Origin: Bacteroidia bacterium | GTDB taxonomy: Bacteria; Bacteroidota; Bacteroidia; Flavobacteriales; Flavobacteriaceae | DNA: 64,000 bases | Direction: 5' to 3' | Assembly: GCA_030427735.1 (NCBI GenBank) | Contig: JAUIBP010000002.1 | Location: 372,001 to 436,000 of the forward strand | Shown: positions 1 to 64,000 of the stretch, one piece after another | How positions within the stretch are numbered: the stretch's first letter is position 1 | How the letters are laid out: each line of letters begins with the position of its first letter | Position numbers and translations under genes: made by a program | Notes under the pieces: generated by a model | Databases searched by the model: none | Told to the model about the DNA's origin: nothing | The model's input: the letters and a program-made list of their open reading frames with translations, nothing else

Positions 1-289
1 GCTTTACCAACATACTTGAAGTATAAACTGCTGGTTTTAATCGATCTAACACATAACCTATAACAGCAAAAACAACCATAACCAAAATTAAAATCTTGGC
101 ATACTTTACAATAGGCTTTAAAAAATAAATGATACCTTTAAAAAGTAACTTAAATAAATTACCTATAAATTTAAAGACATTAGAAAATCCTTTCCCAATA
201 TAATTAAACAGCACTATTAAATCGACTTCATCCGATGTGTTTTGCTGCTTTTGTGGAAGGTTAGAATGATCTGGTAAGTTTGAGTTCAT
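1..289 (-). CDS. Wzz-like chain-length-determinant protein, N-terminal part (cut by window edge)
   Basis: About 96 residues are visible, read leftward from an ATG at 289-287; the rest lies outside the window. The start is a polar stretch of about 20 residues, then an amphipathic lysine- and phenylalanine-rich part (28-62), then one strong membrane segment at about 65-82, followed by the words AVYTSSMLVK. A short cytoplasmic start, a single membrane helix and a Y-T-S-S-M-L-V strand just after it is the pattern of Wzz/polysaccharide co-polymerase N-terminal domains. The gene begins 5 bases after the DUF6909 gene stops and is probably in the same operon. The family call is inferred from the first third only; an unrelated bitopic inner-membrane protein remains possible. 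Confidence 0.5.
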   Translation of the reverse strand, partial: MNSNLPDHSNLPQKQQNTSDEVDLIVLFNYIGKGFSNVFKFIGNLFKLLFKGIIYFLKPIVKYAKILILVMVVFAVIGYVLDRLKPAVYTSSMLVK

Positions 290-294
290 GTAAA

Positions 295-1983
295 TTAGTT
301 AAAAATTTGTTGTAATATTTTTCTGGTTATTAAATATGTTGGTTTTACTCCTGTAGTACCTAAACCTCCAGAGGCAAGGGTACTGCCTGTTTCTAAAGGG
401 TTATCGCTGGCATAATAGGCATATCTTACTTTTACGTTTGGCCCTATGTTTCCTCTTACTTTAGATGCCGATTGTATGGCTTTTTGATAATGTGCACCTT
501 CCATTTCTAGTCCAATAACATTCCAAGTTGAATTGTAAAAGAACTTTAAAATATCCTTATTTTGAAGCGAGGTTCCTAAAACTGTAATCATGGCGCCCTC
601 GTACACATCTATACCATGTCCTTCTAAATCGGTTTTGCTCAATTCGTTTTTAAAAGGATAATTATCGGCTGTACCTTCAAAAATATGTGTCGACGGAATC
701 ATAATATCACCTTTAATACCTTCTAAAATTCCTGCTTTCCCCATAATAGACACCGAATCTACTTTTAAATGCACTTTATTGCCTTCAATATTGTAAGGCT
801 TCAAAAGTTCGTCTATAGTTTCGTAAGCCTGTTCGCCAAAAGCATAATCCATTACCAAAATAACAGGCGCTTCATCTTTTAATTTTTCGGCATTATATTC
901 GAGATCGATTTTTGAAAAATCGATTTTTTTAGTATCGAATATTTGAACATCTATATTTGTTCCCGACTCGTCTTCTATAAAGGTCATACCTCTTTGCAAC
1001 GCCTCTTTATTTACTTTATTGCGAAGCGAACCATTCTCTTTCTGGCTTATAGCTTCGTAAACCTGAAATATATCTTTTTTGTTTACTAAAGATTTTAGAG
1101 CATTAGGCGCGAATAAGGTATTCATTACACTATGCATGTTAGCACTTATAACATGAATGGGTCTATCTAATAAATTCTTTTTGAATAGAACATCTTTAAT
1201 ATTATTGGCCCAAATTTCCCCATGAATATGATGTCCTAAGCGTTCTCTTAGCATAGGACTAAAACTCACTGTTCGCTTGTCGTTATCTACTACCTCATCA
1301 ATCGCGAGTTTACCTAGCCAATATACAATATGTAACAAACGTTCTGGACGTTCTGGCGTTGAAAAACTATTGTAAATTTGTGTAATCTCGTTAAATGTTC
1401 TGCCTAAAATATTTGCAGTATGTGTTATGGCTATTTCGCGTTCTTGTTGCGATAGCTTTTTGTTTTCTAACACTGTTTTTTCCAGCTTAATCCAATCTCT
1501 TGTTGTAGTGCCTTCATCATCAACAATTACACGCTTACTTATTTTATGCGACTCAATAAATAAAAAAGTGAGATGGGTTAATATATCGTAAATTTCCGAT
1601 CGCCCTCTTGTAATTTCAATGTTCATTTGCTCGTTATCTATTCGATAACAATTGCGACGACGTTTAGGTGGAATTATAGGTTTAAAATGCGAATTTGCAT
1701 AGCCTTCATCGCTGGTTAGGTTTATAAATCGGCATTCTTCTATGCCATAAGGCAATCTATCTATAACATACAAAAGACCTTCTAACTCTGCTTTTTCATC
1801 AGCAATAGAACCGTAAATTTCTGGCCTTAACAATAACAGACCTTCGCGTAAGGTTTCTCCAGAAATCCCCATGGGTTTGTAAAACCCTCGGTTAAACAAA
1901 TGCCTCATGGTAATATACATACGCTCTATAGCACTAGAACTCTCTTGAGCGCGTGTTCTTTCGTGATGTTTTTTCTTACTCAT
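295..1983 (-). CDS. DUF6909 family protein with nucleoside-phosphorylase-like motifs
   Basis: A 562-residue soluble protein with no signal peptide or membrane segment. I recognise it as the Bacteroidota family DUF6909, which has no established function. The N-terminal half (about 1-250) is helical and basic. The C-terminal half carries a chain of words resembling the nucleoside phosphorylase/AMP nucleosidase fold: VMDYAFGEQAYETID (377-391), SIMGKAGILEGIKGDIMIP (412-430), GLEMEGAHYQKAI (491-503) and ASDNP (525-529). In that superfamily the M-E-G/M-E-x-A word contacts the ribose and a later S-D word contacts the base, so a nucleotide or nucleoside hydrolase is my inference. It is the third gene of the M23-GH3-DUF6909-Wzz run, 27 bases after GH3. 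The ATG at 1983 begins a lysine-rich start and is well placed. Confidence 0.75.
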   Translation of the reverse strand: MSKKKHHERTRAQESSSAIERMYITMRHLFNRGFYKPMGISGETLREGLLLLRPEIYGSIADEKAELEGLLYVIDRLPYGIEECRFINLTSDEGYANSHFKPIIPPKRRRNCYRIDNEQMNIEITRGRSEIYDILTHLTFLFIESHKISKRVIVDDEGTTTRDWIKLEKTVLENKKLSQQEREIAITHTANILGRTFNEITQIYNSFSTPERPERLLHIVYWLGKLAIDEVVDNDKRTVSFSPMLRERLGHHIHGEIWANNIKDVLFKKNLLDRPIHVISANMHSVMNTLFAPNALKSLVNKKDIFQVYEAISQKENGSLRNKVNKEALQRGMTFIEDESGTNIDVQIFDTKKIDFSKIDLEYNAEKLKDEAPVILVMDYAFGEQAYETIDELLKPYNIEGNKVHLKVDSVSIMGKAGILEGIKGDIMIPSTHIFEGTADNYPFKNELSKTDLEGHGIDVYEGAMITVLGTSLQNKDILKFFYNSTWNVIGLEMEGAHYQKAIQSASKVRGNIGPNVKVRYAYYASDNPLETGSTLASGGLGTTGVKPTYLITRKILQQIFN

Positions 1984-2010
1984 ACTACCAATTTGCGTGT
2001 AAATATAACA

Positions 2011-3510
2011 TTATTTAGTTACTTTAAGGGTATAGAGGGTATCGGCGATTTTTCGGTCGTTAGAGAGTCTAGGTATTTTATTCTGCCCTCCTAATTTCCC
2101 TATGGATTTCATATAATTTTGAAACCCGTCTTTTTTTATTGGAGTAACCTTTAAAGGTTGTAACACATGCCCCTGAATTAAATCGAAATAATAACTATTT
2201 TGTTGCTGCAAAGCTTCGTCTAAACGTGTAACTAACAACTGCATATTTTCGGGTTCATTTTCGAACTCAATAAACCATTCGTGATAAGGCAAACCTGACT
2301 CTGGAGTTATTTGCGGTGCTACAGTAAATTCGGAAATTCTAATATCAGTATTCAAAATGGCTTCTTCCATAGCCTGTTCTACTTCCTTGCCAATAACATG
2401 CTCTCCAAATGCTGAAATAAAATGTTTTATTCGTCCAGTTACAATTACACGATAAGGCTCTAATGAGGTAAATGCCACTGTGTCTCCTATGTTATACGCC
2501 CACAATCCTGCCGATGTAGAAATAATCATAACATAGTTTACATGTAGTTCGACATCTTTAATAGTGATTCTTTTAGGATTGTCTTCAAAAAACGATTCGG
2601 CTTTAACAAACTCGTAAAACATGCCCGATTGCAACTGAAGCAACATGCCTTTTTCATTCTGTTTATCTTGAAAAGCAAAAAAACCTTCGCTTGCCGGATA
2701 TAGCTCGATGCTATCTACTGTTCTGCCTATAAGTTTTTCAAACTTTGCACGATAGGGTTCGTAATTAACACCTCCAAATATAAATAGATTGAAATTTTTA
2801 AAGACTTCGCCAACAGGCTTTCCGGTTTTTTCTATTATTTTCTCGAAATACATTTGTACCCAAGACGGAATTCCGGAAATGATACTCATATTTTCCGGAA
2901 GCGTTTCTTCTACAATCGCATCTACTTTGGTTTCCCAATCTTCAATGCAATTGGTTTCCCAACTCGGCAATCTGTTTTTTTGAAGATATTTAGGCACATA
3001 ATGTGCAACTATCCCTGAAAGCCGTCCTAAATTAACACCATTTTTCTTTTCTAAAATAGGGCTTCCTTGTAAGAATATCATTTTTCCATCAACAAAATCT
3101 GTATGTCCTGTTTCGTGTATGTACATTAGAATTGCGTTACGCGCAGCTTCTATATGCGTAGGCATACTTTCTTTAGTTAACGGTATGTATTTAGCACCAG
3201 ATGTTGTTCCAGAAGTCTTTGCAAAATACAGGGGTTGCCCTTTCCAAAGAATATCTTTTTCGCCTGCAACAACACGCTCTACATAAGGTTTTAAAGCTTC
3301 GTAATCGCGGATGGGAACCCGTTTAACAAAATCGGAATATGAGTTGATGTTTTCAAAATCATGGTCTTTCCCAAACTGAGTGTTTTTAGCTTCAGAAATT
3401 AAATATTTAAAAACTTGTTCTTGGGTTGCAACAGGGTTTTTCGCCCATTTTTGAATGGTGTAATGAATGTACTTTGCAAAAGGTTTTGCTAACAGTGCTT
3501 TAATGGACAT
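2011..3510 (-). CDS. GH3-family acyl-adenylating protein
   Basis: A 499-residue protein of the GH3 (auxin-responsive promoter) family, members of the ANL superfamily that activate carboxylic acids with ATP and, in plants, join them to amino acids. The nucleotide-binding word KTSGTTSGAKYIPLTKES is at about 98-115, followed by typical GH3 words such as FIFGGVNYEPYR and YPASEGFFAFQ in the middle and GRIKHFISAFGEHV in the C-terminal part. Length matches bacterial GH3 proteins. The substrate of the Bacteroidota members is unknown. It starts one base after the M23 peptidase gene stops, so the two are almost certainly co-transcribed and possibly coupled in translation. The neighbourhood suggests an envelope-related acyl conjugation, which is inference. 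Confidence 0.88.
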   Translation of the reverse strand: MSIKALLAKPFAKYIHYTIQKWAKNPVATQEQVFKYLISEAKNTQFGKDHDFENINSYSDFVKRVPIRDYEALKPYVERVVAGEKDILWKGQPLYFAKTSGTTSGAKYIPLTKESMPTHIEAARNAILMYIHETGHTDFVDGKMIFLQGSPILEKKNGVNLGRLSGIVAHYVPKYLQKNRLPSWETNCIEDWETKVDAIVEETLPENMSIISGIPSWVQMYFEKIIEKTGKPVGEVFKNFNLFIFGGVNYEPYRAKFEKLIGRTVDSIELYPASEGFFAFQDKQNEKGMLLQLQSGMFYEFVKAESFFEDNPKRITIKDVELHVNYVMIISTSAGLWAYNIGDTVAFTSLEPYRVIVTGRIKHFISAFGEHVIGKEVEQAMEEAILNTDIRISEFTVAPQITPESGLPYHEWFIEFENEPENMQLLVTRLDEALQQQNSYYFDLIQGHVLQPLKVTPIKKDGFQNYMKSIGKLGGQNKIPRLSNDRKIADTLYTLKVTK

Positions 3511-3511
3511 A

Positions 3512-4381
3512 TTATTTAAAATCGATAAAATTAATTGGATTTATAGGATAACCATCGCTCCATAATTCAAAATGTAAATGTGGTCCAGTGGTGAGCTCTC
3601 CAGAATCTCCTGCTGTCGCTATAACCTCACCTGCTTTAACCAAATCGCCCTGTTCTTTGGTTAACGAAGCATTGTGTTTATACACCGAAATTAAACCGTA
3701 GCTATGTTCTAAAATAATTACAAACCCCGTTTCGGAAGTCCACTCTGCAAAAATTACACGGCCATCGGCAGTAGCTTTTATGGGTGTGTTTTTTGCCACA
3801 ACAACATCTACTGCATAATGTTTATCTTTTACACTGTAAGGTTCGCTTATTTCGCCACTAACAGGAGGAAACAACACAAAGTTTACCGCCGATGTTGCCG
3901 ATTCGAACAAATTGTATTTATCTTCCTTATCTACTTTTTCTCTTAAAATTGAATCGGCTTTTGTTGGACTTAAATCGACTTGGCTAGCTTCTAACTTTGT
4001 GGCAGCAATAATAGAATCTTTTTGCACATCGCCAGTACTAATTTCGCCTTGTAAAACTTGCTTAATAGAATTAAAATACAGCTCATTCTGGTATACAACT
4101 TGTTGCAAAGAATCGGTTTTATAACTTAAATCGGTTGCTTTCTTTTTTAAGGCAGACGATGAATAGCCAGGTATATACTCTCGTAAAGGCGTAAACGCAA
4201 TTAAAAAAGTTGTGGCAGTAATTAAAAAAATACTCAGTAATGATAGTACCACAAATACATTTAAACGCGTAAGTTTAAAAGATAAACGCTCTTCGAAAGT
4301 ATCTTCGTTTAAAATAACCAACCTATACTTATGTAATAGCTTTTTGGTTATTTTTTTCTTTTTGGTTTTTTCTGAATTCAT
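3512..4381 (-). CDS. M23 family (LytM) metallopeptidase, membrane-anchored
   Basis: A 289-residue bitopic protein. A basic cytoplasmic start (1-39) leads to one membrane helix (about 40-63), a short heptad-like stretch (78-110) and a C-terminal LytM/M23 domain (about 170-289). Zinc ligands are visible as H188-x3-D192 and HLH at 268-270 in PHLHFELW, so the domain looks catalytically intact and not of the degenerate EnvC/NlpD kind. Proteins of this design cut peptidoglycan peptide bridges in the periplasm. It is the first gene of the leftward operon continuing into GH3, DUF6909 and the Wzz-like gene, with 118 bases between it and the divergent tatA, which must hold both promoters. Confidence 0.9.
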   Translation of the reverse strand: MNSEKTKKKKITKKLLHKYRLVILNEDTFEERLSFKLTRLNVFVVLSLLSIFLITATTFLIAFTPLREYIPGYSSSALKKKATDLSYKTDSLQQVVYQNELYFNSIKQVLQGEISTGDVQKDSIIAATKLEASQVDLSPTKADSILREKVDKEDKYNLFESATSAVNFVLFPPVSGEISEPYSVKDKHYAVDVVVAKNTPIKATADGRVIFAEWTSETGFVIILEHSYGLISVYKHNASLTKEQGDLVKAGEVIATAGDSGELTTGPHLHFELWSDGYPINPINFIDFK

Positions 4382-4471
4382 CGTAAAAACAAAATTAATT
4401 AAATTTATATCAAGAAGCCTTCTTGTTTACTTAAAGTTGATACGAAAACGACAATATTAAAGTTTAATTAT

Positions 4472-4479
4472 TACCTTTG
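4472..4479 (+). promoter_or_regulatory. Putative -7 element of the tatA promoter
   Basis: TACCTTTG fits the Bacteroidota -7 consensus TAnnTTTG and lies 20 bases before the tatA start codon. No well-spaced TTG -33 element was found, so only half of the promoter is supported. Confidence 0.4.
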
Positions 4480-4499
4480 TAACTTAAACACTTAATAGT

Positions 4500-4679
4500 A
4501 TGATTTCTTTAGGAATATTTTTAGTAATTGGAGCATGGCAATATATTATTATTGCACTAGCCATTTTATTATTATTTGGCGGTAAGAAAATACCAGAACT
4601 TATGAAAGGTTTAGGTAGTGGTATTAAAGAGTTTAAAGATGCCACAAAAGAAGATGAGAAAGAAACAAAGGAACAATAA
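4500..4679 (+). CDS. tatA: Sec-independent protein translocase subunit TatA/TatE
   Basis: A 59-residue protein starting at the ATG 4500-4502 and ending at TAA 4677-4679. One membrane helix covers about residues 4-26. It is followed at once by the hinge [20 protein letters not shown], the signature of TatA/TatE, and then a short charged tail. TatA oligomers form the pore that carries folded twin-arginine proteins across the inner membrane. It stands alone: no tatC is beside it, and a strong hairpin closes the transcript 21 bases after the stop. Single tatA genes apart from tatC are common in Bacteroidota. The start fits because the promoter-like element sits 20 bases upstream and no in-frame start lies between. 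Confidence 0.93.
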
Positions 4680-4700
4680 AAACTGAAATCTTTTTATACC

Positions 4701-4733
4701 AAAAACGCCAACTTAAAAAGTTGGCGTTTTTTT
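4701..4733. terminator. Bidirectional intrinsic terminator between tatA and the DUF4837 gene
   Basis: A 14-base arm (4701-4714, AAAAACGCCAACTT) and its complement (4718-4731) enclose a 3-base loop. T-runs follow on the plus side and A-runs precede on the other, so it can stop both the rightward tatA transcript and the leftward transcript ending at 4750. Confidence 0.9.
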
Positions 4734-4749
4734 ATATCGTTACTTGTAA

Positions 4750-5733
4750 TTAATCGAGTTTTATCGATTTTAAAATAGCATCGAGTTCGAATACATAATC
4801 GCGTTTTTCTACCGAAGGCGCAAATGTAAATCCTTCTACAACTACTAATCTGTTATTGGCTTTGTCTGTAATAATGTAATTTAAAAACGGACCAGACATA
4901 AAAGCGTTTTTAACATCCCAAATACCTTTGGTTTCTATAGTTGGTTTATCGTTTATAGTTGTATGGAATAAATACGGTGCATAGGCCTGTTCTGTTATCA
5001 TATACGTGCCTTCTGTTGGCCCTGGAATATGCACCTGCCCTATAGAATCGCGTATTTTTATAATTTGACTTACTAAACTATCATCTTGTTTTAAAGCTTG
5101 TAAAGGCAATTCGTAAATCATGATATTTTGTGTACCTGTTGTAATGTCTTTACGCAACCAAAAAAACTTACCTTCGTTTTTGGCTATTCTGTAAGCACTT
5201 GGCACCTTCATTTTAAGGCTTAAAGCCTCTTCCAATTGATCTATTTTTAAAGGCGATAAATTAATTCGTCTTTGTTTTTCCTTAATTTCCTCGTTTTTAA
5301 AAGCATCTATAATTTTATCTTTATTCGCTTCTAATTCAGCAATTATTTCGGCATCTGTTTGTCCGGTAATTAGCACTACTTTTTGTGGCAATGCAAATAC
5401 ATTTTTTGCAAATTTTACTTCGGGCGATTTATGCTCTCCTTTTTCTATTTTTAAGACCGTTCTGTTTTTAGTTGCAAATCCAGAAAATACTTGTGGTGGT
5501 ATTTGGCTTAAAGAAAATAATGGCTCGTCTTGTGGTAAGCCATCTACTGGCGCTGCCAACACATCGCGAATGGCTTCACCTACACCGCCCTGCCATAATT
5601 CGTTTTTAATAACAACCGATAAATTATTAATGTTTCCAGACGATTCTGGTAAAATAACTTGTGCTGTTTTTTTGTCGTTGTTACAACTGTTTAAGACCAA
5701 AATGGCCGATAATAAGAATAGAATTTTACGCAT
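4750..5733 (-). CDS. DUF4837 family lipoprotein
   Basis: A 327-residue protein with a lipoprotein signal peptide: a hydrophobic run followed by LNSC, the lipidated cysteine being C17. The rest matches the Bacteroidota family DUF4837, whose role is not known. The body is mixed alpha/beta with no membrane segment, so it should sit on a membrane facing the periplasm. The gene starts 22 bases after mltD stops and is the last gene of the pgk-mltD-DUF4837 run, closed by the hairpin at 4701-4733. Linkage to a murein hydrolase suggests an envelope role, but nothing in the sequence proves one. Confidence 0.85.
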   Translation of the reverse strand: MRKILFLLSAILVLNSCNNDKKTAQVILPESSGNINNLSVVIKNELWQGGVGEAIRDVLAAPVDGLPQDEPLFSLSQIPPQVFSGFATKNRTVLKIEKGEHKSPEVKFAKNVFALPQKVVLITGQTDAEIIAELEANKDKIIDAFKNEEIKEKQRRINLSPLKIDQLEEALSLKMKVPSAYRIAKNEGKFFWLRKDITTGTQNIMIYELPLQALKQDDSLVSQIIKIRDSIGQVHIPGPTEGTYMITEQAYAPYLFHTTINDKPTIETKGIWDVKNAFMSGPFLNYIITDKANNRLVVVEGFTFAPSVEKRDYVFELDAILKSIKLD

Positions 5734-5755
5734 AATAGTATTGATTTTTAGTAAT

Positions 5756-7366
5756 TTAACCTTTATATAGCTTTAAGGTCATTCCAGGTTTTAAATTACT
5801 ACCACTAATACCGTTCCATTCTTTAATATTTTGCACAGAAATTCCAGAATGTTTTTGTGCAATGCTCCATAACGAATCTCCTTTTTTAACTACATAATGT
5901 TTTTCTTCTGAAGTTTTTGATGATGTAGATGTCGAAGCAACTTGTGGCTCTGAAGGCTTTTTTGGTGCCACATTAGGGTTTCTTGGATAAATGGTAAGGC
6001 GTTGGCCAATTTTAAGATTATTACTTCTTAAACCATTCCATTGCTTGATTTGGCTAACACGCACGCCATATTTCCTGGCTATTTTACCTAAATAATCGCC
6101 AGACCGTACGGTATATCTTGTTTTAGATTCCGATTCGAAAAATTGTGGTAAAGGTTTTTCACGTTTATCGAATTCGGCTTTAGCAAAAGCGTAAATCAAC
6201 TCTTCATTAGCCACAAAAGGCCCTATAGCATGTACAGGTAAACGCAGTGTATAATTCTCGTCTTTTATAAAAGGAATAATATCTAATTTATACGACGGAT
6301 TTAAAAACTGAAGTTCTTCTATATCGACTCCTGTTACTTCAGAAACTTGGTCTAAAGTTATCATTTGCTTTACATGCAAGGTATCGGTTTCCATATAAGC
6401 AAACTCTGGCTTGGCTTTAGAAAAGCCTAATTCTTCGGCATTCTCAAAAATATACATGGTTGCCAAAAACGCTGGTAAATATCCTGCAGTTTCGCGAGGT
6501 AAATACGGTCTTATATTCCAATAATTTTCGTAACCGCCAGAACGTCTTATCGCTTTAGTAACATTACCTGGTCCTGAATTATATGCGGCCAAAGCCAGAT
6601 CCCAATCGCCAAAAATTTCGTATAATTTAGATAAATATTTCGCAGCTGCTTCTGTCGATTTTAAAGGATCGCTACGCTCATCTACATAACTACTTACATC
6701 TAGTCCATATAGTTTACCTGTAGAAAACATAAATTGCCAAAGTCCAGTGGCTCCTACCCTAGACTTTGCTCTTGGCTTTAAAGCCGATTCTACAATGGCT
6801 AAATATTTAATTTCTAACGGAAGATCATAATTATCTAACTCTCTTTCGAACATCGGAAAATAATACTCGCTAAGCATCATAAGCTTTTGAAGCGTTTTAC
6901 GACGATTTTTTAAATACGATTTTATAACACTTTCCAACGATGGATTATAAGCGACATTAAATGGTGTTTTAGCATCTAACTCTAATAATCTTTTTTTAAG
7001 TGTATCGGTATTTAATTCGGGATATTCGACTTCATCGAAAGTTAGTTCGGTAACCGATTCGTAAATAGTATCGTATAAAGTATTACTGTATAATTCCTCT
7101 AACCATTGCTTATCTACAGCTGCTGTGTAAGCGTGATCTTGCATATTTTCTATGCTTAAAGAATCTACAACAGGCTTAATGGTTTGAGGCTTGTAATACG
7201 TTTGTCCGTCTATAATGGTATCGACCACATAATTTTCGCCAGACACCAACTCATTTTCTGTTAATCTTTGTGTTTTTACTTTTACAACCAAAGAATCTTG
7301 GGCAAAAGTTACCGTTACGCATAATAACATTACGCATAATAAGTAAATATTCAGTCGCTTGTTCAT
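5756..7366 (-). CDS. mltD: Membrane-bound lytic murein transglycosylase D-like, SLT plus two LysM domains
   Basis: A 536-residue secreted enzyme with a signal peptide (1-22, ending TFAQ). The SLT domain covers about 175-310, with the catalytic glutamate E193 in AIVESAL, then GATGLWQF (205-212) and AYNSGPGNV (261-269), all conserved in the family. Two LysM peptidoglycan-binding domains follow at about 417-461 and 490-534, separated by a Pro/Ser/Thr-rich linker. It cleaves the MurNAc-GlcNAc bond with formation of 1,6-anhydro ends. There is no lipobox, unlike E. coli MltD, so attachment is probably through LysM. It lies 111 bases downstream of pgk and 22 bases before the DUF4837 lipoprotein. Confidence 0.9.
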   Translation of the reverse strand: MNKRLNIYLLCVMLLCVTVTFAQDSLVVKVKTQRLTENELVSGENYVVDTIIDGQTYYKPQTIKPVVDSLSIENMQDHAYTAAVDKQWLEELYSNTLYDTIYESVTELTFDEVEYPELNTDTLKKRLLELDAKTPFNVAYNPSLESVIKSYLKNRRKTLQKLMMLSEYYFPMFERELDNYDLPLEIKYLAIVESALKPRAKSRVGATGLWQFMFSTGKLYGLDVSSYVDERSDPLKSTEAAAKYLSKLYEIFGDWDLALAAYNSGPGNVTKAIRRSGGYENYWNIRPYLPRETAGYLPAFLATMYIFENAEELGFSKAKPEFAYMETDTLHVKQMITLDQVSEVTGVDIEELQFLNPSYKLDIIPFIKDENYTLRLPVHAIGPFVANEELIYAFAKAEFDKREKPLPQFFESESKTRYTVRSGDYLGKIARKYGVRVSQIKQWNGLRSNNLKIGQRLTIYPRNPNVAPKKPSEPQVASTSTSSKTSEEKHYVVKKGDSLWSIAQKHSGISVQNIKEWNGISGSNLKPGMTLKLYKG

Positions 7367-7477
7367 TTATAAAACCATTTGAGGTATTAACGTCATCGCG
7401 GCTAAATTCGTATTTTTAAACTGAAAATGAAAGTTAAAGTTATAAAACTCTTGTTTTTACGTTATTAAACCGTTTTT

Positions 7478-8665
7478 TTATCCTAAAATAGCGGCAATTC
7501 CTGGTAATACTTTTCCTTCTAAACTTTCTAACATCGCACCACCACCAGTACTTACATAGCTTACTTTATCTTCGAAACCAAACTGTTTTACAGCAGCAAC
7601 AGAATCTCCGCCACCTACTAAAGAAAAAGCACCGGATTGAGTAGCTTCTGCAATGGCATCGCCTAAAGCTATTGTACCTTTAGCAAAAGTTGGCATTTCG
7701 AACACGCCTAAGGGACCATTCCATAAAATGGTTTTAGATTCCATTACCACTTTTTTGAATTGCTCTATAGATTTTGGGCCAGCATCTAAACCTTGCCAGC
7801 CTTCTGGTATTGCAGTAACATCTATAATTTTAGTTTCGGCATCGTTACTAAAAGCATTTGCAGCAACAACATCTACAGGAATGTGCACTTGCACACCTTT
7901 GGCTTTAGCTTGCTTTAAGATATCTAACGCTAAATCCATTTTATCGTCTTCGCAAATAGAATCGCCTACTTCTCCGCCTTGAGCTTTAATGAAGGTAAAG
8001 GTCATTCCGCCACCAATAATTAAGTGATCTACTTTATCTAAAATATTTTCTATAATGGTGATTTTTGAAGACACTTTGGCACCGCCTAACACAGCCAAAA
8101 CAGGTTTCTCGCCTGTTTCCATCACCTTTTTAATACTTTCAATTTCTTTGGCTAACAAATACCCAAAGCATTTATTTTCTGGAAAAAACTGAGCGACAAT
8201 AGTTGTCGATGCATGCGCTCTGTGCGCCGTACCAAACGCATCGTTAACATAAATATCGCCTAACTTAGATAATTGTTCCGCAAATTTTAAATCGCCTGCA
8301 GTTTCTTCGGCATGAAAACGTAGATTTTCTAACAATAAAACTTCACCTGGTTTTAAATTGGCTGCAGCCTCTTCGGCTACTGGACCTACACATTCTGGAA
8401 CAAAAATAACGGAAACACCTATTGTTTTTGATACCTCATCTACAATATGTTTTAAAGAAAAAATATCTTGAACACCTTTTGGGCGCCCTAAATGCGACAT
8501 TAAAATACAACTTCCACCATCTTCTAAAACCTTAATAATTGTTGGTTTTGCAGAAACGATTCTAGTAGTATCGGTAACATTAAAATCGTCGTCTAATGGT
8601 ACATTAAAATCTACTCTAATTAATGCTTTTTTATTTTCGAAATTAAAATCGTTTAAGGTTTTCAT
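7478..8665 (-). CDS. pgk: Phosphoglycerate kinase
   Basis: A 395-residue cytoplasmic enzyme of usual family length. It makes ATP from ADP and 1,3-bisphosphoglycerate in glycolysis. Signature words are present: RVDFNVPLD near the start (17-25), SHLGRPKG in the substrate-binding N-domain, [11 protein letters not shown] in the middle and the nucleotide-binding [13 protein letters not shown] near the end. The first ATG at 8665 gives the typical start [10 protein letters not shown] TAnnTTTG element lies 27 bases upstream on the minus strand. mltD follows in the same direction after 111 bases, so a separate promoter there is possible. On the other side, 209 bases separate pgk from the divergent holB. 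Confidence 0.97.
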
Positions 8666-8691
8666 TGTTATTGGTTTTCTTGTTTGTATTA

Positions 8692-8699
8692 CAAATGTA
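8692..8699 (-). promoter_or_regulatory. Putative -7 element of the pgk promoter
   Basis: Read on the minus strand the octamer is TACATTTG, a match to TAnnTTTG, 27 bases before the pgk start codon. No TTG at the expected spacing is obvious, so the call rests on this box alone. Confidence 0.4.
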
Positions 8700-8862
8700 A
8701 GTAATAAAATAGAGGTAAAAAACGGGTTTTTTCACGAAAACGTTTTCTATTTTAAAAGTATTTTTAAAAACTCGCTAAGACATTACTCCATTTGTTATTA
8801 AACTTCTATTGTTACCAGAAAACTAAATCCTGTAAGTACAAAAACTTTACCAAAAAAAAATA

Positions 8863-8870
8863 TAGTTTTG
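8863..8870 (+). promoter_or_regulatory. Putative -7 element upstream of holB
   Basis: TAGTTTTG matches TAnnTTTG but ends only 4 bases before the holB ATG. If it is used, transcription would start inside the first codons or give a leaderless message, so either the promoter or the annotated start could be wrong. Confidence 0.3.
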
Positions 8871-8874
8871 CAGC

Positions 8875-10026
8875 ATGCTTTTTAAAGATATTTTAGGTCA
8901 AGAACATATTAAAAGCCATTTAACACAAAGTGTAGATAATGGCAGAATTCCGCATGCACAATTATTTGTTGGCCCAGAAGGTAGTGGCACTTTACCAATG
9001 GCCATTGCTTATGCCCAATACATTTTATGTAGCAATACTGCAGGCGAAAACAATACGGGAAACCAAAGTTGTAATTTAAAATTCAACAATTTTTCGCACC
9101 CCGATTTACATTTTGCTTTCCCCGTAACAACTACTGGAAGTATAAAATCTCATCCCGTATCCAGTATGTTTTTAACCGAATGGCGCCAATTACTTAAAGA
9201 GCAGCCTTATGGTAATTTATTTGATTTGTATAAACTTTTAGGGGTAGAAAATAAACAAGGACAAATTGGTGTAGACGAAGCCCAAGATATTGTAAAAGCC
9301 CTTGCTTTAAAAGCTTACGAAGGAGGCTATAAAGTGATGATTATTTGGATGGCCGAAAAAATGAATACCGCAGCCGCAAACAAACTTTTAAAATTAATTG
9401 AAGAGCCACCAAAGCAAACCATTTTTATTTTAATAGCCGAAGAAGAACAACACATACTAAATACCATACGATCGCGATGTCAGGTACTTCATTTTCCTGC
9501 ACTTGCAGACGATGTTATAAAACAAGCTATAATTAAGGCTTACGACTTAAACGAAACCGAAGCTCAAAAAATAGCGCATCAATCTAACGGAAATTACAAC
9601 AAAGCCTGCGATTTAGTGTATCACGACTCCGAAGATTCTTTATTCGAAGATTGGTTTGTTATGTGGGTACGAAGCGCATTTAAAGCCAAAGGAAATAAAG
9701 CCGCTATTCACGATATTATAACTTGGAGTGAAGATATTGCCAAAAAAGGCAGAGAAACCCAAAAACAGTTTTTACTGTTTTGTATAGATTTTTTTAGACA
9801 AGCGTTATTGTTAAATTACAACGCCAACACACTAGTATTTTTTGAGCCTAAATCTGGATTTAAATTAGAAAAATTTGCGCCTTTTGTTCATAATGGTAAT
9901 ATTTTAGACATTTACGATGCTTTAGAAGAAGCCATTTACCATGTAGAACGCAACGGAAATTCTAAAATAGTTTTAACCGATTTATCTATAAAACTAACCC
10001 GATTATTACACGCTAAACCATCTTAA
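8875..10026 (+). CDS. holB: DNA polymerase III subunit delta-prime
   Basis: A 383-residue clamp-loader subunit of the AAA+ family. The N-terminal part begins MLFKDILGQEHIKSHLTQS, typical for DnaX/HolB proteins. The Walker A loop reads GPEGSGT (33-39), with threonine where an active P-loop has lysine, so ATP binding is probably lost, as expected of delta-prime and unlike gamma/tau. The region MNTAAANKLLKLIEEPP and the SRC-containing word IRSRCQVLHFP (arginine-finger position) are conserved. It acts in loading the beta clamp at the replication fork. The likely operon partner is the DoxX-like gene 8 bases downstream. Confidence 0.9.
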   Translation: MLFKDILGQEHIKSHLTQSVDNGRIPHAQLFVGPEGSGTLPMAIAYAQYILCSNTAGENNTGNQSCNLKFNNFSHPDLHFAFPVTTTGSIKSHPVSSMFLTEWRQLLKEQPYGNLFDLYKLLGVENKQGQIGVDEAQDIVKALALKAYEGGYKVMIIWMAEKMNTAAANKLLKLIEEPPKQTIFILIAEEEQHILNTIRSRCQVLHFPALADDVIKQAIIKAYDLNETEAQKIAHQSNGNYNKACDLVYHDSEDSLFEDWFVMWVRSAFKAKGNKAAIHDIITWSEDIAKKGRETQKQFLLFCIDFFRQALLLNYNANTLVFFEPKSGFKLEKFAPFVHNGNILDIYDALEEAIYHVERNGNSKIVLTDLSIKLTRLLHAKPS

Positions 10027-10034
10027 CTATAGTC

Positions 10035-10430
10035 TTGAAACATCTGTTAGAACATAGTGCCGAAATTTTAATACTGATTTTCTTATTCATTACCTTTTTA
10101 ATGAGTTTTTTAGATAAGATTACAGATTGGAACGGCAATATTCTCTTTTTAAAAGATTATTTTTCTAAAAGCTGGTTACGCCGTATTATACCCTTAATAC
10201 TTGTTAAGGTTGTAATTTTTGAAGCTATAACAACTATTTTATGTGCCTTAGGAATTTATGAAATCATTGCTGCAAAAACGACAACACTTGCTTTAATGGC
10301 CAGTATTTTTTCCTGTATTATACTACTTGTATTTTTATTAGGGCAACGCATAGCTAAAGATTATGATGGCGCCAGAAACATTGCCATCTATTTTATTATA
10401 GCTGTGTTTGCCGTATATCTCTTTCAGTAA
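10035..10430 (+). CDS. DoxX-like small integral membrane protein
   Basis: A 131-residue protein with four hydrophobic segments (about 10-28, 50-72, 83-104 and 113-130) and polar loops, resembling the DoxX-like proteins found next to holB in flavobacteria. Function is not established; DoxX relatives are linked to quinone or redox chemistry, which I cannot show here. The start is taken as TTG at 10035. In this frame a stop lies at 10014-10016, the next ATG is inside the first membrane segment, and the TTG gives MKHLLEHSAEIL. The gene follows holB after 8 bases and ends 6 bases before the convergent DUF4249 gene. Confidence 0.7.
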   Translation: MKHLLEHSAEILILIFLFITFLMSFLDKITDWNGNILFLKDYFSKSWLRRIIPLILVKVVIFEAITTILCALGIYEIIAAKTTTLALMASIFSCIILLVFLLGQRIAKDYDGARNIAIYFIIAVFAVYLFQ

Positions 10431-10436
10431 ACTATT

Positions 10437-11282
10437 TTACTCTTCGTCTACAAACGTGTAGGTTTCTTTATACGTTTCTGTTACTCTAAAAAAGCCATAC
10501 GGATAATTTTCTGGGTTTGTTTCGTTAATACAATTACCACGAAGCTCTACTGGAGTTGGAGCAAATGGATTACCAGAACCAGATTGGCTGTTTAATAATT
10601 GCATGTATTTGTAATACCGTTCGGACACGTTATACAAGTTGATATCTACGACATCGCCAGGTTGAAATTCTTCATCTTCATTATCATCATCAAACTTTTC
10701 GTAAACCACGCTTATTTCGTTACCATTTTGTAAATCGTCTGAAAGATCTCTTAAATACGGATAGTCTTCATCTCGCTCTTGAAACTTTAAAATATAAAAA
10801 TTCGTTTCGTCCTCTGGATCATTAAAATAAACATTCACTTCTAGAACATCGGAGAAAAATCCATTGTTTTTAGACTGATTTACACTGGTAATTGGTGTTG
10901 TAGGCCGTAAGGTTTCTGTAGCTGTATAGGTTTCGTTATTATAAACAATATTTAAGATATAGGTTTCATTTAACACCGCCTCAAAATTTTTTGTAGTGTA
11001 TGTACCATCGTTATTATCGGTAAACAATATGGTGTCATTTGTACTGCTTCGTGTTACTGTTACGGTTCCTCCTGTTACAGCATTATCCGAAGTGGTATCG
11101 AAATATGGTGTTGTAGTACTTAATTTTATGGTTTGTTGTTTACCATCCGTTCCGTTTTGCCAGTCTAAAGAAGCTTCAATAACTAAACGCGGATCTGCTG
11201 TTGGAACATCTACATCTATTACATCGGTACACGATGTAAACAAAGTAAGAATAAATAGAAAAGAATATATATACGATTTCAT
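10437..11282 (-). CDS. DUF4249 lipoprotein, partner of the TonB-dependent receptor
   Basis: A 281-residue protein with a lipoprotein signal peptide (LFTSC, lipidated C18). It then shows the DUF4249 opening DVIDVDVPTADPRLVIEA and alternating beta strands with several acidic loops (for example DDDNEDEEFQPGD). DUF4249 genes in Bacteroidota sit directly after a TonB-dependent receptor gene, and here the start is 4 bases after the receptor stops. A role as the surface-exposed or periplasmic accessory protein of that transporter is inferred from context. Its substrate is unknown. It ends almost touching the convergent DoxX-like gene (6 bases), leaving no room for a separate terminator. Confidence 0.88.
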   Translation of the reverse strand: MKSYIYSFLFILTLFTSCTDVIDVDVPTADPRLVIEASLDWQNGTDGKQQTIKLSTTTPYFDTTSDNAVTGGTVTVTRSSTNDTILFTDNNDGTYTTKNFEAVLNETYILNIVYNNETYTATETLRPTTPITSVNQSKNNGFFSDVLEVNVYFNDPEDETNFYILKFQERDEDYPYLRDLSDDLQNGNEISVVYEKFDDDNEDEEFQPGDVVDINLYNVSERYYKYMQLLNSQSGSGNPFAPTPVELRGNCINETNPENYPYGFFRVTETYKETYTFVDEE

Positions 11283-11286
11283 GGGA

Positions 11287-13659
11287 TTAAAATTTAAAGT
11301 TATACGTTACCGAAGGTACAATACCAAAAATGGCAGTTCGTGTGGCTTCATTTACACCCGTTTCTAAGTTTTGCCCAAACGAAATAGATGCGGCATTTTT
11401 GCGATTATAAACATTATAAATACTAAATACCCACTCGCCTTTCCAACGGGCATTTGGTTTGTAATTTGGCTTAAATGTCGCCGCCAAATCTAATCGGTTG
11501 TAAGATGGTAATCTATCGGCATTACGGCTTCCATAATTAGCTACAGATAAACCTTCGTACTCGTATTGCCCAACAGGATAAGTAACTGGTCGGCCTGTTT
11601 GAAAAATAAAGTTACCGCTAAAACTCCATTTTTCAGTCAGTTTATAACTTCCCGTAAGCGAAACATCATGAGTTCTGTCGTAAGGTGTATAATACCATTC
11701 GCCTTTATTTATACCTGGTCCACCAGCCTTTCCCCCTGGGGTTTTTTGTTCAGATTTAGAAATGGTATATGCTAACCAACCTGTAAATTTTCCTTTGTTT
11801 TTGCGCAGCAACAATTCCAGTCCGTAAGCTCGGGATTCGCCTTCTAAAATCTGGGTTTCTATATTATTATTGGCTATTAAATCGGATCCATCTATATAAT
11901 CTATTCGGTTATCTACAGTTTTATAATAGGCTTCTGTTTCTACAGAAAACATACCGTTTTGTAACTCTTTAAAGTAACCCACAGAATATTGATTGGCCAT
12001 TTGTGGATTTACAAAAGGGCCACTTGGTGTCCATACATCCAATGGCGTGGCATTAGCGGTATTAGAAAGCAAACTTAAATATTGTGCAATTCTAGAAAAT
12101 CCTAATTTTACCGAAGCAGTTTCGTTAAGTTGATAGGCTAATCCTAATCGGGGTTCGAAATTCGAAAAATCGGCAATGGTTTCGCCTTTATCGTAATCAA
12201 TTTCACCAGTCATTATACCTTCTTCATAAATACCTAAGGCTTCGTTATACACTACAGGCTGATTGTTTAGATATGTTGCTATAGGCTGGCCGCCCAAACG
12301 TTTAAACATACTAAATCGCAAACCCAATTGTACATTCAATTTCTCCGAGAATTTATGTTCGGCATTAACATATAAACCGCCTTCTAACGCTCTTTTTTTA
12401 TCTAATATATCTTCGTTAATAGAGGAGTCTTCATCGACTGGTCTTACTTCGCCTGGATTAAAATTATAGGTAATGGCACTAGCTCCAAAATCTATTGTGG
12501 TTTTATTGTTTAAATAGTATTTAAAATCGTATTTAACATTAAAGTTTTTAATACTAGAGGTCCAATCTAGGCCTACAAAATTTAGCTCTAAACCGTAATC
12601 GTAGTCGCCATAAATAAACGATAAATTAGAAAACAACTTATCGTTAAACACGTGGTTCCAACGCAAATTTAATGTACTGTTTCCGTAAGCATTTTTAAAA
12701 GCATCGTCGAAATTTAAAATATCTCTACCAAAATATCCTGAAAGGTACAGCCTGTTATTTTGATTGATTTCGTAATTACCCTTTACATTAAAATCGTAGA
12801 AAAAAGCAGTATTATCTTGGTCTGCTAATTTTAAAAATAAATGGGCGTAAGACGATCGGCCAGCAACAATAAAAGACCCTTTATTTTTTAATATTGGCCC
12901 CTCTGCCGCCAATCTGCTGGATATTAAACCAATACCACCTGTTAAATTGAAATTTTTACTATTACCATCTTTTTGACGAATATCTAAAACCGAAGAAACA
13001 CGACCACCATAATTGGCTGGAATATTCCCTTTATACAATTTCATATCTTTAACAACATCGGCATTAAACACCGAAAAGAATCCAAACAAATGCGATTCGT
13101 TAAAAATGATAGCCTCGTCTAATAACACCAAATTCTGATCTGTTGCACCACCACGCACATTAAACCCATTAGACCCCTCGCCATTATTGGTAACACCAGG
13201 CAATAATTGAATGGATTTTACAACATCTACCTCGCCTAAAACAGCAGGTATTTGTTTTATTGTAGCACTTTTTATTACGGCGACACTCATTTGTGGATCT
13301 CTAATATTTGCTTTTTCGGTTTCTTCGGCAGTAATAACCACTTCATCTAAGGTTGTGGTATCTTCCTGAAGCTCGAATGATATGCTTTGATTTTTATCTA
13401 AAACAATTTCCTTTTTAATAGTAACATATCCCAAATACGAAACCACTAAGGTATAATTTCCTTTTGGAGCTGTAAGCGAATAAAAACCGTATGTGTTTGT
13501 TATACCACCAGCAGAAGTGTTTTCCAAAAAAACAGACGCCCCAAATACCGACTTACCATTAGCAAAATCGCTAATCGTTCCACTAACCGTAAATGTTTCT
13601 TGAGCGTAGGTATAGCAGCTAATTATTAAAAATAAATAAAAACTTAATTGAAATTTCAT
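11287..13659 (-). CDS. TonB-dependent outer-membrane receptor with carboxypeptidase-like N-domain
   Basis: The start is set at the ATG 13659, which gives the signal peptide MKFQLSFYLFLIISCYTYAQ; an ATG 13 codons upstream would place a polar stretch before it. The mature protein (about 770 residues) begins with a CarboxypepD_reg-like beta-sandwich (about 22-105, ending near LDEVVI). Next comes a plug domain with VKSIQLLPGV, FNVRGGATDQNLVLLDE and YGGRVSSVLDI, then a C-terminal 22-strand-type barrel ending in YNFKF, with a terminal aromatic residue. It imports a nutrient through the outer membrane using TonB energy. With DUF4249 directly downstream it is not a SusC/SusD pair. Substrate cannot be told from sequence. 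Confidence 0.92.
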   Translation of the reverse strand: MKFQLSFYLFLIISCYTYAQETFTVSGTISDFANGKSVFGASVFLENTSAGGITNTYGFYSLTAPKGNYTLVVSYLGYVTIKKEIVLDKNQSISFELQEDTTTLDEVVITAEETEKANIRDPQMSVAVIKSATIKQIPAVLGEVDVVKSIQLLPGVTNNGEGSNGFNVRGGATDQNLVLLDEAIIFNESHLFGFFSVFNADVVKDMKLYKGNIPANYGGRVSSVLDIRQKDGNSKNFNLTGGIGLISSRLAAEGPILKNKGSFIVAGRSSYAHLFLKLADQDNTAFFYDFNVKGNYEINQNNRLYLSGYFGRDILNFDDAFKNAYGNSTLNLRWNHVFNDKLFSNLSFIYGDYDYGLELNFVGLDWTSSIKNFNVKYDFKYYLNNKTTIDFGASAITYNFNPGEVRPVDEDSSINEDILDKKRALEGGLYVNAEHKFSEKLNVQLGLRFSMFKRLGGQPIATYLNNQPVVYNEALGIYEEGIMTGEIDYDKGETIADFSNFEPRLGLAYQLNETASVKLGFSRIAQYLSLLSNTANATPLDVWTPSGPFVNPQMANQYSVGYFKELQNGMFSVETEAYYKTVDNRIDYIDGSDLIANNNIETQILEGESRAYGLELLLRKNKGKFTGWLAYTISKSEQKTPGGKAGGPGINKGEWYYTPYDRTHDVSLTGSYKLTEKWSFSGNFIFQTGRPVTYPVGQYEYEGLSVANYGSRNADRLPSYNRLDLAATFKPNYKPNARWKGEWVFSIYNVYNRKNAASISFGQNLETGVNEATRTAIFGIVPSVTYNFKF

Positions 13660-13794
13660 AGCGTGTTTTAAAGATTGAACGGGTACAAAGCAAAGCAATT
13701 TTGCAATGAAAATAAGACTAAATATGTGCTTTTGAAATAAATTATTTTAAACATAATCTTATAACTACATTTTATAACAATTATTTTCTGAGCA

Positions 13795-13826
13795 TAAAAA
13801 AAGCCAAACACATTTAATGTTTGGCT
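13795..13826 (-). terminator. Intrinsic terminator after the OmpH-like gene
   Basis: A 9-base stem, AGCCAAACA (13802-13810) with TGTTTGGCT (13818-13826), and a 7-base loop are followed on the minus strand by seven T. It ends the leftward transcript of the gene that stops at 13850. Confidence 0.88.
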
Positions 13827-13849
13827 GTAATACGACTGTTTAAAACATT

Positions 13850-14362
13850 CTATTTTTTATAAGAATCGTTAAGGGCTTTTATTAAAGTCTCAGTTAAGTC
13901 TTCTGAGTCCTTACCATACATAACACTTCCAGCTTCGTTACTTCCTAAAATGAAATCGTAATTATTAGATTCCCCATAATTTTTTACGAATTTTCTTACT
14001 TTTGAAATCAAAGAATCTATTTCTTTTTGACTTTCCGATGCAATTTGTTGTTCTGTCATCTGAATTTGTTGCTGAATCATTTGTTGCTTTCTACCTAATT
14101 CTTGATAACGTTGTTGCGCTTTATCTTGAGACATAGAACTTGCTTGCTGTTGAAATTCCTGATACTCGGCTTGAAATGATTGAGCCAAACTATCCGTAAG
14201 CTTACTTGAAGCTTCTATTTGCGATTTGTATTTAGATTCAACATCTATTTTTTCCTGATATTCGTTTACTAATTTAGAATTATCTACAAATCCAATTTTT
14301 TGAGATTGCTGGCAAGACGCTAAAGTCATTAATGTAACGACTAAAATTGATATTTTTTTCAT
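13850..14362 (-). CDS. OmpH/Skp family protein, probable lipoprotein
   Basis: A 170-residue protein with a short hydrophobic start ending LASC (cysteine 17), so probably lipidated; typical Skp is not. The rest fits OmpH/Skp: an N-terminal strand with KIGFVDNSKLVNEYQE, a long glutamine-rich helical hairpin (about 40-120) and a C-terminal part FDFILG-like (NYDFILGSNEAGSVMYGKDSEDLT). Skp chaperones hold unfolded outer-membrane proteins in their helical tentacles in the periplasm. The gene stands alone: a terminator hairpin follows it and 231 gene-free bases lie before it. Confidence 0.82.
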   Translation of the reverse strand: MKKISILVVTLMTLASCQQSQKIGFVDNSKLVNEYQEKIDVESKYKSQIEASSKLTDSLAQSFQAEYQEFQQQASSMSQDKAQQRYQELGRKQQMIQQQIQMTEQQIASESQKEIDSLISKVRKFVKNYGESNNYDFILGSNEAGSVMYGKDSEDLTETLIKALNDSYKK

Positions 14363-14593
14363 CGGGTTATTAAAATTTATTTATCAGAACAAAAATAGAA
14401 AAGTAATAACGATAACATCTGCTTTGCATGTTAAAACCCTAGTATTAGATAAATTGATACTAAAAAAACAATTAATAAATAATATTGATTAAAAATGAAG
14501 TAAAATAAAGCGTTTTAAGCGGTTTTTAAAAAACACACTACACTTTACCTGTTTTCGAACATTCGATAGCTTATTACGCTTAAAAATGAGTTT

Positions 14594-15457
14594 TTACGCT
14601 TTTTTAACCATATAAATCAACGACGAGTACTCTCCAGAACGTTTTGCCTTCATATTAGATAGCATTCCTATTCTAAAAGCATTAAACACATTCATTTTTC
14701 CTGTTTTATATTTTTCGGAAAGTAGGCTTACATAAAACGCATCAAAAAACATGGGTAATGTTTTTTCAACTAATAATTGTTGTTGTTCCAATAATTGAGA
14801 TAAACCTTTTTTTGAAAAATGCCATAAATGTCTAGGTACATCGTATGCTGCCCAAAATGCTTTATAGTAATTGGCATCGTAACTTTTATAATTTGGAACA
14901 GCTATTATTAACTTGCCATTAGGTTTTAATAAAGAAGTATAAAATGTAATTTGTTCTTCTAAATCAGGTAAGTGTTCTAAAACATGCCAAAGTGTTACAA
15001 CATCAAAAGAAGAGATTTTTAACGTTTCAGTTTCATTGGCATTTAAAACAGATTGATTGTTTTTTAATTTTTGCTGCGCCAATTTTCGGGCAGCATCGTT
15101 AGGTTCTACTCCGCGAACCGACCATCCATTTTTTTGGGCCAAGGCTAAAAAATCACCTGTACCACACCCTACATCTAAAACCGATTTTTCTTCGGAAGCA
15201 TAACTATTAATTAATTTCAATTTGTTTTGCAACGCCACACTTTTAACCGCATGATAAACGCGTTCGAACACATTTCGTTTACCATCGGTATGCGAAATAT
15301 AATCTTCGCTTTTATAATATTGCCCTAACTCCTCCCCTTTTGGTTGTGGTGTTGTAATTAAAATATCGAAATCTGTTGCTCGCTTTAATTCAAATTTCTC
15401 TCCAGAAACGGAAAAATCTTCACAGTGTAGTACTGTAGTTTTTTGGGGAATAATCAT
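14594..15457 (-). CDS. Class I SAM-dependent methyltransferase
   Basis: A 287-residue protein with a Rossmann-type methyltransferase core. Motif I, VLDVGCGTGDF, is at 93-103, the acidic end of strand 2 is GVEPN near 117-120, and the post-motif word VVTLWHVLEHLPDLEEQ and PNGKLIIAVPN follow. The first 90 residues contain a SxxYISH element typical of Bacteroidota methyltransferases of this type, but there are no zinc-binding cysteine pairs. The substrate is unknown; the arrangement resembles enzymes acting on cell-surface sugars or lipids. It starts 103 bases after mnmG, with a perfect palindrome in the gap. Confidence 0.85.
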   Translation of the reverse strand: MIIPQKTTVLHCEDFSVSGEKFELKRATDFDILITTPQPKGEELGQYYKSEDYISHTDGKRNVFERVYHAVKSVALQNKLKLINSYASEEKSVLDVGCGTGDFLALAQKNGWSVRGVEPNDAARKLAQQKLKNNQSVLNANETETLKISSFDVVTLWHVLEHLPDLEEQITFYTSLLKPNGKLIIAVPNYKSYDANYYKAFWAAYDVPRHLWHFSKKGLSQLLEQQQLLVEKTLPMFFDAFYVSLLSEKYKTGKMNVFNAFRIGMLSNMKAKRSGEYSSLIYMVKKA

Positions 15458-15529
15458 AAACTTTAATAAAGGATTGAAATTGTTTAGAGATGCTTTTACT
15501 CCTGTTAAACAATAAAAATAGGATAAACT

Positions 15530-15561
15530 ATTTTAGGTGTTCCACGTGGAACACCTAAAAT
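15530..15561. promoter_or_regulatory. parS-type ParB-binding palindrome (32-bp perfect inverted repeat)
   Basis: The core GTTCCACGTGGAAC is the sequence bound by chromosomal ParB proteins across bacteria (parS). Here it sits in a perfect 32-base palindrome with no loop, from 15530 to 15561, whose right end touches the first base of the mnmG stop codon. Because no T-run follows on either side, a terminator role is less likely than a protein-binding site. Confidence 0.8.
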
Positions 15562-17432
15562 TATCTGCCCATATAAACAAGTAAAACAGAAATATCGTTA
15601 GGAGAAACACCACTAATTCGTGATGCTTGAGAAATAGTTGTAGGCTGGATTTTCTTTAATTTTTCGCGAGCTTCAAAACTCATAGATTTAATTTTAGAAT
15701 AATCGTAATTAGCTGGAATTTTAATATCTTCTAATCTTGATAACTTATCGGCATTGTTTTTTTCCTTTTCGATATAACCAGAATATTTAACTTGAATTTC
15801 GGCTTGCTCGATAATCTCACGATCTAAATCATGTTCTACAATAAAATTTTCTATTTCTTCAATTTGTCTAACATCGGACATATCGATATTTGGTCGCGCA
15901 AAAATTTTAAACAATTTACCAGATTGATTTACTAAAGCAGACTCTTTAGATTCTAAAATAGGATTTACAACCTCAGGTTTAACGCTTGTATCCTTAAAAA
16001 ATTGTACAAATTCATCGGCTTTAGTTTGCTTTTCTTCCATGCGTTTAAGACGCTTTTCTGTAGCCAAACCAATTGCATAACCTTTAGGCGTTAATCTAAA
16101 ATCGGCATTATCCTGTCTAAGTAACGTTCTATATTCTGCTCTTGAAGTAAACATTCTATAAGGTTCTTCTGTACCTTTAGTAATTAAATCGTCTATTAAA
16201 ACACCTATGTAAGCTTCACTACGTTTTAATATAAATTCATCTTTCTCCTGAACTTTCAAACTGGCATTAATACCAGCCATCAATCCTTGCGAAGCTGCCT
16301 CTTCATACCCTGTAGTTCCATTAATCTGACCTGCGAAATATAAGCCATTAATCAACTTTGTTTCTAACGTATGTTTAAGTTGCGTTGGCGGAAAATAATC
16401 GTATTCTATAGCATAACCCGGACGGAAAAATTTCACGTTTTCGAATCCAACCACAGAGCGTAAAGCTTTAAATTGAACATCTTCTGGAAGTGAAGTAGAA
16501 AAACCATTAACATAAACTTCGCAGGTATTCCATCCTTCAGGCTCTATAAACAACTGATGACGATCTTTATCTGCAAAGCGATTAATTTTATCCTCGATAG
16601 AAGGACAGTATCTTGGTCCTAAACTTTTAATTCTTCCGTTAAACATAGGCGAACGATCGAAGCCTTCACGCAACAAATCATGTACCAATGTGCTCGTATA
16701 CGTCATATAACAAGACCGTTGTTTTATTAGCGGCTTGGTAACATCAGAATAAGAGAATTTCTCTGGCTGTTCATCACCAGGTTGTTCTATCATTTTAGAA
16801 TAATCTAGGGAGCGACCATCCACTCTAGGCGGTGTTCCCGTTTTCATTCTACCAGACGTAAATCCTAAATCAACTAACTGTTCTGTTATACCAGTTGCAG
16901 CGCGTTCACCAGCTCTACCTCCACCAAAATTCTTATCTCCTATATGTATTAATCCGTTTAAAAAAGTTCCATTAGTAAGTACGACTGACTTGCAACGCAC
17001 TTCAATTCCAAGTGAGGTTTTAACACCTACAACACGATCACCTTCTATAATTAAACCAGAAACCATGTCCTGATAAAAATCTAAATTAGGAGTTTGCTCA
17101 AGCATTAAACGCCAATCTTCAGCAAAGCGCATTCTGTCGCTCTGCACCCTCGGACTCCACATTGCTGGTCCTTTAGATTTATTAAGCATTTTAAACTGGA
17201 TAGCAGAAGTATCGCTAACAATACCACTATATCCCCCTAAAGCATCTATTTCTCGAACGATTTGTCCTTTGGCAATTCCACCCATAGCAGGATTACAAGA
17301 CATTTGCGCAATGTTTTGCAAATTCATAGTAATAAGCAAGGTGCTACTACCCATGTTTGCAGCAGCAGCCGCAGCCTCACTACCAGCATGACCAGCTCCT
17401 ACAACAATAACATCATACTCTCTATCGAACAT
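15561..17432 (-). CDS. mnmG: tRNA uridine-5-carboxymethylaminomethyl modification enzyme MnmG (GidA)
   Basis: A 623-residue FAD-dependent enzyme that, with MnmE, modifies the wobble uridine of several tRNAs. The FAD-binding loop GAGHAGSEAA is at 12-21. Family words include MSCNPAMGGIAKG near 45-57, the paired-cysteine region around RYCPSIEDKI, and the C-terminal tRNA-binding helical part with EASRISGVSPNDI-like QASRISGVSPNDISVLL. Length is normal. The gene is flanked on both sides by parS-type palindromes. In many bacteria gidA lies near the origin of replication, which fits. ybeY lies 52 bases upstream in the same direction. Confidence 0.97.
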   Translation of the reverse strand: MFDREYDVIVVGAGHAGSEAAAAAANMGSSTLLITMNLQNIAQMSCNPAMGGIAKGQIVREIDALGGYSGIVSDTSAIQFKMLNKSKGPAMWSPRVQSDRMRFAEDWRLMLEQTPNLDFYQDMVSGLIIEGDRVVGVKTSLGIEVRCKSVVLTNGTFLNGLIHIGDKNFGGGRAGERAATGITEQLVDLGFTSGRMKTGTPPRVDGRSLDYSKMIEQPGDEQPEKFSYSDVTKPLIKQRSCYMTYTSTLVHDLLREGFDRSPMFNGRIKSLGPRYCPSIEDKINRFADKDRHQLFIEPEGWNTCEVYVNGFSTSLPEDVQFKALRSVVGFENVKFFRPGYAIEYDYFPPTQLKHTLETKLINGLYFAGQINGTTGYEEAASQGLMAGINASLKVQEKDEFILKRSEAYIGVLIDDLITKGTEEPYRMFTSRAEYRTLLRQDNADFRLTPKGYAIGLATEKRLKRMEEKQTKADEFVQFFKDTSVKPEVVNPILESKESALVNQSGKLFKIFARPNIDMSDVRQIEEIENFIVEHDLDREIIEQAEIQVKYSGYIEKEKNNADKLSRLEDIKIPANYDYSKIKSMSFEAREKLKKIQPTTISQASRISGVSPNDISVLLVYMGR

Positions 17433-17455
17433 ACATATATATTTTAAATTGTAAT

Positions 17456-17471
17456 TGTTCCACGTGGAACA
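17456..17471. promoter_or_regulatory. parS-type ParB-binding palindrome
   Basis: TGTTCCACGTGGAACA is a perfect 16-base palindrome matching the parS consensus, located in the 52-base gap between ybeY and mnmG. It shares its core with the site at 15530-15561, 1.9 kb away. The mnmG promoter would overlap it, so ParB binding could also affect mnmG expression. Confidence 0.85.
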
Positions 17472-17484
17472 TCTCTAATTTTCT

Positions 17485-17892
17485 TTACAGTTTACTTAAG
17501 TAATAATCCTCTTTACTGCGCATAAGTTTAGCCTCAGAATCGGTTTTATCTTTATAACCACAGTAATGCAAAATACCATGGATGATAACACGGTGTAATT
17601 CATTTTCTAAAGCAGTATTAAAATCAACAGCGTTATCTTGAACACGTTCTATGGAAATGTAAATATCACCATGTAGTTGCTTTCCTACTGAATAATCGAA
17701 ACTAATTATGTCTGTCAACGTGTCGTGATTAAGGAATTCTACATTCAATTTATGAAGATATTCGTCGTCACAAAATATATAATTTATATCGCCTTCAGAA
17801 CATTCCTCTTCTTCAATGGTAGCCGAAATCCATGTTGTTAATTCGGCTTCATTATCTATTATGAAGTCGGTTTCGTAATTAAAAACTATCAT
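17485..17892 (-). CDS. ybeY: Endoribonuclease YbeY (rRNA maturation factor)
   Basis: A 135-residue protein of the UPF0054/YbeY family, a metal-dependent RNase for 16S rRNA 3' end maturation and ribosome quality control. The metal-site word is HGILHYCGYKDK (105-116). H105 and H109 are in place, but the third ligand position, histidine in E. coli YbeY, is D115 here. Other family words, NxEFLNHDTLTDIISFD and GDIYIS, are intact. The start codon overlaps the stop of the DUF4175 gene by one base, so translation is probably coupled. The third-ligand change may be typical of this lineage. Confidence 0.93.
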   Translation of the reverse strand: MIVFNYETDFIIDNEAELTTWISATIEEEECSEGDINYIFCDDEYLHKLNVEFLNHDTLTDIISFDYSVGKQLHGDIYISIERVQDNAVDFNTALENELHRVIIHGILHYCGYKDKTDSEAKLMRSKEDYYLSKL

Positions 17893-20800
17893 TATTGATT
17901 ATTAAAATACTGTTGAACCTTAAGTTTAAATAATTGCTGCAAAGGTATAACTTGTCTATTTAATATTTCAGTAGTATTAAAATATTGTTTAGCATCGGGT
18001 ATTTTACTGTTGGTTATGTTTTGAAATTGTTGTTGATTAGTTTCAGATTCACGTTTTGTATCTTGATTCTGTTTAAAAGTTGCATCTTCCAATTTCAAAA
18101 GTTGATGCTCAAAATGAATCATTTTTTCCATGGTCTCTTTAGTGATGCCATTATTAATTAAATCCATTTCGATATTCTCCATTTGGCGAATCAAACTACG
18201 CTCTTGAGTATTTAAACCAGATTGTTTTAGTTGATTCTCTAATTGAAAACGCAGCTCTTGTTGCTTCTGATAAATTTGATACAATTCGCCATTTAAGCCT
18301 TCAGAACCTTGCCCTTTACTCTCACTTTGTTTACCAGAAGCATTAGGTTTATTACCAGATTGTTGGCCTTGCTCTTTCCCTTCAGATTCGCCTTGACCTT
18401 CTCCTTGTTGTTTTTGTAAGCCCTTTTGCATTTGTTTATTAAGTTCTTGCTGACTCATGATAATATCTTGTAATTGGCCTTCACCTTGGCTTTGTTTATT
18501 TTTAGATCCTTTCCCAGAAGATGAAGAAGAGGCATTAAGTTGATCTTCCATATTATCTAAAATATTACTCAACATATCGGCTAAAGTATTTGCTGCGGTA
18601 AACGCATACTGCTGAGACGACACACCTTGATAAATTCTATTTTCAGAAAATTCATCTAAAGATTTATCAATATTATAATACACATTAGAAATTTCTGTAT
18701 TTACCTGTTCGGACAACATAGGCTGACGTAAGGATAAAGCAAATAAACTATCGTCTACATGCTCGAAATAAGCACGCAAATCGTGCTGTTTACGCAAATA
18801 CGAAGCGTATTTATTATGATTAACTTGAATACGTTTAAAATCATTCATAAGGGCTTCTTCATCGAACGAAAACAACAGTACGTTATCTAAAATTTGTCGT
18901 AACATTTCGGCATCTTCTTCTAATTGTTCACCTGAATCCATTTGCATAGCCGATTGCATTTGCTGGCTCATTTGTTTCATTTTTTGGCCTGCTTGTTTTT
19001 GTTTTTGCTTCGCTTTACTTTTTTGAGTATCCTGATTAGAATTCAATTCTTGCTTCTCGGATTGTTCTAATTGAGATTTTGCATCTTGTTGATGCGATTT
19101 AACATCTTCCTCTCCTACTTCATCACGCGGTAAATCCATAGGTTTTTTTAAATCCTTATTATCTTTCGCCAAAGAATCTAATTGCTTGGTAATATCTTCA
19201 AAACGCTTATTTAAGTCCTCTTGCTTTTTAGATGTATTGTCGTCATTCTCTTCTGAAAGTTTCAATTGGTCGTTTGCCAATTGATCGATATCCTCTTGCA
19301 ATTTTTCCATCTTTTTAGCTACGTAAAATCGTTTGGTTAATTCTAATAATTGTTCTAAACTGCGTTTCTGATTTTTATTTTGTTTAGATAACTGATCTAG
19401 CTTTCGGTTAAGATCATCATTATTAATTTTATCTTGAAGCTCTTCTAATTCCTGAAGCAATTTCTCGTCTTGCTTTAATTGTTCTTCGTGTTCTTTAAGA
19501 CGTTTATTTAATTCATCTTTTGATGCATCTTGCTCTTGATTATTTTTTTGAAATTCTTCTAAATTATCTTGAAACGACTTATTAAAACGTTTCATTAATT
19601 GCTCTTGCTGTTTTTGATTTTGGATGATATTCTCTAATTTCTTTTTATCACTAAAATTTAAACGCTGATTGGCTTTATGCGATTGATTTAATTCCTGCAA
19701 TTGCTTTTCGTTTTTTTCGAAAGTTTCTAGAGAATTGCTTAAATTATTTATCGATTCCTGTTGTTGCTGTAATTGTTTATTTTCCTGTTCCGATGCTGTT
19801 GACTGACGGTAATAAAACGTTTCGCTTTTTGTGCGTTTGTAGCCATGTAAAACATCGTTATCAAAAACTTCATAATGCAAACTGTAAGCGGTACCAGGTT
19901 CTAATGTCAATTGGTCAGGAAAAGCACTTATAAACTCATCGACATTAGATTTAGATACTGGCATTTCGATATACTGAACACCCTTAACATCATCGGTTTT
20001 ATAATACGCCAGTCTCAATTTATGCAAACCATAATCATCGCTTAATTGACCACGAAAATACATGGTCGATAAATCTACTGTATCTTTAACCATTTCTACC
20101 TTCATCTCGGGGTAATCATCTTTAACAACTTCCAGAGAAAAATTTAACTCTTCGTAATTTTTAAGCCTAGTGTTGCTCGTACTTAGACTATAGTTTAGTG
20201 TTTCGTGTAAAGTTTTTGAAGCTTCAAAAGTATTTCCTTGTTTTTTAAACACTACGGTATCGTTAGCAAATAATTGAACTTGATTGGTCGATTTAGTATT
20301 CAAAATCCAACTGACCTTCGTGCCTTCAGGAATAATAGCATTGCCAGAGCTTTTTAAAACCTCATCTTGTTTTTGAGTATAAGCTGGATAATCTAAAACC
20401 ATATCAAAACCTATAAGTTTTGGGACTTCTACAAGTTGTAATGTATAAGGTTTAGATGAAACTCCGTTAGCCTGTAACTGAAAGGAAATATCTTGTTTAG
20501 GGCGACTAAATACATATTCGAAACCACCAAGTTCAGATGGAGTTAATAAGTAAGTTTCGTTATTAAAATGTATTTCTGCTTGTTCTGGAACCACATTACC
20601 AACTGTTTTTACTAATAACTTAAAATCGGTATTTTCTAAGGTTTGTAAACTATCGTTAATTACAAAAAACTGAAAAGGAGCTGGTGGTTCGTAGGCCGTT
20701 CTATAATCTACAACACGTTTGTAACTATCTGTAAACCAATTCATTTTACCTAATACAATGGCTAAAAAAATAATAAAAACTGGTATGCAAGCATATTTTA

Positions 20801-21257
20801 AATACTTAACATTATGTCTAAAATTTATAGCAAGTTTAAAGGGAATTGGCGATAACTCCAGAGATTTCTGATCGATACTCGCTAAAAGTAAATCCGATTG
20901 CGATTGGTTTTTACTCAGTTGTAAAACATTCAATAATTTATCGTTCACTTCAGGAAAATGATTCCCGATAAGTCGCGAAGCTTCTTCGTAATTTATACCA
21001 CGTTGCAATTTAAATAACTTGGTTAATGGCACAACAATAAACTTTGCGAATAAAACCAATTCTACAATTACAAACAGCCAGAATAATACAGTTCTGGCAG
21101 TCGTATTTAACCACAAAAATTGCTCTATTAACAAGGTTATTATAAGATACAAAAGTCCGATAGAAAAAAACAAAATCGTGCCTTTTATAAGTTCATTCAC
21201 ATAAAATCGTCTTATAAAGCCTTCTAACTTTTGTAATATATTTTTAAAATTATTCAA
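17892..21257 (-). CDS. DUF4175 family giant membrane-anchored coiled-coil protein
   Basis: A 1121-residue protein matching the Bacteroidota family DUF4175, of unknown function. Two membrane segments near the start (about 24-46 and 58-80) and a third at about 150-170 anchor it. A beta-rich part (about 190-480) follows. The rest is dominated by long charged, glutamine- and lysine-rich coiled coil (about 490-800) and a low-complexity linker rich in Q, G, S and K (about 930-1010). Most of the protein probably lies on one side of the membrane as a rod; which side is not settled. It precedes ybeY with a one-base overlap and starts 177 bases from the divergent gltX. Confidence 0.85.
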   Translation of the reverse strand: MNNFKNILQKLEGFIRRFYVNELIKGTILFFSIGLLYLIITLLIEQFLWLNTTARTVLFWLFVIVELVLFAKFIVVPLTKLFKLQRGINYEEASRLIGNHFPEVNDKLLNVLQLSKNQSQSDLLLASIDQKSLELSPIPFKLAINFRHNVKYLKYACIPVFIIFLAIVLGKMNWFTDSYKRVVDYRTAYEPPAPFQFFVINDSLQTLENTDFKLLVKTVGNVVPEQAEIHFNNETYLLTPSELGGFEYVFSRPKQDISFQLQANGVSSKPYTLQLVEVPKLIGFDMVLDYPAYTQKQDEVLKSSGNAIIPEGTKVSWILNTKSTNQVQLFANDTVVFKKQGNTFEASKTLHETLNYSLSTSNTRLKNYEELNFSLEVVKDDYPEMKVEMVKDTVDLSTMYFRGQLSDDYGLHKLRLAYYKTDDVKGVQYIEMPVSKSNVDEFISAFPDQLTLEPGTAYSLHYEVFDNDVLHGYKRTKSETFYYRQSTASEQENKQLQQQQESINNLSNSLETFEKNEKQLQELNQSHKANQRLNFSDKKKLENIIQNQKQQEQLMKRFNKSFQDNLEEFQKNNQEQDASKDELNKRLKEHEEQLKQDEKLLQELEELQDKINNDDLNRKLDQLSKQNKNQKRSLEQLLELTKRFYVAKKMEKLQEDIDQLANDQLKLSEENDDNTSKKQEDLNKRFEDITKQLDSLAKDNKDLKKPMDLPRDEVGEEDVKSHQQDAKSQLEQSEKQELNSNQDTQKSKAKQKQKQAGQKMKQMSQQMQSAMQMDSGEQLEEDAEMLRQILDNVLLFSFDEEALMNDFKRIQVNHNKYASYLRKQHDLRAYFEHVDDSLFALSLRQPMLSEQVNTEISNVYYNIDKSLDEFSENRIYQGVSSQQYAFTAANTLADMLSNILDNMEDQLNASSSSSGKGSKNKQSQGEGQLQDIIMSQQELNKQMQKGLQKQQGEGQGESEGKEQGQQSGNKPNASGKQSESKGQGSEGLNGELYQIYQKQQELRFQLENQLKQSGLNTQERSLIRQMENIEMDLINNGITKETMEKMIHFEHQLLKLEDATFKQNQDTKRESETNQQQFQNITNSKIPDAKQYFNTTEILNRQVIPLQQLFKLKVQQYFNNQ

Positions 21258-21407
21258 TTTTCAACGTATTTAACTCACTAATCTACAACAATAATTTTAG
21301 TTTATAACAGCCACCTTTTGTAAGAAACTGTTAAACTGCAGACTACAAAATTAAATGATAATCCATTATCTGTAATACGAAATCTTTTATAGTAACACTT
21401 ATCCCGT

Positions 21408-21415
21408 TATCTTTG
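21408..21415 (+). promoter_or_regulatory. Putative -7 element of the gltX promoter
   Basis: TATCTTTG matches TAnnTTTG and lies 19 bases before the gltX ATG, a normal position for a short leader. A clear TTG -33 element was not found. Confidence 0.45.
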
Positions 21416-21434
21416 CAGTCTTAAATTAAAAAAC

Positions 21435-22946
21435 ATGACTAAAAATGTTCGTGTGCGTTTTGCACCAAGCCCTACCGGACCACTTCATATTGGTGGTGTA
21501 CGTACAGCTTTATTCAATTATTTATTTGCGAAAAAACATAACGGTACTTTTGTTTTAAGGATTGAAGATACCGACCAAAACAGATATGTAGAAGGTGCCG
21601 AAAACTATATTATTGAGGCCTTAAACTGGTGTAATATTCCGTTTGATGAAGGCCCAGGAAAAAACGAAAAATTTGGTCCGTACAGACAAAGCGAACGTAA
21701 AGCATTATATAAAAGTTATGCCGAGCAATTAATTGCTTCTGGTAATGCTTACTATGCTTTTGATACTGCAGAATCGTTAGATTTTCACAGAAAAGATCAC
21801 GAAGAAAAAGGGAAAACTTTTATCTATAATTGGCACAATCGTTTAAAGTTGAACAATTCGTTAGCGCTTTCTGAAGCAGACGTTCAAGCTAAATTAGATG
21901 CTGGCAAAGATTATGTTATTCGTTTTAAATCGCCTCAAGACGAAACTTTGCATTTAAAAGATATGGTGCGTGGCGATATTAAAATCGATACCAATATTCT
22001 AGACGATAAAGTATTGTTTAAAAGCGATGGTATGCCAACTTACCACTTAGCGAATATTGTAGACGACCATTTAATGGAAATTACTCATGTTATTCGTGGC
22101 GAAGAGTGGCTGCCTTCCCTAGCCTTACATTATCAGCTTTACAAAGCCTTTGGTTGGGATGCTCCAGAATTTGCTCATTTACCACTCATTTTAAAACCAA
22201 CAGGAAAAGGTAAATTAAGCAAACGCGATGGCGATAAACTTGGTTTTCCGGTATTTCCGTTAGAATGGACAGATCCAAAAACCAACGACGTTTCGCGTGG
22301 GTATAAAGAAGATGGTTATTTTCCAGAAGCTGTTATTAATTTCTTAGCCTTTTTAGGATGGAATCCAGGAACCGAACAAGAATTATTCAATTTAGAACAA
22401 TTAATTGAAGCTTTCGATATTGCTAGAGTAAACAAAGCAGGTGCTCGATTTGATCCCGATAAAATAAAATGGTTTAACCACCATTATATGCAGGAACAAA
22501 CTAACGACAGTTTAGCCGAAACGTTTAAAAATCAACGTGAAGAATTAGCCGATATCGATGTGAATTATGTGGCTATGGCCGTTGGTTTAATTAAAGAACG
22601 CGCTACGTTTGTTTCCGATTTATGGGATTTAAGTCATTTCTTTTTCATTGCGCCACAAGCGTACGACGAGAAAGCCTATAAAAAAGCTGTTAAAGAAGAT
22701 ACTAGAGCACTTTTAAGCGAATTGGCTACACAAGTTAATACCATTGAAGATTTTGAAGTAGAAACTATTCAAACTACTGTAAAATCGTGGATTACTTCAA
22801 AGGAAATAGGTTTTGGAAAAGTAATGATGCCTTTACGACTCGCACTTGTGGGCGCCTTACAAGGCCCCGATGTTTTTGACATTATGTTTATGATAGGTAA
22901 ACAAGAAACCATAAATAGAATAGAAAATTTAGCAACTACCATATAA
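21435..22946 (+). CDS. gltX: Glutamyl-tRNA synthetase
   Basis: A 503-residue class I aminoacyl-tRNA synthetase that charges tRNA-Glu with glutamate. The HIGH-type word is PSPTGPLHIGGVRTA (11-25) and the KMSKS-type word is KLSKRDG (260-266). The anticodon-binding helical domain fills the C-terminal third. Length is usual for bacterial GltX. A separate glnS gene is present in this window, so tRNA-Gln need not be charged by this enzyme. The ATG at 21435 gives MTKNVRVRFAPSPTG, the standard start. A strong hairpin follows directly after the stop. Confidence 0.97.
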   Translation: MTKNVRVRFAPSPTGPLHIGGVRTALFNYLFAKKHNGTFVLRIEDTDQNRYVEGAENYIIEALNWCNIPFDEGPGKNEKFGPYRQSERKALYKSYAEQLIASGNAYYAFDTAESLDFHRKDHEEKGKTFIYNWHNRLKLNNSLALSEADVQAKLDAGKDYVIRFKSPQDETLHLKDMVRGDIKIDTNILDDKVLFKSDGMPTYHLANIVDDHLMEITHVIRGEEWLPSLALHYQLYKAFGWDAPEFAHLPLILKPTGKGKLSKRDGDKLGFPVFPLEWTDPKTNDVSRGYKEDGYFPEAVINFLAFLGWNPGTEQELFNLEQLIEAFDIARVNKAGARFDPDKIKWFNHHYMQEQTNDSLAETFKNQREELADIDVNYVAMAVGLIKERATFVSDLWDLSHFFFIAPQAYDEKAYKKAVKEDTRALLSELATQVNTIEDFEVETIQTTVKSWITSKEIGFGKVMMPLRLALVGALQGPDVFDIMFMIGKQETINRIENLATTI

Positions 22947-22950
22947 CTAA

Positions 22951-22984
22951 AAAAAGGCACTTCTTAAAAAAAAGTGCCTTTTTT
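22951..22984. terminator. Bidirectional intrinsic terminator between gltX and the metalloprotease gene
   Basis: Arms AAAAAGGCACTT (22951-22962) and its complement (22972-22983) enclose a 9-base loop, with T-runs on the plus strand and A-runs on the left. It serves the convergent gltX and protease transcripts. Confidence 0.9.
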
Positions 22985-23005
22985 AATGGATGAATGTATA
23001 GTTGG

Positions 23006-24817
23006 TTACTGCTTTATAAATTTAATAACGTTAGATGCATTTTTAAAATTAACCACATAAATACCTTTAGATAAATGCGATACTTGTACCGTATTATGAG
23101 TAGCATTAATATCTGCTGAAAGTATTTTTTGCCCCATAATGTTATAAATGCTAATGGTGTGGTTAGTTGTTATATTTTTAAAAGTAATGCTTTCTTTAGC
23201 TGGATTAGGATACAAAACAATATTATAGATATCGGCAGTATCTACACTTAATTTAGCACATTCGTATGTTGGTAAATCGTAGCCTGTGGTGTTAAAAATA
23301 TCTGTTATTGTGGCAATATTTTCGCAACTTAAGCCCATATCTATTGCAGCTTGTCTGATTGCCAATGCTGCTTCTGGCTGATTACTTTTACTAGTAGTCA
23401 TGGCTAAACCTTCTAGAACAATCTTATCGGTGGTTTCTTTACCCAAAGCATCCCAAACCTTCATTAATGCCGTTGCAAAAATCTGGCCGTCTTTATGTAC
23501 TTTTCCTTTTAAGCCTTCTGGATATGTTGCTTCATAATTTGTAACTCTTCCACTCCAAAATTCGTTATGGCCATCCCATTTAAACACATTATTATACGCA
23601 TTACTAGAGCGCGAACTATTGGCTTTTTGCAAACCTCTACTATACGATTGTGCCCAGTAATCGCCAAACCCTTCACTTAAACCTTCAACTTGCGAAATAC
23701 TTCCTTGAATAAGCCATTCGTGAATACCATGCCCTAATTCGTGTACAATAACATCGGCATCTTCCCCATCGTCTACGCCACCTATTCCAAATTTTAAAGC
23801 ACCTCCACCGTAAGATGAATTATCGGCTCCGTTAAAAGCATGCGGATCGAAATAAATTAAACCATTATTATACATACATTGTAACGGAATACCCAGCGTT
23901 TCGTTAATATAACGCATACTATTATCTATATGATAATACACATTTACAGCCTCGAACCCATCTTGGTCGCGTGTAAAATTAAATACTGGCGAACTTTGCT
24001 CGAATAAGCCTGTTTCTGGATTTTGTAATTCTTTTATTTCAGAATATCGCCCTTTTAATTTATACAAACCATTTTCGCTGGCTGCTATTGTAAAAGTGAC
24101 TTCGTTTCTGGCAGTATTAAGCGCTTCATTGGTTTCATCTTCATTGTCAACAAACAAGCCACCGTATTCTTGACCGCTAGCCGATAAAGGATCTGGATTA
24201 AAAATGGTACCATGAGCTTCTACAGTTTCAATTTTGTCATCGGTATCATCATCATGGGTATCGTGGTCGTGATGGTAATGTGCAATATCCTTAGTACTTA
24301 AAACATTACCGGTTTTAGCATCAACTATAGTTTCCCAAAATCCGTTTAAGGTTTTAGAAATTGTAGTAACACGATACACCAAATGCGTAGTTTCTAACTC
24401 GTTATAGACATATAATTTTGCATCTTTTTGAGTTATAGTACCCATTATATTTAAGTGTTTTGCAGCAATTTGCACCGCATTGTCTGCTTCAAAATTTGGT
24501 GTCGTGTTTATATAAGAAACGGTTCTATTATAGTCGCCAGAATGAAAAGTAACTTCATTATTTTTAGACACATGAACCGAAATATCTACACCATAAACAG
24601 GCACATTATTTATGTATTGCCCATAACGAAACGTTTCTCCTGTTAATCCAGTTTTATTGAAATTTTTCTGTAAATGTGTTGCCGATCTTTGGCTAGTAAA
24701 ATCGCCAAAATGTTGTGTTATCCAAGCATTAGCAACAGCCTCATTTTGGCTTTGCGAAAAGGTTATTTGAGTAGTACAAAATAGTACTCCCAAAAGAGGT
24801 AATATCCTGCGAATCAT
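23006..24817 (-). CDS. Secreted zinc metalloprotease (M36/M4-like) with T9SS sorting tail
   Basis: A 603-residue exported protease. Signal peptide about 1-22. Residues about 55-175 look like an FTP/PepSY-type propeptide (fungalysin/thermolysin propeptide, with YGVDISVHVS and VDAKTGNVLS). A His/Asp-rich linker follows (180-194). The catalytic domain carries HELGH at 359-363 with the third ligand in GLSEGFGDYW (E382), the gluzincin arrangement of fungalysin-like enzymes. The last about 75 residues, starting YPNPAKESITF, form a type A T9SS sorting domain ending in lysine and glutamine. It should be secreted and attached at the surface. The gene stands alone between a terminator and a 312-base gap. 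Confidence 0.85.
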   Translation of the reverse strand: MIRRILPLLGVLFCTTQITFSQSQNEAVANAWITQHFGDFTSQRSATHLQKNFNKTGLTGETFRYGQYINNVPVYGVDISVHVSKNNEVTFHSGDYNRTVSYINTTPNFEADNAVQIAAKHLNIMGTITQKDAKLYVYNELETTHLVYRVTTISKTLNGFWETIVDAKTGNVLSTKDIAHYHHDHDTHDDDTDDKIETVEAHGTIFNPDPLSASGQEYGGLFVDNEDETNEALNTARNEVTFTIAASENGLYKLKGRYSEIKELQNPETGLFEQSSPVFNFTRDQDGFEAVNVYYHIDNSMRYINETLGIPLQCMYNNGLIYFDPHAFNGADNSSYGGGALKFGIGGVDDGEDADVIVHELGHGIHEWLIQGSISQVEGLSEGFGDYWAQSYSRGLQKANSSRSSNAYNNVFKWDGHNEFWSGRVTNYEATYPEGLKGKVHKDGQIFATALMKVWDALGKETTDKIVLEGLAMTTSKSNQPEAALAIRQAAIDMGLSCENIATITDIFNTTGYDLPTYECAKLSVDTADIYNIVLYPNPAKESITFKNITTNHTISIYNIMGQKILSADINATHNTVQVSHLSKGIYVVNFKNASNVIKFIKQ

Positions 24818-25129
24818 AATTGTAGATTTGATTAATAGCTACTCAAATATATCGCAATCACTAAAGAAATTTGGAATCTTAACTTTTAAAACGTTGAATT
24901 GAAATTTTTTATGGGTGAATGAAAATGAATTTGCTTTTAATCTAAGAAATATGCCTTTTATTTTAAGCTAAATCTGTTAATTTTAAAGCATTATGTAACA
25001 TTTTAGTGGCTTTTTACTACTAATACATTACTAAATCATGTTAAAATAGATGATGATTATCTCCTTTAATCCACAAATAAAAAACTACATTTAGTATTCA
25101 CAAATGTCTAACTCTTAAAAACTACAATC
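24818..25129. other. 312-base gene-free divergent spacer
   Basis: AT-rich spacer between the leftward protease gene and the rightward SPFH gene. I see no open reading frame, hairpin or repeat of note. A single near-match to a DnaA box (TAATCCACA, 25070-25078, one mismatch) is probably chance. It presumably holds the two promoters. Confidence 0.6.
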
Positions 25130-26056
25130 ATGTCCATTTTTCTTATGCCTTTATTATTTATTGGAATTGTTATTCTAATAACCTCCTTTTTTACAGTAAA
25201 ACAACAATCGGCTGCCATAATAGAACGCTTCGGAAAGTTTCAAAGCATACGCCATTCTGGCTTACAATTAAAAATTCCCTTGGTAGACAGAGTTGCAGGG
25301 CGCTTAAGCTTAAAAATTCAGCAATTAGATGTTATTGTTGAAACTAAAACCTTAGACGATGTTTTTGTACGCTTAAAAATATCGGTTCAGTTTAAAGTTA
25401 TAAAAGACAAGGTTTACGATGCCTTCTATAAATTAGACTATGCACACGACCAAATTACCTCGTATGTATTTGATGTTGTTCGTGCCGAAGTTCCTAAAAT
25501 GAAATTAGACGACGTTTTTGTAAAAAAAGACGATATAGCCATAGCCGTTAAAACCGAACTTAACGATGCGATGTTAGATTACGGCTACGACATCATTAAA
25601 ACGCTTGTAACAGACATAGACCCCGATGCACAGGTAAAGGCAGCTATGAACCGAATTAACGCCTCAGAACGCGAGAAAATAGCTGCACAGTTTGAAGGTG
25701 ATGCCCAACGTATATTAATAGTAGAAAAAGCCAAAGCAGAAGCCGAGAGCAAACGTTTACAAGGTCAAGGAATTGCAGACCAACGTCGCGAAATTGCACG
25801 CGGACTCGAAGAATCTGTAGAGGTATTAAATCGCGTAGGTATTAATTCGCAAGAAGCCTCTGCATTAATAGTTGTTACCCAACATTACGATACACTGCAA
25901 TCTTTAGGCGAAGAAACCAATAGTAACTTAATACTTTTACCTAATGCGCCGCAGGTTGGTAGCAATATGTTAAACGATATGGTAGCCAGTTTTACAGCAA
26001 GTAACCAAATTGGAGAAGCTATGAAAGAAGCAAGAAAAAATACTAAAAACGAGTAA
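25130..26056 (+). CDS. SPFH/Band 7 (stomatin-like) membrane protein
   Basis: A 308-residue protein with one N-terminal membrane hairpin or helix (about 3-22), then an SPFH/Band 7 domain (about 24-195) with words such as [22 protein letters not shown] and [20 protein letters not shown]. It ends in an alanine- and glutamate-rich coiled coil (about 180-225), where stomatin-like proteins oligomerise. Such proteins form rings or scaffolds at membrane microdomains and often work with a partner protease or chaperone; no NfeD gene is adjacent. The next gene, YbjQ-like, starts 2 bases after the stop, so the pair is co-transcribed. Confidence 0.9.
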
Positions 26057-26058
26057 TC

Positions 26059-26376
26059 ATGATTATTACAACCACACCCACACTAGAAACCCATAAAATA
26101 TCTAATTATTTAGGTATAGTAACTGGCGAGACCATTATTGGTGCCAATTTTATAAAAGACTTTTTTGCAGGCATTCGCGATGTTGTTGGTGGCCGATCCA
26201 GTTCTTACGAAAAAGTATTACGAGAAGCGAAAGACTCGGCTTTAGAAGAAATGAAATACCGTGCCCAAAAAATGGGCGCCGATGCTATAGTAGGCGTAGA
26301 TTTAGACTACGAAACAGTTGGACCAAATGGAGGCATGCTTATGGTAACAGCTTCGGGTACTGCGGTTAGCTTTTAA
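26059..26376 (+). CDS. YbjQ/UPF0145 family protein
   Basis: A 105-residue protein of the YbjQ family (UPF0145, sometimes called heavy-metal-binding domain). The core has the family pattern: an N-terminal strand [21 protein letters not shown], then [21 protein letters not shown] and the [13 protein letters not shown] word. No cysteine or histidine cluster is present that would back a metal-binding role, and family members form beta-rich pentamers of unknown function. It begins 2 bases after the SPFH gene and ends before a strong hairpin, so the two genes are a closed unit. Confidence 0.88.
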
Positions 26377-26402
26377 TTTCTTATCTAATAAGATGTAAAC
26401 TA

Positions 26403-26435
26403 AATACCCCTTAAAACTGTGTTTTAAGGGGTATT
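26403..26435. terminator. Intrinsic terminator hairpin after the SPFH-YbjQ unit
   Basis: A perfect 15-base stem (26403-26417 with 26421-26435) around a TGT loop. T-runs are weak on both sides. It lies between the convergent YbjQ-like gene and the small repeat protein gene, and shares the core CCCCTTAAA with the hairpin at 29290. Confidence 0.75.
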
Positions 26436-26479
26436 ATCAAGATATTGAAAATTTATTTACTACTAATTCATCTTTTTTA

Positions 26480-26833
26480 TTAATCGTCTGAAGCTACATA
26501 AATAACAGTAGTGTCTTGTACAATTTCGTTATTTGTATTCTTCCATGGCTTATAGTTTTTATATTCATGACCGCTTAATTTAGAACGCTCAGAACCAAAT
26601 GCTATGGTTGAATATGTTTTTTCTGAAGTATTTTTCCAAGGCTTCTGGTTTTTATAAGCTGGACCTGTTAACTCTTTTTTGTTAGATACTGCGTACACTA
26701 ATGTAGGTTTACTATCGCTTTTTCCAGGTTTATAATTTTTATATGCTGGCCCTGTTAATTCGCTTCTGTCTTGTGCAAAAGCTGCTGTAGATGCTATAAA
26801 TACTAGAGCTAAGATTAAGGCTATGTTTTTCAT
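26480..26833 (-). CDS. Small secreted protein with three tandem YKNxKPWK repeats
   Basis: A 117-residue protein with a clean signal peptide (1-20, cut after AFA). The mature part holds three imperfect repeats of about 30 residues, each opening with a conserved 14-residue word: ELTGPAYKNYKPGK (25-38), ELTGPAYKNQKPWK (54-67) and KLSGHEYKNYKPWK (85-98). Each is followed by a variable strand-like stretch. I do not recognise a named family. The regular spacing suggests a repeating beta unit or a ligand-binding array, perhaps with charged polymers, since the repeat is basic and aromatic. It stands alone downstream of the two-component genes, in the same direction. Confidence 0.75.
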   Translation of the reverse strand: MKNIALILALVFIASTAAFAQDRSELTGPAYKNYKPGKSDSKPTLVYAVSNKKELTGPAYKNQKPWKNTSEKTYSTIAFGSERSKLSGHEYKNYKPWKNTNNEIVQDTTVIYVASDD

Positions 26834-26860
26834 AATTATATATGTTTAATTTGTTCTCTA

Positions 26861-26868
26861 CAAAATTA
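26861..26868 (-). promoter_or_regulatory. Putative -7 element of the repeat-protein gene
   Basis: On the minus strand the octamer is TAATTTTG, a match to TAnnTTTG, 28 bases before the start codon at 26833. No TTG at a good distance was found. Confidence 0.35.
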
Positions 26869-26939
26869 AACACAATACCATGCTTTTGCGGTTAACAAAA
26901 ATCACGTAATTTATATCCGTATAAATACGGATGCCTGAC

Positions 26940-27572
26940 TTAAATTAAATTAATTTGTGTCGCCTTTTTTATAAGCTCAGCTGTATTTTTTACTTCTAAC
27001 TTTTTTAAAACATTTGCTCTGTGGGTTTCTATAGTTCTGGTACTTACAAATAATTTAGCAGCAATTTCTTTAGTTGTAAGCCCTTCGGATATTAAACCTA
27101 AAACCTCTTTTTCTTTATTAGATAATATGTTTTCGCTTACCTTATGTTCAGACATAAAATTAATCATCTTCTCGGCTATATTAGGACTAAAGTATTTCTT
27201 GTTTTGACTTACCAGTCGAATAACCTTAATTAACTCGTCTTCATCGGTATTTTTTAACAAGTAACCGTAAGCACCTGCTTTTGCACTTTTAGCAATGTAA
27301 TTGCCATCGTTATGCATAGAAATGATAATAGGTTTTATATTGGTATTATAGTCTTTTAAAGTTTTTAGCACTTCAAAACCATCCATATTTGGCATGGTAA
27401 GATCTAGTAAAACAATATTTACATCGGGTATGGATTGAATTGCGTTTATAAACTGATTACCATCGCCTACCATATCTACCACTTCTATATCGTCGTGTTT
27501 TATTAATAGTTCTTTTAAACCATTTCTAAACAGTTCGTGATCGTCTGCTATTATAACTTTTATTTTATTCAT
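26940..27572 (-). CDS. NarL/FixJ-type response regulator
   Basis: A 210-residue regulator. The receiver domain (1-120) has the acidic pair D10/D11, the phosphorylated aspartate D57 in VLLDLTMPNMDG, and a conserved lysine after the IKPIIISMH strand. A LuxR-type helix-turn-helix fills 145-208, with LTTKEIAAKLFVSTRTIETHRANVLKKL. It starts inside the stop of the kinase gene: ATG and TGA overlap by four bases, so translation is coupled. It most likely acts as the transcriptional output of that kinase. Targets cannot be told, though the repeat-protein gene next door, in the same direction, is a fair candidate. Confidence 0.95.
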   Translation of the reverse strand: MNKIKVIIADDHELFRNGLKELLIKHDDIEVVDMVGDGNQFINAIQSIPDVNIVLLDLTMPNMDGFEVLKTLKDYNTNIKPIIISMHNDGNYIAKSAKAGAYGYLLKNTDEDELIKVIRLVSQNKKYFSPNIAEKMINFMSEHKVSENILSNKEKEVLGLISEGLTTKEIAAKLFVSTRTIETHRANVLKKLEVKNTAELIKKATQINLI

Positions 27573-29218
27573 AATTCTATGGGTAATTCTATTTCTACTG
27601 TTGTACTGCCTGGTTTAGATTGTATTTGTATTTGGCCATTACACATTTCTACACGCTCTTTAATGTTAATAATACCAGAACCTAACTTTACGTGTTTTAA
27701 ATCGAAACCTATACCATCATCAAAATAAAAAAGGGAAATAAAATCATCGAATTCGGATAACGAAATCCTTATGGTATTGGCTTTAGCGTGTTTTAAAGCA
27801 TTATTAACCAACTCTTGCCCTATTCTAAATAAATTAATAGCTTGATTTTTAGTGATTTTACTATGGCTATCTTGTGTTAAATCTTCAAATATTATAGAAA
27901 TTCCAGATGTTTTTTTAATACTTTCTACAAAATTGGTTAAGGCCACACCAATGCCAAAATCTTCTAAAGTTGAAGGCATTAAAGCGTTAGACATTAACCG
28001 AATTTCTGAAATTGTAGTATCTATAATTTTAATCATATCCTGCTTTTTGTCTTTATCGTGAACTTTATTTTCTACATAAAATTTTAAAGATGTTAACAAG
28101 GGCCCTATACCATCGTGTAGTTCGCGCGACAATCGGTGTCTTTCGTTTTCTAGGCCATCTACTAATTGTCTTTTAGTATTAATTCTGTTTATATTTTCTT
28201 TATTTCTAAATTCAATCAATTTATCCCGCATTTTTATAAGGCTTTTTCCTAACACATCGTTTTCGCCTTTCGGAACATAATTAGAATTAAGATCCATTTT
28301 ACCCAATTCTCTAGAAAAGGTTACCGCACCTTGTAACGACTTTTTAAGCAAATCGAGGGCTTCAAACATTTCTTTAATTTCATTGGAGTTTTTACCAAAA
28401 GTATTCGTTTGATTATAATCGCCCGCAGCCATAATTTTTAGGCTTTTTCGCATATTGTGAATTGGGTTGGTAATAATATTGGTTAAGAAAAGTGATAATA
28501 TAATAGCAACAATCATTATTAAAAAAATTAGTCCTAATAAACGCAATTGTAACTGTTCTAAAGGCGCCATAACTTCGCTGGTATCTATTTCAGAAAGTAT
28601 CGCTAATTTTAAATGAGACATACTAATTGGGCTGTAAACGCTATAGACTTCTACACCGCGATAATCTTTAAAAACACCACGCCCCACAGTACCCGATAAG
28701 GCTTCTACAACACCTTTAGTTTTAACATTTATGGTCGAGGGTATTTTGTCTGGAAAGAATCGCGATTGCGACCGCATCTTAAAATCTTCGCCAACTATAT
28801 ATGATTCTCCACTATTACCCATACCTGCACGTTCTAACAAAATATCCTTTATTTTATCGTGATCCATTAGTCCTACTTTAGTTAAGGTATCTCTATGCCA
28901 TACAAAACCTATAGCACTTCGCCTGTTGGTATTGTAGGGTGTAAAATCGTAAATACCTGAGGTTTTTAATATGGTTTCTGGAACTTCAAAATTTAAAGTA
29001 TCGGTAACTGTATCATTCTGATTTAAAAATTGTTGCCATTCTGTTGTTATTAAATTTTCTACCTGAATTTGTTTCAGGGTTTTTATAGAATTTAACTGCA
29101 ATAAAATTCTATCGTCTAAAACTTTAGAAAATTGATTGTAAAAAGTGATGGATAGCATGAGAATGACTAAAAAAATCAAACTGTTTATAATAATTAAAAT
29201 TAAGGTTCTTAATTGCAT
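27569..29218 (-). CDS. Membrane sensor histidine kinase (HisKA_3 type)
   Basis: A 549-residue membrane kinase. TM1 (6-28), a periplasmic sensing region of about 195 residues with Cache-like features (30-225), TM2 (about 227-250), a HAMP domain (about 250-300), a short helical linker and a HisKA_3 dimerisation domain follow in order. The phosphorylated histidine is H368 in LSRELHDGIGPLL. An HATPase domain ends the protein, with ELVNNALKHAKA and DDGIGFDLKHV. It phosphorylates the response regulator that overlaps its stop by four bases. The ligand is not known. A hairpin separates it from glnS upstream. Confidence 0.95.
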   Translation of the reverse strand: MQLRTLILIIINSLIFLVILMLSITFYNQFSKVLDDRILLQLNSIKTLKQIQVENLITTEWQQFLNQNDTVTDTLNFEVPETILKTSGIYDFTPYNTNRRSAIGFVWHRDTLTKVGLMDHDKIKDILLERAGMGNSGESYIVGEDFKMRSQSRFFPDKIPSTINVKTKGVVEALSGTVGRGVFKDYRGVEVYSVYSPISMSHLKLAILSEIDTSEVMAPLEQLQLRLLGLIFLIMIVAIILSLFLTNIITNPIHNMRKSLKIMAAGDYNQTNTFGKNSNEIKEMFEALDLLKKSLQGAVTFSRELGKMDLNSNYVPKGENDVLGKSLIKMRDKLIEFRNKENINRINTKRQLVDGLENERHRLSRELHDGIGPLLTSLKFYVENKVHDKDKKQDMIKIIDTTISEIRLMSNALMPSTLEDFGIGVALTNFVESIKKTSGISIIFEDLTQDSHSKITKNQAINLFRIGQELVNNALKHAKANTIRISLSEFDDFISLFYFDDGIGFDLKHVKLGSGIINIKERVEMCNGQIQIQSKPGSTTVEIELPIEL

Positions 29219-29283
29219 GCTACGACTTAAAATTACTCGAATTATTTAAAGGTAATAAAAACTGATATACAGTAAAACATTGA

Positions 29284-29323
29284 CAAAAAAATAACCCCTT
29301 AAACGTGTATTTAAGGGGTTATT
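29284..29323 (-). terminator. Intrinsic terminator after glnS
   Basis: A 14-base stem (29290-29303 with 29310-29323) and 6-base loop is followed on the minus strand by seven T. It ends the glnS transcript, separating it from the kinase gene. Confidence 0.88.
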
Positions 29324-29345
29324 AAAAATTATAAAAAGTATTTTT

Positions 29346-31385
29346 TTAAAGTTCTGAAGCTACAGCTGCTAAAATAGCATTAGTATCTGTAATGCCTTTT
29401 TCTATAAATTCGGAAATCGCAGGGTTACGCTCTAAACCATTGTTTAACAGTACTTGTAAAACTAAGGTAGCAGCTATACGTGTTCCTACCTTTTTTGCCG
29501 CTGTACCAAATAATGGCTCTAACTCGTCGTAAGAAACATCTTTAGCCAATTCTAAAATTTCGGCTTTTACCTTTAATTGTTTAGCTTCTGGTAAATTCGT
29601 GTATTTTTTACCTAATTGCTGAATAACATCAATTGCTTTACGCTGCGGAATATTGGCTTTAGCTTTGGCCGATTGATTTTGTTGAGTTTGCGGTTTTGGT
29701 TTTTCTTTAGCCCAAGAATCGCGTAAACCAACAGTTTTATTAAATATTAATTGCTCTGGTTTAGAATCATTGTCAACATTAAAATACCCTAATCTTTGAA
29801 ATTGAAATCTATCGCCTATTTGAGCTTCTTTCAAACTTGGTTCTACATAAGCAGTTAGCATTTTTAAAGAATTCGGATTTAAAAATTCCATAAAACTTTT
29901 ATCGGCATGGCTATCTGGAGCTTCGTCTAAAAACAATCTGTCGTATTCCCTCACTTCGGCTTCTACAGCATGCGCTACCGATACCCAATGCAAAGTGCCT
30001 TTTACTTTTCGTAAACTGGCTTCGGTACCACTACCACTTAAAGTATCGGGATCGTAAGTACAATGAATTTCTGTAATCGTTCCGTTTTCGTTTTTAATAA
30101 CGCTTTCACCTTTAATTATATACGCATTTTTTAAACGCACTTCTTTACCTAAAGTTAAACGGAAATACTTACTATTAGCTTGTTCTTTAAAATCCTCACG
30201 CTCTATGTAAAGTACTTTAGAAAATGGCACTTGTCTAAATCCAGCACTATCATCTTCTTGATTATTTTCTGCCTCTAACCATTCTACTTTATCCTCAGGA
30301 TAGTTTGTAATTACTAACTTAACAGGATCTAAAACCGCCATAACACGCGGTGCAGTTTTATTTAAATCTTCGCGAATACAAAATTCTAAAAGCGATACAT
30401 CAATCACATTATCACGCTTGGCAACACCAACAGTTTCCACAAATTTTCTAATGGATACCGGTGTGTAACCACGACGTCGTAAACCAGAAATTGTTGGCAT
30501 TCTTGGGTCGTCCCAACCAGATACTACATTTTCGTCTACCAATTGTAGCAACTTACGTTTGCTCATTATGGTATAACTTAAATTTAAACGCGCAAATTCC
30601 CGTTGTTTTGGTATTAACGGATATTCACTCGCTGAATATTGATGTACTTGATGCTTAAACCAGTTGTATAACTCGCGGTGCGGTTTAAACTCTAACGAAC
30701 ATAAAGAATGCGACACTTGCTCGATATAATCGCTTTCACCATGTGTCCAATCGTACATTGGGTAAATGCACCAATCGTTACCTGTACGATGATGTGTTTT
30801 CTTTAAAATACGGTACATAATAGGGTCGCGCATTAACATATTGGTATGCGCCATATCTATTTTAGCACGTAAAACATGTTCGCCTTCGTTAAATTCGCCA
30901 GCTTTCATGCGGTTGAACAAATCTAAATTTTCTTCAATCGTTCTATCTCTGTAAGGACCATCTACACCTGGTTTAGTCGGTGTTCCTTTTTGCTCGGCCA
31001 TAGCTTCAGACGATTGCGAATCGACATAAGCTTTACCATCTTGTATTAATAATACCGCCCAGTCGAACAATTGCTGAAAGTAATCTGAAGAATACACTTC
31101 TTTATCCCACGAATACCCCAACCACGACACATCGCGTTTAATAGCATCTACATATTCTTGTTCTTCTTTTACAGGGTTCGTATCGTCAAAACGAAGATTT
31201 ACTGGAGCATTATACCGCTCCCCTAATCCAAAACTAATACCTATAGCTTTGGTATGCCCAATGTGTAAATAACCATTAGGTTCTGGTGGAAAACGAAATC
31301 TTAAATCGTCTTTCGATAATTCGGATTTTAAATCGTTTTCTACAATATGTTCAATAAAATTGAGTGATTTAGTTTCTTCAGACAT
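29346..31385 (-). CDS. glnS: Glutaminyl-tRNA synthetase with C-terminal extension
   Basis: A 679-residue class I synthetase that charges tRNA-Gln directly. The HIGH word is at 41-44 (PPEPNGYLHIGHTKA) and the KMSKS-type word MSKRK at 274-278. The two beta-barrel anticodon domains end near residue 560. Unlike the E. coli enzyme (about 554 residues), about 118 more residues follow. They begin with a Q/K/A-rich linker (562-580) and continue as helices up to the end (LAAVASEL). This tail does not clearly resemble the YqeY domain known on Deinococcus GlnRS. Its presence means tRNA-Gln need not come from the amidotransferase route. The gene diverges from folB and is followed by a terminator. Confidence 0.95.
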   Translation of the reverse strand: MSEETKSLNFIEHIVENDLKSELSKDDLRFRFPPEPNGYLHIGHTKAIGISFGLGERYNAPVNLRFDDTNPVKEEQEYVDAIKRDVSWLGYSWDKEVYSSDYFQQLFDWAVLLIQDGKAYVDSQSSEAMAEQKGTPTKPGVDGPYRDRTIEENLDLFNRMKAGEFNEGEHVLRAKIDMAHTNMLMRDPIMYRILKKTHHRTGNDWCIYPMYDWTHGESDYIEQVSHSLCSLEFKPHRELYNWFKHQVHQYSASEYPLIPKQREFARLNLSYTIMSKRKLLQLVDENVVSGWDDPRMPTISGLRRRGYTPVSIRKFVETVGVAKRDNVIDVSLLEFCIREDLNKTAPRVMAVLDPVKLVITNYPEDKVEWLEAENNQEDDSAGFRQVPFSKVLYIEREDFKEQANSKYFRLTLGKEVRLKNAYIIKGESVIKNENGTITEIHCTYDPDTLSGSGTEASLRKVKGTLHWVSVAHAVEAEVREYDRLFLDEAPDSHADKSFMEFLNPNSLKMLTAYVEPSLKEAQIGDRFQFQRLGYFNVDNDSKPEQLIFNKTVGLRDSWAKEKPKPQTQQNQSAKAKANIPQRKAIDVIQQLGKKYTNLPEAKQLKVKAEILELAKDVSYDELEPLFGTAAKKVGTRIAATLVLQVLLNNGLERNPAISEFIEKGITDTNAILAAVASEL

Positions 31386-31514
31386 AAGTTATAAAATACC
31401 GCTTTAAATAAAGCGCAAAATTAATGAAATATCCTAAGCCTTTCTATAAATATGAGAGATATTGATTACTTTTATCGGTCCAAAATTACCTTTGTAAAGA
31501 TTCATTTTAAGATT

Positions 31515-31883
31515 ATGGGAGTTATTAAAGTTGAAAATATTAGAATTTTCGCCAATCATGGCTGTTTAAGTGAAGAAACTAAAATTGGTAGCGATTATCG
31601 TGTAGATTTAATTATAAAAACCAATTTACAGACATCTGCCAAAACCGATGCTTTGCACGATACCGTAGACTACGTGTTTTTAAACCGTATTGTACGCGAA
31701 GAAATGAAAAAACCATCGTACTTATTAGAAACGGTTGCCAAACGCATTTTAGAGCGTATTTTAAACGAAAACAAAAAAGTAGAAAAGGCTACTGTAAGTG
31801 TCAGTAAATTAAACCCTCCCATTGGTGGCGACGTAGAAATGGTAACCATTAAAATGACCGAAAAAAGAAAAAAGTGGAAGTAG
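31515..31883 (+). CDS. folB: Dihydroneopterin aldolase
   Basis: A 122-residue enzyme of folate synthesis that cleaves dihydroneopterin to hydroxymethyl-dihydropterin and glycolaldehyde. Words such as IRIFANHGCLSEETKIGSDY, the substrate-binding HDTVDYVFLN and LETVAKRIL with KLNPPIGG near the end are typical. I set the start at the ATG 31515 (MGVIKVENIRIFANHG), which is the normal start. An in-frame ATG at 31452 would add 21 residues not seen in the family and run into the glnS promoter region. The tRNA-Cys gene follows 48 bases after the stop, with its own promoter. Confidence 0.93.
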   Translation: MGVIKVENIRIFANHGCLSEETKIGSDYRVDLIIKTNLQTSAKTDALHDTVDYVFLNRIVREEMKKPSYLLETVAKRILERILNENKKVEKATVSVSKLNPPIGGDVEMVTIKMTEKRKKWK

Positions 31884-31884
31884 G

Positions 31885-31916
31885 TTGTAAATAACTATAT
31901 ATTTTTTTTACATTTG
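31885..31916 (+). promoter_or_regulatory. Promoter of tRNA-Cys
   Basis: TTG at 31885-31887 and TACATTTG at 31909-31916, 21 bases apart, fit the Bacteroidota TTG...TAnnTTTG pattern with a slightly long spacer. The tRNA begins 15 bases after the -7 box, so transcription would start shortly before it. The -33 part lies just after the folB stop. Confidence 0.6.
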
Positions 31917-31931
31917 CGCTACCGTTAATAG

Positions 31932-32002
31932 GGCGTCGTGGCCGAGTGGCTAGGCAGAGGTCTGCAAAACCTTGTACAGCGGTTCGAATCCGCTCGACGC
32001 CT
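31932..32002 (+). tRNA. tRNA-Cys (anticodon GCA)
   Basis: A full cloverleaf: acceptor arms GGCGTCG (31932-31938) and CGACGCC (31995-32001) with discriminator T at 32002. The D arm has GCC/GGC, the anticodon loop CTGCAAA has GCA at 31964-31966, and the T arm has AGCGG, TTCGAAT and CCGCT. CCA is not encoded, so it is added after transcription. The cysteine identity follows from the anticodon. Confidence 0.97.
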
Positions 32003-32005
32003 CTT

Positions 32006-32036
32006 AAAACCTTCAAGAAATCTTGAAGGTTTTTTT
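32006..32036 (+). terminator. Intrinsic terminator of tRNA-Cys
   Basis: A 12-base stem AAAACCTTCAAG (32006-32017) with its complement (32022-32033), 4-base loop and T-run follows the tRNA by 3 bases. It also faces the convergent exporter gene that ends at 32041. Confidence 0.92.
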
Positions 32037-32040
32037 ATGC

Positions 32041-32730
32041 CTAATATTTAGCTGTAATAGGATTAAACTGCTCTAATTTTTCCTTAATCAATTTCTTTTC
32101 TTTTGGAAAAAATCCTTGTATTAACAATAATATTCCAAACCCTAAAATGACTAAAGACACTATTTTTTTAGTCTTAAAAATAATACGTGGTGTTAGTTTA
32201 TTTTTTAAAGATTTTGCAGCTAACATTTTAAAAATGTCAACAATAAAATAAACTGTTAAAATCGTGGCTAAAAACACATGCACTCCAAACTCATTATCGG
32301 TCATAGAATTGCCTATAATAATAAAACTAAGCCAACCTAAAAGCACCCCAATATTTATAAAATTTAGCAAAAATCCTTTTATAAACAGCTTACCATATTT
32401 TTTTTGAATGTCTACCCGATGATATTCTCTAACTATAGACCTGAATGATTTTTGGGTTTTTATAAAAGAAATTAAACCGTAAACCAGTAATAAAACCCCT
32501 CCGAAAATAAAAAAATTAGGATCGTCTTTTATTTTATCTAACAATCGGCTTGTACTGTAAAAAGCGACAAGTATAAAAAATATGTCGGCAACAATAACAC
32601 CCAAATCGAAGATAAGCGCACTCTTAAAGCCTTTAGTAACACTGGTTTCCAATAACACAAAAAACACTGGACCAATGGTAAAGGATAATAAAATTCCAAA
32701 CGGGATGGCACGTAAAATATCTTCGTACAT
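32041..32730 (-). CDS. LysE-family transporter
   Basis: A 229-residue inner-membrane protein with six hydrophobic segments (about 5-27, 38-60, 67-88, 115-137, 146-168 and 186-204). The opening AIPFGILLSFTIGPVFFVLLETSVTKG-like stretch (9-35), with its G-P-V-F-F word, is typical of LysE/RhtB exporters of amino acids and related small molecules. The lysine-rich tail is cytoplasmic. The substrate is not known. It lies 43 bases after the GIN-domain gene in the same direction, so a loose operon rnr-GIN-LysE is possible. Confidence 0.87.
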   Translation of the reverse strand: MYEDILRAIPFGILLSFTIGPVFFVLLETSVTKGFKSALIFDLGVIVADIFFILVAFYSTSRLLDKIKDDPNFFIFGGVLLLVYGLISFIKTQKSFRSIVREYHRVDIQKKYGKLFIKGFLLNFINIGVLLGWLSFIIIGNSMTDNEFGVHVFLATILTVYFIVDIFKMLAAKSLKNKLTPRIIFKTKKIVSLVILGFGILLLIQGFFPKEKKLIKEKLEQFNPITAKY

Positions 32731-32773
32731 AAAAAGCGAAATCTTTTCGCAAATTTATGAAAACTTAAGCGAT

Positions 32774-33448
32774 TTAGTCTACTCTAAGAATACGTCCGCC
32801 CAAGACTTTATTTTCGTTAACCGTTTCTGGATTACCATACACATACACATCGCCACCTGCACGAATAACAATATCCATTAATTTTGAAGCTCTTACGTGA
32901 GCTTCGCCAGCAGCATGTATACTAACATTTACAGTTTCAGATTCTAAATCCTCGCCATTATAAATACCACCTGTGTAAATGGTAATCTGTTCGGTTTTTG
33001 CTTGCCCGCTGGTAGTAATTTCGCCACCTGTAATCGACTTTATTACGGCATACGATACTTTTACTGGTATTTCTATAGTACCACCCTCCTGAGCTCTTAA
33101 ATCAATTTCAAACTGCTCTATAGTATCGCCTGAAGTTACAGAGGCACCTTCGTTAACATCTATAACTTCTAAAGCTTTATAATAGACTTTAACTTTAGTT
33201 TTTTCGCCATTAAAGCTATTGTCTATACTCATTCTTACTTTTAAAGTGCCATTTTTATTTAAAGTTTCAACTTTACTAGAATTATTTCCAGAAATAGCTA
33301 CCGCATTTTTATCAGATTTTATTAATTCTACTTGTATTAAATCGTAAACTTTTAATTCTGTAAAATCGCCTATACTTTTTTCGATAACCTCTTGTGCTTG
33401 ACTATTGAATGATAAAAAAGCTGTTAAAAACAGTATGTAATATTTCAT
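32774..33448 (-). CDS. Head GIN domain (DUF2807) exported protein
   Basis: A 224-residue protein with a signal peptide (about 1-18, ending NSQA). The mature part is a right-handed beta-helix-like repeat of short strands with many G-G and S/T turns, for example YTGGIYNGEDLESETVNV and IRAGGDVYVYGNPETV. This is the pattern of the putative auto-transporter adhesin head GIN domain common in Bacteroidota. It is probably periplasmic or surface-exposed; there is no lipobox. Function is not established. It follows rnr by 18 bases in the same direction and is likely co-transcribed. Confidence 0.85.
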   Translation of the reverse strand: MKYYILFLTAFLSFNSQAQEVIEKSIGDFTELKVYDLIQVELIKSDKNAVAISGNNSSKVETLNKNGTLKVRMSIDNSFNGEKTKVKVYYKALEVIDVNEGASVTSGDTIEQFEIDLRAQEGGTIEIPVKVSYAVIKSITGGEITTSGQAKTEQITIYTGGIYNGEDLESETVNVSIHAAGEAHVRASKLMDIVIRAGGDVYVYGNPETVNENKVLGGRILRVD

Positions 33449-33466
33449 AATACCTATAAAAAATAA

Positions 33467-35653
33467 TTAATGATGTTTGCCTATTAAATTAAAATCGAGA
33501 TGCTTTTTAACTAAATCGGTTTCTTTTACAGTTACAACAACTTCGTCTCCTAACTGATACATATTTTTAGTTTCTCGGCCTATAATAGCGTACTGACTTT
33601 CGTCGAATTCGTAATAATCGTCTTTAATATCTCGAATTCTAACCATACCCTCGCATTTATTAGAAATGATTTCTACGTAAATCCCCCAATCTGTAACGCC
33701 AGAAATAACACCTACAAATTCTTCGTTTTCATGATCTTGCATAAAACGTATTTGCATGTATTTAATAGAATCGCGTTCGGCTTTTGTGGCTAAATATTCC
33801 ATATTACTGGAATGTTTACATTTCTCTTCGTAAATACTTTCGTTGGCCGATTTTCCGCCATCTAAATATTGCTGTAACAAACGGTGTGCCATTACATCGG
33901 GATAACGACGAATAGGTGATGTAAAATGACTGTAATAATCGAATGCCAACCCATAATGCCCAATATTTTGGGTGGTATATTCGGCTTTACTCATGGTTCT
34001 AATTGCTAGAGTATCTACTAAATTTTGCTCTTTTTTACCTACAACATCGGTTAATAAAGAGTTTAACGAGGCGGTTGTACTTTTTCGATCTTTTAAATTC
34101 AGTTTATAACCAAATTTAGACACTACATTTTGTAAAGCGTATAATTTAGTTTCGTCTGGCTCGTCGTGTACTCGGTAAATAAACGTTTTTTCTGGACGTT
34201 TTTTACCAACAAATTCGGCCACTTTTTTATTTGCCAAAAGCATAAATTCTTCGATTAATTTATTGGCATCTTTGCTAGTTTTAAAAAATACTCCTACAGG
34301 GTTATTTTCTTGATCTAAATCGAATTTAACTTCTACTTTATCAAAAGAAATAGCTCCAGAACGCATACGCTTAGAACGCATTTTTTTGGCCAATTCGTCT
34401 AATTTTAAAATGGCATCGGCAATCGCTTGATCGGCCAAATAAGCTTCTCCTGTTAACGATACATCTTGCGGAATACTATTGCTTTTCGTTTCGATAATAG
34501 CCTGAGCTTCTTCGTAAGCAAAACGTGCATCGCTATACGTTACTGTTCTACCAAACCATTGGTTTAAAACTTCGGCTTTATTATTTAATTCAAAAACAGC
34601 AGAAAAAGTATATTTTTCTTCGTGCGGACGCAAGGAACATGCGTTGTTAGAAAGTATTTCTGGCAGCATAGGTACAACGCGATCTACTAAATATACCGAT
34701 GTGGCACGCTCGTAAGCCTCATCGTCTAAAATTGTACCTTCTTGCACATAATGCGATACATCGGCAATATGGATACCAATTTCAAAATTGCCATTATCTA
34801 AAACTTCAAACGACAACGCATCATCAAAATCTTTAGCATCTTTAGGATCTATTGTAAAGGTGAGTACCTTACGCATATCGCGACGTTTTTTTATTTCGTC
34901 TGCAGTAATACTGGTATCTATAGCATTGGCATAATCTTCAACCTCATTAGGAAACTCGTATGGCAAACCATAATCGGCTAAAATAGCATGTATTTCGGTT
35001 TGGTGTTCGCCAGGTTTACCCAATACTTTTAGCACTTTTCCGTAAGGCGAATCGGCATTATCTGGCCAATCTTCTAGAGCAACCAATACTTTATCGCCAT
35101 CTTCTGCCTGCGCTGTTTTGTTAATAGGTATAAAAATGTCTTTATACATTTTATTGCCATCAACCACAACAAATGCGTAATTTTTATGTAACTGAATTAC
35201 ACCAACATACTCACTTTTAGCACGTTTAATAATGCCTGTAATTTCACCTTCTAATCGGCCTCTTTTACGGCGTTTATAAACGTATAATTCTACTTCGTCG
35301 CCATGTAAGGCTTTATTTATATTATTAGAAGCTATGTATATATCGTCTTCAAAAGCATCCGAAATAACGTAACCAGCACTTTTAGAGGTTAAATCTAAAA
35401 TGCCTGTATAATACTCGGTGTTAATAACGGCTTTAAATTTACCGCGTTCTACTTCTTCTATGTCTTTTTTAGCTGCAAGAGCATGCAGTTTTTTTATAAT
35501 TTGATTTCTGCTACTAGCATCGTTTACATTTAAATTAGCAGCAATTTGTTTATAGTTAAAGGTTTTATTGCGTTCCTTTCTTAGAATATTTAAAATCGTT
35601 TTGGAGAGATTAGAAATTCCTTTAGAAGCTTTCTTTTTTCGCTTTCTTGTCAT
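33467..35653 (-). CDS. rnr: Ribonuclease R
   Basis: A 728-residue 3'-5' exoribonuclease that degrades structured RNA. A basic start and a winged-helix-like region (about 14-75) lead to cold-shock-type OB folds (about 80-215). The RNB catalytic domain (about 255-600) has its metal-binding aspartates in DPKDAKDFDDAL (269-280). A C-terminal S1 domain (about 640-725) has FVGVISGVTDWGIYVEI. Length is a little short of E. coli RNase R, as is usual in Bacteroidota. The gene is the first leftward gene at the divergent gene-free region, so its promoter lies in the right-hand 709-base spacer. Confidence 0.95.
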   Translation of the reverse strand: MTRKRKKKASKGISNLSKTILNILRKERNKTFNYKQIAANLNVNDASSRNQIIKKLHALAAKKDIEEVERGKFKAVINTEYYTGILDLTSKSAGYVISDAFEDDIYIASNNINKALHGDEVELYVYKRRKRGRLEGEITGIIKRAKSEYVGVIQLHKNYAFVVVDGNKMYKDIFIPINKTAQAEDGDKVLVALEDWPDNADSPYGKVLKVLGKPGEHQTEIHAILADYGLPYEFPNEVEDYANAIDTSITADEIKKRRDMRKVLTFTIDPKDAKDFDDALSFEVLDNGNFEIGIHIADVSHYVQEGTILDDEAYERATSVYLVDRVVPMLPEILSNNACSLRPHEEKYTFSAVFELNNKAEVLNQWFGRTVTYSDARFAYEEAQAIIETKSNSIPQDVSLTGEAYLADQAIADAILKLDELAKKMRSKRMRSGAISFDKVEVKFDLDQENNPVGVFFKTSKDANKLIEEFMLLANKKVAEFVGKKRPEKTFIYRVHDEPDETKLYALQNVVSKFGYKLNLKDRKSTTASLNSLLTDVVGKKEQNLVDTLAIRTMSKAEYTTQNIGHYGLAFDYYSHFTSPIRRYPDVMAHRLLQQYLDGGKSANESIYEEKCKHSSNMEYLATKAERDSIKYMQIRFMQDHENEEFVGVISGVTDWGIYVEIISNKCEGMVRIRDIKDDYYEFDESQYAIIGRETKNMYQLGDEVVVTVKETDLVKKHLDFNLIGKHH

Positions 35654-35746
35654 AATCTACTTTTCTATTGTAACAAAGCTACATTATAAAAACTAAATGA
35701 ATGTTTCTTTAATAAGAAGTTTATTCAATTTCGTTTTCAAATGCAG

Positions 35747-35755
35747 TTATTCACA
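35747..35755 (+). promoter_or_regulatory. DnaA-box consensus match
   Basis: TTATTCACA fits the TTATnCACA consensus exactly. A single box is expected by chance fairly often in AT-rich DNA, so its value comes from the place where it sits. Confidence 0.5.
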
Positions 35756-35817
35756 TATTATATAATTATCTATTTTTCTTTTTTAAAAATTTAAAATAAA
35801 ATACTGTTTATTATGGT

Positions 35818-35964
35818 TTGTTAATAACTGGTATAACTTTTTTAGGTTTTATTTTGATTAGTTATTGTTTACACTTTATGGTGATAAAATAAACAGGTTA
35901 TTATGTATTTAATAGCTTAAAATTAAACTATTTGTATATTACTGTTAACAATTGTTAATAACTG
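35818..35964 (+). repeat. Two direct copies of a 13-mer in the gene-free region
   Basis: TTGTTAATAACTG occurs at 35818-35830 and again at 35952-35964, 134 bases apart. The second copy overlaps the palindrome TTAACAATTGTTAA. Short repeated 13-mers near an AT-rich stretch are known from origins; that reading is inference. Confidence 0.65.
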
Positions 35965-36362
35965 TATTTTACAAGTTATTTTTAATAATAATTTTGAAAT
36001 TTGATGTGTATAGCGTTTTATTTTGGTCTAAAAACTTTTCTAAATAAAATGGCTAAAATTTTTGGAGTGTATTGTTAAAGATTTGGTTGTAAAAATAATT
36101 GAGATTTAAAAATAAAAGTTTCAAAAAGTAATCAATAGATATTAACAATTAATTAATACTATTTTAAAAATTATAAACAGTGTTTTACTTCATTGTTTAG
36201 TTAAGGTAAAACTATTGTAAAACCTAACCTTTTGAAAATGAGTTAACATAGGTAATTATGAGGCTTTTAACTGTATTATTAAGAGCCATTTTGTACCTTT
36301 ACAGTTTATAAACAAGGCCATAGTTAATGGCAATTAACGAATTATATACCTTTAATTAGATT

Positions 36363-36797
36363 ATGAAAATTTCAATTGGAAATGATCACGCCGGAACAGC
36401 TTACAAATTTGCTATAGTAAAACATTTAGAAGCTAAAGGATATACGGTTAAAAACTACGGTACAGACGAAACCTCTAGTGTAGATTATCCAGATTTTGTA
36501 CATCCAGTAGCAACTGATGTTACCGAAAAAACTGCCGATTTTGGCATTATTATTTGCGGTAGTGGTAATGGCGCAAATATGACAGCCAATAAACACCAAG
36601 CGGTGCGATCGGCTTTATGTTGGACCAAAGAAATTGTTGTACTTGCCAGAGAACATAATAATGCAAATGTTTTGAGTATTCCTGCCCGATTTACTGCTTT
36701 AGAACAAGCTATAGAAATGGTAGATGCTTTTTTAAATACCGAATTTGAAGGCGGGCGTCATCAAAATCGCGTTAATAAAATAGCCGTGAGTTGCTAA
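36363..36797 (+). CDS. rpiB: Ribose-5-phosphate isomerase B
   Basis: A 144-residue enzyme of the RpiB/LacAB family that interconverts ribose 5-phosphate and ribulose 5-phosphate. The start KISIGNDHAG binds phosphate and substrate (D8, H9), and CGSGNGANMTANK (65-77) contains the catalytic-base cysteine C65 and the oxyanion loop. The ATG at 36363 is the only sensible start. The next gene, a cation transporter, begins at the base after the stop, so four plus-strand genes (36363-38591) form a tight run. Confidence 0.95.
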   Translation: MKISIGNDHAGTAYKFAIVKHLEAKGYTVKNYGTDETSSVDYPDFVHPVATDVTEKTADFGIIICGSGNGANMTANKHQAVRSALCWTKEIVVLAREHNNANVLSIPARFTALEQAIEMVDAFLNTEFEGGRHQNRVNKIAVSC

Positions 36798-37706
36798 ATG
36801 AGCCATTCCCACCATCACCATGAACACACCGATTTAAAGGGTAGAAATCTGGTTATTTCTATATTTTTAAATTTACTTATTACAGTAAGTCAGGCAGTTG
36901 GTGGGCTGATTTCTGGAAGTTTGTCTTTGCTAAGCGATGCGCTTCATAACCTAACCGATGTTATTTCTTTAATTGTAAGTTATGTAGCCAATAAATTAGC
37001 AAAGCAAAAAGCCTCGATAGATCGTACATTTGGGTATAAACGTGCCGAAATTTTAGCAGCTTTTGTAAATGCTGCAACCTTAATTATTATAGCTGTATTG
37101 TTAATAATTGAAGCCGTTAAACGTTTTCAGGAACCACAAATAATACAGTCTAATTTAGTTATAGGATTATCTTTATTAGGTATTTTAGCTAACGGTTTTA
37201 GTGTATTGCTTTTAAAAAAGGATGCAGATCAAAACTTAAACATGAAAAGCGCTTATTTACACCTATTAACAGATATGATGGCTAGTGTGGCAGTTTTAAT
37301 AGGCGGATTGTTAATGAAGTATTTTCAGCTGTATTGGGTAGATAGTGTTTTAACTTTTTTAATCGGATTATATCTTATTTGGGTGGGATACGATTTACTT
37401 AAAACCTCTACACGCATGATTATGTTGTTTACCCCTTCGCATATTAATATAAAAGATGTTGTAAGAGCTGTTCATCAAATTCCGAAAGTAAACCGATTAC
37501 ACCACGTACATATTTGGAATTTAAATGACGACGAATTGCATTTAGAAGCGCATTTAGATTTTAAGGAAAACATTAGTTTAACCGAATTTAATACCATCCT
37601 ATCTCAGGTAGAGCACGTATTACATAACGATTTTGGTATTAATCATGTTAATATTCAGCCAGAGTTTAATAAAGTAGATCCTAAAGACATTATTGTTCAA
37701 GATTAA
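36798..37706 (+). CDS. Cation diffusion facilitator family transporter (zinc-type)
   Basis: A 302-residue inner-membrane exporter of the CDF family. The start MSHSHHHHEHTDLKG is histidine-rich and probably a metal-sensing or buffering tail. Six membrane helices follow (about 18-210), with the metal-site words SDALHNLTD in TM2 and HLLTDMMAS in TM5, the HD-HD pattern of zinc and cadmium transporters. A cytoplasmic ferredoxin-like domain (about 215-295) with HHVHIWNLNDDELHLEAH completes it. It pumps divalent cations out in exchange for protons. It starts directly after rpiB and is followed by a lipoprotein gene 3 bases on. Confidence 0.92.
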   Translation: MSHSHHHHEHTDLKGRNLVISIFLNLLITVSQAVGGLISGSLSLLSDALHNLTDVISLIVSYVANKLAKQKASIDRTFGYKRAEILAAFVNAATLIIIAVLLIIEAVKRFQEPQIIQSNLVIGLSLLGILANGFSVLLLKKDADQNLNMKSAYLHLLTDMMASVAVLIGGLLMKYFQLYWVDSVLTFLIGLYLIWVGYDLLKTSTRMIMLFTPSHINIKDVVRAVHQIPKVNRLHHVHIWNLNDDELHLEAHLDFKENISLTEFNTILSQVEHVLHNDFGINHVNIQPEFNKVDPKDIIVQD

Positions 37707-37709
37707 AAT

Positions 37710-38144
37710 ATGAATAAACCTTTTGCTATAACATATAAATATGCAGTATGGTTTACACTGTTGTGTTTAAATGTAACACTACTATCCTGCTCTATTATTA
37801 CTGATGAAATTGGCGATCGGATTGAAGAAAATGCTAATAATGATATTGATGAATTACAAGCTGCTATAAAAAATAATACCCCGTATATTATAGAACGTGC
37901 CGAAATTAAAACCGATAAAATTATCCAAGTTTACGGCCCAATACAACCCAATAGCGTATCGCAATACAAAAATTTTAACAGTTTGTTTAACGAAGAAGCT
38001 ATACTTATAAAAACGAAAGACGAAGTTTTTAAATTTACCCCAAAACAGCAAGATAACACAACCAAAGTGAGCGATGGTTCTTTTTATTTTGAAGTCAGTT
38101 TATCCGAAAAAAGAACCTTAATTATTAACAGAAAGCCTTATTAG
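37710..38144 (+). CDS. Unrecognised lipoprotein
   Basis: A 144-residue protein I do not recognise. A long N-terminal hydrophobic stretch (about 11-26) ends in LLSC, so C27 is probably lipidated; the signal is longer than usual. After it comes an acidic helical part (DEIGDRIEENANNDIDELQAAI, about 32-53), then alternating strands up to the end. It lies between the CDF transporter and the acetyltransferase with 3-base gaps on both sides, so it is part of this run. A link to metal handling is possible from context only. Confidence 0.65.
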   Translation: MNKPFAITYKYAVWFTLLCLNVTLLSCSIITDEIGDRIEENANNDIDELQAAIKNNTPYIIERAEIKTDKIIQVYGPIQPNSVSQYKNFNSLFNEEAILIKTKDEVFKFTPKQQDNTTKVSDGSFYFEVSLSEKRTLIINRKPY

Positions 38145-38147
38145 TAC

Positions 38148-38591
38148 ATGTTAGATATTACCATTAAATTTTTTAATGAATTAAGCTTAACCGAATTATA
38201 CAATGTATTACAATTACGAAGCGAAGTATTTGTAGTAGAGCAAGATTGCGTGTATCAAGATATAGATGGTAAAGACCAAAATGCCTTGCACGTTTTAGGC
38301 TATAAAAACAATACTTTAGTAGCCTATACCCGCTTGTTTAAAACAGGCGATTATTTTGATTATGCTAGCATAGGCCGAGTATTGGTTAAACAAACAGAAC
38401 GCGCCCATAAATATGGTTACGATATTATGAATGCTTCAATACAAGCAATAAGCGATCAATTTAACGAATCTGCCATTAAAATTTCTGCACAAAAACATTT
38501 AGAATCCTTTTATAGTAATTTAGGATTTAAAACCATTACAGAACCTTATTTAGAAGATGGTATTCCGCATATTGGCATGTTAAAATCTTAA
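38148..38591 (+). CDS. GNAT family N-acetyltransferase, ElaA-like
   Basis: A 147-residue protein with the ElaA pattern: a start with LTELYNVLQLRSEVFVVEQ, then DIDGKDQNALHVLGY, and the acetyl-CoA loop region around SIGRVLVKQTERAHKYGYDI. Members transfer an acetyl group to an unknown amine. The ATG at 38148 gives MLDITIKFFNELSL. The stop codon overlaps the stop of the convergent S41 protease by the shared bases TTAA, so no terminator separates them. Confidence 0.88.
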   Translation: MLDITIKFFNELSLTELYNVLQLRSEVFVVEQDCVYQDIDGKDQNALHVLGYKNNTLVAYTRLFKTGDYFDYASIGRVLVKQTERAHKYGYDIMNASIQAISDQFNESAIKISAQKHLESFYSNLGFKTITEPYLEDGIPHIGMLKS

Positions 38592-40231
38592 TTCACATTT
38601 AGAAATCCTATGTAGGTTGTTGTGTTATTTAAAATTTCTGTAGCACGTTTAATTTCTGGGTTGTGTATTTTATAATAGTCGTATAAGCCTTCTCTATAAG
38701 TATAGCGCTTAACAATTTCGTCTGTTAATAAACTCGATAATTGCGCCTTATTATCGTCTATACCTTTAATTTTAGAAGAGTTTAAATGATTTATTAAGGC
38801 GTCGTAATCTTTTTTAATTGCACCATCTAAATCTTCTTTTTTGGCACTTTCAAAAGCTTTGGTTAAATCTTTTTCGGTTTGTGTTTCGAAAGAAAAATCG
38901 TTGGTTTTTAAAAACGATTTAAAATCTGAAAATTCAGCATCCGATAATTTAAAATCCATTAAATTATTTTTATTCGAGTGCTTGTAATAATACTTAGTGG
39001 CGTAATCGAATATTAAATCTTCGTTTAAAATAGCATTGGTTATGGCCGAGTTTTTAGTGATTTCCAGAGCTTCGTCTGGCAACACTCCACCACCATCGTA
39101 AACTGGTCTGCCGTTTCTGGTTTTAAATTCGTGATAGTTGTCTTTAGATATTCTTACAGCATTCCCCTCTTCGTCTCGATGTAAATAATCTAAAGCCTGA
39201 ATACAGCGACCAGAAGGTGTATAATATCTAGAAATGGTAACTTTTAATTGCGTACCATAGGTAAGATGTTTTGGGCGTTGTACCAAGCCTTTACCAAAAC
39301 TTCTAGAACCAACAATTACCGCGCGATCTAAGTCTTGTAAGGTACCCGAAACAATTTCGCTAGCCGAAGCACTTCTACCATTTATTAAAACCACTAACGG
39401 AATTTCGGTATCTAATGCATCTTTTTGGGTGTAGTATGTTTTATTGAATTTTTTTACTTTAGATTTTGTTGTTACAACCAATTGCCCTTTTGGTACAAAT
39501 AAATTAACGGTATTAACAGCTTCGTGCAATAGTCCGCCTGGATTGTCGCGCAGATCTAAAATAATATTTTTAGCACCTTGCGCTTTTAGATCTTTTAAGG
39601 CATAAGCCGTTTGCGAAGAGGCTTTACTATTAAATTGGCTAAGTACAATGTAACCTGTAGTTTCGTTAATCATTGAAAAATGCGGAACAGCATTTATTTC
39701 TACTTCTGCCCTATTTATGGTTGTTGTTTCGGTGGTATTTTGGCGTTTATAGGTTACGGTAACCGATGTTCCTGGAGCGCCTTTTAATAAATCGCCTTTA
39801 TCGTCTTTGTAAGTTTCAAGATTTACTGTACCTATTTTTATAATTTCATCGCCAGCTTTTAAACCGGCTTTATCGGCAGGATAATCTTTATAGGGCTCTA
39901 CTACTACTAATTTATCTTTTAAGGTCTTTACACGAGCTCCTATACCTATGTAATCGCCGGTATTGTTTATGCGTGCAGCTTCTACATCTTGTTCGTTCAT
40001 AAACACAGTATACGGGTCTAAGTCGTTCAGCATACTTTTTATAGCTGTATCCATTAAATCTGCCGGATTTGTGTCGTCGACATAATTCATGTTGAGTTCT
40101 TTAAACAGCGTGGTAAAGATTTCTATTTGTTTGGCAATTTCAAAGAAATCGTTCTGAAATGCGGTAGTCGAGAAAAAGATAATAACAGCCGAAACAGGAA
40201 CGATAATTTTCTTTTTTAATAATGTTTTCAT
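38588..40231 (-). CDS. S41 family carboxy-terminal processing protease
   Basis: A 547-residue protease. An N-terminal membrane anchor or signal (about 9-26) places it in the periplasm. A PDZ domain (about 85-175) carries GIGARVK and ADKAGLKAGDEI. The catalytic domain has NPGG (230-233), NGRSASASEIVSGTLQD (284-300) with Ser289, and Lys314 in FGKGLVQ, a spacing of 25 as in CtpA/Prc. The last about 140 residues form a helical tail, as in Bacteroidota relatives. It cleaves proteins from their C-terminus, probably in envelope or lipoprotein quality control. It lies 47 bases after rnpA in the same direction. Confidence 0.93.
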   Translation of the reverse strand: MKTLLKKKIIVPVSAVIIFFSTTAFQNDFFEIAKQIEIFTTLFKELNMNYVDDTNPADLMDTAIKSMLNDLDPYTVFMNEQDVEAARINNTGDYIGIGARVKTLKDKLVVVEPYKDYPADKAGLKAGDEIIKIGTVNLETYKDDKGDLLKGAPGTSVTVTYKRQNTTETTTINRAEVEINAVPHFSMINETTGYIVLSQFNSKASSQTAYALKDLKAQGAKNIILDLRDNPGGLLHEAVNTVNLFVPKGQLVVTTKSKVKKFNKTYYTQKDALDTEIPLVVLINGRSASASEIVSGTLQDLDRAVIVGSRSFGKGLVQRPKHLTYGTQLKVTISRYYTPSGRCIQALDYLHRDEEGNAVRISKDNYHEFKTRNGRPVYDGGGVLPDEALEITKNSAITNAILNEDLIFDYATKYYYKHSNKNNLMDFKLSDAEFSDFKSFLKTNDFSFETQTEKDLTKAFESAKKEDLDGAIKKDYDALINHLNSSKIKGIDDNKAQLSSLLTDEIVKRYTYREGLYDYYKIHNPEIKRATEILNNTTTYIGFLNVN

Positions 40232-40278
40232 ACAAAGACCAATATTTTAAATAGCGTGCAAGTAATACCTGTAAATTA

Positions 40279-40656
40279 TTAATTGTGATTGATATGTTCT
40301 GTAAATTTTTCGAATAATCGATTCATTTTACGCTCTACAAACTTGTAAGTTGGGATATCTTTACCAAAATACAAAATCATAAACGCATATTGTGTTGATA
40401 AGTTGTTAAAGTGCGCGTTTTTATTTAATCGGTAGGCTTCGCGCAGCAAGCGTTTTATTTTATTTCGGTGTACTGCTAATTTAAAATGGCGTTTGCTTAC
40501 AGACACGCCTGTTTTAATAGTTACAGGCTCGTTAAAACTGGTTTTTATAAATACTAACCGCAAAGGATAACTAGATACCGATTGTCCTTCGGTAAAGAGT
40601 TGCTCTATAAGTATTTTACTTTTTAATTTTTCGGCTTTGCCGTAGGTCTGCTTCAT
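40279..40656 (-). CDS. rnpA: Ribonuclease P protein component
   Basis: A 125-residue basic protein that binds the RNase P RNA and helps it cut the 5' leader of tRNA precursors. The signature HRNKIKRLLREAYR and the preceding GVSVSKRHFKLAV are conserved. The gene is not beside rpmH or dnaA, as it is in many other bacteria, but overlaps the end of pncA by 4 bases (start 40656, pncA end 40653), which suggests translational coupling. Confidence 0.93.
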   Translation of the reverse strand: MKQTYGKAEKLKSKILIEQLFTEGQSVSSYPLRLVFIKTSFNEPVTIKTGVSVSKRHFKLAVHRNKIKRLLREAYRLNKNAHFNNLSTQYAFMILYFGKDIPTYKFVERKMNRLFEKFTEHINHN

Positions 40657-41264
40657 AAATTAATATCGGTACTTTTTATAAGTTGTACGCCATTTTCTGT
40701 TAAATCGTTAATGGCGGTTTGGTACGATGTTTCATCAATATAACATGTAGCATCTGTAATGTAAAAGGTATTAAATCCAGCTGCTTTAGCATCTTTAGCA
40801 GTAAAATATACACAATAGTCGGCTGCTAGTCCGCATACATAAACTTCGGTTACTTGCATGCTTTTTAAGTAAGCTTCTAAGCCTGTGTGATGTGTTTTAT
40901 TATTATCGAAAAATGCACTGTAACTGTCTACTTGGGTAAGCATGCCTTTTCTAAAAATTGCGGCGATACGTGCTGTATTTAATTCAGATGAAAATTCGGC
41001 GCCGTGAGTACCTTGCACGCAATGGTTAGGCCATAATACTTGGTTTGTTCCGTTTAAATCTATTACATCAAATTCTTGTTTTTTATGATGGTTGCTAGCA
41101 AAACTTGCATGATTTTTAGGATGCCAATCTTGCGATGCTACTACCAAATCGAATTGAGTTTGCAAACTATTTACTATGGGTATAATTGTGTTGCCTTTAG
41201 GGACTGCTAATGCACCACCTGGTAAAAAATCGTTTTGTATATCTACAAGTATTAAAGCTGTCAT
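40653..41264 (-). CDS. pncA: Nicotinamidase
   Basis: A 203-residue cysteine hydrolase of the isochorismatase-like family that turns nicotinamide into nicotinic acid. The catalytic triad is visible as D8 (LVDIQNDF), K106 (FRKGML) and C151 (CGLAADYCV). The metal-site word SQDWHPKNHASF has D46, H48 and H52. Length is typical. It is the middle gene of a tight set: the start overlaps the pncB stop by one base and the stop overlaps the rnpA start by four. With pncB it forms the NAD salvage route from nicotinamide. Confidence 0.95.
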   Translation of the reverse strand: MTALILVDIQNDFLPGGALAVPKGNTIIPIVNSLQTQFDLVVASQDWHPKNHASFASNHHKKQEFDVIDLNGTNQVLWPNHCVQGTHGAEFSSELNTARIAAIFRKGMLTQVDSYSAFFDNNKTHHTGLEAYLKSMQVTEVYVCGLAADYCVYFTAKDAKAAGFNTFYITDATCYIDETSYQTAINDLTENGVQLIKSTDINL

Positions 41265-42670
41265 TATCCTTGTAATTTATCGTTTTTTAACTGATTGCGA
41301 AGTTGTTCTAATTCTGGACTTAATCCCACTTTATAGACATGCGGATTAGAAAATCGTTTATGTTCCATAGGTAAACAATCTAGGTTTTGTTTGGCTATTG
41401 TTTTTAATTCGGAAACTGTTTTTTTAGGGTATACACGTTTGCCATTTTGCATTACATCGTGCAATAAAGGTGTTGCTGTGGCAGCATCTAGCACCATGCG
41501 TTTATGGGGTTCGAAAGGGTGCGCCATTTCTTTGGGAGCTTCAAGATGTTGTAAGGTTATGGCATCGGCGAGATAGTGGCCGTGTTCGTCTTTAAAACGG
41601 TACACTTGTTTTTGTCCTGGAAAATTCATTTTTTTTAAATTTTCAGAAATTTTTATTCGCGGTGTATCGTTAAAACTGCATAATTTATAAACGCCGTCTA
41701 AAGCGCCGTTTAATTTACCAACTACCAAATTGGTACCTACCCCGTAAATGTCTATCTGAGCCTGCTGTTCTTTTAAACTTCTAATTACATGTTCGTCTAA
41801 CTGATTTGAGGCTGCAATTTGCACATACTCTAGGCCTGCAGCATCTAATAGTTGTCTCGCAGCTTTAGACAGATAAGCTAAATCGCCACTATCTAAACGA
41901 ATACCTAACAACTTTTGGCCACGTGTTTCCATTTCTTTGGCTACCGTTATAGCATTGGGAACGCCACTTTTTAAAGTGTTATAAGTATCTACTAACAAGA
42001 CACAATTTTCTGGTCTTGTTTCTGCAAAATGTCTAAACGCAGTTAGTTCGTCGTCGTAACTTTGTATGTAGGCATGCGCCATAGTTCCAGAAATTGGAAT
42101 ATTGAAGGATTGTCCCGCCAGCACATTAGAAGTATAATTAAACCCTCCAATAAATGCAGAACGTGACGCTTGAATTCCTGCATAGCCTTGCGCCCTACGT
42201 AAGCCAAATTCGGCTAAACTTTTTTCTTCGCCTGCTATAAATCGTATTCTGCTTGCTTTGGTGGCGATTAAAGATTGAAAATTTAAACTATTAAGTACAA
42301 ATGTTTCAATTATTTGACATTCTAAAATCGTGCCTGTTACGGTTAATATGGGACTGAACGGAAAAACAATTTCGCCTTCGTCCATACTTTGTATATGACC
42401 TTTAAATTTAAAATTCTTCAGGTAATTTATAAAGTCTTCATTAAATTTTTCGGCTTTTAGATAGGCTAAGTCTTCTTCTGAAAACGAAACTTGTTCTAAC
42501 CAGTCTAATACTTCTTCTAAACCACAAAACAATACATAACCACCATCGAAGGGGGTCTTTCTAAAAAAATAGTCGAACGTTGCAGTGGTTTCGTGCTTAT
42601 CTTTTAAAAAATAGGCCTGTCCCATTGCAAGTTGGTACAAGTCGGTATATAGTGCGGTATTAAAATTCAT
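41264..42670 (-). CDS. pncB: Nicotinate phosphoribosyltransferase
   Basis: A 468-residue enzyme that joins nicotinic acid and phosphoribosyl pyrophosphate. Typical words are YTDLYQLAMGQAYFLKDKHETTATFDYFFRKTP-like opening (8-40), GLRRAQGYAGIQASRSAFIGG, the histidine in SGTMAHAYIQ (the phosphorylation site in related enzymes), and DTYNTLKSGVPNAI and RLDSGDL near the active site. Length is close to usual. Nicotinic acid from the downstream pncA product is its substrate. A hairpin with a promoter-like octamer in its loop lies 22-62 bases upstream. Confidence 0.95.
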   Translation of the reverse strand: MNFNTALYTDLYQLAMGQAYFLKDKHETTATFDYFFRKTPFDGGYVLFCGLEEVLDWLEQVSFSEEDLAYLKAEKFNEDFINYLKNFKFKGHIQSMDEGEIVFPFSPILTVTGTILECQIIETFVLNSLNFQSLIATKASRIRFIAGEEKSLAEFGLRRAQGYAGIQASRSAFIGGFNYTSNVLAGQSFNIPISGTMAHAYIQSYDDELTAFRHFAETRPENCVLLVDTYNTLKSGVPNAITVAKEMETRGQKLLGIRLDSGDLAYLSKAARQLLDAAGLEYVQIAASNQLDEHVIRSLKEQQAQIDIYGVGTNLVVGKLNGALDGVYKLCSFNDTPRIKISENLKKMNFPGQKQVYRFKDEHGHYLADAITLQHLEAPKEMAHPFEPHKRMVLDAATATPLLHDVMQNGKRVYPKKTVSELKTIAKQNLDCLPMEHKRFSNPHVYKVGLSPELEQLRNQLKNDKLQG

Positions 42671-42691
42671 GACTTTATAATTTTATATAAA

Positions 42692-42732
42692 AATAACGCA
42701 TGTTTTTTACAAATGTATAAACATGCGTTATT
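42692..42732 (-). terminator. Hairpin between the M1 peptidase and pncB: terminator, possibly regulatory
   Basis: A perfect 14-base stem (42692-42705 with 42719-42732) and a 13-base loop. On the minus strand it is followed by a T-rich run, so it can end the M1 peptidase transcript. The loop holds, on the minus strand, TACATTTG (42710-42717), a TAnnTTTG promoter element 39 bases before the pncB start. Confidence 0.7.
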
Positions 42733-42755
42733 AATTAAATAGAAGTAATGGTTAA

Positions 42756-44615
42756 TTACGGCTGATATGTATTATTTTCTTTGTTGATATCGGCCATTAA
42801 TCCTTTTGGATCTATTTCTATAAATTTGATGCTTTCTTTGCTTTTGGCGATGTTAAACGTATAGTTTGGATGTGCCCATGCCCAGTCTTTTAATTGTGTT
42901 CTAGCACCTTCTGCTGGTTTTTCGCCACGCATCATTTGTAGCGGAATGTAGAATTGCTCGGTGGTTCCGTTGGTATAGGTTACCTCAATATCTAGTGGCA
43001 TTGGCATTAAGCCTATGCGCTCTAGTGTTACCGAAGTTGTGTTTCCTGAAGCCTCTACAGATGTAATGCCATAATCTATGGTATTGGTGGTCTGCGTCCA
43101 ATCGGTTAAATACCAATCAAGTTCTAATCCTGATACTTTTTCGGCAGAACGAATAATATCTATCGGTCTTGGATGTTTAAAAGCGAAATCGTTAAAATAT
43201 TTTTTAAGGGTTTTCTTTAGGTTATCTTGCCCAATAACATACCCTAATTGTGCTAAAAATACTTCCCCTTTATTGTATGCCGTTATACCATAAGCCAGAT
43301 TACAAGCATAACGATCGGAATGTGTAGTTTGTGGTTGTTCTTTACCCGATTTTACTAAATAATAATAGCCTCCGTATGCATTTTTATAAGGATTGTCTTT
43401 GTTTTCGCTCATGATTACATTCATGGCCTGGTCGCTGATATAACTGGTAAAACCTTCGTCCATCCATTCGTGTTTCGATTCGTTTGAAGCCAATAAAAAC
43501 TGAAACCAAGTATGAGCCAATTCGTGAGCCGTTACACCAACTAAGCTACCAAATTTGCGTTCACCAGTTATAAGGGTACACATGGCGTATTCCATACCGC
43601 CATCTCCACCTTGAATTACCGAGTATTGTTTATATGGGTACTGCCCTATTTCTTTGCTGTAATACTGCATTAACTCTACAGTTTTAGGCTGCAGTTTTTT
43701 CCAGTTTTCTTGTATTTCCGGATTGTTTTTGTAGAAAAAATGTAATAATGGTCCGTCTGGAACTTGCATAGTATCGTGAATATAATCTGGATCTGCTGCC
43801 CAAGTAAAGTCGTGAACATTTGGTGCTACAAAGTGCCAAGATAAGGTATTGCCATTAGTAGGTTTTACTGTTCCAGTTTCGTAGCCACGGCCAATTTCGT
43901 TCGGATTTTGCAAATATCCAGTACCACCTACCGTGTAGTTTTTATCGATATTAATGGTAACATCAAAATCACCCCAAACACCATGAAATTCTCTGCCTAT
44001 ATACGGATCGGCATGCCAACCTTCAAAATCGTATTCGGCTAATTTAGGATACCATTGGGTCATGGATAAGGCAACACCTTCGGCATTATTTCTACCAGAA
44101 CGACGAATTTGAACAGGAATTTGTGCATCGTAATTCATGTTAAAAGTAACCTTTTCTCCAGGTTGGATAGGTTTTGCCAGTTTCACTTCTAAAATAGTTC
44201 CAGCAGTTTCGTATTGTATAGGTGTTCCATTTTGCGTTAGTGTGTTTACATTTATGTAACCAATTTCGTCTGGTTTTAAAGTGCTTATACGACTTACACC
44301 ATTGTTTACCATTCTAGAATCTGGATCTTCTATACTTTGTAAACGGGCATCCATTTCGCTACCAGGTTGAAAAGCATTCAAGAATAAATGATAATATACA
44401 TGTGTTAATACATCTGGAGAATTATTGGTATACACCAATTTTTGATCGCCTTTGTACTGATAAGAATCAACGTCCATATCAATCGTCATGGTATAATCTA
44501 CATGTTGTTGCCAATAGGTTGGATCTGATTTTGATTTGCCAGAGTTTACATCTGAAGATTTACAAGACGTAAAAGCTAAAGCTAAAACCAAAAGCGCATA
44601 GAATGTTTGTTTCAT
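42756..44615 (-). CDS. M1 family metallopeptidase, lipoprotein
   Basis: A 619-residue aminopeptidase-like enzyme. The signal ends LAFTSC with C18 as lipidated cysteine, so it should be anchored to a membrane facing the periplasm. The zinc word HELAH is at 364-368, with the third ligand E387 in EWMDEGFTSYI, as in the M1 family. The substrate-anchoring word upstream (GGMEYAM, about 339-345) is a GxMEN-type motif, reading G-G-M-E-Y here. It probably trims N-terminal residues of peptides. It is separated by hairpins from both neighbours, so it is a single-gene unit. Confidence 0.92.
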   Translation of the reverse strand: MKQTFYALLVLALAFTSCKSSDVNSGKSKSDPTYWQQHVDYTMTIDMDVDSYQYKGDQKLVYTNNSPDVLTHVYYHLFLNAFQPGSEMDARLQSIEDPDSRMVNNGVSRISTLKPDEIGYINVNTLTQNGTPIQYETAGTILEVKLAKPIQPGEKVTFNMNYDAQIPVQIRRSGRNNAEGVALSMTQWYPKLAEYDFEGWHADPYIGREFHGVWGDFDVTINIDKNYTVGGTGYLQNPNEIGRGYETGTVKPTNGNTLSWHFVAPNVHDFTWAADPDYIHDTMQVPDGPLLHFFYKNNPEIQENWKKLQPKTVELMQYYSKEIGQYPYKQYSVIQGGDGGMEYAMCTLITGERKFGSLVGVTAHELAHTWFQFLLASNESKHEWMDEGFTSYISDQAMNVIMSENKDNPYKNAYGGYYYLVKSGKEQPQTTHSDRYACNLAYGITAYNKGEVFLAQLGYVIGQDNLKKTLKKYFNDFAFKHPRPIDIIRSAEKVSGLELDWYLTDWTQTTNTIDYGITSVEASGNTTSVTLERIGLMPMPLDIEVTYTNGTTEQFYIPLQMMRGEKPAEGARTQLKDWAWAHPNYTFNIAKSKESIKFIEIDPKGLMADINKENNTYQP

Positions 44616-44631
44616 AGAAAAGTTTTTAAAT

Positions 44632-44666
44632 AAAAAACCCCATCAAGAGTATTGATGAGGTTTTTT
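44632..44666 (-). terminator. Intrinsic terminator after the S8 protease gene
   Basis: A 15-base stem with one mismatch (44632-44646 with 44652-44666) and a 5-base loop ends on the minus strand in six T. It stops the transcript of the gene ending at 44681. Confidence 0.85.
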
Positions 44667-44680
44667 ATAGGGGTTTAATG

Positions 44681-46291
44681 TTATTTTGTTTGAGATGCCA
44701 AAATTAAGGCATTGTAAGCATTTACCATTTTGGTAGATTTAGATAAATCGTTAAATGGTCTTTCATCTTCTGCATCGCCACCAACAATAACTTTTGTTTT
44801 TACAGGTAAGCCAGAAGACATTAAAATTTGTTTTACTTGCGCAGCCGATAATTTAGGATATTGCGAACGGATTAACGCTGCTACACCAGCTACAGCAGGT
44901 GCTGCCATAGAAGTACCACCTTTAGTATCGTATTCGTTTTCTGGAGTTGTAGAGTAAATTTTAGCACCAGGAGCAAACACATCTACATTTATTTTTCCGT
45001 AATTAGAAAAACCAGCCACCATTTCTGGGCCGTATTTAGGGGCTAAAGCACCTACGGTAATAAAGGTATCTCCCACTTCTGGACCATTGTTTACTTGATC
45101 GTTAGGGTAACATGCTTTTTTATCTAAATCTAAGCCTTCGTTTCCTGCTGCATTTACAAATAATACATCTTTTTTACTTGCATAAGCAATAGCATCTCTT
45201 ACCCAGTCGCTGTGTGGTGAGTAGTATTTACCAAAACTTCCGTTAATAACTGTTGCACCATTATCTACAGCATAACGAATAGCTAAAGCTATATCTTTAT
45301 CGTATTCGTCGCCATTAGGTACAGCTCTTAAGCTCATAATTTTTACATTATTAGCTACACCGTCTACGCCTAAACCATTGTTGCGTTCTGCTGCAATAAT
45401 TCCGGTTACGTGTGTACCATGGCTTTCGGATTTTTTTACTGGTAATACATTACCATTTCCGTAACCTACATCGGTTAAATCGTCTGGATTATCGCCTGTT
45501 TTACGACCTTTAAAATCTTTGTTAAGGTTATAGTTTAAGCGTTCATTAATGCTTTCAAGTCCGTTTTTTAAGTCTTCTTTAGCGGCATCAACATCGTCAA
45601 AACCTAAACCTAAAATGTATTTAGCAATAGTTACTGCTTGTTTTAAATCTTCGTCGTCGCCAGCTTCAATACTACCTAAATCTTCTAAAGTGTAGTTGGT
45701 TTTATTTAATTTAGAAGCAATAGCTTGATCGGCAGCTTTTAATTGCTGAAGTATCTTTTCGTATTGCGTTTTGTAATTGCTGAATTTTTGAAATTCTTCT
45801 TCGTATTCTTTTTGTGCTCTTTCGTAATCTGGATTAGATGTGTCTCCACTAGCTAATAAGCGTACAAATTCTAATTGCTCGTCGTAGGTATCGCCTAAGA
45901 AATTCCAGCCATGAATATCATCTACATAGCCATTTTTATCGTCGTCTATACCATTGTTAGGAATTTCTTTTTCATTGGTCCAGATTAAACCGTCTAAATC
46001 TTCGTGTTCTATATCGATACCCGAATCTATAACGGCAACAATTACGGTTTTACCGGTATTGTTTTTTAATATTTCTGTATAGGCTTTGTTAACGCTCATA
46101 CCGGGAATGGTATCTGCTACAAGGTCTAAATGCCCCCAAGTGTGTTGTTGATCTTCTGTTAAATCTGAAATTTTTAAAGGTATGCTATCTATATTTTCTA
46201 TAGGAGTAGATACAACCTTTGCGCCTCCACCACAACTAGTTAAAATAGTAGCTGTTAAGGCCGAGCATAAAATGGGCTTAATAATATTCAT
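44681..46291 (-). CDS. S8 family (subtilisin-like) lipoprotein protease with insert
   Basis: A 536-residue serine protease with lipobox LTSC (C20). The catalytic triad is intact: D89 in AVIDSGIDIEHEDLDG, H291 in ESHGTHVTGI and S461 in GGTSMAAPAVAG, with the oxyanion asparagine N384 in NAAGNEG. Between D89 and H291 the spacing is about 202 residues, against about 32 in subtilisin. Residues about 135-270 are a charged, helical, coiled-coil-like insert rich in E, K and Q. The insert may act as an internal inhibitor or adapter. It starts 10 bases after the MBL hydrolase gene stops, so the two are likely co-transcribed. Confidence 0.92.
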   Translation of the reverse strand: MNIIKPILCSALTATILTSCGGGAKVVSTPIENIDSIPLKISDLTEDQQHTWGHLDLVADTIPGMSVNKAYTEILKNNTGKTVIVAVIDSGIDIEHEDLDGLIWTNEKEIPNNGIDDDKNGYVDDIHGWNFLGDTYDEQLEFVRLLASGDTSNPDYERAQKEYEEEFQKFSNYKTQYEKILQQLKAADQAIASKLNKTNYTLEDLGSIEAGDDEDLKQAVTIAKYILGLGFDDVDAAKEDLKNGLESINERLNYNLNKDFKGRKTGDNPDDLTDVGYGNGNVLPVKKSESHGTHVTGIIAAERNNGLGVDGVANNVKIMSLRAVPNGDEYDKDIALAIRYAVDNGATVINGSFGKYYSPHSDWVRDAIAYASKKDVLFVNAAGNEGLDLDKKACYPNDQVNNGPEVGDTFITVGALAPKYGPEMVAGFSNYGKINVDVFAPGAKIYSTTPENEYDTKGGTSMAAPAVAGVAALIRSQYPKLSAAQVKQILMSSGLPVKTKVIVGGDAEDERPFNDLSKSTKMVNAYNALILASQTK

Positions 46292-46301
46292 GTATATAAT
46301 G

Positions 46302-47162
46302 TTAGTTTAAAATGTCTTTACAGGTATAAATATTTTTTAACCGTACGCCTTTTTCGGTATGTTGTACAGTAATGATTTCGTTATGAGCATCATGCTCCAA
46401 AAATAAATAATAATTGTTATTAGCGGCGGTATTTAGGAATTTTTCTTTCTCGTTTAGCGTTAATAGGGGTCTTGTGTCGTAGCCCATAACGTAGGGTAAA
46501 GGTAAATGCCCTGCGGTTGGTAATAAATCGGCCATAAAGGCTATGGTGTTGCCTTTGTAGTGTATTAACGGAATCATTTGTTTATCTGTATGGCCATCTG
46601 CAAAAAAAATATCGAAACCTAATTCGCTGTTTTTTAATACATCTTGTTCTGGTAAACGTGTAAATTTTAATTGGCCGCTGTCTTGCATGGGCAATAAATT
46701 TTCTTTTAAAAACGATGCTTTTTCGCGGTTGTTAGGGTTTATAGCCCAGTTCCAATGGGCTTCGTTGGTCCAAAAGTGTGCATTTTTAAAAGCGGGTTCA
46801 TAACCTGTTCGGTCTTTGTTCCATTGTATACTGCCACCACAGTGGTCGAAATGCAAATGCGTCATAAATACATCTGTAATGTCGTCGCGGTGAAATCCGA
46901 ATTTTTGCAAAGAAGCATCAATTGTATGATTGCCCCAAAGGGAATAGTAACCAAAAAATTTATCAGATTGTTTATTTCCCATTCCTGTATCGATTAAAAT
47001 TAACCGATTTCCGTCTTCAATTAATAAACAACGTGCAGCTATGTCTATAAGATTATTAGAATCTGCCGGATTGGTTTTTTGCCATAAAGATTTAGGAACT
47101 ACACCAAACATGGCACCGCCATCTAATTTAAAATTACCAGCTTCTATGGGATATAACTTCAT
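46302..47162 (-). CDS. MBL-fold metallohydrolase
   Basis: A 286-residue cytoplasmic enzyme of the metallo-beta-lactamase fold. The metal-binding word THLHFDHCGG (101-110) gives H102, H104, D106 and H107. The later ligands are probably the histidine of FADGHTDKQM and one near the end (LEHDAHNE). The overall pattern resembles lactonase- and hydrolase-type members such as AttM/AhlD-like proteins. Its substrate is unknown. It is the first gene of the leftward pair with the S8 protease; 150 bases separate it from the divergent antiporter. Confidence 0.88.
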   Translation of the reverse strand: MKLYPIEAGNFKLDGGAMFGVVPKSLWQKTNPADSNNLIDIAARCLLIEDGNRLILIDTGMGNKQSDKFFGYYSLWGNHTIDASLQKFGFHRDDITDVFMTHLHFDHCGGSIQWNKDRTGYEPAFKNAHFWTNEAHWNWAINPNNREKASFLKENLLPMQDSGQLKFTRLPEQDVLKNSELGFDIFFADGHTDKQMIPLIHYKGNTIAFMADLLPTAGHLPLPYVMGYDTRPLLTLNEKEKFLNTAANNNYYLFLEHDAHNEIITVQHTEKGVRLKNIYTCKDILN

Positions 47163-47312
47163 AAATGTTCACTTAATAGCACAAAGTTATAAATAGTGAG
47201 TTGTTTTTAGGGATTTCTTAATTTTTATTGGCTCTTTTTTAACATTAAAAGTAGGTCTTAATAAAAAAATAAACTAAATGTTTTATATATTCAACATCTG
47301 AAAATATAATGA

Positions 47313-49148
47313 ATGTTAGAACTTGCAGGAATAATTATTTTAGGAATACTCGCACAATGGGTGGCTTGGAAATTTAAAATACCAGCCATTTTACCCTTAA
47401 TTCTTATTGGTTTATTAGTTGGGCCTATTGCGGCCGAATTTTTTTCTGAAGATGGCTCTAAATGGATAGAACCTATTTGGAATGGGAGAGAAGGTCTTTT
47501 TCCTGGTGAAAGTTTGTTTTATTTTGTATCGTTAGCCATAAGTATTATTCTGTTTGAAGGGGGCTTAACTTTAAAACTTAGCGAAATTAAAAATGTGGCT
47601 CCTTCTATTACCAAATTAATTACTTTGGGGGCTGCGGTAACATTTTTTGGTGCAGCCATAGCGGCGCACTACACTTTTTATTTAAGCTGGGAAATTTCGT
47701 TTTTATTTTCGGCTTTAATTATAGTTACAGGACCAACAGTAATTACTCCCATTTTAAGAAATATACCATTACCTAAAGATGTATCGGCAGTATTAAAATG
47801 GGAAGGTATTTTAATAGATCCCATAGGAGCTTTAATTGCTGTATTGGTGTTTGAATTTATAAGTGTAGATGCAGGCGGCGAATTTACCAAACGTGCCTTT
47901 ATTGAGTTTGGAAAAATTGTATTGTTCGGTTTTACTTTTGGCTTTACTTTCGCACATGCTTTAAATACTATTATTAACAAAAAATGGATTCCGCATTATT
48001 TACTAAACGTTTTTGCTTTAGCTTCGGTTTTAGGTGTTTTTGTTCTTTCAGATGCTTTTGCACACGAGTCTGGATTACTAGCTGTTGTGGTTATGGGTAT
48101 GGTTTTGGGGAATTCTAAATCGCCATATCTTAAAGAACTCTTGTATTTTAAGGAGTCGTTAAGCGTTTTATTAATATCGATTTTATTTATTCTATTGGCA
48201 GCCAATATTAACATGAGCGATTTATTGCTAATTTATAATTGGAATACCTTAGTACTCTTTACCATTGTCGTTTTTATAATTCGTCCGCTAGCCGTGTTTT
48301 TAAGTACTTATAAATCGTCTTTAAAATTTAAGGAAAAGTTATTTATTAGTTGGGTAGGACCTCGTGGTATTGTTGCTGCTGGTATTGCATCGTTATTCGG
48401 TTTAAAATTGGCCAAGAATGGTGTGGCAGATGCACAATATATTACACCTTTGGTGTTTATGATTGTTTTGGGAACCGTGCTTTTAAATGCAACAACTGCT
48501 AGATTGTTTGCTAAACTAGTAGGGGTGTTCTTAAAAAAGTCGGAAGGTATTTTAATTGTTGGGGCTTCAAAAGTATCGCGATTAATAGGTCATTATTTAG
48601 AGACTAATGGCCGCCATGTGGTTTTAATAGACAGCAATCAGTTAAATATTAAAAAGAGTGAAGAACTTGGCTTAGAAGCTTTAAACACCAATATTTATTC
48701 TGACACTTTAATGGATAATATCGAGCTGAACGACGTTGGATATATTATGGCACTTACCGCAAGTTCCGATATTAATAAATATGCGATTAATAAATTTAGC
48801 AAGCAGTTTGGTGAAAACGGGTCGTTTAGATTAATAACACCAGACGAAATGAATAACCCTGATAAAATTCCGCGTGAAGGCTTGTTTTCGCAAACAGACG
48901 ACTATATTGCGCTAAGCGAAGTTACCCGTAAATATCCAGCGATTCATGAATTAGATTTAAAAGATAAAGCCCATTTTATCAATCTTATGAATATTACCGA
49001 AAAGGATGAAGATATTATACCGTTGTTTATTAAAGACGATAAAGGGGTGTTAGAAATTATTTCTTCGGTAAATAAAGAAACGCATACGGTAGAACCTAAC
49101 TTTAAACTGGTGTATCTCGGTAAACCTTTCGATGTAGAAAAGGTATAA
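47313..49148 (+). CDS. Cation:proton antiporter (CPA1/NhaP type) with TrkA-N domain
   Basis: A 611-residue membrane transporter. About 12 hydrophobic helices fill residues 1-400, with the CPA words ILFEGGLTLKL, VTGPTVITPIL and WEGILIDPIGALIAV. This is followed by a cytoplasmic RCK/TrkA-N domain (about 405-525), with a Rossmann loop in ILIVGASKVSRLIGHYL, and a TrkA-C-like end. It exchanges Na+ or K+ for protons and is probably gated by a nucleotide. The stop codon is immediately beside the stop of the convergent GH31 gene with no bases between. Confidence 0.92.
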   Translation: MLELAGIIILGILAQWVAWKFKIPAILPLILIGLLVGPIAAEFFSEDGSKWIEPIWNGREGLFPGESLFYFVSLAISIILFEGGLTLKLSEIKNVAPSITKLITLGAAVTFFGAAIAAHYTFYLSWEISFLFSALIIVTGPTVITPILRNIPLPKDVSAVLKWEGILIDPIGALIAVLVFEFISVDAGGEFTKRAFIEFGKIVLFGFTFGFTFAHALNTIINKKWIPHYLLNVFALASVLGVFVLSDAFAHESGLLAVVVMGMVLGNSKSPYLKELLYFKESLSVLLISILFILLAANINMSDLLLIYNWNTLVLFTIVVFIIRPLAVFLSTYKSSLKFKEKLFISWVGPRGIVAAGIASLFGLKLAKNGVADAQYITPLVFMIVLGTVLLNATTARLFAKLVGVFLKKSEGILIVGASKVSRLIGHYLETNGRHVVLIDSNQLNIKKSEELGLEALNTNIYSDTLMDNIELNDVGYIMALTASSDINKYAINKFSKQFGENGSFRLITPDEMNNPDKIPREGLFSQTDDYIALSEVTRKYPAIHELDLKDKAHFINLMNITEKDEDIIPLFIKDDKGVLEIISSVNKETHTVEPNFKLVYLGKPFDVEKV

Positions 49149-51551
49149 TTATAAGCTCAGGTGCAATTCTGTAAAGGTTTTGTCTACAATTAAAGTTTGG
49201 GTTTCAGAAAAAATTAAAGCATCAAAAGTTATTTCTACATTGTCTATTTCTATTTTGGTAATAGAAAAAGGCAATCCTATAAATTGCAATTTATAGCGTG
49301 TATAAGGCGTTGTAAATTTGCCAGAGGTATGTTGTTGTATAATCAGTTCGTTGGTTTTACCATGCAACGTAAATTTGCTTAAACAGTAGCGTCCTTTAGT
49401 GTAATCGTAACCATCGTGGGCATCATCAAACAGCATAGAGGTTTCTTTTCCTGTTTTAAAGTATATTTCTAGAGTAATTTCATCAAAATCGTGTTCTCCT
49501 ACATATTGCTGTACAGGATATTTAGGTATTATAGTACCAGCTTTAATAAAGATTGGCATTGTTTTTAACGTTACATCTACCCAAAGTTCTTTACCACCTT
49601 CAATCCATTCTTGGGTCCAATAGTTATACCAATCTCCTCTAGGAATGTACATGCGTCTGCCTCTAGAATTAGGCTCTAAAATAGGGCAAACTAAAATGGC
49701 ATTGCCATATATAAATTCGTCGGTGCGGTAATGGGTTTGGTAATCTTCTTGATCGTAAAGTACGAGTGATTTTAAAATTGGAGTACCTTCATCTAAATAT
49801 TGCCAAAACGCAGTATATAAATAGGGCAGAAGCTGATAGCGTAATTCTATAAACGACCGTACAATGTCTGTTACTTCGTCTCCAAACATCCAAGGTTCTT
49901 GTTCGCCGTGATCGCCAGACGAATGCGTTCTACAAAATGGATGGAATACGCCTAATTGAATCCAACGTGTGTATAATTCGCCATTAGGCTGTTCCGAAAA
50001 ACCACCTATATCGCTGCCTATAAACGAAAATCCCGATAAAGCCATACGTTGTGCTTGCACGTTGGCAATCCATAAATGTTCCCACGAAGCTGTATTATCG
50101 CCCGTCCAAGACGATGTATAACGTTGCGTACCAGAGTAGGCGGCACGAGTGATTACAAAGGGACGTTTAGGATAAGCAAACTTTTTTAAACCTTGATAGG
50201 TTGCTCTGGCCATTTGCATGCCATAGATATTATGCGCTTTTCTGTGGCTGCAACGGTTACCATCGTAATCGTGGCGAACGTCGTCTGGAAAGGTTTTGTT
50301 GGGTACTTCCATAACGGCGGGTTCGTTCATATCGTTCCAAACGCCTTTTACACCAATATCTTCTACCAATTCTTTAAACAAATCGGACCACCATTCCCGC
50401 ACTTTTTTATTGGTGAAATCTGGAAAATAGCAAGCGCCTGGCCAAACTTTACCTTTCATATAAGGCCCATCGGCACGTTTACAGAAATAATCGTTGGCTA
50501 AACCTTCTTTATAAATGGAATAATTAGGGTCTATTTTTATGCCTGGATCTATTATTACTATGGTTTTAAAACCGTCGTTCAGTAATTCATTTACCATGCG
50601 TTTAGGATCTGGAAAATACTCTGTATTCCAGGTGAAGCACCTAAAACCATCCATATAATCGATATCCAGATAAATGGCGTCGCACGGAATTTTAAGATCT
50701 CTAAAGGTTTGGGTTATGGCTTTAACTTTAGATTCTGGATAATAACTCCATTTGCATTGATGATAGCCTAAAGACCATAAAGCCGGTAACTGATGAGGTT
50801 TACCTGTTAAATCGGTATAATTGGCTACGACGTCGTTCATTTTTGGGCCGTAAATGAAGTAGTAATTCATTTCTCCACCATCTGCCCAAAAGCTGGTTAT
50901 GTTTTTGCGTTCGTGGGCAAAATCGAAATACGATCGAAACGTGTTATCGAAAAAAATACCGTAAGATTTTCCGTGGTGTAAACCTGTGTAAAACGGAATG
51001 GCTTTATATATAGGATCGGTAGTTTTTCCGTAAGCATAAGAGTCTGTTACCCAATTCTCAAACCGTTTACCTTTTAAATTTAAATGCTCCGATTTATCGC
51101 CTAAACCGTAGTAACTTTCTCCGTCGTTAGAGACTTTACTCATTTTTACGATGTTACCACCATACTCGTAGCTTTCTTCCCAGTGGAATCCCCAATCGTC
51201 TTGGCAAATTAAGGTTTGGTCTTTAGCATCGTAAAGCTTAACTTTTAAATTGCTTTTGTCAATTTCACAAATAAGCTTCGAGGTGGTTATTATATAAAAA
51301 GCGTCGGTTTGGGTAATATCTAAATGATTATAGCCCGTGCTAGCGTATTTGGTTATGGCATACGAAAAATCGTTATCGAAATTAGAATCGGTAGCATACC
51401 TAAATCTTAATACACTGTCTCTAACCACGGTTAGTTGTAAGGCCACACCGTTTTCGGTTTTAAATTCTAAAGTATCGATGTTTTTTTCGTACGAAACTAT
51501 ATGCGATGGAAACTGATTGCCTTTGTGTTCTAACTCGGTATTGGTTATCAT
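49149..51551 (-). CDS. Alpha-glucosidase, glycoside hydrolase family 31
   Basis: An 800-residue GH31 enzyme without a signal peptide, so cytoplasmic. An N-terminal beta-sandwich (about 1-245) leads to the catalytic barrel (about 255-600), with the nucleophile D407 in GVWNDMNEPAV and the acid/base D485 in SWTGDNTASW. C-terminal beta domains follow. It releases glucose from alpha-glucans. It is the last gene of glgA-glgC-glgB-GH31, 129 bases after glgB, suggesting breakdown of glycogen or maltodextrin in the same locus that makes it. Confidence 0.93.
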   Translation of the reverse strand: MITNTELEHKGNQFPSHIVSYEKNIDTLEFKTENGVALQLTVVRDSVLRFRYATDSNFDNDFSYAITKYASTGYNHLDITQTDAFYIITTSKLICEIDKSNLKVKLYDAKDQTLICQDDWGFHWEESYEYGGNIVKMSKVSNDGESYYGLGDKSEHLNLKGKRFENWVTDSYAYGKTTDPIYKAIPFYTGLHHGKSYGIFFDNTFRSYFDFAHERKNITSFWADGGEMNYYFIYGPKMNDVVANYTDLTGKPHQLPALWSLGYHQCKWSYYPESKVKAITQTFRDLKIPCDAIYLDIDYMDGFRCFTWNTEYFPDPKRMVNELLNDGFKTIVIIDPGIKIDPNYSIYKEGLANDYFCKRADGPYMKGKVWPGACYFPDFTNKKVREWWSDLFKELVEDIGVKGVWNDMNEPAVMEVPNKTFPDDVRHDYDGNRCSHRKAHNIYGMQMARATYQGLKKFAYPKRPFVITRAAYSGTQRYTSSWTGDNTASWEHLWIANVQAQRMALSGFSFIGSDIGGFSEQPNGELYTRWIQLGVFHPFCRTHSSGDHGEQEPWMFGDEVTDIVRSFIELRYQLLPYLYTAFWQYLDEGTPILKSLVLYDQEDYQTHYRTDEFIYGNAILVCPILEPNSRGRRMYIPRGDWYNYWTQEWIEGGKELWVDVTLKTMPIFIKAGTIIPKYPVQQYVGEHDFDEITLEIYFKTGKETSMLFDDAHDGYDYTKGRYCLSKFTLHGKTNELIIQQHTSGKFTTPYTRYKLQFIGLPFSITKIEIDNVEITFDALIFSETQTLIVDKTFTELHLSL

Positions 51552-51680
51552 AGCGTAATAAATAAGAGTACTTATAAACCTATTAAATTTTTATAAGTTT
51601 AAAGGTTACATTTTAATAAAAATAATTCCTAATTTTTTGAATTAAGTAATGATTAATAATTAAAAATCAATATTTTATAA

Positions 51681-53600
51681 TTATTTTTTGCTGATATATG
51701 TAAATACAGTTACTGCTAAAGGCGGTATGGTAATGCTTGCCGAATACGGTTTTCCGTTCCAGGATTTCTTTTTGGCTTTTATAGCTTTAGGATTATTAAC
51801 ACCACTACCTCCAAAGTCGGAATGGTCGGAGTTGAAAGTTTCAATTAAACTGCCAGTTCTAGGTAAACTAATGCTGTAATTTTGATGCATAGCAGGGGTA
51901 AAATTACAAACGACTACCACATCGTTTTGGGTGTCGTGTCCTTTTCGAATATACGACATTACTGCATTTTTATGATCGTCGTAGCTTATCCATTCAAACC
52001 CATCTTGGCTAAATGCCTTTTCGTATAAAGCGGGATTATTTTTATAAAAAATATTTAGCGATTTTATAAATAACTGTGTTTGTTGGTGAGGTATAAAATC
52101 TAATAAATTCCAATCTAAACTACTTTGGAAATTCCATTCGTTATATTGCCCAAATTCGGTACCCATAAACATTAAATTACTTCCTGGGTGTGTGTACATG
52201 TAGGCAAAAAGTAAGCGTAAATTAGCAAAGCGTTGCCATTCGTCGCCAGGCATTCGTCCTAACACCGAATTTTTACCATACACGACCTCGTCGTGAGATA
52301 TTGGAAGCATAAAATGTTCGGAGAAAGCATAAGCTAAACTAAAAGTAATATCGTTTTGATGGTAGCTTCTGTAAATAGGATCTTTTTTAAAGTAATTAAG
52401 CGTATCGTGCATCCAGCCCATCATCCATTTCATACCAAAACCTAAACCGCCATATTCTACTTTGTTGGTAACACCAGTAAAGGCTGTTGATTCTTCGGCT
52501 ATGGTTTGTACGCCTTCAAAGGTGTTGTAGATGGCTTCGTTACATTCTTTTAAAAACGATATGGCAGCTAAATTTTCGTTGCCTCCAAATTCGTTTGGTT
52601 CCCATTCGCCATCTTGTCTGGAGTAATCTAGATATATCATAGAGGCTACGGCGTCTACTCGTAAGCCATCTACATGATAGTATTTTAACCAATATATGGC
52701 ATTACTTATTAAAAAGGAGCGGACTTCGGCACGCTCGTAGTTAAAGATTAAACTTTCCCAGTCGGGGTGATATCCTTTTTTAGGATCGGGATGTTCGTAT
52801 AGATTAGAGCCATCAAAAAAGCCTAGACCATGTGCATCGGAAGGAAAATGGGAGGGCACCCAATCTAAAATCACTCCTATATCCGCTTGATGAAAAGCGT
52901 CTATTAAAGCCATAAAGTCTTGTGGTGTACCGTAACGCGATGTTGGCGCAAAATAGCCCGTAATTTGATAGCCCCACGACGGATCGTAAGGATATTCCAT
53001 AATGGGCATAAACTCTACATGTGTATAGTTCATGTCTTTTAAATATGGCACTAAACTGTTAGCGAGTTCGGTATAGCTTAAAAATCGACCAGCTTCTAAA
53101 TTGCGTTTCCAAGAACCTAGGTGAACTTCATAAACAGCGTAAGGTTTATCTAATCCGTTTTTTTGCGATCGATAAGACATCCAATCTTTATCGTTCCAGG
53201 TATAGTCGGTGTGTTCCCAAACTATAGAGGCTGTTTTTGGCGGTTGTTCTGCACGTATGGCATATGGATCGGCCTTTTCGGTTTTTATATCGTTGTTATG
53301 GCTAATTATAGCATATTTGTATAGCGACCCTTTACCTAGTTTAGGAATAAAACCTTCCCAAATACCACTGGAATCCCAACGGACAAACAATTCGTGTTCG
53401 CTGCCATTCCAATAGTTAAAATCGCCAATTACAGCTACCGATTTGGCACTAGGTGCCCAAACAGCAAAGTATACACCAGTTTCGCCATCTACGGTACAGA
53501 TATGCGATCCAAATTTTTCGAATAAATTATAGTGCTTTCCAGATTTAAAAAGATTGATATCGAAATCTGTAAATAAGCTAAACGGTTTTACTTTGGTCAT
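51681..53600 (-). CDS. glgB: 1,4-alpha-glucan branching enzyme
   Basis: A GH13 enzyme of about 639 residues that adds alpha-1,6 branches to glycogen. The start is set at the ATG 53600 (MTKVKPFSLFTDF). An ATG 20 codons upstream would overlap glgC by about 50 bases and add a hydrophobic stretch not seen in the family. An N-terminal CBM48 domain has VYFAVWAPSAKSVAVIGDFN, and the catalytic words DGLRVDAVASMIYLDYSR, TIAEESTAFTG and PISHDEVVYGK carry the nucleophile, acid/base and transition-state residues. It starts 10 bases after glgC stops. Product and substrate are tied to the ADP-glucose made by glgC. Confidence 0.95.
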   Translation of the reverse strand: MTKVKPFSLFTDFDINLFKSGKHYNLFEKFGSHICTVDGETGVYFAVWAPSAKSVAVIGDFNYWNGSEHELFVRWDSSGIWEGFIPKLGKGSLYKYAIISHNNDIKTEKADPYAIRAEQPPKTASIVWEHTDYTWNDKDWMSYRSQKNGLDKPYAVYEVHLGSWKRNLEAGRFLSYTELANSLVPYLKDMNYTHVEFMPIMEYPYDPSWGYQITGYFAPTSRYGTPQDFMALIDAFHQADIGVILDWVPSHFPSDAHGLGFFDGSNLYEHPDPKKGYHPDWESLIFNYERAEVRSFLISNAIYWLKYYHVDGLRVDAVASMIYLDYSRQDGEWEPNEFGGNENLAAISFLKECNEAIYNTFEGVQTIAEESTAFTGVTNKVEYGGLGFGMKWMMGWMHDTLNYFKKDPIYRSYHQNDITFSLAYAFSEHFMLPISHDEVVYGKNSVLGRMPGDEWQRFANLRLLFAYMYTHPGSNLMFMGTEFGQYNEWNFQSSLDWNLLDFIPHQQTQLFIKSLNIFYKNNPALYEKAFSQDGFEWISYDDHKNAVMSYIRKGHDTQNDVVVVCNFTPAMHQNYSISLPRTGSLIETFNSDHSDFGGSGVNNPKAIKAKKKSWNGKPYSASITIPPLAVTVFTYISKK

Positions 53601-53610
53601 AAATACAAGT

Positions 53611-54876
53611 TTAAATAACGAAACCAGAAGGTATGGTAGCGCCTTTTTTAATAACGACAATACCGTCTTTTATAAGATATTTATCGGTTTCGGTATCCTC
53701 TAAATGTGCTCCTCCTTTTATGGTTACATCGTCTCCAATTCGGCAATTTTTATCAATAATAGCATTTTCTATATGGCAACGCTCTCCAACACCAATTAAT
53801 ATTTCAATTTTATGTTTTTCAATATCTTCTAAGGTTTCGTAAAAATCGGTTCCCATAATGTAGGTGCGAATTATTACAGAGCCTTGACCAATGCGGGTTC
53901 TAATGCCTATAACCGATTGTTCTATTTTTTCGGCATGTATTATACACCCTTCCGAAATAACCGCTCGATCTAATTCTTTACACGACACTTTAGAGGTTGG
54001 TAGCATACGGGCGTGGGTGTATATACGTTTTTCTTTGTCGTATAAATTGAATTTAGGAATCTCGTCTGTAAGTCCAATATTGGCTTCAAAAAACGAGTCT
54101 ACGTTTCCTATATCGGTCCAATAGCCTTCGTAAGGATAGCTTAATACTTTGTGTTTGCCAATAGATTGTGGTATAATTTCTTTTCCAAAATCTATGGTAT
54201 TTGGGTCGTTCATCAGTTCTATTAACAATTCGCGATTAAAAACATAAATACCCATAGAGGCCAGATATTCTCTACCTTCGGCTTTCATATCGTCACTCAC
54301 TTCCGACTCCCATCCTTTTAGTAACTCGGAGTTTGGTTTTTCTATAAACGAAGTAATCATATTATCCTCGTTACTTTTTAAAATTCCAAACGAAGTCGCA
54401 TCTTTAGCATTTACCGGTAATGTGGCAATAGTAATATCGCAACCACTTTCTTTATGTTTATTAATGATGTCGTTAAAATCCATCTGATAGAGCTGATCTC
54501 CAGATAAGATTAAGGCATATTTAAAATCGTGACTTAAAAAATGATGCATACTCTGTCTTACAGCATCTGCAGTACCTTGAAACCAATTGGCGTTAGACAT
54601 GGTTTGCTCGGCAGCTAGAATATCTACAAAGGCAGAACTAAAAAAACTAAAGTGATAGGTGTTTTTAATATGCCTATTTAATGAAGCAGAATTAAACTGA
54701 GTTAATACATACATGCGTTTAATATCGGAGTTAATACAGTTAGAAATAGGAATATCTACCAACCTGTATTTTCCGGCAATAGGTACCGCTGGTTTAGAAC
54801 GATCTGCTGTTAAAGGGTAAAGTCTAGAGCCTTGTCCGCCTCCTAAAATAATGGAAAGTACTTCTTCATTAATCAT
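53611..54876 (-). CDS. glgC: Glucose-1-phosphate adenylyltransferase
   Basis: A 421-residue enzyme that makes ADP-glucose from glucose 1-phosphate and ATP, the committed step of glycogen synthesis. The nucleotide loop GGGQGSRLYPLTADRSKP is at 12-29, followed by VPIAGKYRLVDIPISNC. The C-terminal half is a left-handed beta-helix of hexapeptide repeats (IIDKNCRIGDDVTIKGG) where allosteric effectors bind. Length is typical. The start overlaps the glgA stop by 4 bases, so the two are translationally coupled. Confidence 0.96.
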   Translation of the reverse strand: MINEEVLSIILGGGQGSRLYPLTADRSKPAVPIAGKYRLVDIPISNCINSDIKRMYVLTQFNSASLNRHIKNTYHFSFFSSAFVDILAAEQTMSNANWFQGTADAVRQSMHHFLSHDFKYALILSGDQLYQMDFNDIINKHKESGCDITIATLPVNAKDATSFGILKSNEDNMITSFIEKPNSELLKGWESEVSDDMKAEGREYLASMGIYVFNRELLIELMNDPNTIDFGKEIIPQSIGKHKVLSYPYEGYWTDIGNVDSFFEANIGLTDEIPKFNLYDKEKRIYTHARMLPTSKVSCKELDRAVISEGCIIHAEKIEQSVIGIRTRIGQGSVIIRTYIMGTDFYETLEDIEKHKIEILIGVGERCHIENAIIDKNCRIGDDVTIKGGAHLEDTETDKYLIKDGIVVIKKGATIPSGFVI

Positions 54877-56285
54877 AGTGCTGGTTTTAAAGAGTTATAA
54901 AGATTAATATATGCTTGCGCCGAAGCATGCCAAGAGTGGTCTATGGTCATGATGTCGTGCTGTATTTGATTAAATTTTGGGTCGCCGTAAAATGAAATCG
55001 CGCGGTTTATGGCATTACATATTTCTGATACCGTAGCGCCATCGTGGCAAATACCAAATCCGTTGGGTACAGAAAGGTCTTTAACGGTATCTTTTAAACC
55101 GCCTATTTTATTAACAATAGGTATAGTGCCGTATTTTAAAGCGTACATTTGGTTAAGGCCACAAGGTTCTACACGCGAGGGCATGAGTAAAAAATCTGCT
55201 CCAGCGTATATAATATGCGATAACTTTTCGTCGTATCCAATAAAGGTATTGTAAAGTCCTGTAAACTGATCTTTAAAAGCATTAAGTTGATACTCTACTT
55301 CTTGGTGCCCAGAACCTAGTAGTAAAATATTGCATTGCCGTTGCTGTAAAATAGTCTGAAAAACTTCTGGAAATAAATCGCTGCCTTTTTCATGCACTAA
55401 TCGCCCAATAAAAGCAATTAAAGGTTTGTTACTATCTAAATTGAAGGTATCGCAAAGCCATTTTTTGTTGGCTTGTTTACCTGCTTCTAAAGTTTCTGTA
55501 GTATAATTTTTAATAATAAAAGCATCTGTTTCTGTATTCCAAACCTCGGTGTCAATTCCGTTTAAAATGCCTTTACATTTAGCAAATTCATGTTGTAGCA
55601 AGTCTTCTAGGCCGTTTGCTTTTTGTCTGAGTTCTTCCATATAACTTGGTGAAACGGTCGTAATACGCCAAGCGCATTTTATAGCTGCGGCTAAAGGATT
55701 GATAACGTGATACCAATCTAAAAGCCCAACATTATCGAAATTAAATTCGGGAATTAAACCTACTAAATCGTGCGAAAACCAACCTTGGTATTGCGCATTG
55801 TGAATAGTTAAAACACTGGGTGTATTTTTAAAACTTGCGTATTTATGGCTTTCTTGCATCATAAAAGGAACCAAGCCTGTATGATGATCGTGACAATGTA
55901 CCACGTCGGTTAGGTTTTCTTGTAAGAGTAACCAATCTAACGCTGCTATTTGAAACGCTAAAAAACGTTCTGTATCGAATGCCGAATACACATAATCTTT
56001 GAACAGTAATTCTGGAACATGAATAAAAAATACATCAAATTCTAAAATGTCATCTTTTAATTTTAAAACTTGATACTCGTAAGGTGTAGCACCTAAATGT
56101 AATACGCCTTGATGTAACGTTATAAAATTATGCGAATTGGTAAAGTTGTTATTGTAAAAAGGCATAATAACATGACTGTTTACACCTAGCTCGTTTAGGT
56201 ACTTTGGTAAAGCACCAACAACATCGGCTAAGCCACCAACTTTAGCAATGGGATAACATTCTGCGCTTAAATGAGTGATAGTCAT
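54873..56285 (-). CDS. glgA: Glycogen synthase (ADP-glucose type)
   Basis: A 470-residue GT5 enzyme that extends alpha-1,4-glucan from ADP-glucose. The opening KVGGLADVVGALPK (15-28) holds the ADP-glucose-binding lysine K15, and the C-terminal half has PSRVEPCGLNQMYALKYG, the nucleotide-sugar site of the GT-B fold. It is the first gene of the glgA-glgC-glgB-GH31 unit, with 128 gene-free bases upstream containing its promoter. Next upstream is lepA in the same direction. Confidence 0.95.
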   Translation of the reverse strand: MTITHLSAECYPIAKVGGLADVVGALPKYLNELGVNSHVIMPFYNNNFTNSHNFITLHQGVLHLGATPYEYQVLKLKDDILEFDVFFIHVPELLFKDYVYSAFDTERFLAFQIAALDWLLLQENLTDVVHCHDHHTGLVPFMMQESHKYASFKNTPSVLTIHNAQYQGWFSHDLVGLIPEFNFDNVGLLDWYHVINPLAAAIKCAWRITTVSPSYMEELRQKANGLEDLLQHEFAKCKGILNGIDTEVWNTETDAFIIKNYTTETLEAGKQANKKWLCDTFNLDSNKPLIAFIGRLVHEKGSDLFPEVFQTILQQRQCNILLLGSGHQEVEYQLNAFKDQFTGLYNTFIGYDEKLSHIIYAGADFLLMPSRVEPCGLNQMYALKYGTIPIVNKIGGLKDTVKDLSVPNGFGICHDGATVSEICNAINRAISFYGDPKFNQIQHDIMTIDHSWHASAQAYINLYNSLKPAL

Positions 56286-56413
56286 AGAGTAAAAAATGGC
56301 ATTACTCTATAAACTTAATCATATTATCCGAATAGTGTGTTATTTTTCTGTCACTATTATAAAAAATAATTTTTAAGCCTTATTTCGTTATTAAATTTAG
56401 AAATAAAAGGGCT

Positions 56414-58210
56414 CTAATCATTCAATTTAAGAACGGCCATAAAGGCTTGCTGAGGAATCTCTACATTACCAACTTGGCGCATACGTTTTTTACCTTTTTT
56501 TTGCTTTTCTAACAGTTTACGTTTACGCGAAATATCGCCACCATAACATTTGGCAGTAACATCTTTACGAAGTGCTTTTATGGTTTCTCTAGAAATAATT
56601 TTAGCGCCAATAGCTGCTTGAATAGGAATATCGAATTGTTGACGTGGTATTAATTCTTTTAATTTTTCGCACATTTTTTTACCAATAGTCTGTGCATTAT
56701 CGGCATGAATTAAAGCAGAAAGGGCATCTACAGGTTGTGCATTTAACAGAATATCTACACGAACTAATTTTGAAGATTTCATGCCAATTGGATGATAATC
56801 GAATGAGGCATAACCTTTAGATACAGTTTTTAATCGGTCGTAAAAATCGAATACAATTTCGGCCAAAGGCATATCAAAACTTAATTCTACACGTTCTGGT
56901 GTTAAGTAGGTTTGATTGGTAATCATACCACGTTTTTCAATACATAACGACATGACATTACCTACAAAGTCTGCTTTGGTAATTATGGTTGCTTTTATGT
57001 AAGGTTCTTCTACGCGATCTAAACCAGACGGATCTGGCAAATCGCTTGGGTTATTTACAATAATAATATCGTTAGGATGCTTTTTTGTAAAGGCGTGATA
57101 CGATACGTTGGGTACAGTAGTAATAACCGTCATATCGAATTCGCGTTCCAAACGCTCCTGGATAATTTCCATGTGCAGCATCCCCAAGAATCCACAACGG
57201 AAACCAAAACCTAAAGCCGCAGAGCTTTCTGGACTAAAAACTAACGAAGCGTCGTTAAGTTGTAATTTTTCCATCGAGGCACGAAGTTCTTCGTAATCTT
57301 CGGTATCAACCGGATAAATACCAGCAAAAACCATAGGTTTTACATCTTCAAAACCACTAATGGCATTCTTAGTTGGGTCTTTAGCGTCGGTAATAGTATC
57401 TCCAACCTTTACTTCTTTAGCTTCTTTAATTCCTGTGATTAAATAACCTACATCACCTGCTTTAATTTCAGATTTAGGATGCTGTGTTAATTTTAATGTA
57501 CCAACTTCGTCGGCATTATAGGTTTTGCCAGTGGCAATGAATTTAATTTGTTGGTTTTTTTTAATAGAACCGTGAATGACTCTAAAATAGGTTTCAACAC
57601 CGCGAAATGGGTTATAAACCGAATCAAAAATTAAAGCTTGTAACGGATCGTTTACATTACCTTTTGGGGCAGGAATACGATTGATAATGGCATCTAAAAT
57701 AGCCTCTATCCCTAAACCTGTTTTAGCACTTGCAGGAATAACATCTTCTGGATTACAACCTAGTAAGTCTACAATATCATCGGTTACTTCTTCCGGGTTG
57801 GCACTCGGTAAATCTACCTTGTTTAGCACAGGAATAATTTCCAGGTCGTTTTCTAAAGCTAAGTACAGGTTAGAAATGGTTTGTGCCTGAATACTTTGTG
57901 CTGCATCAACAATTAAAAGTGCACCTTCGCAGGCGGCTATAGAACGCGATACTTCATACGAAAAATCCACATGGCCAGGCGTATCAATTAAATTCAAAAT
58001 ATAATGTTCACCTTTGTAAATATAATCCATTTGTATAGCGTGCGATTTTATGGTTATACCGCGTTCGCGCTCCAAATCCATACTATCTAATAGTTGGTTT
58101 TGTTTTTCGCGTTCGGTAACAGAACCGGTAAAATCTAATAAACGATCGGCTAATGTACTTTTACCATGATCGATATGCGCTATAATGCAAAAGTTTCTGA
58201 TGTTGTTCAT
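56414..58210 (-). CDS. lepA: Elongation factor 4 (LepA)
   Basis: A 598-residue ribosome-associated GTPase. The P-loop AHIDHGKST is at 11-19, switch II carries DTPGHVDF, and the specificity words NKVD and SAKTG follow. The family-specific C-terminal domain has [24 protein letters not shown] near the end. Length is normal for LepA. It acts on the ribosome to restart stalled or mistranslocated complexes. It sits alone between glgA and the divergent receptor gene at 58380. Confidence 0.97.
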
Positions 58211-58329
58211 AAAGAAAAGTATTCCTTGCTTTAATCTGCAAATATAGTTGATTTCTACGAGTAAAATTATATTTTAGGTGCTTATTAATGTAAGATTTAA
58301 GCTACGTATAAAATGTGGTTTTGCCGTAA

Positions 58330-58358
58330 TTGTATTAATTGTAATTATTTTATGTTTG
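58330..58358 (+). promoter_or_regulatory. Promoter of the outer-membrane receptor gene
   Basis: TTG at 58330-58332 and TATGTTTG at 58351-58358, 18 bases apart, match the Bacteroidota TTG...TAnnTTTG pattern. Transcription would start near 58365, leaving a leader of about 15 bases. Confidence 0.6.
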
Positions 58359-58379
58359 TAAGCCTAACTAACCTACTTT

Positions 58380-60785
58380 ATGCATCAAAAAATTACCTTG
58401 TTACTCTTTTTTAGTTATTTATGTTGTTTTTCGCAAGATTTTAAGGTAACAGGGTTTGTAAAAGATGCTAATACCAATGCGATTGAATTTGCAAATGTTT
58501 TGTTGGTGTCTCAGCAAGACGAATCGATAGTACAAGGAACCACCACCAACGCTACAGGTTTTTTTAGTCTGGATCAAGTGCCAGAAGGAGCGTATACACT
58601 GAAAATTAGTTTTATAGGTTACGACACATTTACAAGTCCCCTTCAATTAAATACCTCATTAGATTTAAATGCGATAGAGTTAAAAGAATCTTCCGAAACT
58701 TTAGATGCAATAAATATTGTTGGTAAGCGCCCTACTTTTAAAAAACAACCCGATCGGATAATTTTTAATATAGAGCAAACTTCATTAACCGAAGGTAGCA
58801 TACTGGATGTTTTAAAAAACACACCTGGTATATTAATTATGAATGATGAAATAAGTGTAAAAAACAGCTCCAATATCATTTATTTAATTAACAATAAAAG
58901 AGTGTATTTAACAGGCGATGATTTACAGCAATTGTTATCGGGTACCAGTGCAAACGATGTGCAAGGGGTTGAGGTTATTACAAATCCGCCAGCAAAGTAC
59001 GATGCGGAAGGTTCGGCTGTAATAAATATTAGAATGAGCAAAAATTTGGTTACGGGCTATAACGGAAGCCTTTTTGGAAATTTTACGCAAGGTATTCATC
59101 CGCGTTACAAGGCTGGAATGAGTCATTTTTATAAAACCGATAAGCTAAATATTTTTGGTAATTACGCTTATAGTCAAGATAAAATTGATAGGTATAATTC
59201 TGGTAAAGTAAATTTTATAGAGCAAGGTGTTAAAGTAGGGCAGTGGCACGATGAGATTAATAGAACCACAAAATCTAGAACCCATAATGCCAATGTAAAT
59301 ATCGATTACGATTTTAACGATACCAACACTTTATCGTTTACGGCAAATGCAAATATAACACCGTATTGGAAGCGTAAAACAGAAATGGAAACCCAAGCGG
59401 TAGATTCGTCTTTTACCTCGTTGAATTACACAGACGATAACACTACAAATCTGGCTTTTAATATCGATTATACCAATCGGTCGGAGTCAGGCAACACGTT
59501 ATCTGTAAACGTGCATCATACCAATTACGATTACGACAGAGCACAAGATGTTACTTCTCAGTATTTTGATGATTCGCAACAGTTTACCCGAAATAATGTA
59601 TTTGATGTTACTTCGCTTCAAAACACACACATTTATACAGGTCAGATAGATTATAGCATGCTTTTACAAGTTTTTAATTTAGATATGGGTGTAAAATTAT
59701 CGCATATCGATTCTAAAAGCGATGTACTTCAAATAAACACAACAGGGGGCGTGCCTGTTACAGATGTTGGTAATAGTGGTGCTTTCGAATATAACGAAAT
59801 GAATTATGCCGGATATGTAAGCCTTGCTAAATCCTGGGAAACTTGGCAGTTTTCTGCTGGTTTACGTGGCGAATACACCAATGCCGAAGGCGATGTATCA
59901 ATCAATAATCAGAAGAACGTTTTCGATTATTTTAAATTATTTCCTACGTTAAACATAACTCACGATTTTAACGAAAATCATAGTTTAGGTCTCGCTTATG
60001 GTAAGCGTATAGAGCGTCCGAGCTATTCAGCATTAAATCCGTTTAAGTTTTATTTTAACGATTATACCTATTTGCAAGGTAACCCAAACTTACAACCTAC
60101 CATATCGCATTTAACCACGTTGTCGTATACCTTAAACCAAACCTATACTTTTGAGCTTTACTATAGGTACGAAGACAATCCGACATCGGAACTTGTGTTT
60201 CAGGAAAACAATACCAATCAAATTAGTTATTTGCCTGTTAACTTAGATAGATCGGAAGATTTTGGATTCGATTTTATGACGTACAAGCCCCTTACCAATG
60301 TCTGGTCTATTTATTTTATAAATTCTATTTTTCACGAAACCGCTTATTTTAATGCTGTACAAAGTGGTAATACACTAGAGTCTAACAAAACTTGGGCGAT
60401 GTATAGCAATTTTATGAACTTTTTTAGCCTGTTAGAAGATCAAAGCTTAAATATAGATGTATCTATTTTGTACATGACACCTATGATAAACGGATCGGCA
60501 AATGTGTCTTCTAGAGCCCAAATAGATTTAGGTGTTAAAAAAGCATTCAACAACGGTAAATGGGTGGCATCTTTAAAAGCAAGCGATATTTTTAGGACTA
60601 CAGATTTTACGGTTAAAAATAAATACTTAAATCAAGATAACGCTTATTATAACCGTTTTGATAATCAATGGATTCGCTTTGGCTTACGCTATAACTTTGG
60701 GAATACCAAGTTAACGACCAATGAAAAGGAAGAAAAAGATTTAAACGAAAGAGACCGTTTGCAGGGCGAAGGTTCAAATCATTAA
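58380..60785 (+). CDS. TonB-type outer-membrane receptor, OMP beta-barrel family
   Basis: An 801-residue outer-membrane protein with a signal peptide (about 1-18, CCFSQ). It has a CarboxypepD_reg-like sandwich (about 20-105), then a plug-like domain with SLTEGSILDVLKNTPGILI and EVITNPPAKYDAEGSAVINI. The C-terminal two thirds is a beta-barrel (OMP_b-brl_3 type) ending in FGLRYNFGN... and a polar tail. The plug is shorter and lacks the FNVRGG word of the receptor at 11287-13659, so the two belong to different receptor subfamilies. The gene has its own promoter and no accessory lipoprotein beside it. Its substrate is unknown. Confidence 0.88.
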   Translation: MHQKITLLLFFSYLCCFSQDFKVTGFVKDANTNAIEFANVLLVSQQDESIVQGTTTNATGFFSLDQVPEGAYTLKISFIGYDTFTSPLQLNTSLDLNAIELKESSETLDAINIVGKRPTFKKQPDRIIFNIEQTSLTEGSILDVLKNTPGILIMNDEISVKNSSNIIYLINNKRVYLTGDDLQQLLSGTSANDVQGVEVITNPPAKYDAEGSAVINIRMSKNLVTGYNGSLFGNFTQGIHPRYKAGMSHFYKTDKLNIFGNYAYSQDKIDRYNSGKVNFIEQGVKVGQWHDEINRTTKSRTHNANVNIDYDFNDTNTLSFTANANITPYWKRKTEMETQAVDSSFTSLNYTDDNTTNLAFNIDYTNRSESGNTLSVNVHHTNYDYDRAQDVTSQYFDDSQQFTRNNVFDVTSLQNTHIYTGQIDYSMLLQVFNLDMGVKLSHIDSKSDVLQINTTGGVPVTDVGNSGAFEYNEMNYAGYVSLAKSWETWQFSAGLRGEYTNAEGDVSINNQKNVFDYFKLFPTLNITHDFNENHSLGLAYGKRIERPSYSALNPFKFYFNDYTYLQGNPNLQPTISHLTTLSYTLNQTYTFELYYRYEDNPTSELVFQENNTNQISYLPVNLDRSEDFGFDFMTYKPLTNVWSIYFINSIFHETAYFNAVQSGNTLESNKTWAMYSNFMNFFSLLEDQSLNIDVSILYMTPMINGSANVSSRAQIDLGVKKAFNNGKWVASLKASDIFRTTDFTVKNKYLNQDNAYYNRFDNQWIRFGLRYNFGNTKLTTNEKEEKDLNERDRLQGEGSNH

Positions 60786-60878
60786 AAAATCGTTCCAATT
60801 ACATTTTAATATTTCCCAGGATTTAATATCATTTTATTAACTTTAAAACTCTAGTTTACAAAACTATAGCAGCTATAG

Positions 60879-60908
60879 TTGATATTTCTATAGTTTTGAG
60901 TATTTTTG
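60879..60908 (+). promoter_or_regulatory. Promoter of dusB
   Basis: TTG at 60879-60881 and TATTTTTG at 60901-60908, 19 bases apart, match the Bacteroidota consensus in both boxes and spacing. The dusB start codon (TTG at 60929) lies 20 bases downstream. Confidence 0.65.
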
Positions 60909-60928
60909 CACTCTTAAAAAATTAGGCT

Positions 60929-61921
60929 TTGGTTAAAATAGATACTATAGAACTTCCAGATTTTCCGTTGTTATTAGCTCCAATGGAAGATGTTAGCGAT
61001 CCGCCGTTTCGTGCCTTATGTAAAGAACAGGGGGCAGATGTGGTGTATACCGAATTTATTTCTAGTGAAGGATTAATTCGTGATGCTGCCAAAAGTACCA
61101 TGAAATTAGATATCTACGAGAAGGAACGTCCAGTGGGCATTCAAATTTTTGGTGCTAATTTAGATAGCATGCTACAAACTGTAGATATCGTAACCGAATC
61201 TAAACCCGATATAATCGATATTAATTTTGGTTGCCCTGTAAAAAAAGTAGTCTCTAAAGGTGCTGGAGCAGGGATATTAAAAGACATCGATTTAATGGTG
61301 AGTTTAACCAAAGAAATGGTAAAACGCACACATTTACCCATTACCGTTAAAACCCGTTTGGGTTGGGATCACGAGTCTATTCGTATTGTCGAGGTGGCCG
61401 AGCGTTTGCAGGATGTAGGTTGTAAAGCCATATCTATACATGGGCGTACACGCGCCCAAATGTATAAAGGCGACGCCAATTGGGGACCGATAGCTGAGGT
61501 AAAAAACAACCCGCGTATGCATATTCCTGTTTTTGGAAATGGCGATGTAGATACACCAGAGCGTGCCATGAAAATGCGCGACGAATATGGATTGGATGGC
61601 TGTATGATTGGTCGTGCCAGTATTGGAAATCCATGGTTTTTTAAGCAGGTAAAACACTTTTTTAAAACAGGCGAGCATTTGGCACCGATTACAATTGAAG
61701 AACGTGTAGAAGCTGCCAAACGTCATTTACAAATGGCTATAGATTGGAAGGGTGAAACCTTAGGCGTTTTCGAAACACGTCGTCATTATACCAATTATTT
61801 TAAGGGCATTCCTCACTTTAAAGAATATCGTACTAAAATGGTTACTAGCGATGATGCTAAAGATGTTTTCGATGCGTTTGATGCCGTTTTAAACGATTTT
61901 TCCGACTATCAGTTTGCTTAA
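60929..61921 (+). CDS. dusB: tRNA-dihydrouridine synthase (DusB type)
   Basis: A 330-residue FMN enzyme that reduces uridines in the tRNA D loop. The family words are LAPMEDVSDPPFRALCKE (16-33) and INFGCPVKKVVSKGAG, with the catalytic cysteine C102, then KTRLGWDHES, RTRAQMYKGDANW and DGCMIGRASIGNPW. The start is TTG at 60929: an in-frame stop at 60923 closes the upstream frame and the next ATG lies in the LAPM word, too far in. The gene has a well-formed promoter and its stop is only 7 bases from the convergent permease gene. Confidence 0.94.
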   Translation: MVKIDTIELPDFPLLLAPMEDVSDPPFRALCKEQGADVVYTEFISSEGLIRDAAKSTMKLDIYEKERPVGIQIFGANLDSMLQTVDIVTESKPDIIDINFGCPVKKVVSKGAGAGILKDIDLMVSLTKEMVKRTHLPITVKTRLGWDHESIRIVEVAERLQDVGCKAISIHGRTRAQMYKGDANWGPIAEVKNNPRMHIPVFGNGDVDTPERAMKMRDEYGLDGCMIGRASIGNPWFFKQVKHFFKTGEHLAPITIEERVEAAKRHLQMAIDWKGETLGVFETRRHYTNYFKGIPHFKEYRTKMVTSDDAKDVFDAFDAVLNDFSDYQFA

Positions 61922-61928
61922 CTTTAAG

Positions 61929-63134
61929 TTATATCTGTGCTATTAGCGATTTCGAAATACGCACAGAAGCTACTTTAGATGCGAGAATACCCAAAACCGA
62001 AATAGTAATAAATACCACTACAATATTTGCTACTGTTATAGCTACGGGGTAGGGCAAACTAGGCGTAATCATAACCAACGAAAAGGTTTGTTGTAACCCA
62101 ACAATTATCAGTCCTAATACAATACCTAAAATACCACCTAGTATGGCCATTAAGCTACCTTGGTAAAAAAAGATTTTACGAATATCTTTTATAGAAGCAC
62201 CTAATTTAAATAAGGTGCTTAAGGTTTTCTTTTTATCTAAAATCATCATGATTATAGAGCCAACAACATTAAAAAGTGCTATTATTAATACTAAGGTAAA
62301 AATTAAGTAAACCGCTAAATTTTCGGTGTTTAGCATTTTATAAAGCGCATCGTTTAATTGTGCTCTGTTTTTTATAACAATAGCGTTTCCTAAAATGCTT
62401 GTCAGCTTATTTTTTACTGTGGTTTCGTCTGCATTGGCTTGCATTTTAAATTCTATGCCAGACACCTGATTGGGTGTGTAGCTTAAAAGATCTTGCGTAA
62501 TGTTTAAATCGGCATATACATAAGTATCGTTTAAAGTCTCGTTAATATCAAATAAGCCAACATTAATACAGTGTATGGCATTAAAAGCGCTTTTGGTAGA
62601 GGTAATTTGCCCAGTGCCGGGTTTGGGTACATAAATAGTAACCGATTTTCCGTAATCTAGAACTCCTAAAGAAAGTTGATTAGATACCCCCCAGCCAGCA
62701 ACCATTTGGGTAGTATTTGGCGCAATCCAACTGCCCTGTACAATAACAGAATCTACCGCATTAACTACACTGTAGTTCTGATCTACCCCTTTAATATAAG
62801 CAGGATAATTTTTGTTGTCGAAAGATAGGATTACACGTTCTTCAATGATTTTGGAAAACGAAGCGATATCTTCAAGTGCCGCCAGCTGCTGCTGCTGCTG
62901 TTCGGTAATAATAAACGATTTTCCAGTACTTGGTACGGCTTTTAAATCGGGGTCTATAATGGTAGAAAACTGTAAGGTAAAGTCTTTTAAACCAGAAAAA
63001 CCAGACAATACAATAAATAACGATGCAGCGCCTAAAATAACGCCAATAGCCGCAATTATTGTAATAAAATTTATGGCATTGTTGCTGCTTTTAGAGCGCA
63101 AATAACGTTTGGCAATATACAGCGGAAAATTCAC
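61929..63134 (-). CDS. ABC transporter permease of the LolC/E (FtsX-like) type
   Basis: A 401-residue membrane protein. The start MNFPLYIAKRYLRSK and ITIIAAIGVILGAASLFIVLSGF form TM1 (about 20-46). A periplasmic MacB_PCD-like domain (about 55-265) leads to three helices in the last third (about 275-395), the FtsX arrangement of LolC/LolE and MacB permeases. It should extract lipoproteins or similar from the inner membrane with a partner ATPase, which is not in this window. It starts at the base beside the rbfA stop. Confidence 0.9.
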   Translation of the reverse strand: MNFPLYIAKRYLRSKSSNNAINFITIIAAIGVILGAASLFIVLSGFSGLKDFTLQFSTIIDPDLKAVPSTGKSFIITEQQQQQLAALEDIASFSKIIEERVILSFDNKNYPAYIKGVDQNYSVVNAVDSVIVQGSWIAPNTTQMVAGWGVSNQLSLGVLDYGKSVTIYVPKPGTGQITSTKSAFNAIHCINVGLFDINETLNDTYVYADLNITQDLLSYTPNQVSGIEFKMQANADETTVKNKLTSILGNAIVIKNRAQLNDALYKMLNTENLAVYLIFTLVLIIALFNVVGSIIMMILDKKKTLSTLFKLGASIKDIRKIFFYQGSLMAILGGILGIVLGLIIVGLQQTFSLVMITPSLPYPVAITVANIVVVFITISVLGILASKVASVRISKSLIAQI

Positions 63135-63527
63135 TTACGACTTTTTACGTTTTCCTAAAAGGTCCGGATCTGTAATAGGGTTGTCTTTACCTTTTAAAGA
63201 TTGTTCTATTTGGTCGATATACTCCAAAGAATCATCAATAAAAAACTCTAAATTAGGCATGCGTCGCAATTGGTTTTTAGTGCGTTGTGCTAATTCATGT
63301 CTAATTAAAGGCGTATTCGATTTTATGCCTGCTAATAATTCTTTGCCCTTATTATTCGGAAAAATACTTAAATACACCTTAGCAATAGACAAATCTACAG
63401 TAACATTTACTTTAGAAACCGATATTAAAATACCTTGCATACCCCCTTGTGTAGCAGCACTTTGTAGTACGTCTACCAAATCGCGTTGTAAAACCGAACC
63501 TATTTTTTTCTGTCTATTACTTTCCAT
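63135..63527 (-). CDS. rbfA: Ribosome-binding factor A
   Basis: A 130-residue KH-fold-type protein that helps 16S rRNA 5' end maturation and late 30S assembly. The start MESNRQKKIGSVLQRDLVDVLQ and the words VSKVNVTVDLSIAKVYLSIFPN and HELAQRTKNQLRRMPNLEFFIDDS are standard for the family; the tail is basic and ends GKRKKS. The gene abuts the permease gene with no gap, as is usual in flavobacteria, and is 78 bases from the divergent epimerase gene. Confidence 0.95.
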   Translation of the reverse strand: MESNRQKKIGSVLQRDLVDVLQSAATQGGMQGILISVSKVNVTVDLSIAKVYLSIFPNNKGKELLAGIKSNTPLIRHELAQRTKNQLRRMPNLEFFIDDSLEYIDQIEQSLKGKDNPITDPDLLGKRKKS

Positions 63528-63605
63528 GTTGCAAAAATAGTGGATATTTAAAGATAATCTTACTTTTGATAGTAAAATTTATAGTTCTAACATAAAATTA
63601 TAAAA

Positions 63606-64000
63606 ATGAATAAAATAGAACATATAGGTATAGCTGTTAAACACTTAGAGACCTCTAATGCCTTGTTTGCTAAATTGTTTGGTACGCCACATTATAAGAC
63701 CGAAACTGTAGCCAGCGAAGGTGTTAAAACCTCTTTTTTTAAAGTCGGTGAAAATAAAATAGAATTGTTGGAAGCCACCACAGCCAATAGCCCAATTGCT
63801 AAGTTTTTAGAGCGGAAAGGGGAGGGTGTACACCATATTGCTTTTGATGTAGAAGATATTGTAGCAGAAATTAAACGCTTACAAGAAGAAGGGTTTACAG
63901 TACTGAACGAAACGCCTAAACGAGGGGCAGACAATAAGTTAGTTGCATTTTTACATCCTAAAGATGCTAATGGTGTGTTAATAGAACTTTGCCAAGAGAT
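63606..64000 (+). CDS. mce: Methylmalonyl-CoA epimerase (3' end cut by window edge)
   Basis: About 131 codons from the ATG at 63606 to the window end; the protein should need only a few more. It belongs to the glyoxalase/VOC fold: the start NKIEHIGIAVKHLETSNALF and the word GEGVHHIAFDVEDI carry metal-binding histidines, and LHPKDANGVLIELCQE near the end the acidic ligand. The enzyme interconverts (R)- and (S)-methylmalonyl-CoA in the propionate route. Length fits bacterial epimerases of about 134 residues. Confidence 0.9.
   Translation, partial: MNKIEHIGIAVKHLETSNALFAKLFGTPHYKTETVASEGVKTSFFKVGENKIELLEATTANSPIAKFLERKGEGVHHIAFDVEDIVAEIKRLQEEGFTVLNETPKRGADNKLVAFLHPKDANGVLIELCQE

Follow-up and report, generated by a model that had tools for sequence, protein, structure and literature searches.

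The spacer between the divergent genes rnr and rpiB is very likely the chromosomal origin of replication (oriC) of the source Flavobacteriaceae species. The window, as the whole stretch of 64,000 nucleotides analysed is called here, covers positions 372001-436000 of contig C9 in a 3.64-Mb, 99.94%-complete assembly of 20 contigs. An initial annotation, made from the letters of the window, had proposed a chromosomal origin at this place, and this reading is now supported by a GC-skew switch, by the sampled parts of the other contigs, by the complete chromosome of a relative, by a cluster of boxes and by published predictions. Features of the locus are collected in Table 1. The results obtained by computation are the location of the switch (resolved to several kb), the enrichment of boxes, their fixed spacings, the interchange of box types at box A and the changes in the contact residues of DnaA. 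Taking these results jointly, we consider it probable that oriC lies at the spacer, that DnaA binds there to TTAT[TC]AACA as well as to the classical TTAT[TC]CACA, that the DNA melts between boxes A and B and that forks depart from it bidirectionally.

The 709-base spacer is, as was claimed, the longest stretch of the window without an open reading frame of at least 100 aa (gaps were compared by eye), and it is AT-rich as described, with a computed 79.8% A+T. Among all 50-base and all 300-base stretches of the window, those richest in A/T start within it, at 35753 and 35694 respectively; the 100-base stretch with the highest A/T content starts outside it, at 51581. Judged by composition, the A/T-rich unwinding element by which an oriC is recognised is present here as the 50-base stretch with 94% A+T. 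An Rfam search gave only a chance-level match, inside rpiB (E 0.29). Downstream of rpiB, a 144-aa open reading frame at 37710-38144 (+) had no NCBIfam or Pfam match.

Table 1. Genes, boxes and conserved blocks at the proposed origin (window coordinates; offsets are counted from box B, and fractions refer to the spacers of the spacing test)
Feature	Position	Strand	Remarks
mnmG	15561..17432	-	TIGR00136 match, Pfam GIDA
gltX-like tRNA synthetase gene	21435..22946	+	Pfam tRNA-synt_1c and Anticodon_2
glutaminyl-tRNA synthetase gene	29346-31385		left of the spacer
rnr, ribonuclease R	33467..35653	-	flanking gene; NCBIfam RNase_R 724 bits, cut-off 598
rnr-rpiB spacer, proposed oriC	35654..36362	.	cumulative GC-skew minimum, A+T, conserved blocks and boxes in relatives
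Box A, TTATTCACA	35747..35755	+	classical type; 72 bp before box B
Proposed unwinding tract, TTTTCTTTTAAAATTTAAAA-like block	35756..35811	.	holds most of the 94% A+T 50-base stretch
Block adjoining box B	35808..35817	.	NAT triplet run in some relatives; two repeats here
Box B, TTATTAACA	35819..35827	-	variant type, central reference box; reverse boxes here in 31/39 spacers
ATAACTTTTTTA block beside box B	35833..35844	.	conserved in 20-species alignment
Box C, CTGTTAACA	35942..35950	+	left half of inverted pair; forward box at about +124 in 21/39
Box D, TTATTAACA	35953..35961	-	right half of inverted pair; reverse box at about +135 in 17/39
Box E, ATATTAACA	36139..36147	+	forward box at about +321 in 14/39
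Possible weak box F, TTATAAACA	36171..36179	+	one mismatch; +352; forward box at +353 in 7/39
rpiB, ribose-5-phosphate isomerase B	36363..36797	+	flanking gene; NCBIfam rpiB 142.5 bits, cut-off 138.65

Box types, fixed spacings and the initiator protein

The exact DnaA box given by the initial annotation at 35747, TTATTCACA, is exact with respect to TTATNCACA and has one mismatch to TTATCCACA. The near-match reported at 36005 found no counterpart at a comparable place in 19 relatives compared by eye. The 13-mer TTGTTAATAACTG does occur twice (35818 and 35952), the meaningful repeat being the shorter TGTTAATAA inside it, and the palindrome is present as 14 bases at 35945-35958. What could not be seen from a single sequence is that the spacers of relatives carry TTAT[TC]AACA, rather than mainly the classical TTATCCACA.

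For the counting of boxes, 9 of 80 related loci were excluded as having no rpiB and 8 of the 71 with rpiB as having spacers over 1400 bp, and expected numbers were taken from shuffles under a dinucleotide model. By k-mer counting, TGTTAATA was found in 59 of the 64 spacers, including that of the window (155 copies; 10.5 spacers expected). The spacers of the 63 relatives contain 206 copies of TAT[TC]AACA, the 8-base core of TTAT[TC]AACA, versus 18.1 expected, and 35 copies of the classical core TAT[TC]CACA versus 4.8 expected; elsewhere in these loci, 89 intergenic regions together contain 4 copies of the former (6.0 expected) and 1 of the latter (2.4 expected). At least one TATYAACA is present in 61 of the 63 spacers and at least two in 57, and TATYCACA is present in 26, so that 37 are without any. 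The spacer of the window has three copies of TATYAACA (0.29 expected, a number of three being reached in 0.6% of 2000 shuffles) and one classical TATYCACA. A cluster of DnaA boxes, another feature by which an oriC is recognised, would exist in the spacer only if TTATYAACA is counted as a DnaA box.

The arrangement of the boxes was studied in 39 of the 64 spacers (that of the window plus 38 from relatives) in which box B and the ATAACTTTT block could be recognised, a box-like 9-mer being defined as TTAT[TC][AC]ACA matched at 8 or 9 positions. Such a 9-mer lies 71-73 bp upstream of box B in 37 of these 39 spacers, the window among them, and at offsets of 20-120 away from 71-73 no three-offset stretch exceeded 1/39. 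When the best 9-mer at 70-74 bp is taken from each spacer, 8 spacers have TTATYCACA, 12 have TTATYAACA, 9 have TTTTCAACA and 10 have other forms. It is mainly because the classical and variant types interchange at this fixed position of box A that the variant was called a DnaA box, and TTAT[TC]AACA is, on the evidence of sequence comparison, likely to be a lineage-specific one. The fixed offsets downstream (Table 1), to which a reverse box at +146 from box B in 12 of the 39 spacers may be added, were compared with a mean of about 0.9 per 7-bp bin. The TTTTCTTTTAAAATTTAAAA-like block is conserved in an alignment of 20 species and in further genomes of the family, and a TATTAACAAgTAAT block is conserved in the box E region in the alignment of 20 species.

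In some respects the window is a weaker example than many relatives, with its classical box A, its two NAT repeats and a G inside box C. The run of NAT triplets that some relatives have beside box B may serve as DnaA-trios. At least three NAT triplets were found at 17 of 205 sites in the spacers of the 63 relatives (shuffles gave a mean of 5.1 and a maximum of 12), and on the other side of the box at 1 of 206 sites. This test is stricter than the published NAN rule, which A/T-rich DNA would frequently satisfy by chance.

The inverted pair TRTTAACA-NN-TGTTRATA has one occurrence in the source genome, in the rnr-rpiB spacer. As a family-wide marker it was set aside, since it is not universal: 60 of 199 genomes match it, against 6 with the control (counts by eye). 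Besides the source genome, the pair lies within 5 kb upstream of rnr in 17 of 59 matching genomes. The perfect palindrome TATTAACAATTGTTAATA recurs in many genomes of the family away from rnr, where it may have the role of some other site.

Domain IV of the source DnaA aligns without gaps to that of Escherichia coli in 1J1V, the numbering of which we take to start at residue 374. The source protein keeps R399, R432, D433, H434, L438 and H439 and has Ala in place of P423 and T435. The segment SLA[SN]IG..IG.RDHATVLHA was found in 30 of 30 relatives, with Ala423 and Ala435 and with R432, D433, H434, L438 and H439 kept. The classical contact set R399, P423, D433, H434, T435 and H439 is therefore incomplete, having Ala at 423 and 435, and R399 was read in the source protein only; outside Flavobacteriaceae, DnaA was compared with PDB chains only. 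Directly before RDHATV, 25 of the 30 relatives have K or Q; the other five (L200, L204, L216, L220, L227), of which four are Flavobacterium and one is Chryseobacterium, have D or S.

According to the available text of PMC7561715, Firmicutes and E. coli share conserved P423, D433, H434, T435 and H439, and in Thermotoga DnaA these contact residues, one arginine excepted, are not conserved. Binding of DNA by the E. coli protein is described as requiring R399 and T435 (PMC4245941), and D433 and L438 are said to matter for box position 7 (PMC8235120). We infer that the two Ala changes may cause the change at box position 6.

With moderate confidence we lean towards a re-specified origin code, in which a DnaA with Ala423 and Ala435 would read TTAT[TC]AACA and a rigid ruler of two convergent boxes 72 bp apart would bracket the melting tract. 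Boxes A and B face each other, 72 bp from start to start, across the A/T-rich tract. DnaA bound to both, helped by the downstream boxes, would form a filament that melts the tract; as in general oriC biology, helicase would then be loaded and forks would depart both ways, leaving behind the GC-skew switch. If this is true, the 72 bp correspond to about seven helical turns, initiator and box have changed together, and the origins of Flavobacteriaceae can be found by a simple pattern.

That TTATYAACA is instead the site of another protein, such as a regulator of rnr or rpiB or a nucleoid or segregation protein, with DnaA using the few classical boxes, seems unlikely to us. Many spacers have no classical core and nearly all have the variant one, both types interchange at box A, DnaA itself is altered at contact positions 423 and 435, and loci L024 and L047, in which no rpiB was found, retain 7 and 4 clustered TATYAACA upstream of rnr; on the side of another protein stand the enrichment of the classical core in the same spacers and the lower affinity that departures from TTATNCACA are reported to cause in E. 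coli (PMC5043019).

The rnr-rpiB locus in related genomes

Gene rpiB is present in 71 of the 80 related loci and is divergent from rnr in all 71. Among the nine loci without it, L005, L019 and L052 end within 1 kb upstream of rnr, and L013, L017, L041 and L042 have zero to two TATYAACA in their densest 700 bp. The densest 700-bp cluster of TATYAACA starts inside the spacer or not more than 100 bp from it in 61 of the 71 loci. Four loci (L003, L008, L023 and L032) have its start 160-240 bp ahead of the spacer, and for the remaining six the densest cluster is elsewhere, tied or a single site. In total, the densest cluster of the 14-kb loci is in the spacer or at its edge in 65 of 71. Comparison of the spacer across relatives, which the initial annotation had named as a check, favours the origin: the box cluster and the fixed spacings are found here and not in other intergenic DNA of the loci.

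The box cluster upstream of rnr is absent from some relatives, e.g., L055 and L013. In L055 (Flavobacterium enshiense DK69) the rnr-rpiB spacer at 5607-5994 has 385 bp, 64% A+T and no box; for another strain of F. enshiense, the skew switch was placed at gltX, as given in the available text of PMC9867689. Locus L013, which covers 6 kb upstream of rnr, has no rpiB and no TATYAACA anywhere. The origin may have been lost or moved in L055 and may have moved in L013.

Patterns built from the boxes were also searched in further genomes of the family. A loose search pattern, in which 61-65 bases separate box A from box B, was rejected as a marker, with 117 of 199 genomes matching and about 47 matching the reversed control (by eye); because chance matches are common, only its position relative to rnr was used. 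It lies at most 10 kb upstream of rnr at 24 of 51 sites, in 24 of 34 genomes (0.15 expected), these 34 being, among the matches listed, genomes with a known rnr position from the 59 preselected for a match to the inverted pair. Of 148 genomes of the order, 9 have a match to a stricter pattern that also takes in the A/T tract, and the control gave no match. All nine are among 21 Flavobacteriaceae, with 0 of 127 in other families (21 and 127 were counted by eye), so that the pattern misses over half of the window's own family.

GC skew in the window, the genome and relatives

The six 60-base blocks in which the initial annotation had counted G and C by hand were exact on recount, and the skew switch suspected from them is real in the window, the cumulative GC skew of which bottoms at 35,804, inside the rnr-rpiB spacer. 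In 500-base bins the best split is at 35,500 (t = 7.3; the maximum in 2000 permutations was 7.16), and the change is therefore supported far beyond that small sample of blocks. Mean GC skew is -0.091 left of the split and +0.024 right of it; the positive skew on the right is weak, most right-side genes are on the minus strand, and the final 10 kb of the contig past the window have a skew of -0.032. Cumulative keto skew, which had been suggested as a further check, has no minimum at the spacer within the window.

The view that the switch is free of a coding effect held when third codon positions were conditioned on gene strand, as these still switch at the spacer. From left to right of the spacer, the plus-strand skew of third positions goes from -0.037 (21 genes) to +0.275 (13/13 positive) in minus-strand genes and from -0.271 (5 genes) to -0.011 (7 genes) in plus-strand genes. 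A strand-corrected fit, i.e., a regression on gene strand plus one step, placed the best step in the window between genes at 32.73 and 32.77 kb, with the six best splits spanning 31.9 to 38.6 kb and the spacer fifth, not first, among them. None of 1000 permutations matched this fit, and the same was found for 94 kb of contig C9, where the six best splits, spread over 31.4-38.6 kb, do not include the spacer. The strand-corrected switch is at the spacer or within about 3 kb of it, and skew alone resolves to several kb.

A change from negative to positive skew reads alike from both strands, so the orientation of contigs is irrelevant. Ten other contigs of at least 100 kb were sampled at 2-4 places each, contig C10 around dnaA only, and eight contigs under 100 kb over their first 20 kb; a second negative-to-positive switch was not found among these sampled parts. 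Nine of the ten contigs are single-signed, and C12 alone goes from positive to negative. This change, between 155 and 270 kb of C12, marks the probable terminus region. Gene dnaA is located on a different contig, C10, and the skew around it has no sign change, its two sides having +0.07 and +0.17. An origin cluster at dnaA was considered and rejected, as no box cluster was seen by eye upstream of dnaA in the source genome.

Formosa sp. L2A11 is the closest named genome by RNase R among the matches listed (87% identity), in a scan that may have left out records very near the source genome. Its complete chromosome (NZ_CP047028.1, locus L078) was studied in 40 samples of 20 kb. The rnr-rpiB spacer lies there at about 1,134.8-1,135.5 kb, and the opposite point would be 3.03 Mb. 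Third-position skew stays negative until the 1,045 kb sample, is near zero or positive at 1,140-2,660 kb and is negative again from 2,755 kb, alike for plus and minus genes, which gives a single negative-to-positive switch, near rnr and rpiB. Raw skew is noisy: three samples of the negative arm, where most genes are on the plus strand, have 0.017 to 0.028, one sample of the positive region has -0.006, and raw values turn from positive to negative near 3.06-3.14 Mb. When cumulated, raw skew reaches its minimum at 1,110,618, at a distance of 24 kb from the spacer; with strand correction the best split falls at 1,148 kb and the next five splits are at 1,137.7-1,146.2 kb (2-13 kb from the spacer). 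The record starts at dnaA and the samples flanking dnaA are both negative.

Two further genera gave similar results. In a 2.0-Mb contig of Mangrovimonas xylaniphaga, the 15 samples to the left of the spacer are without exception negative, and on the right a value of -0.004 at 24 kb is followed by four positive samples beyond. In a 1.76-Mb contig of Aquimarina sp. AU474, 7 of 8 left samples are negative (the contig-end sample has +0.041) and 6 of 6 right samples are positive.

An origin in the same neighbourhood in some other gap, for example beside mnmG or gltX, is in our opinion improbable. In the window mnmG and the gltX-like gene lie 13-20 kb from the spacer, on its left, and there is no gap near 709 bases beside either of them, whereas the skew minimum and the box cluster of the window coincide in the spacer, and most of the related loci likewise have their densest cluster within the spacer or at its edge. 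What speaks for another gap is the resolution of skew, which is several kb, the optimum in L2A11, which falls on the rnr/mnmG side, and the naming of mnmG and gltX in published predictions. According to the available text of these sources, mnmG is named by a skew-based oriC prediction in Algorimicrobium (PMC12843772), and in Mariniflexile litorale the predicted oriC is at mnmG (PMC11278836). The latter paper contradicts itself in its available text, which places oriC beside mnmG and in a figure legend gives mnmG as ter.

It is very improbable that the spacer is an ordinary divergent promoter region and the skew change a coding effect or the scar of an inversion: gene direction does change locally at rnr and rpiB, but the strand-conditioned third-position skew still switches, other genera switch at the same genes, and in many genera the boxes keep their spacings across more than 300 bp.

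Comparison with published origins and meaning for the family

An oriC far from dnaA and near mnmG or gltX is already in print. In Bacteroidetes the origin is described as commonly far from dnaA (PMC4755523), and in Elizabethkingia a 649 bp oriC was predicted far from this gene (PMC8994065). The proposed origin resembles the Bacteroidota origins predicted by Ori-Finder and held in DoriC, as far as the available text describes them, in its negative-to-positive switch, its distance from dnaA and its nearness to mnmG and gltX. It differs from the Ori-Finder predictions in that a gene is named there and a 709-base spacer with mapped boxes is given here; the default box of Ori-Finder is TTATCCACA, and most of the boxes here differ from it. 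The rnr-rpiB spacer, TTATYAACA as a DnaA box and the 72-bp spacing were not found among the open-licence papers listed by the literature searches, and DoriC may hold the spacer for some relatives.

The basal unwinding system, as presented in the available part of PMC8287927, requires at least three NAN triplets within 16 bases of a DnaA box. The proposed origin is similar in having a box beside an A/T-rich tract, with middle-A triplets in the spacers of 17 relatives. It is different in that the triplets are 5'-NAT-3' here and 3'-GAT-5' in the published consensus, with two in the window, and in that boxes stand on both sides of the tract at 72 bp, which is absent from the published rule as described.

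Lineage-specific DnaA boxes are known in Cyanobacteria, Thermotoga and Epsilonproteobacteria, and in Thermotoga most base-contact residues differ too, according to the available text of PMC7561715. What sets the present lineage apart is A for C at box position 6 together with P423A and T435A, the other examined contacts being kept.

In Bacteroidota, the common guides for placing an origin are skew and an indicator gene. The box, the spacing and the gene address described here would let oriC be placed to the base in much of the family. This would help to orient genomes and would provide a natural test of the joint change of DnaA and its box, two residues versus one base. A further implication is that replicating plasmids for marine flavobacteria might be given a natural origin.
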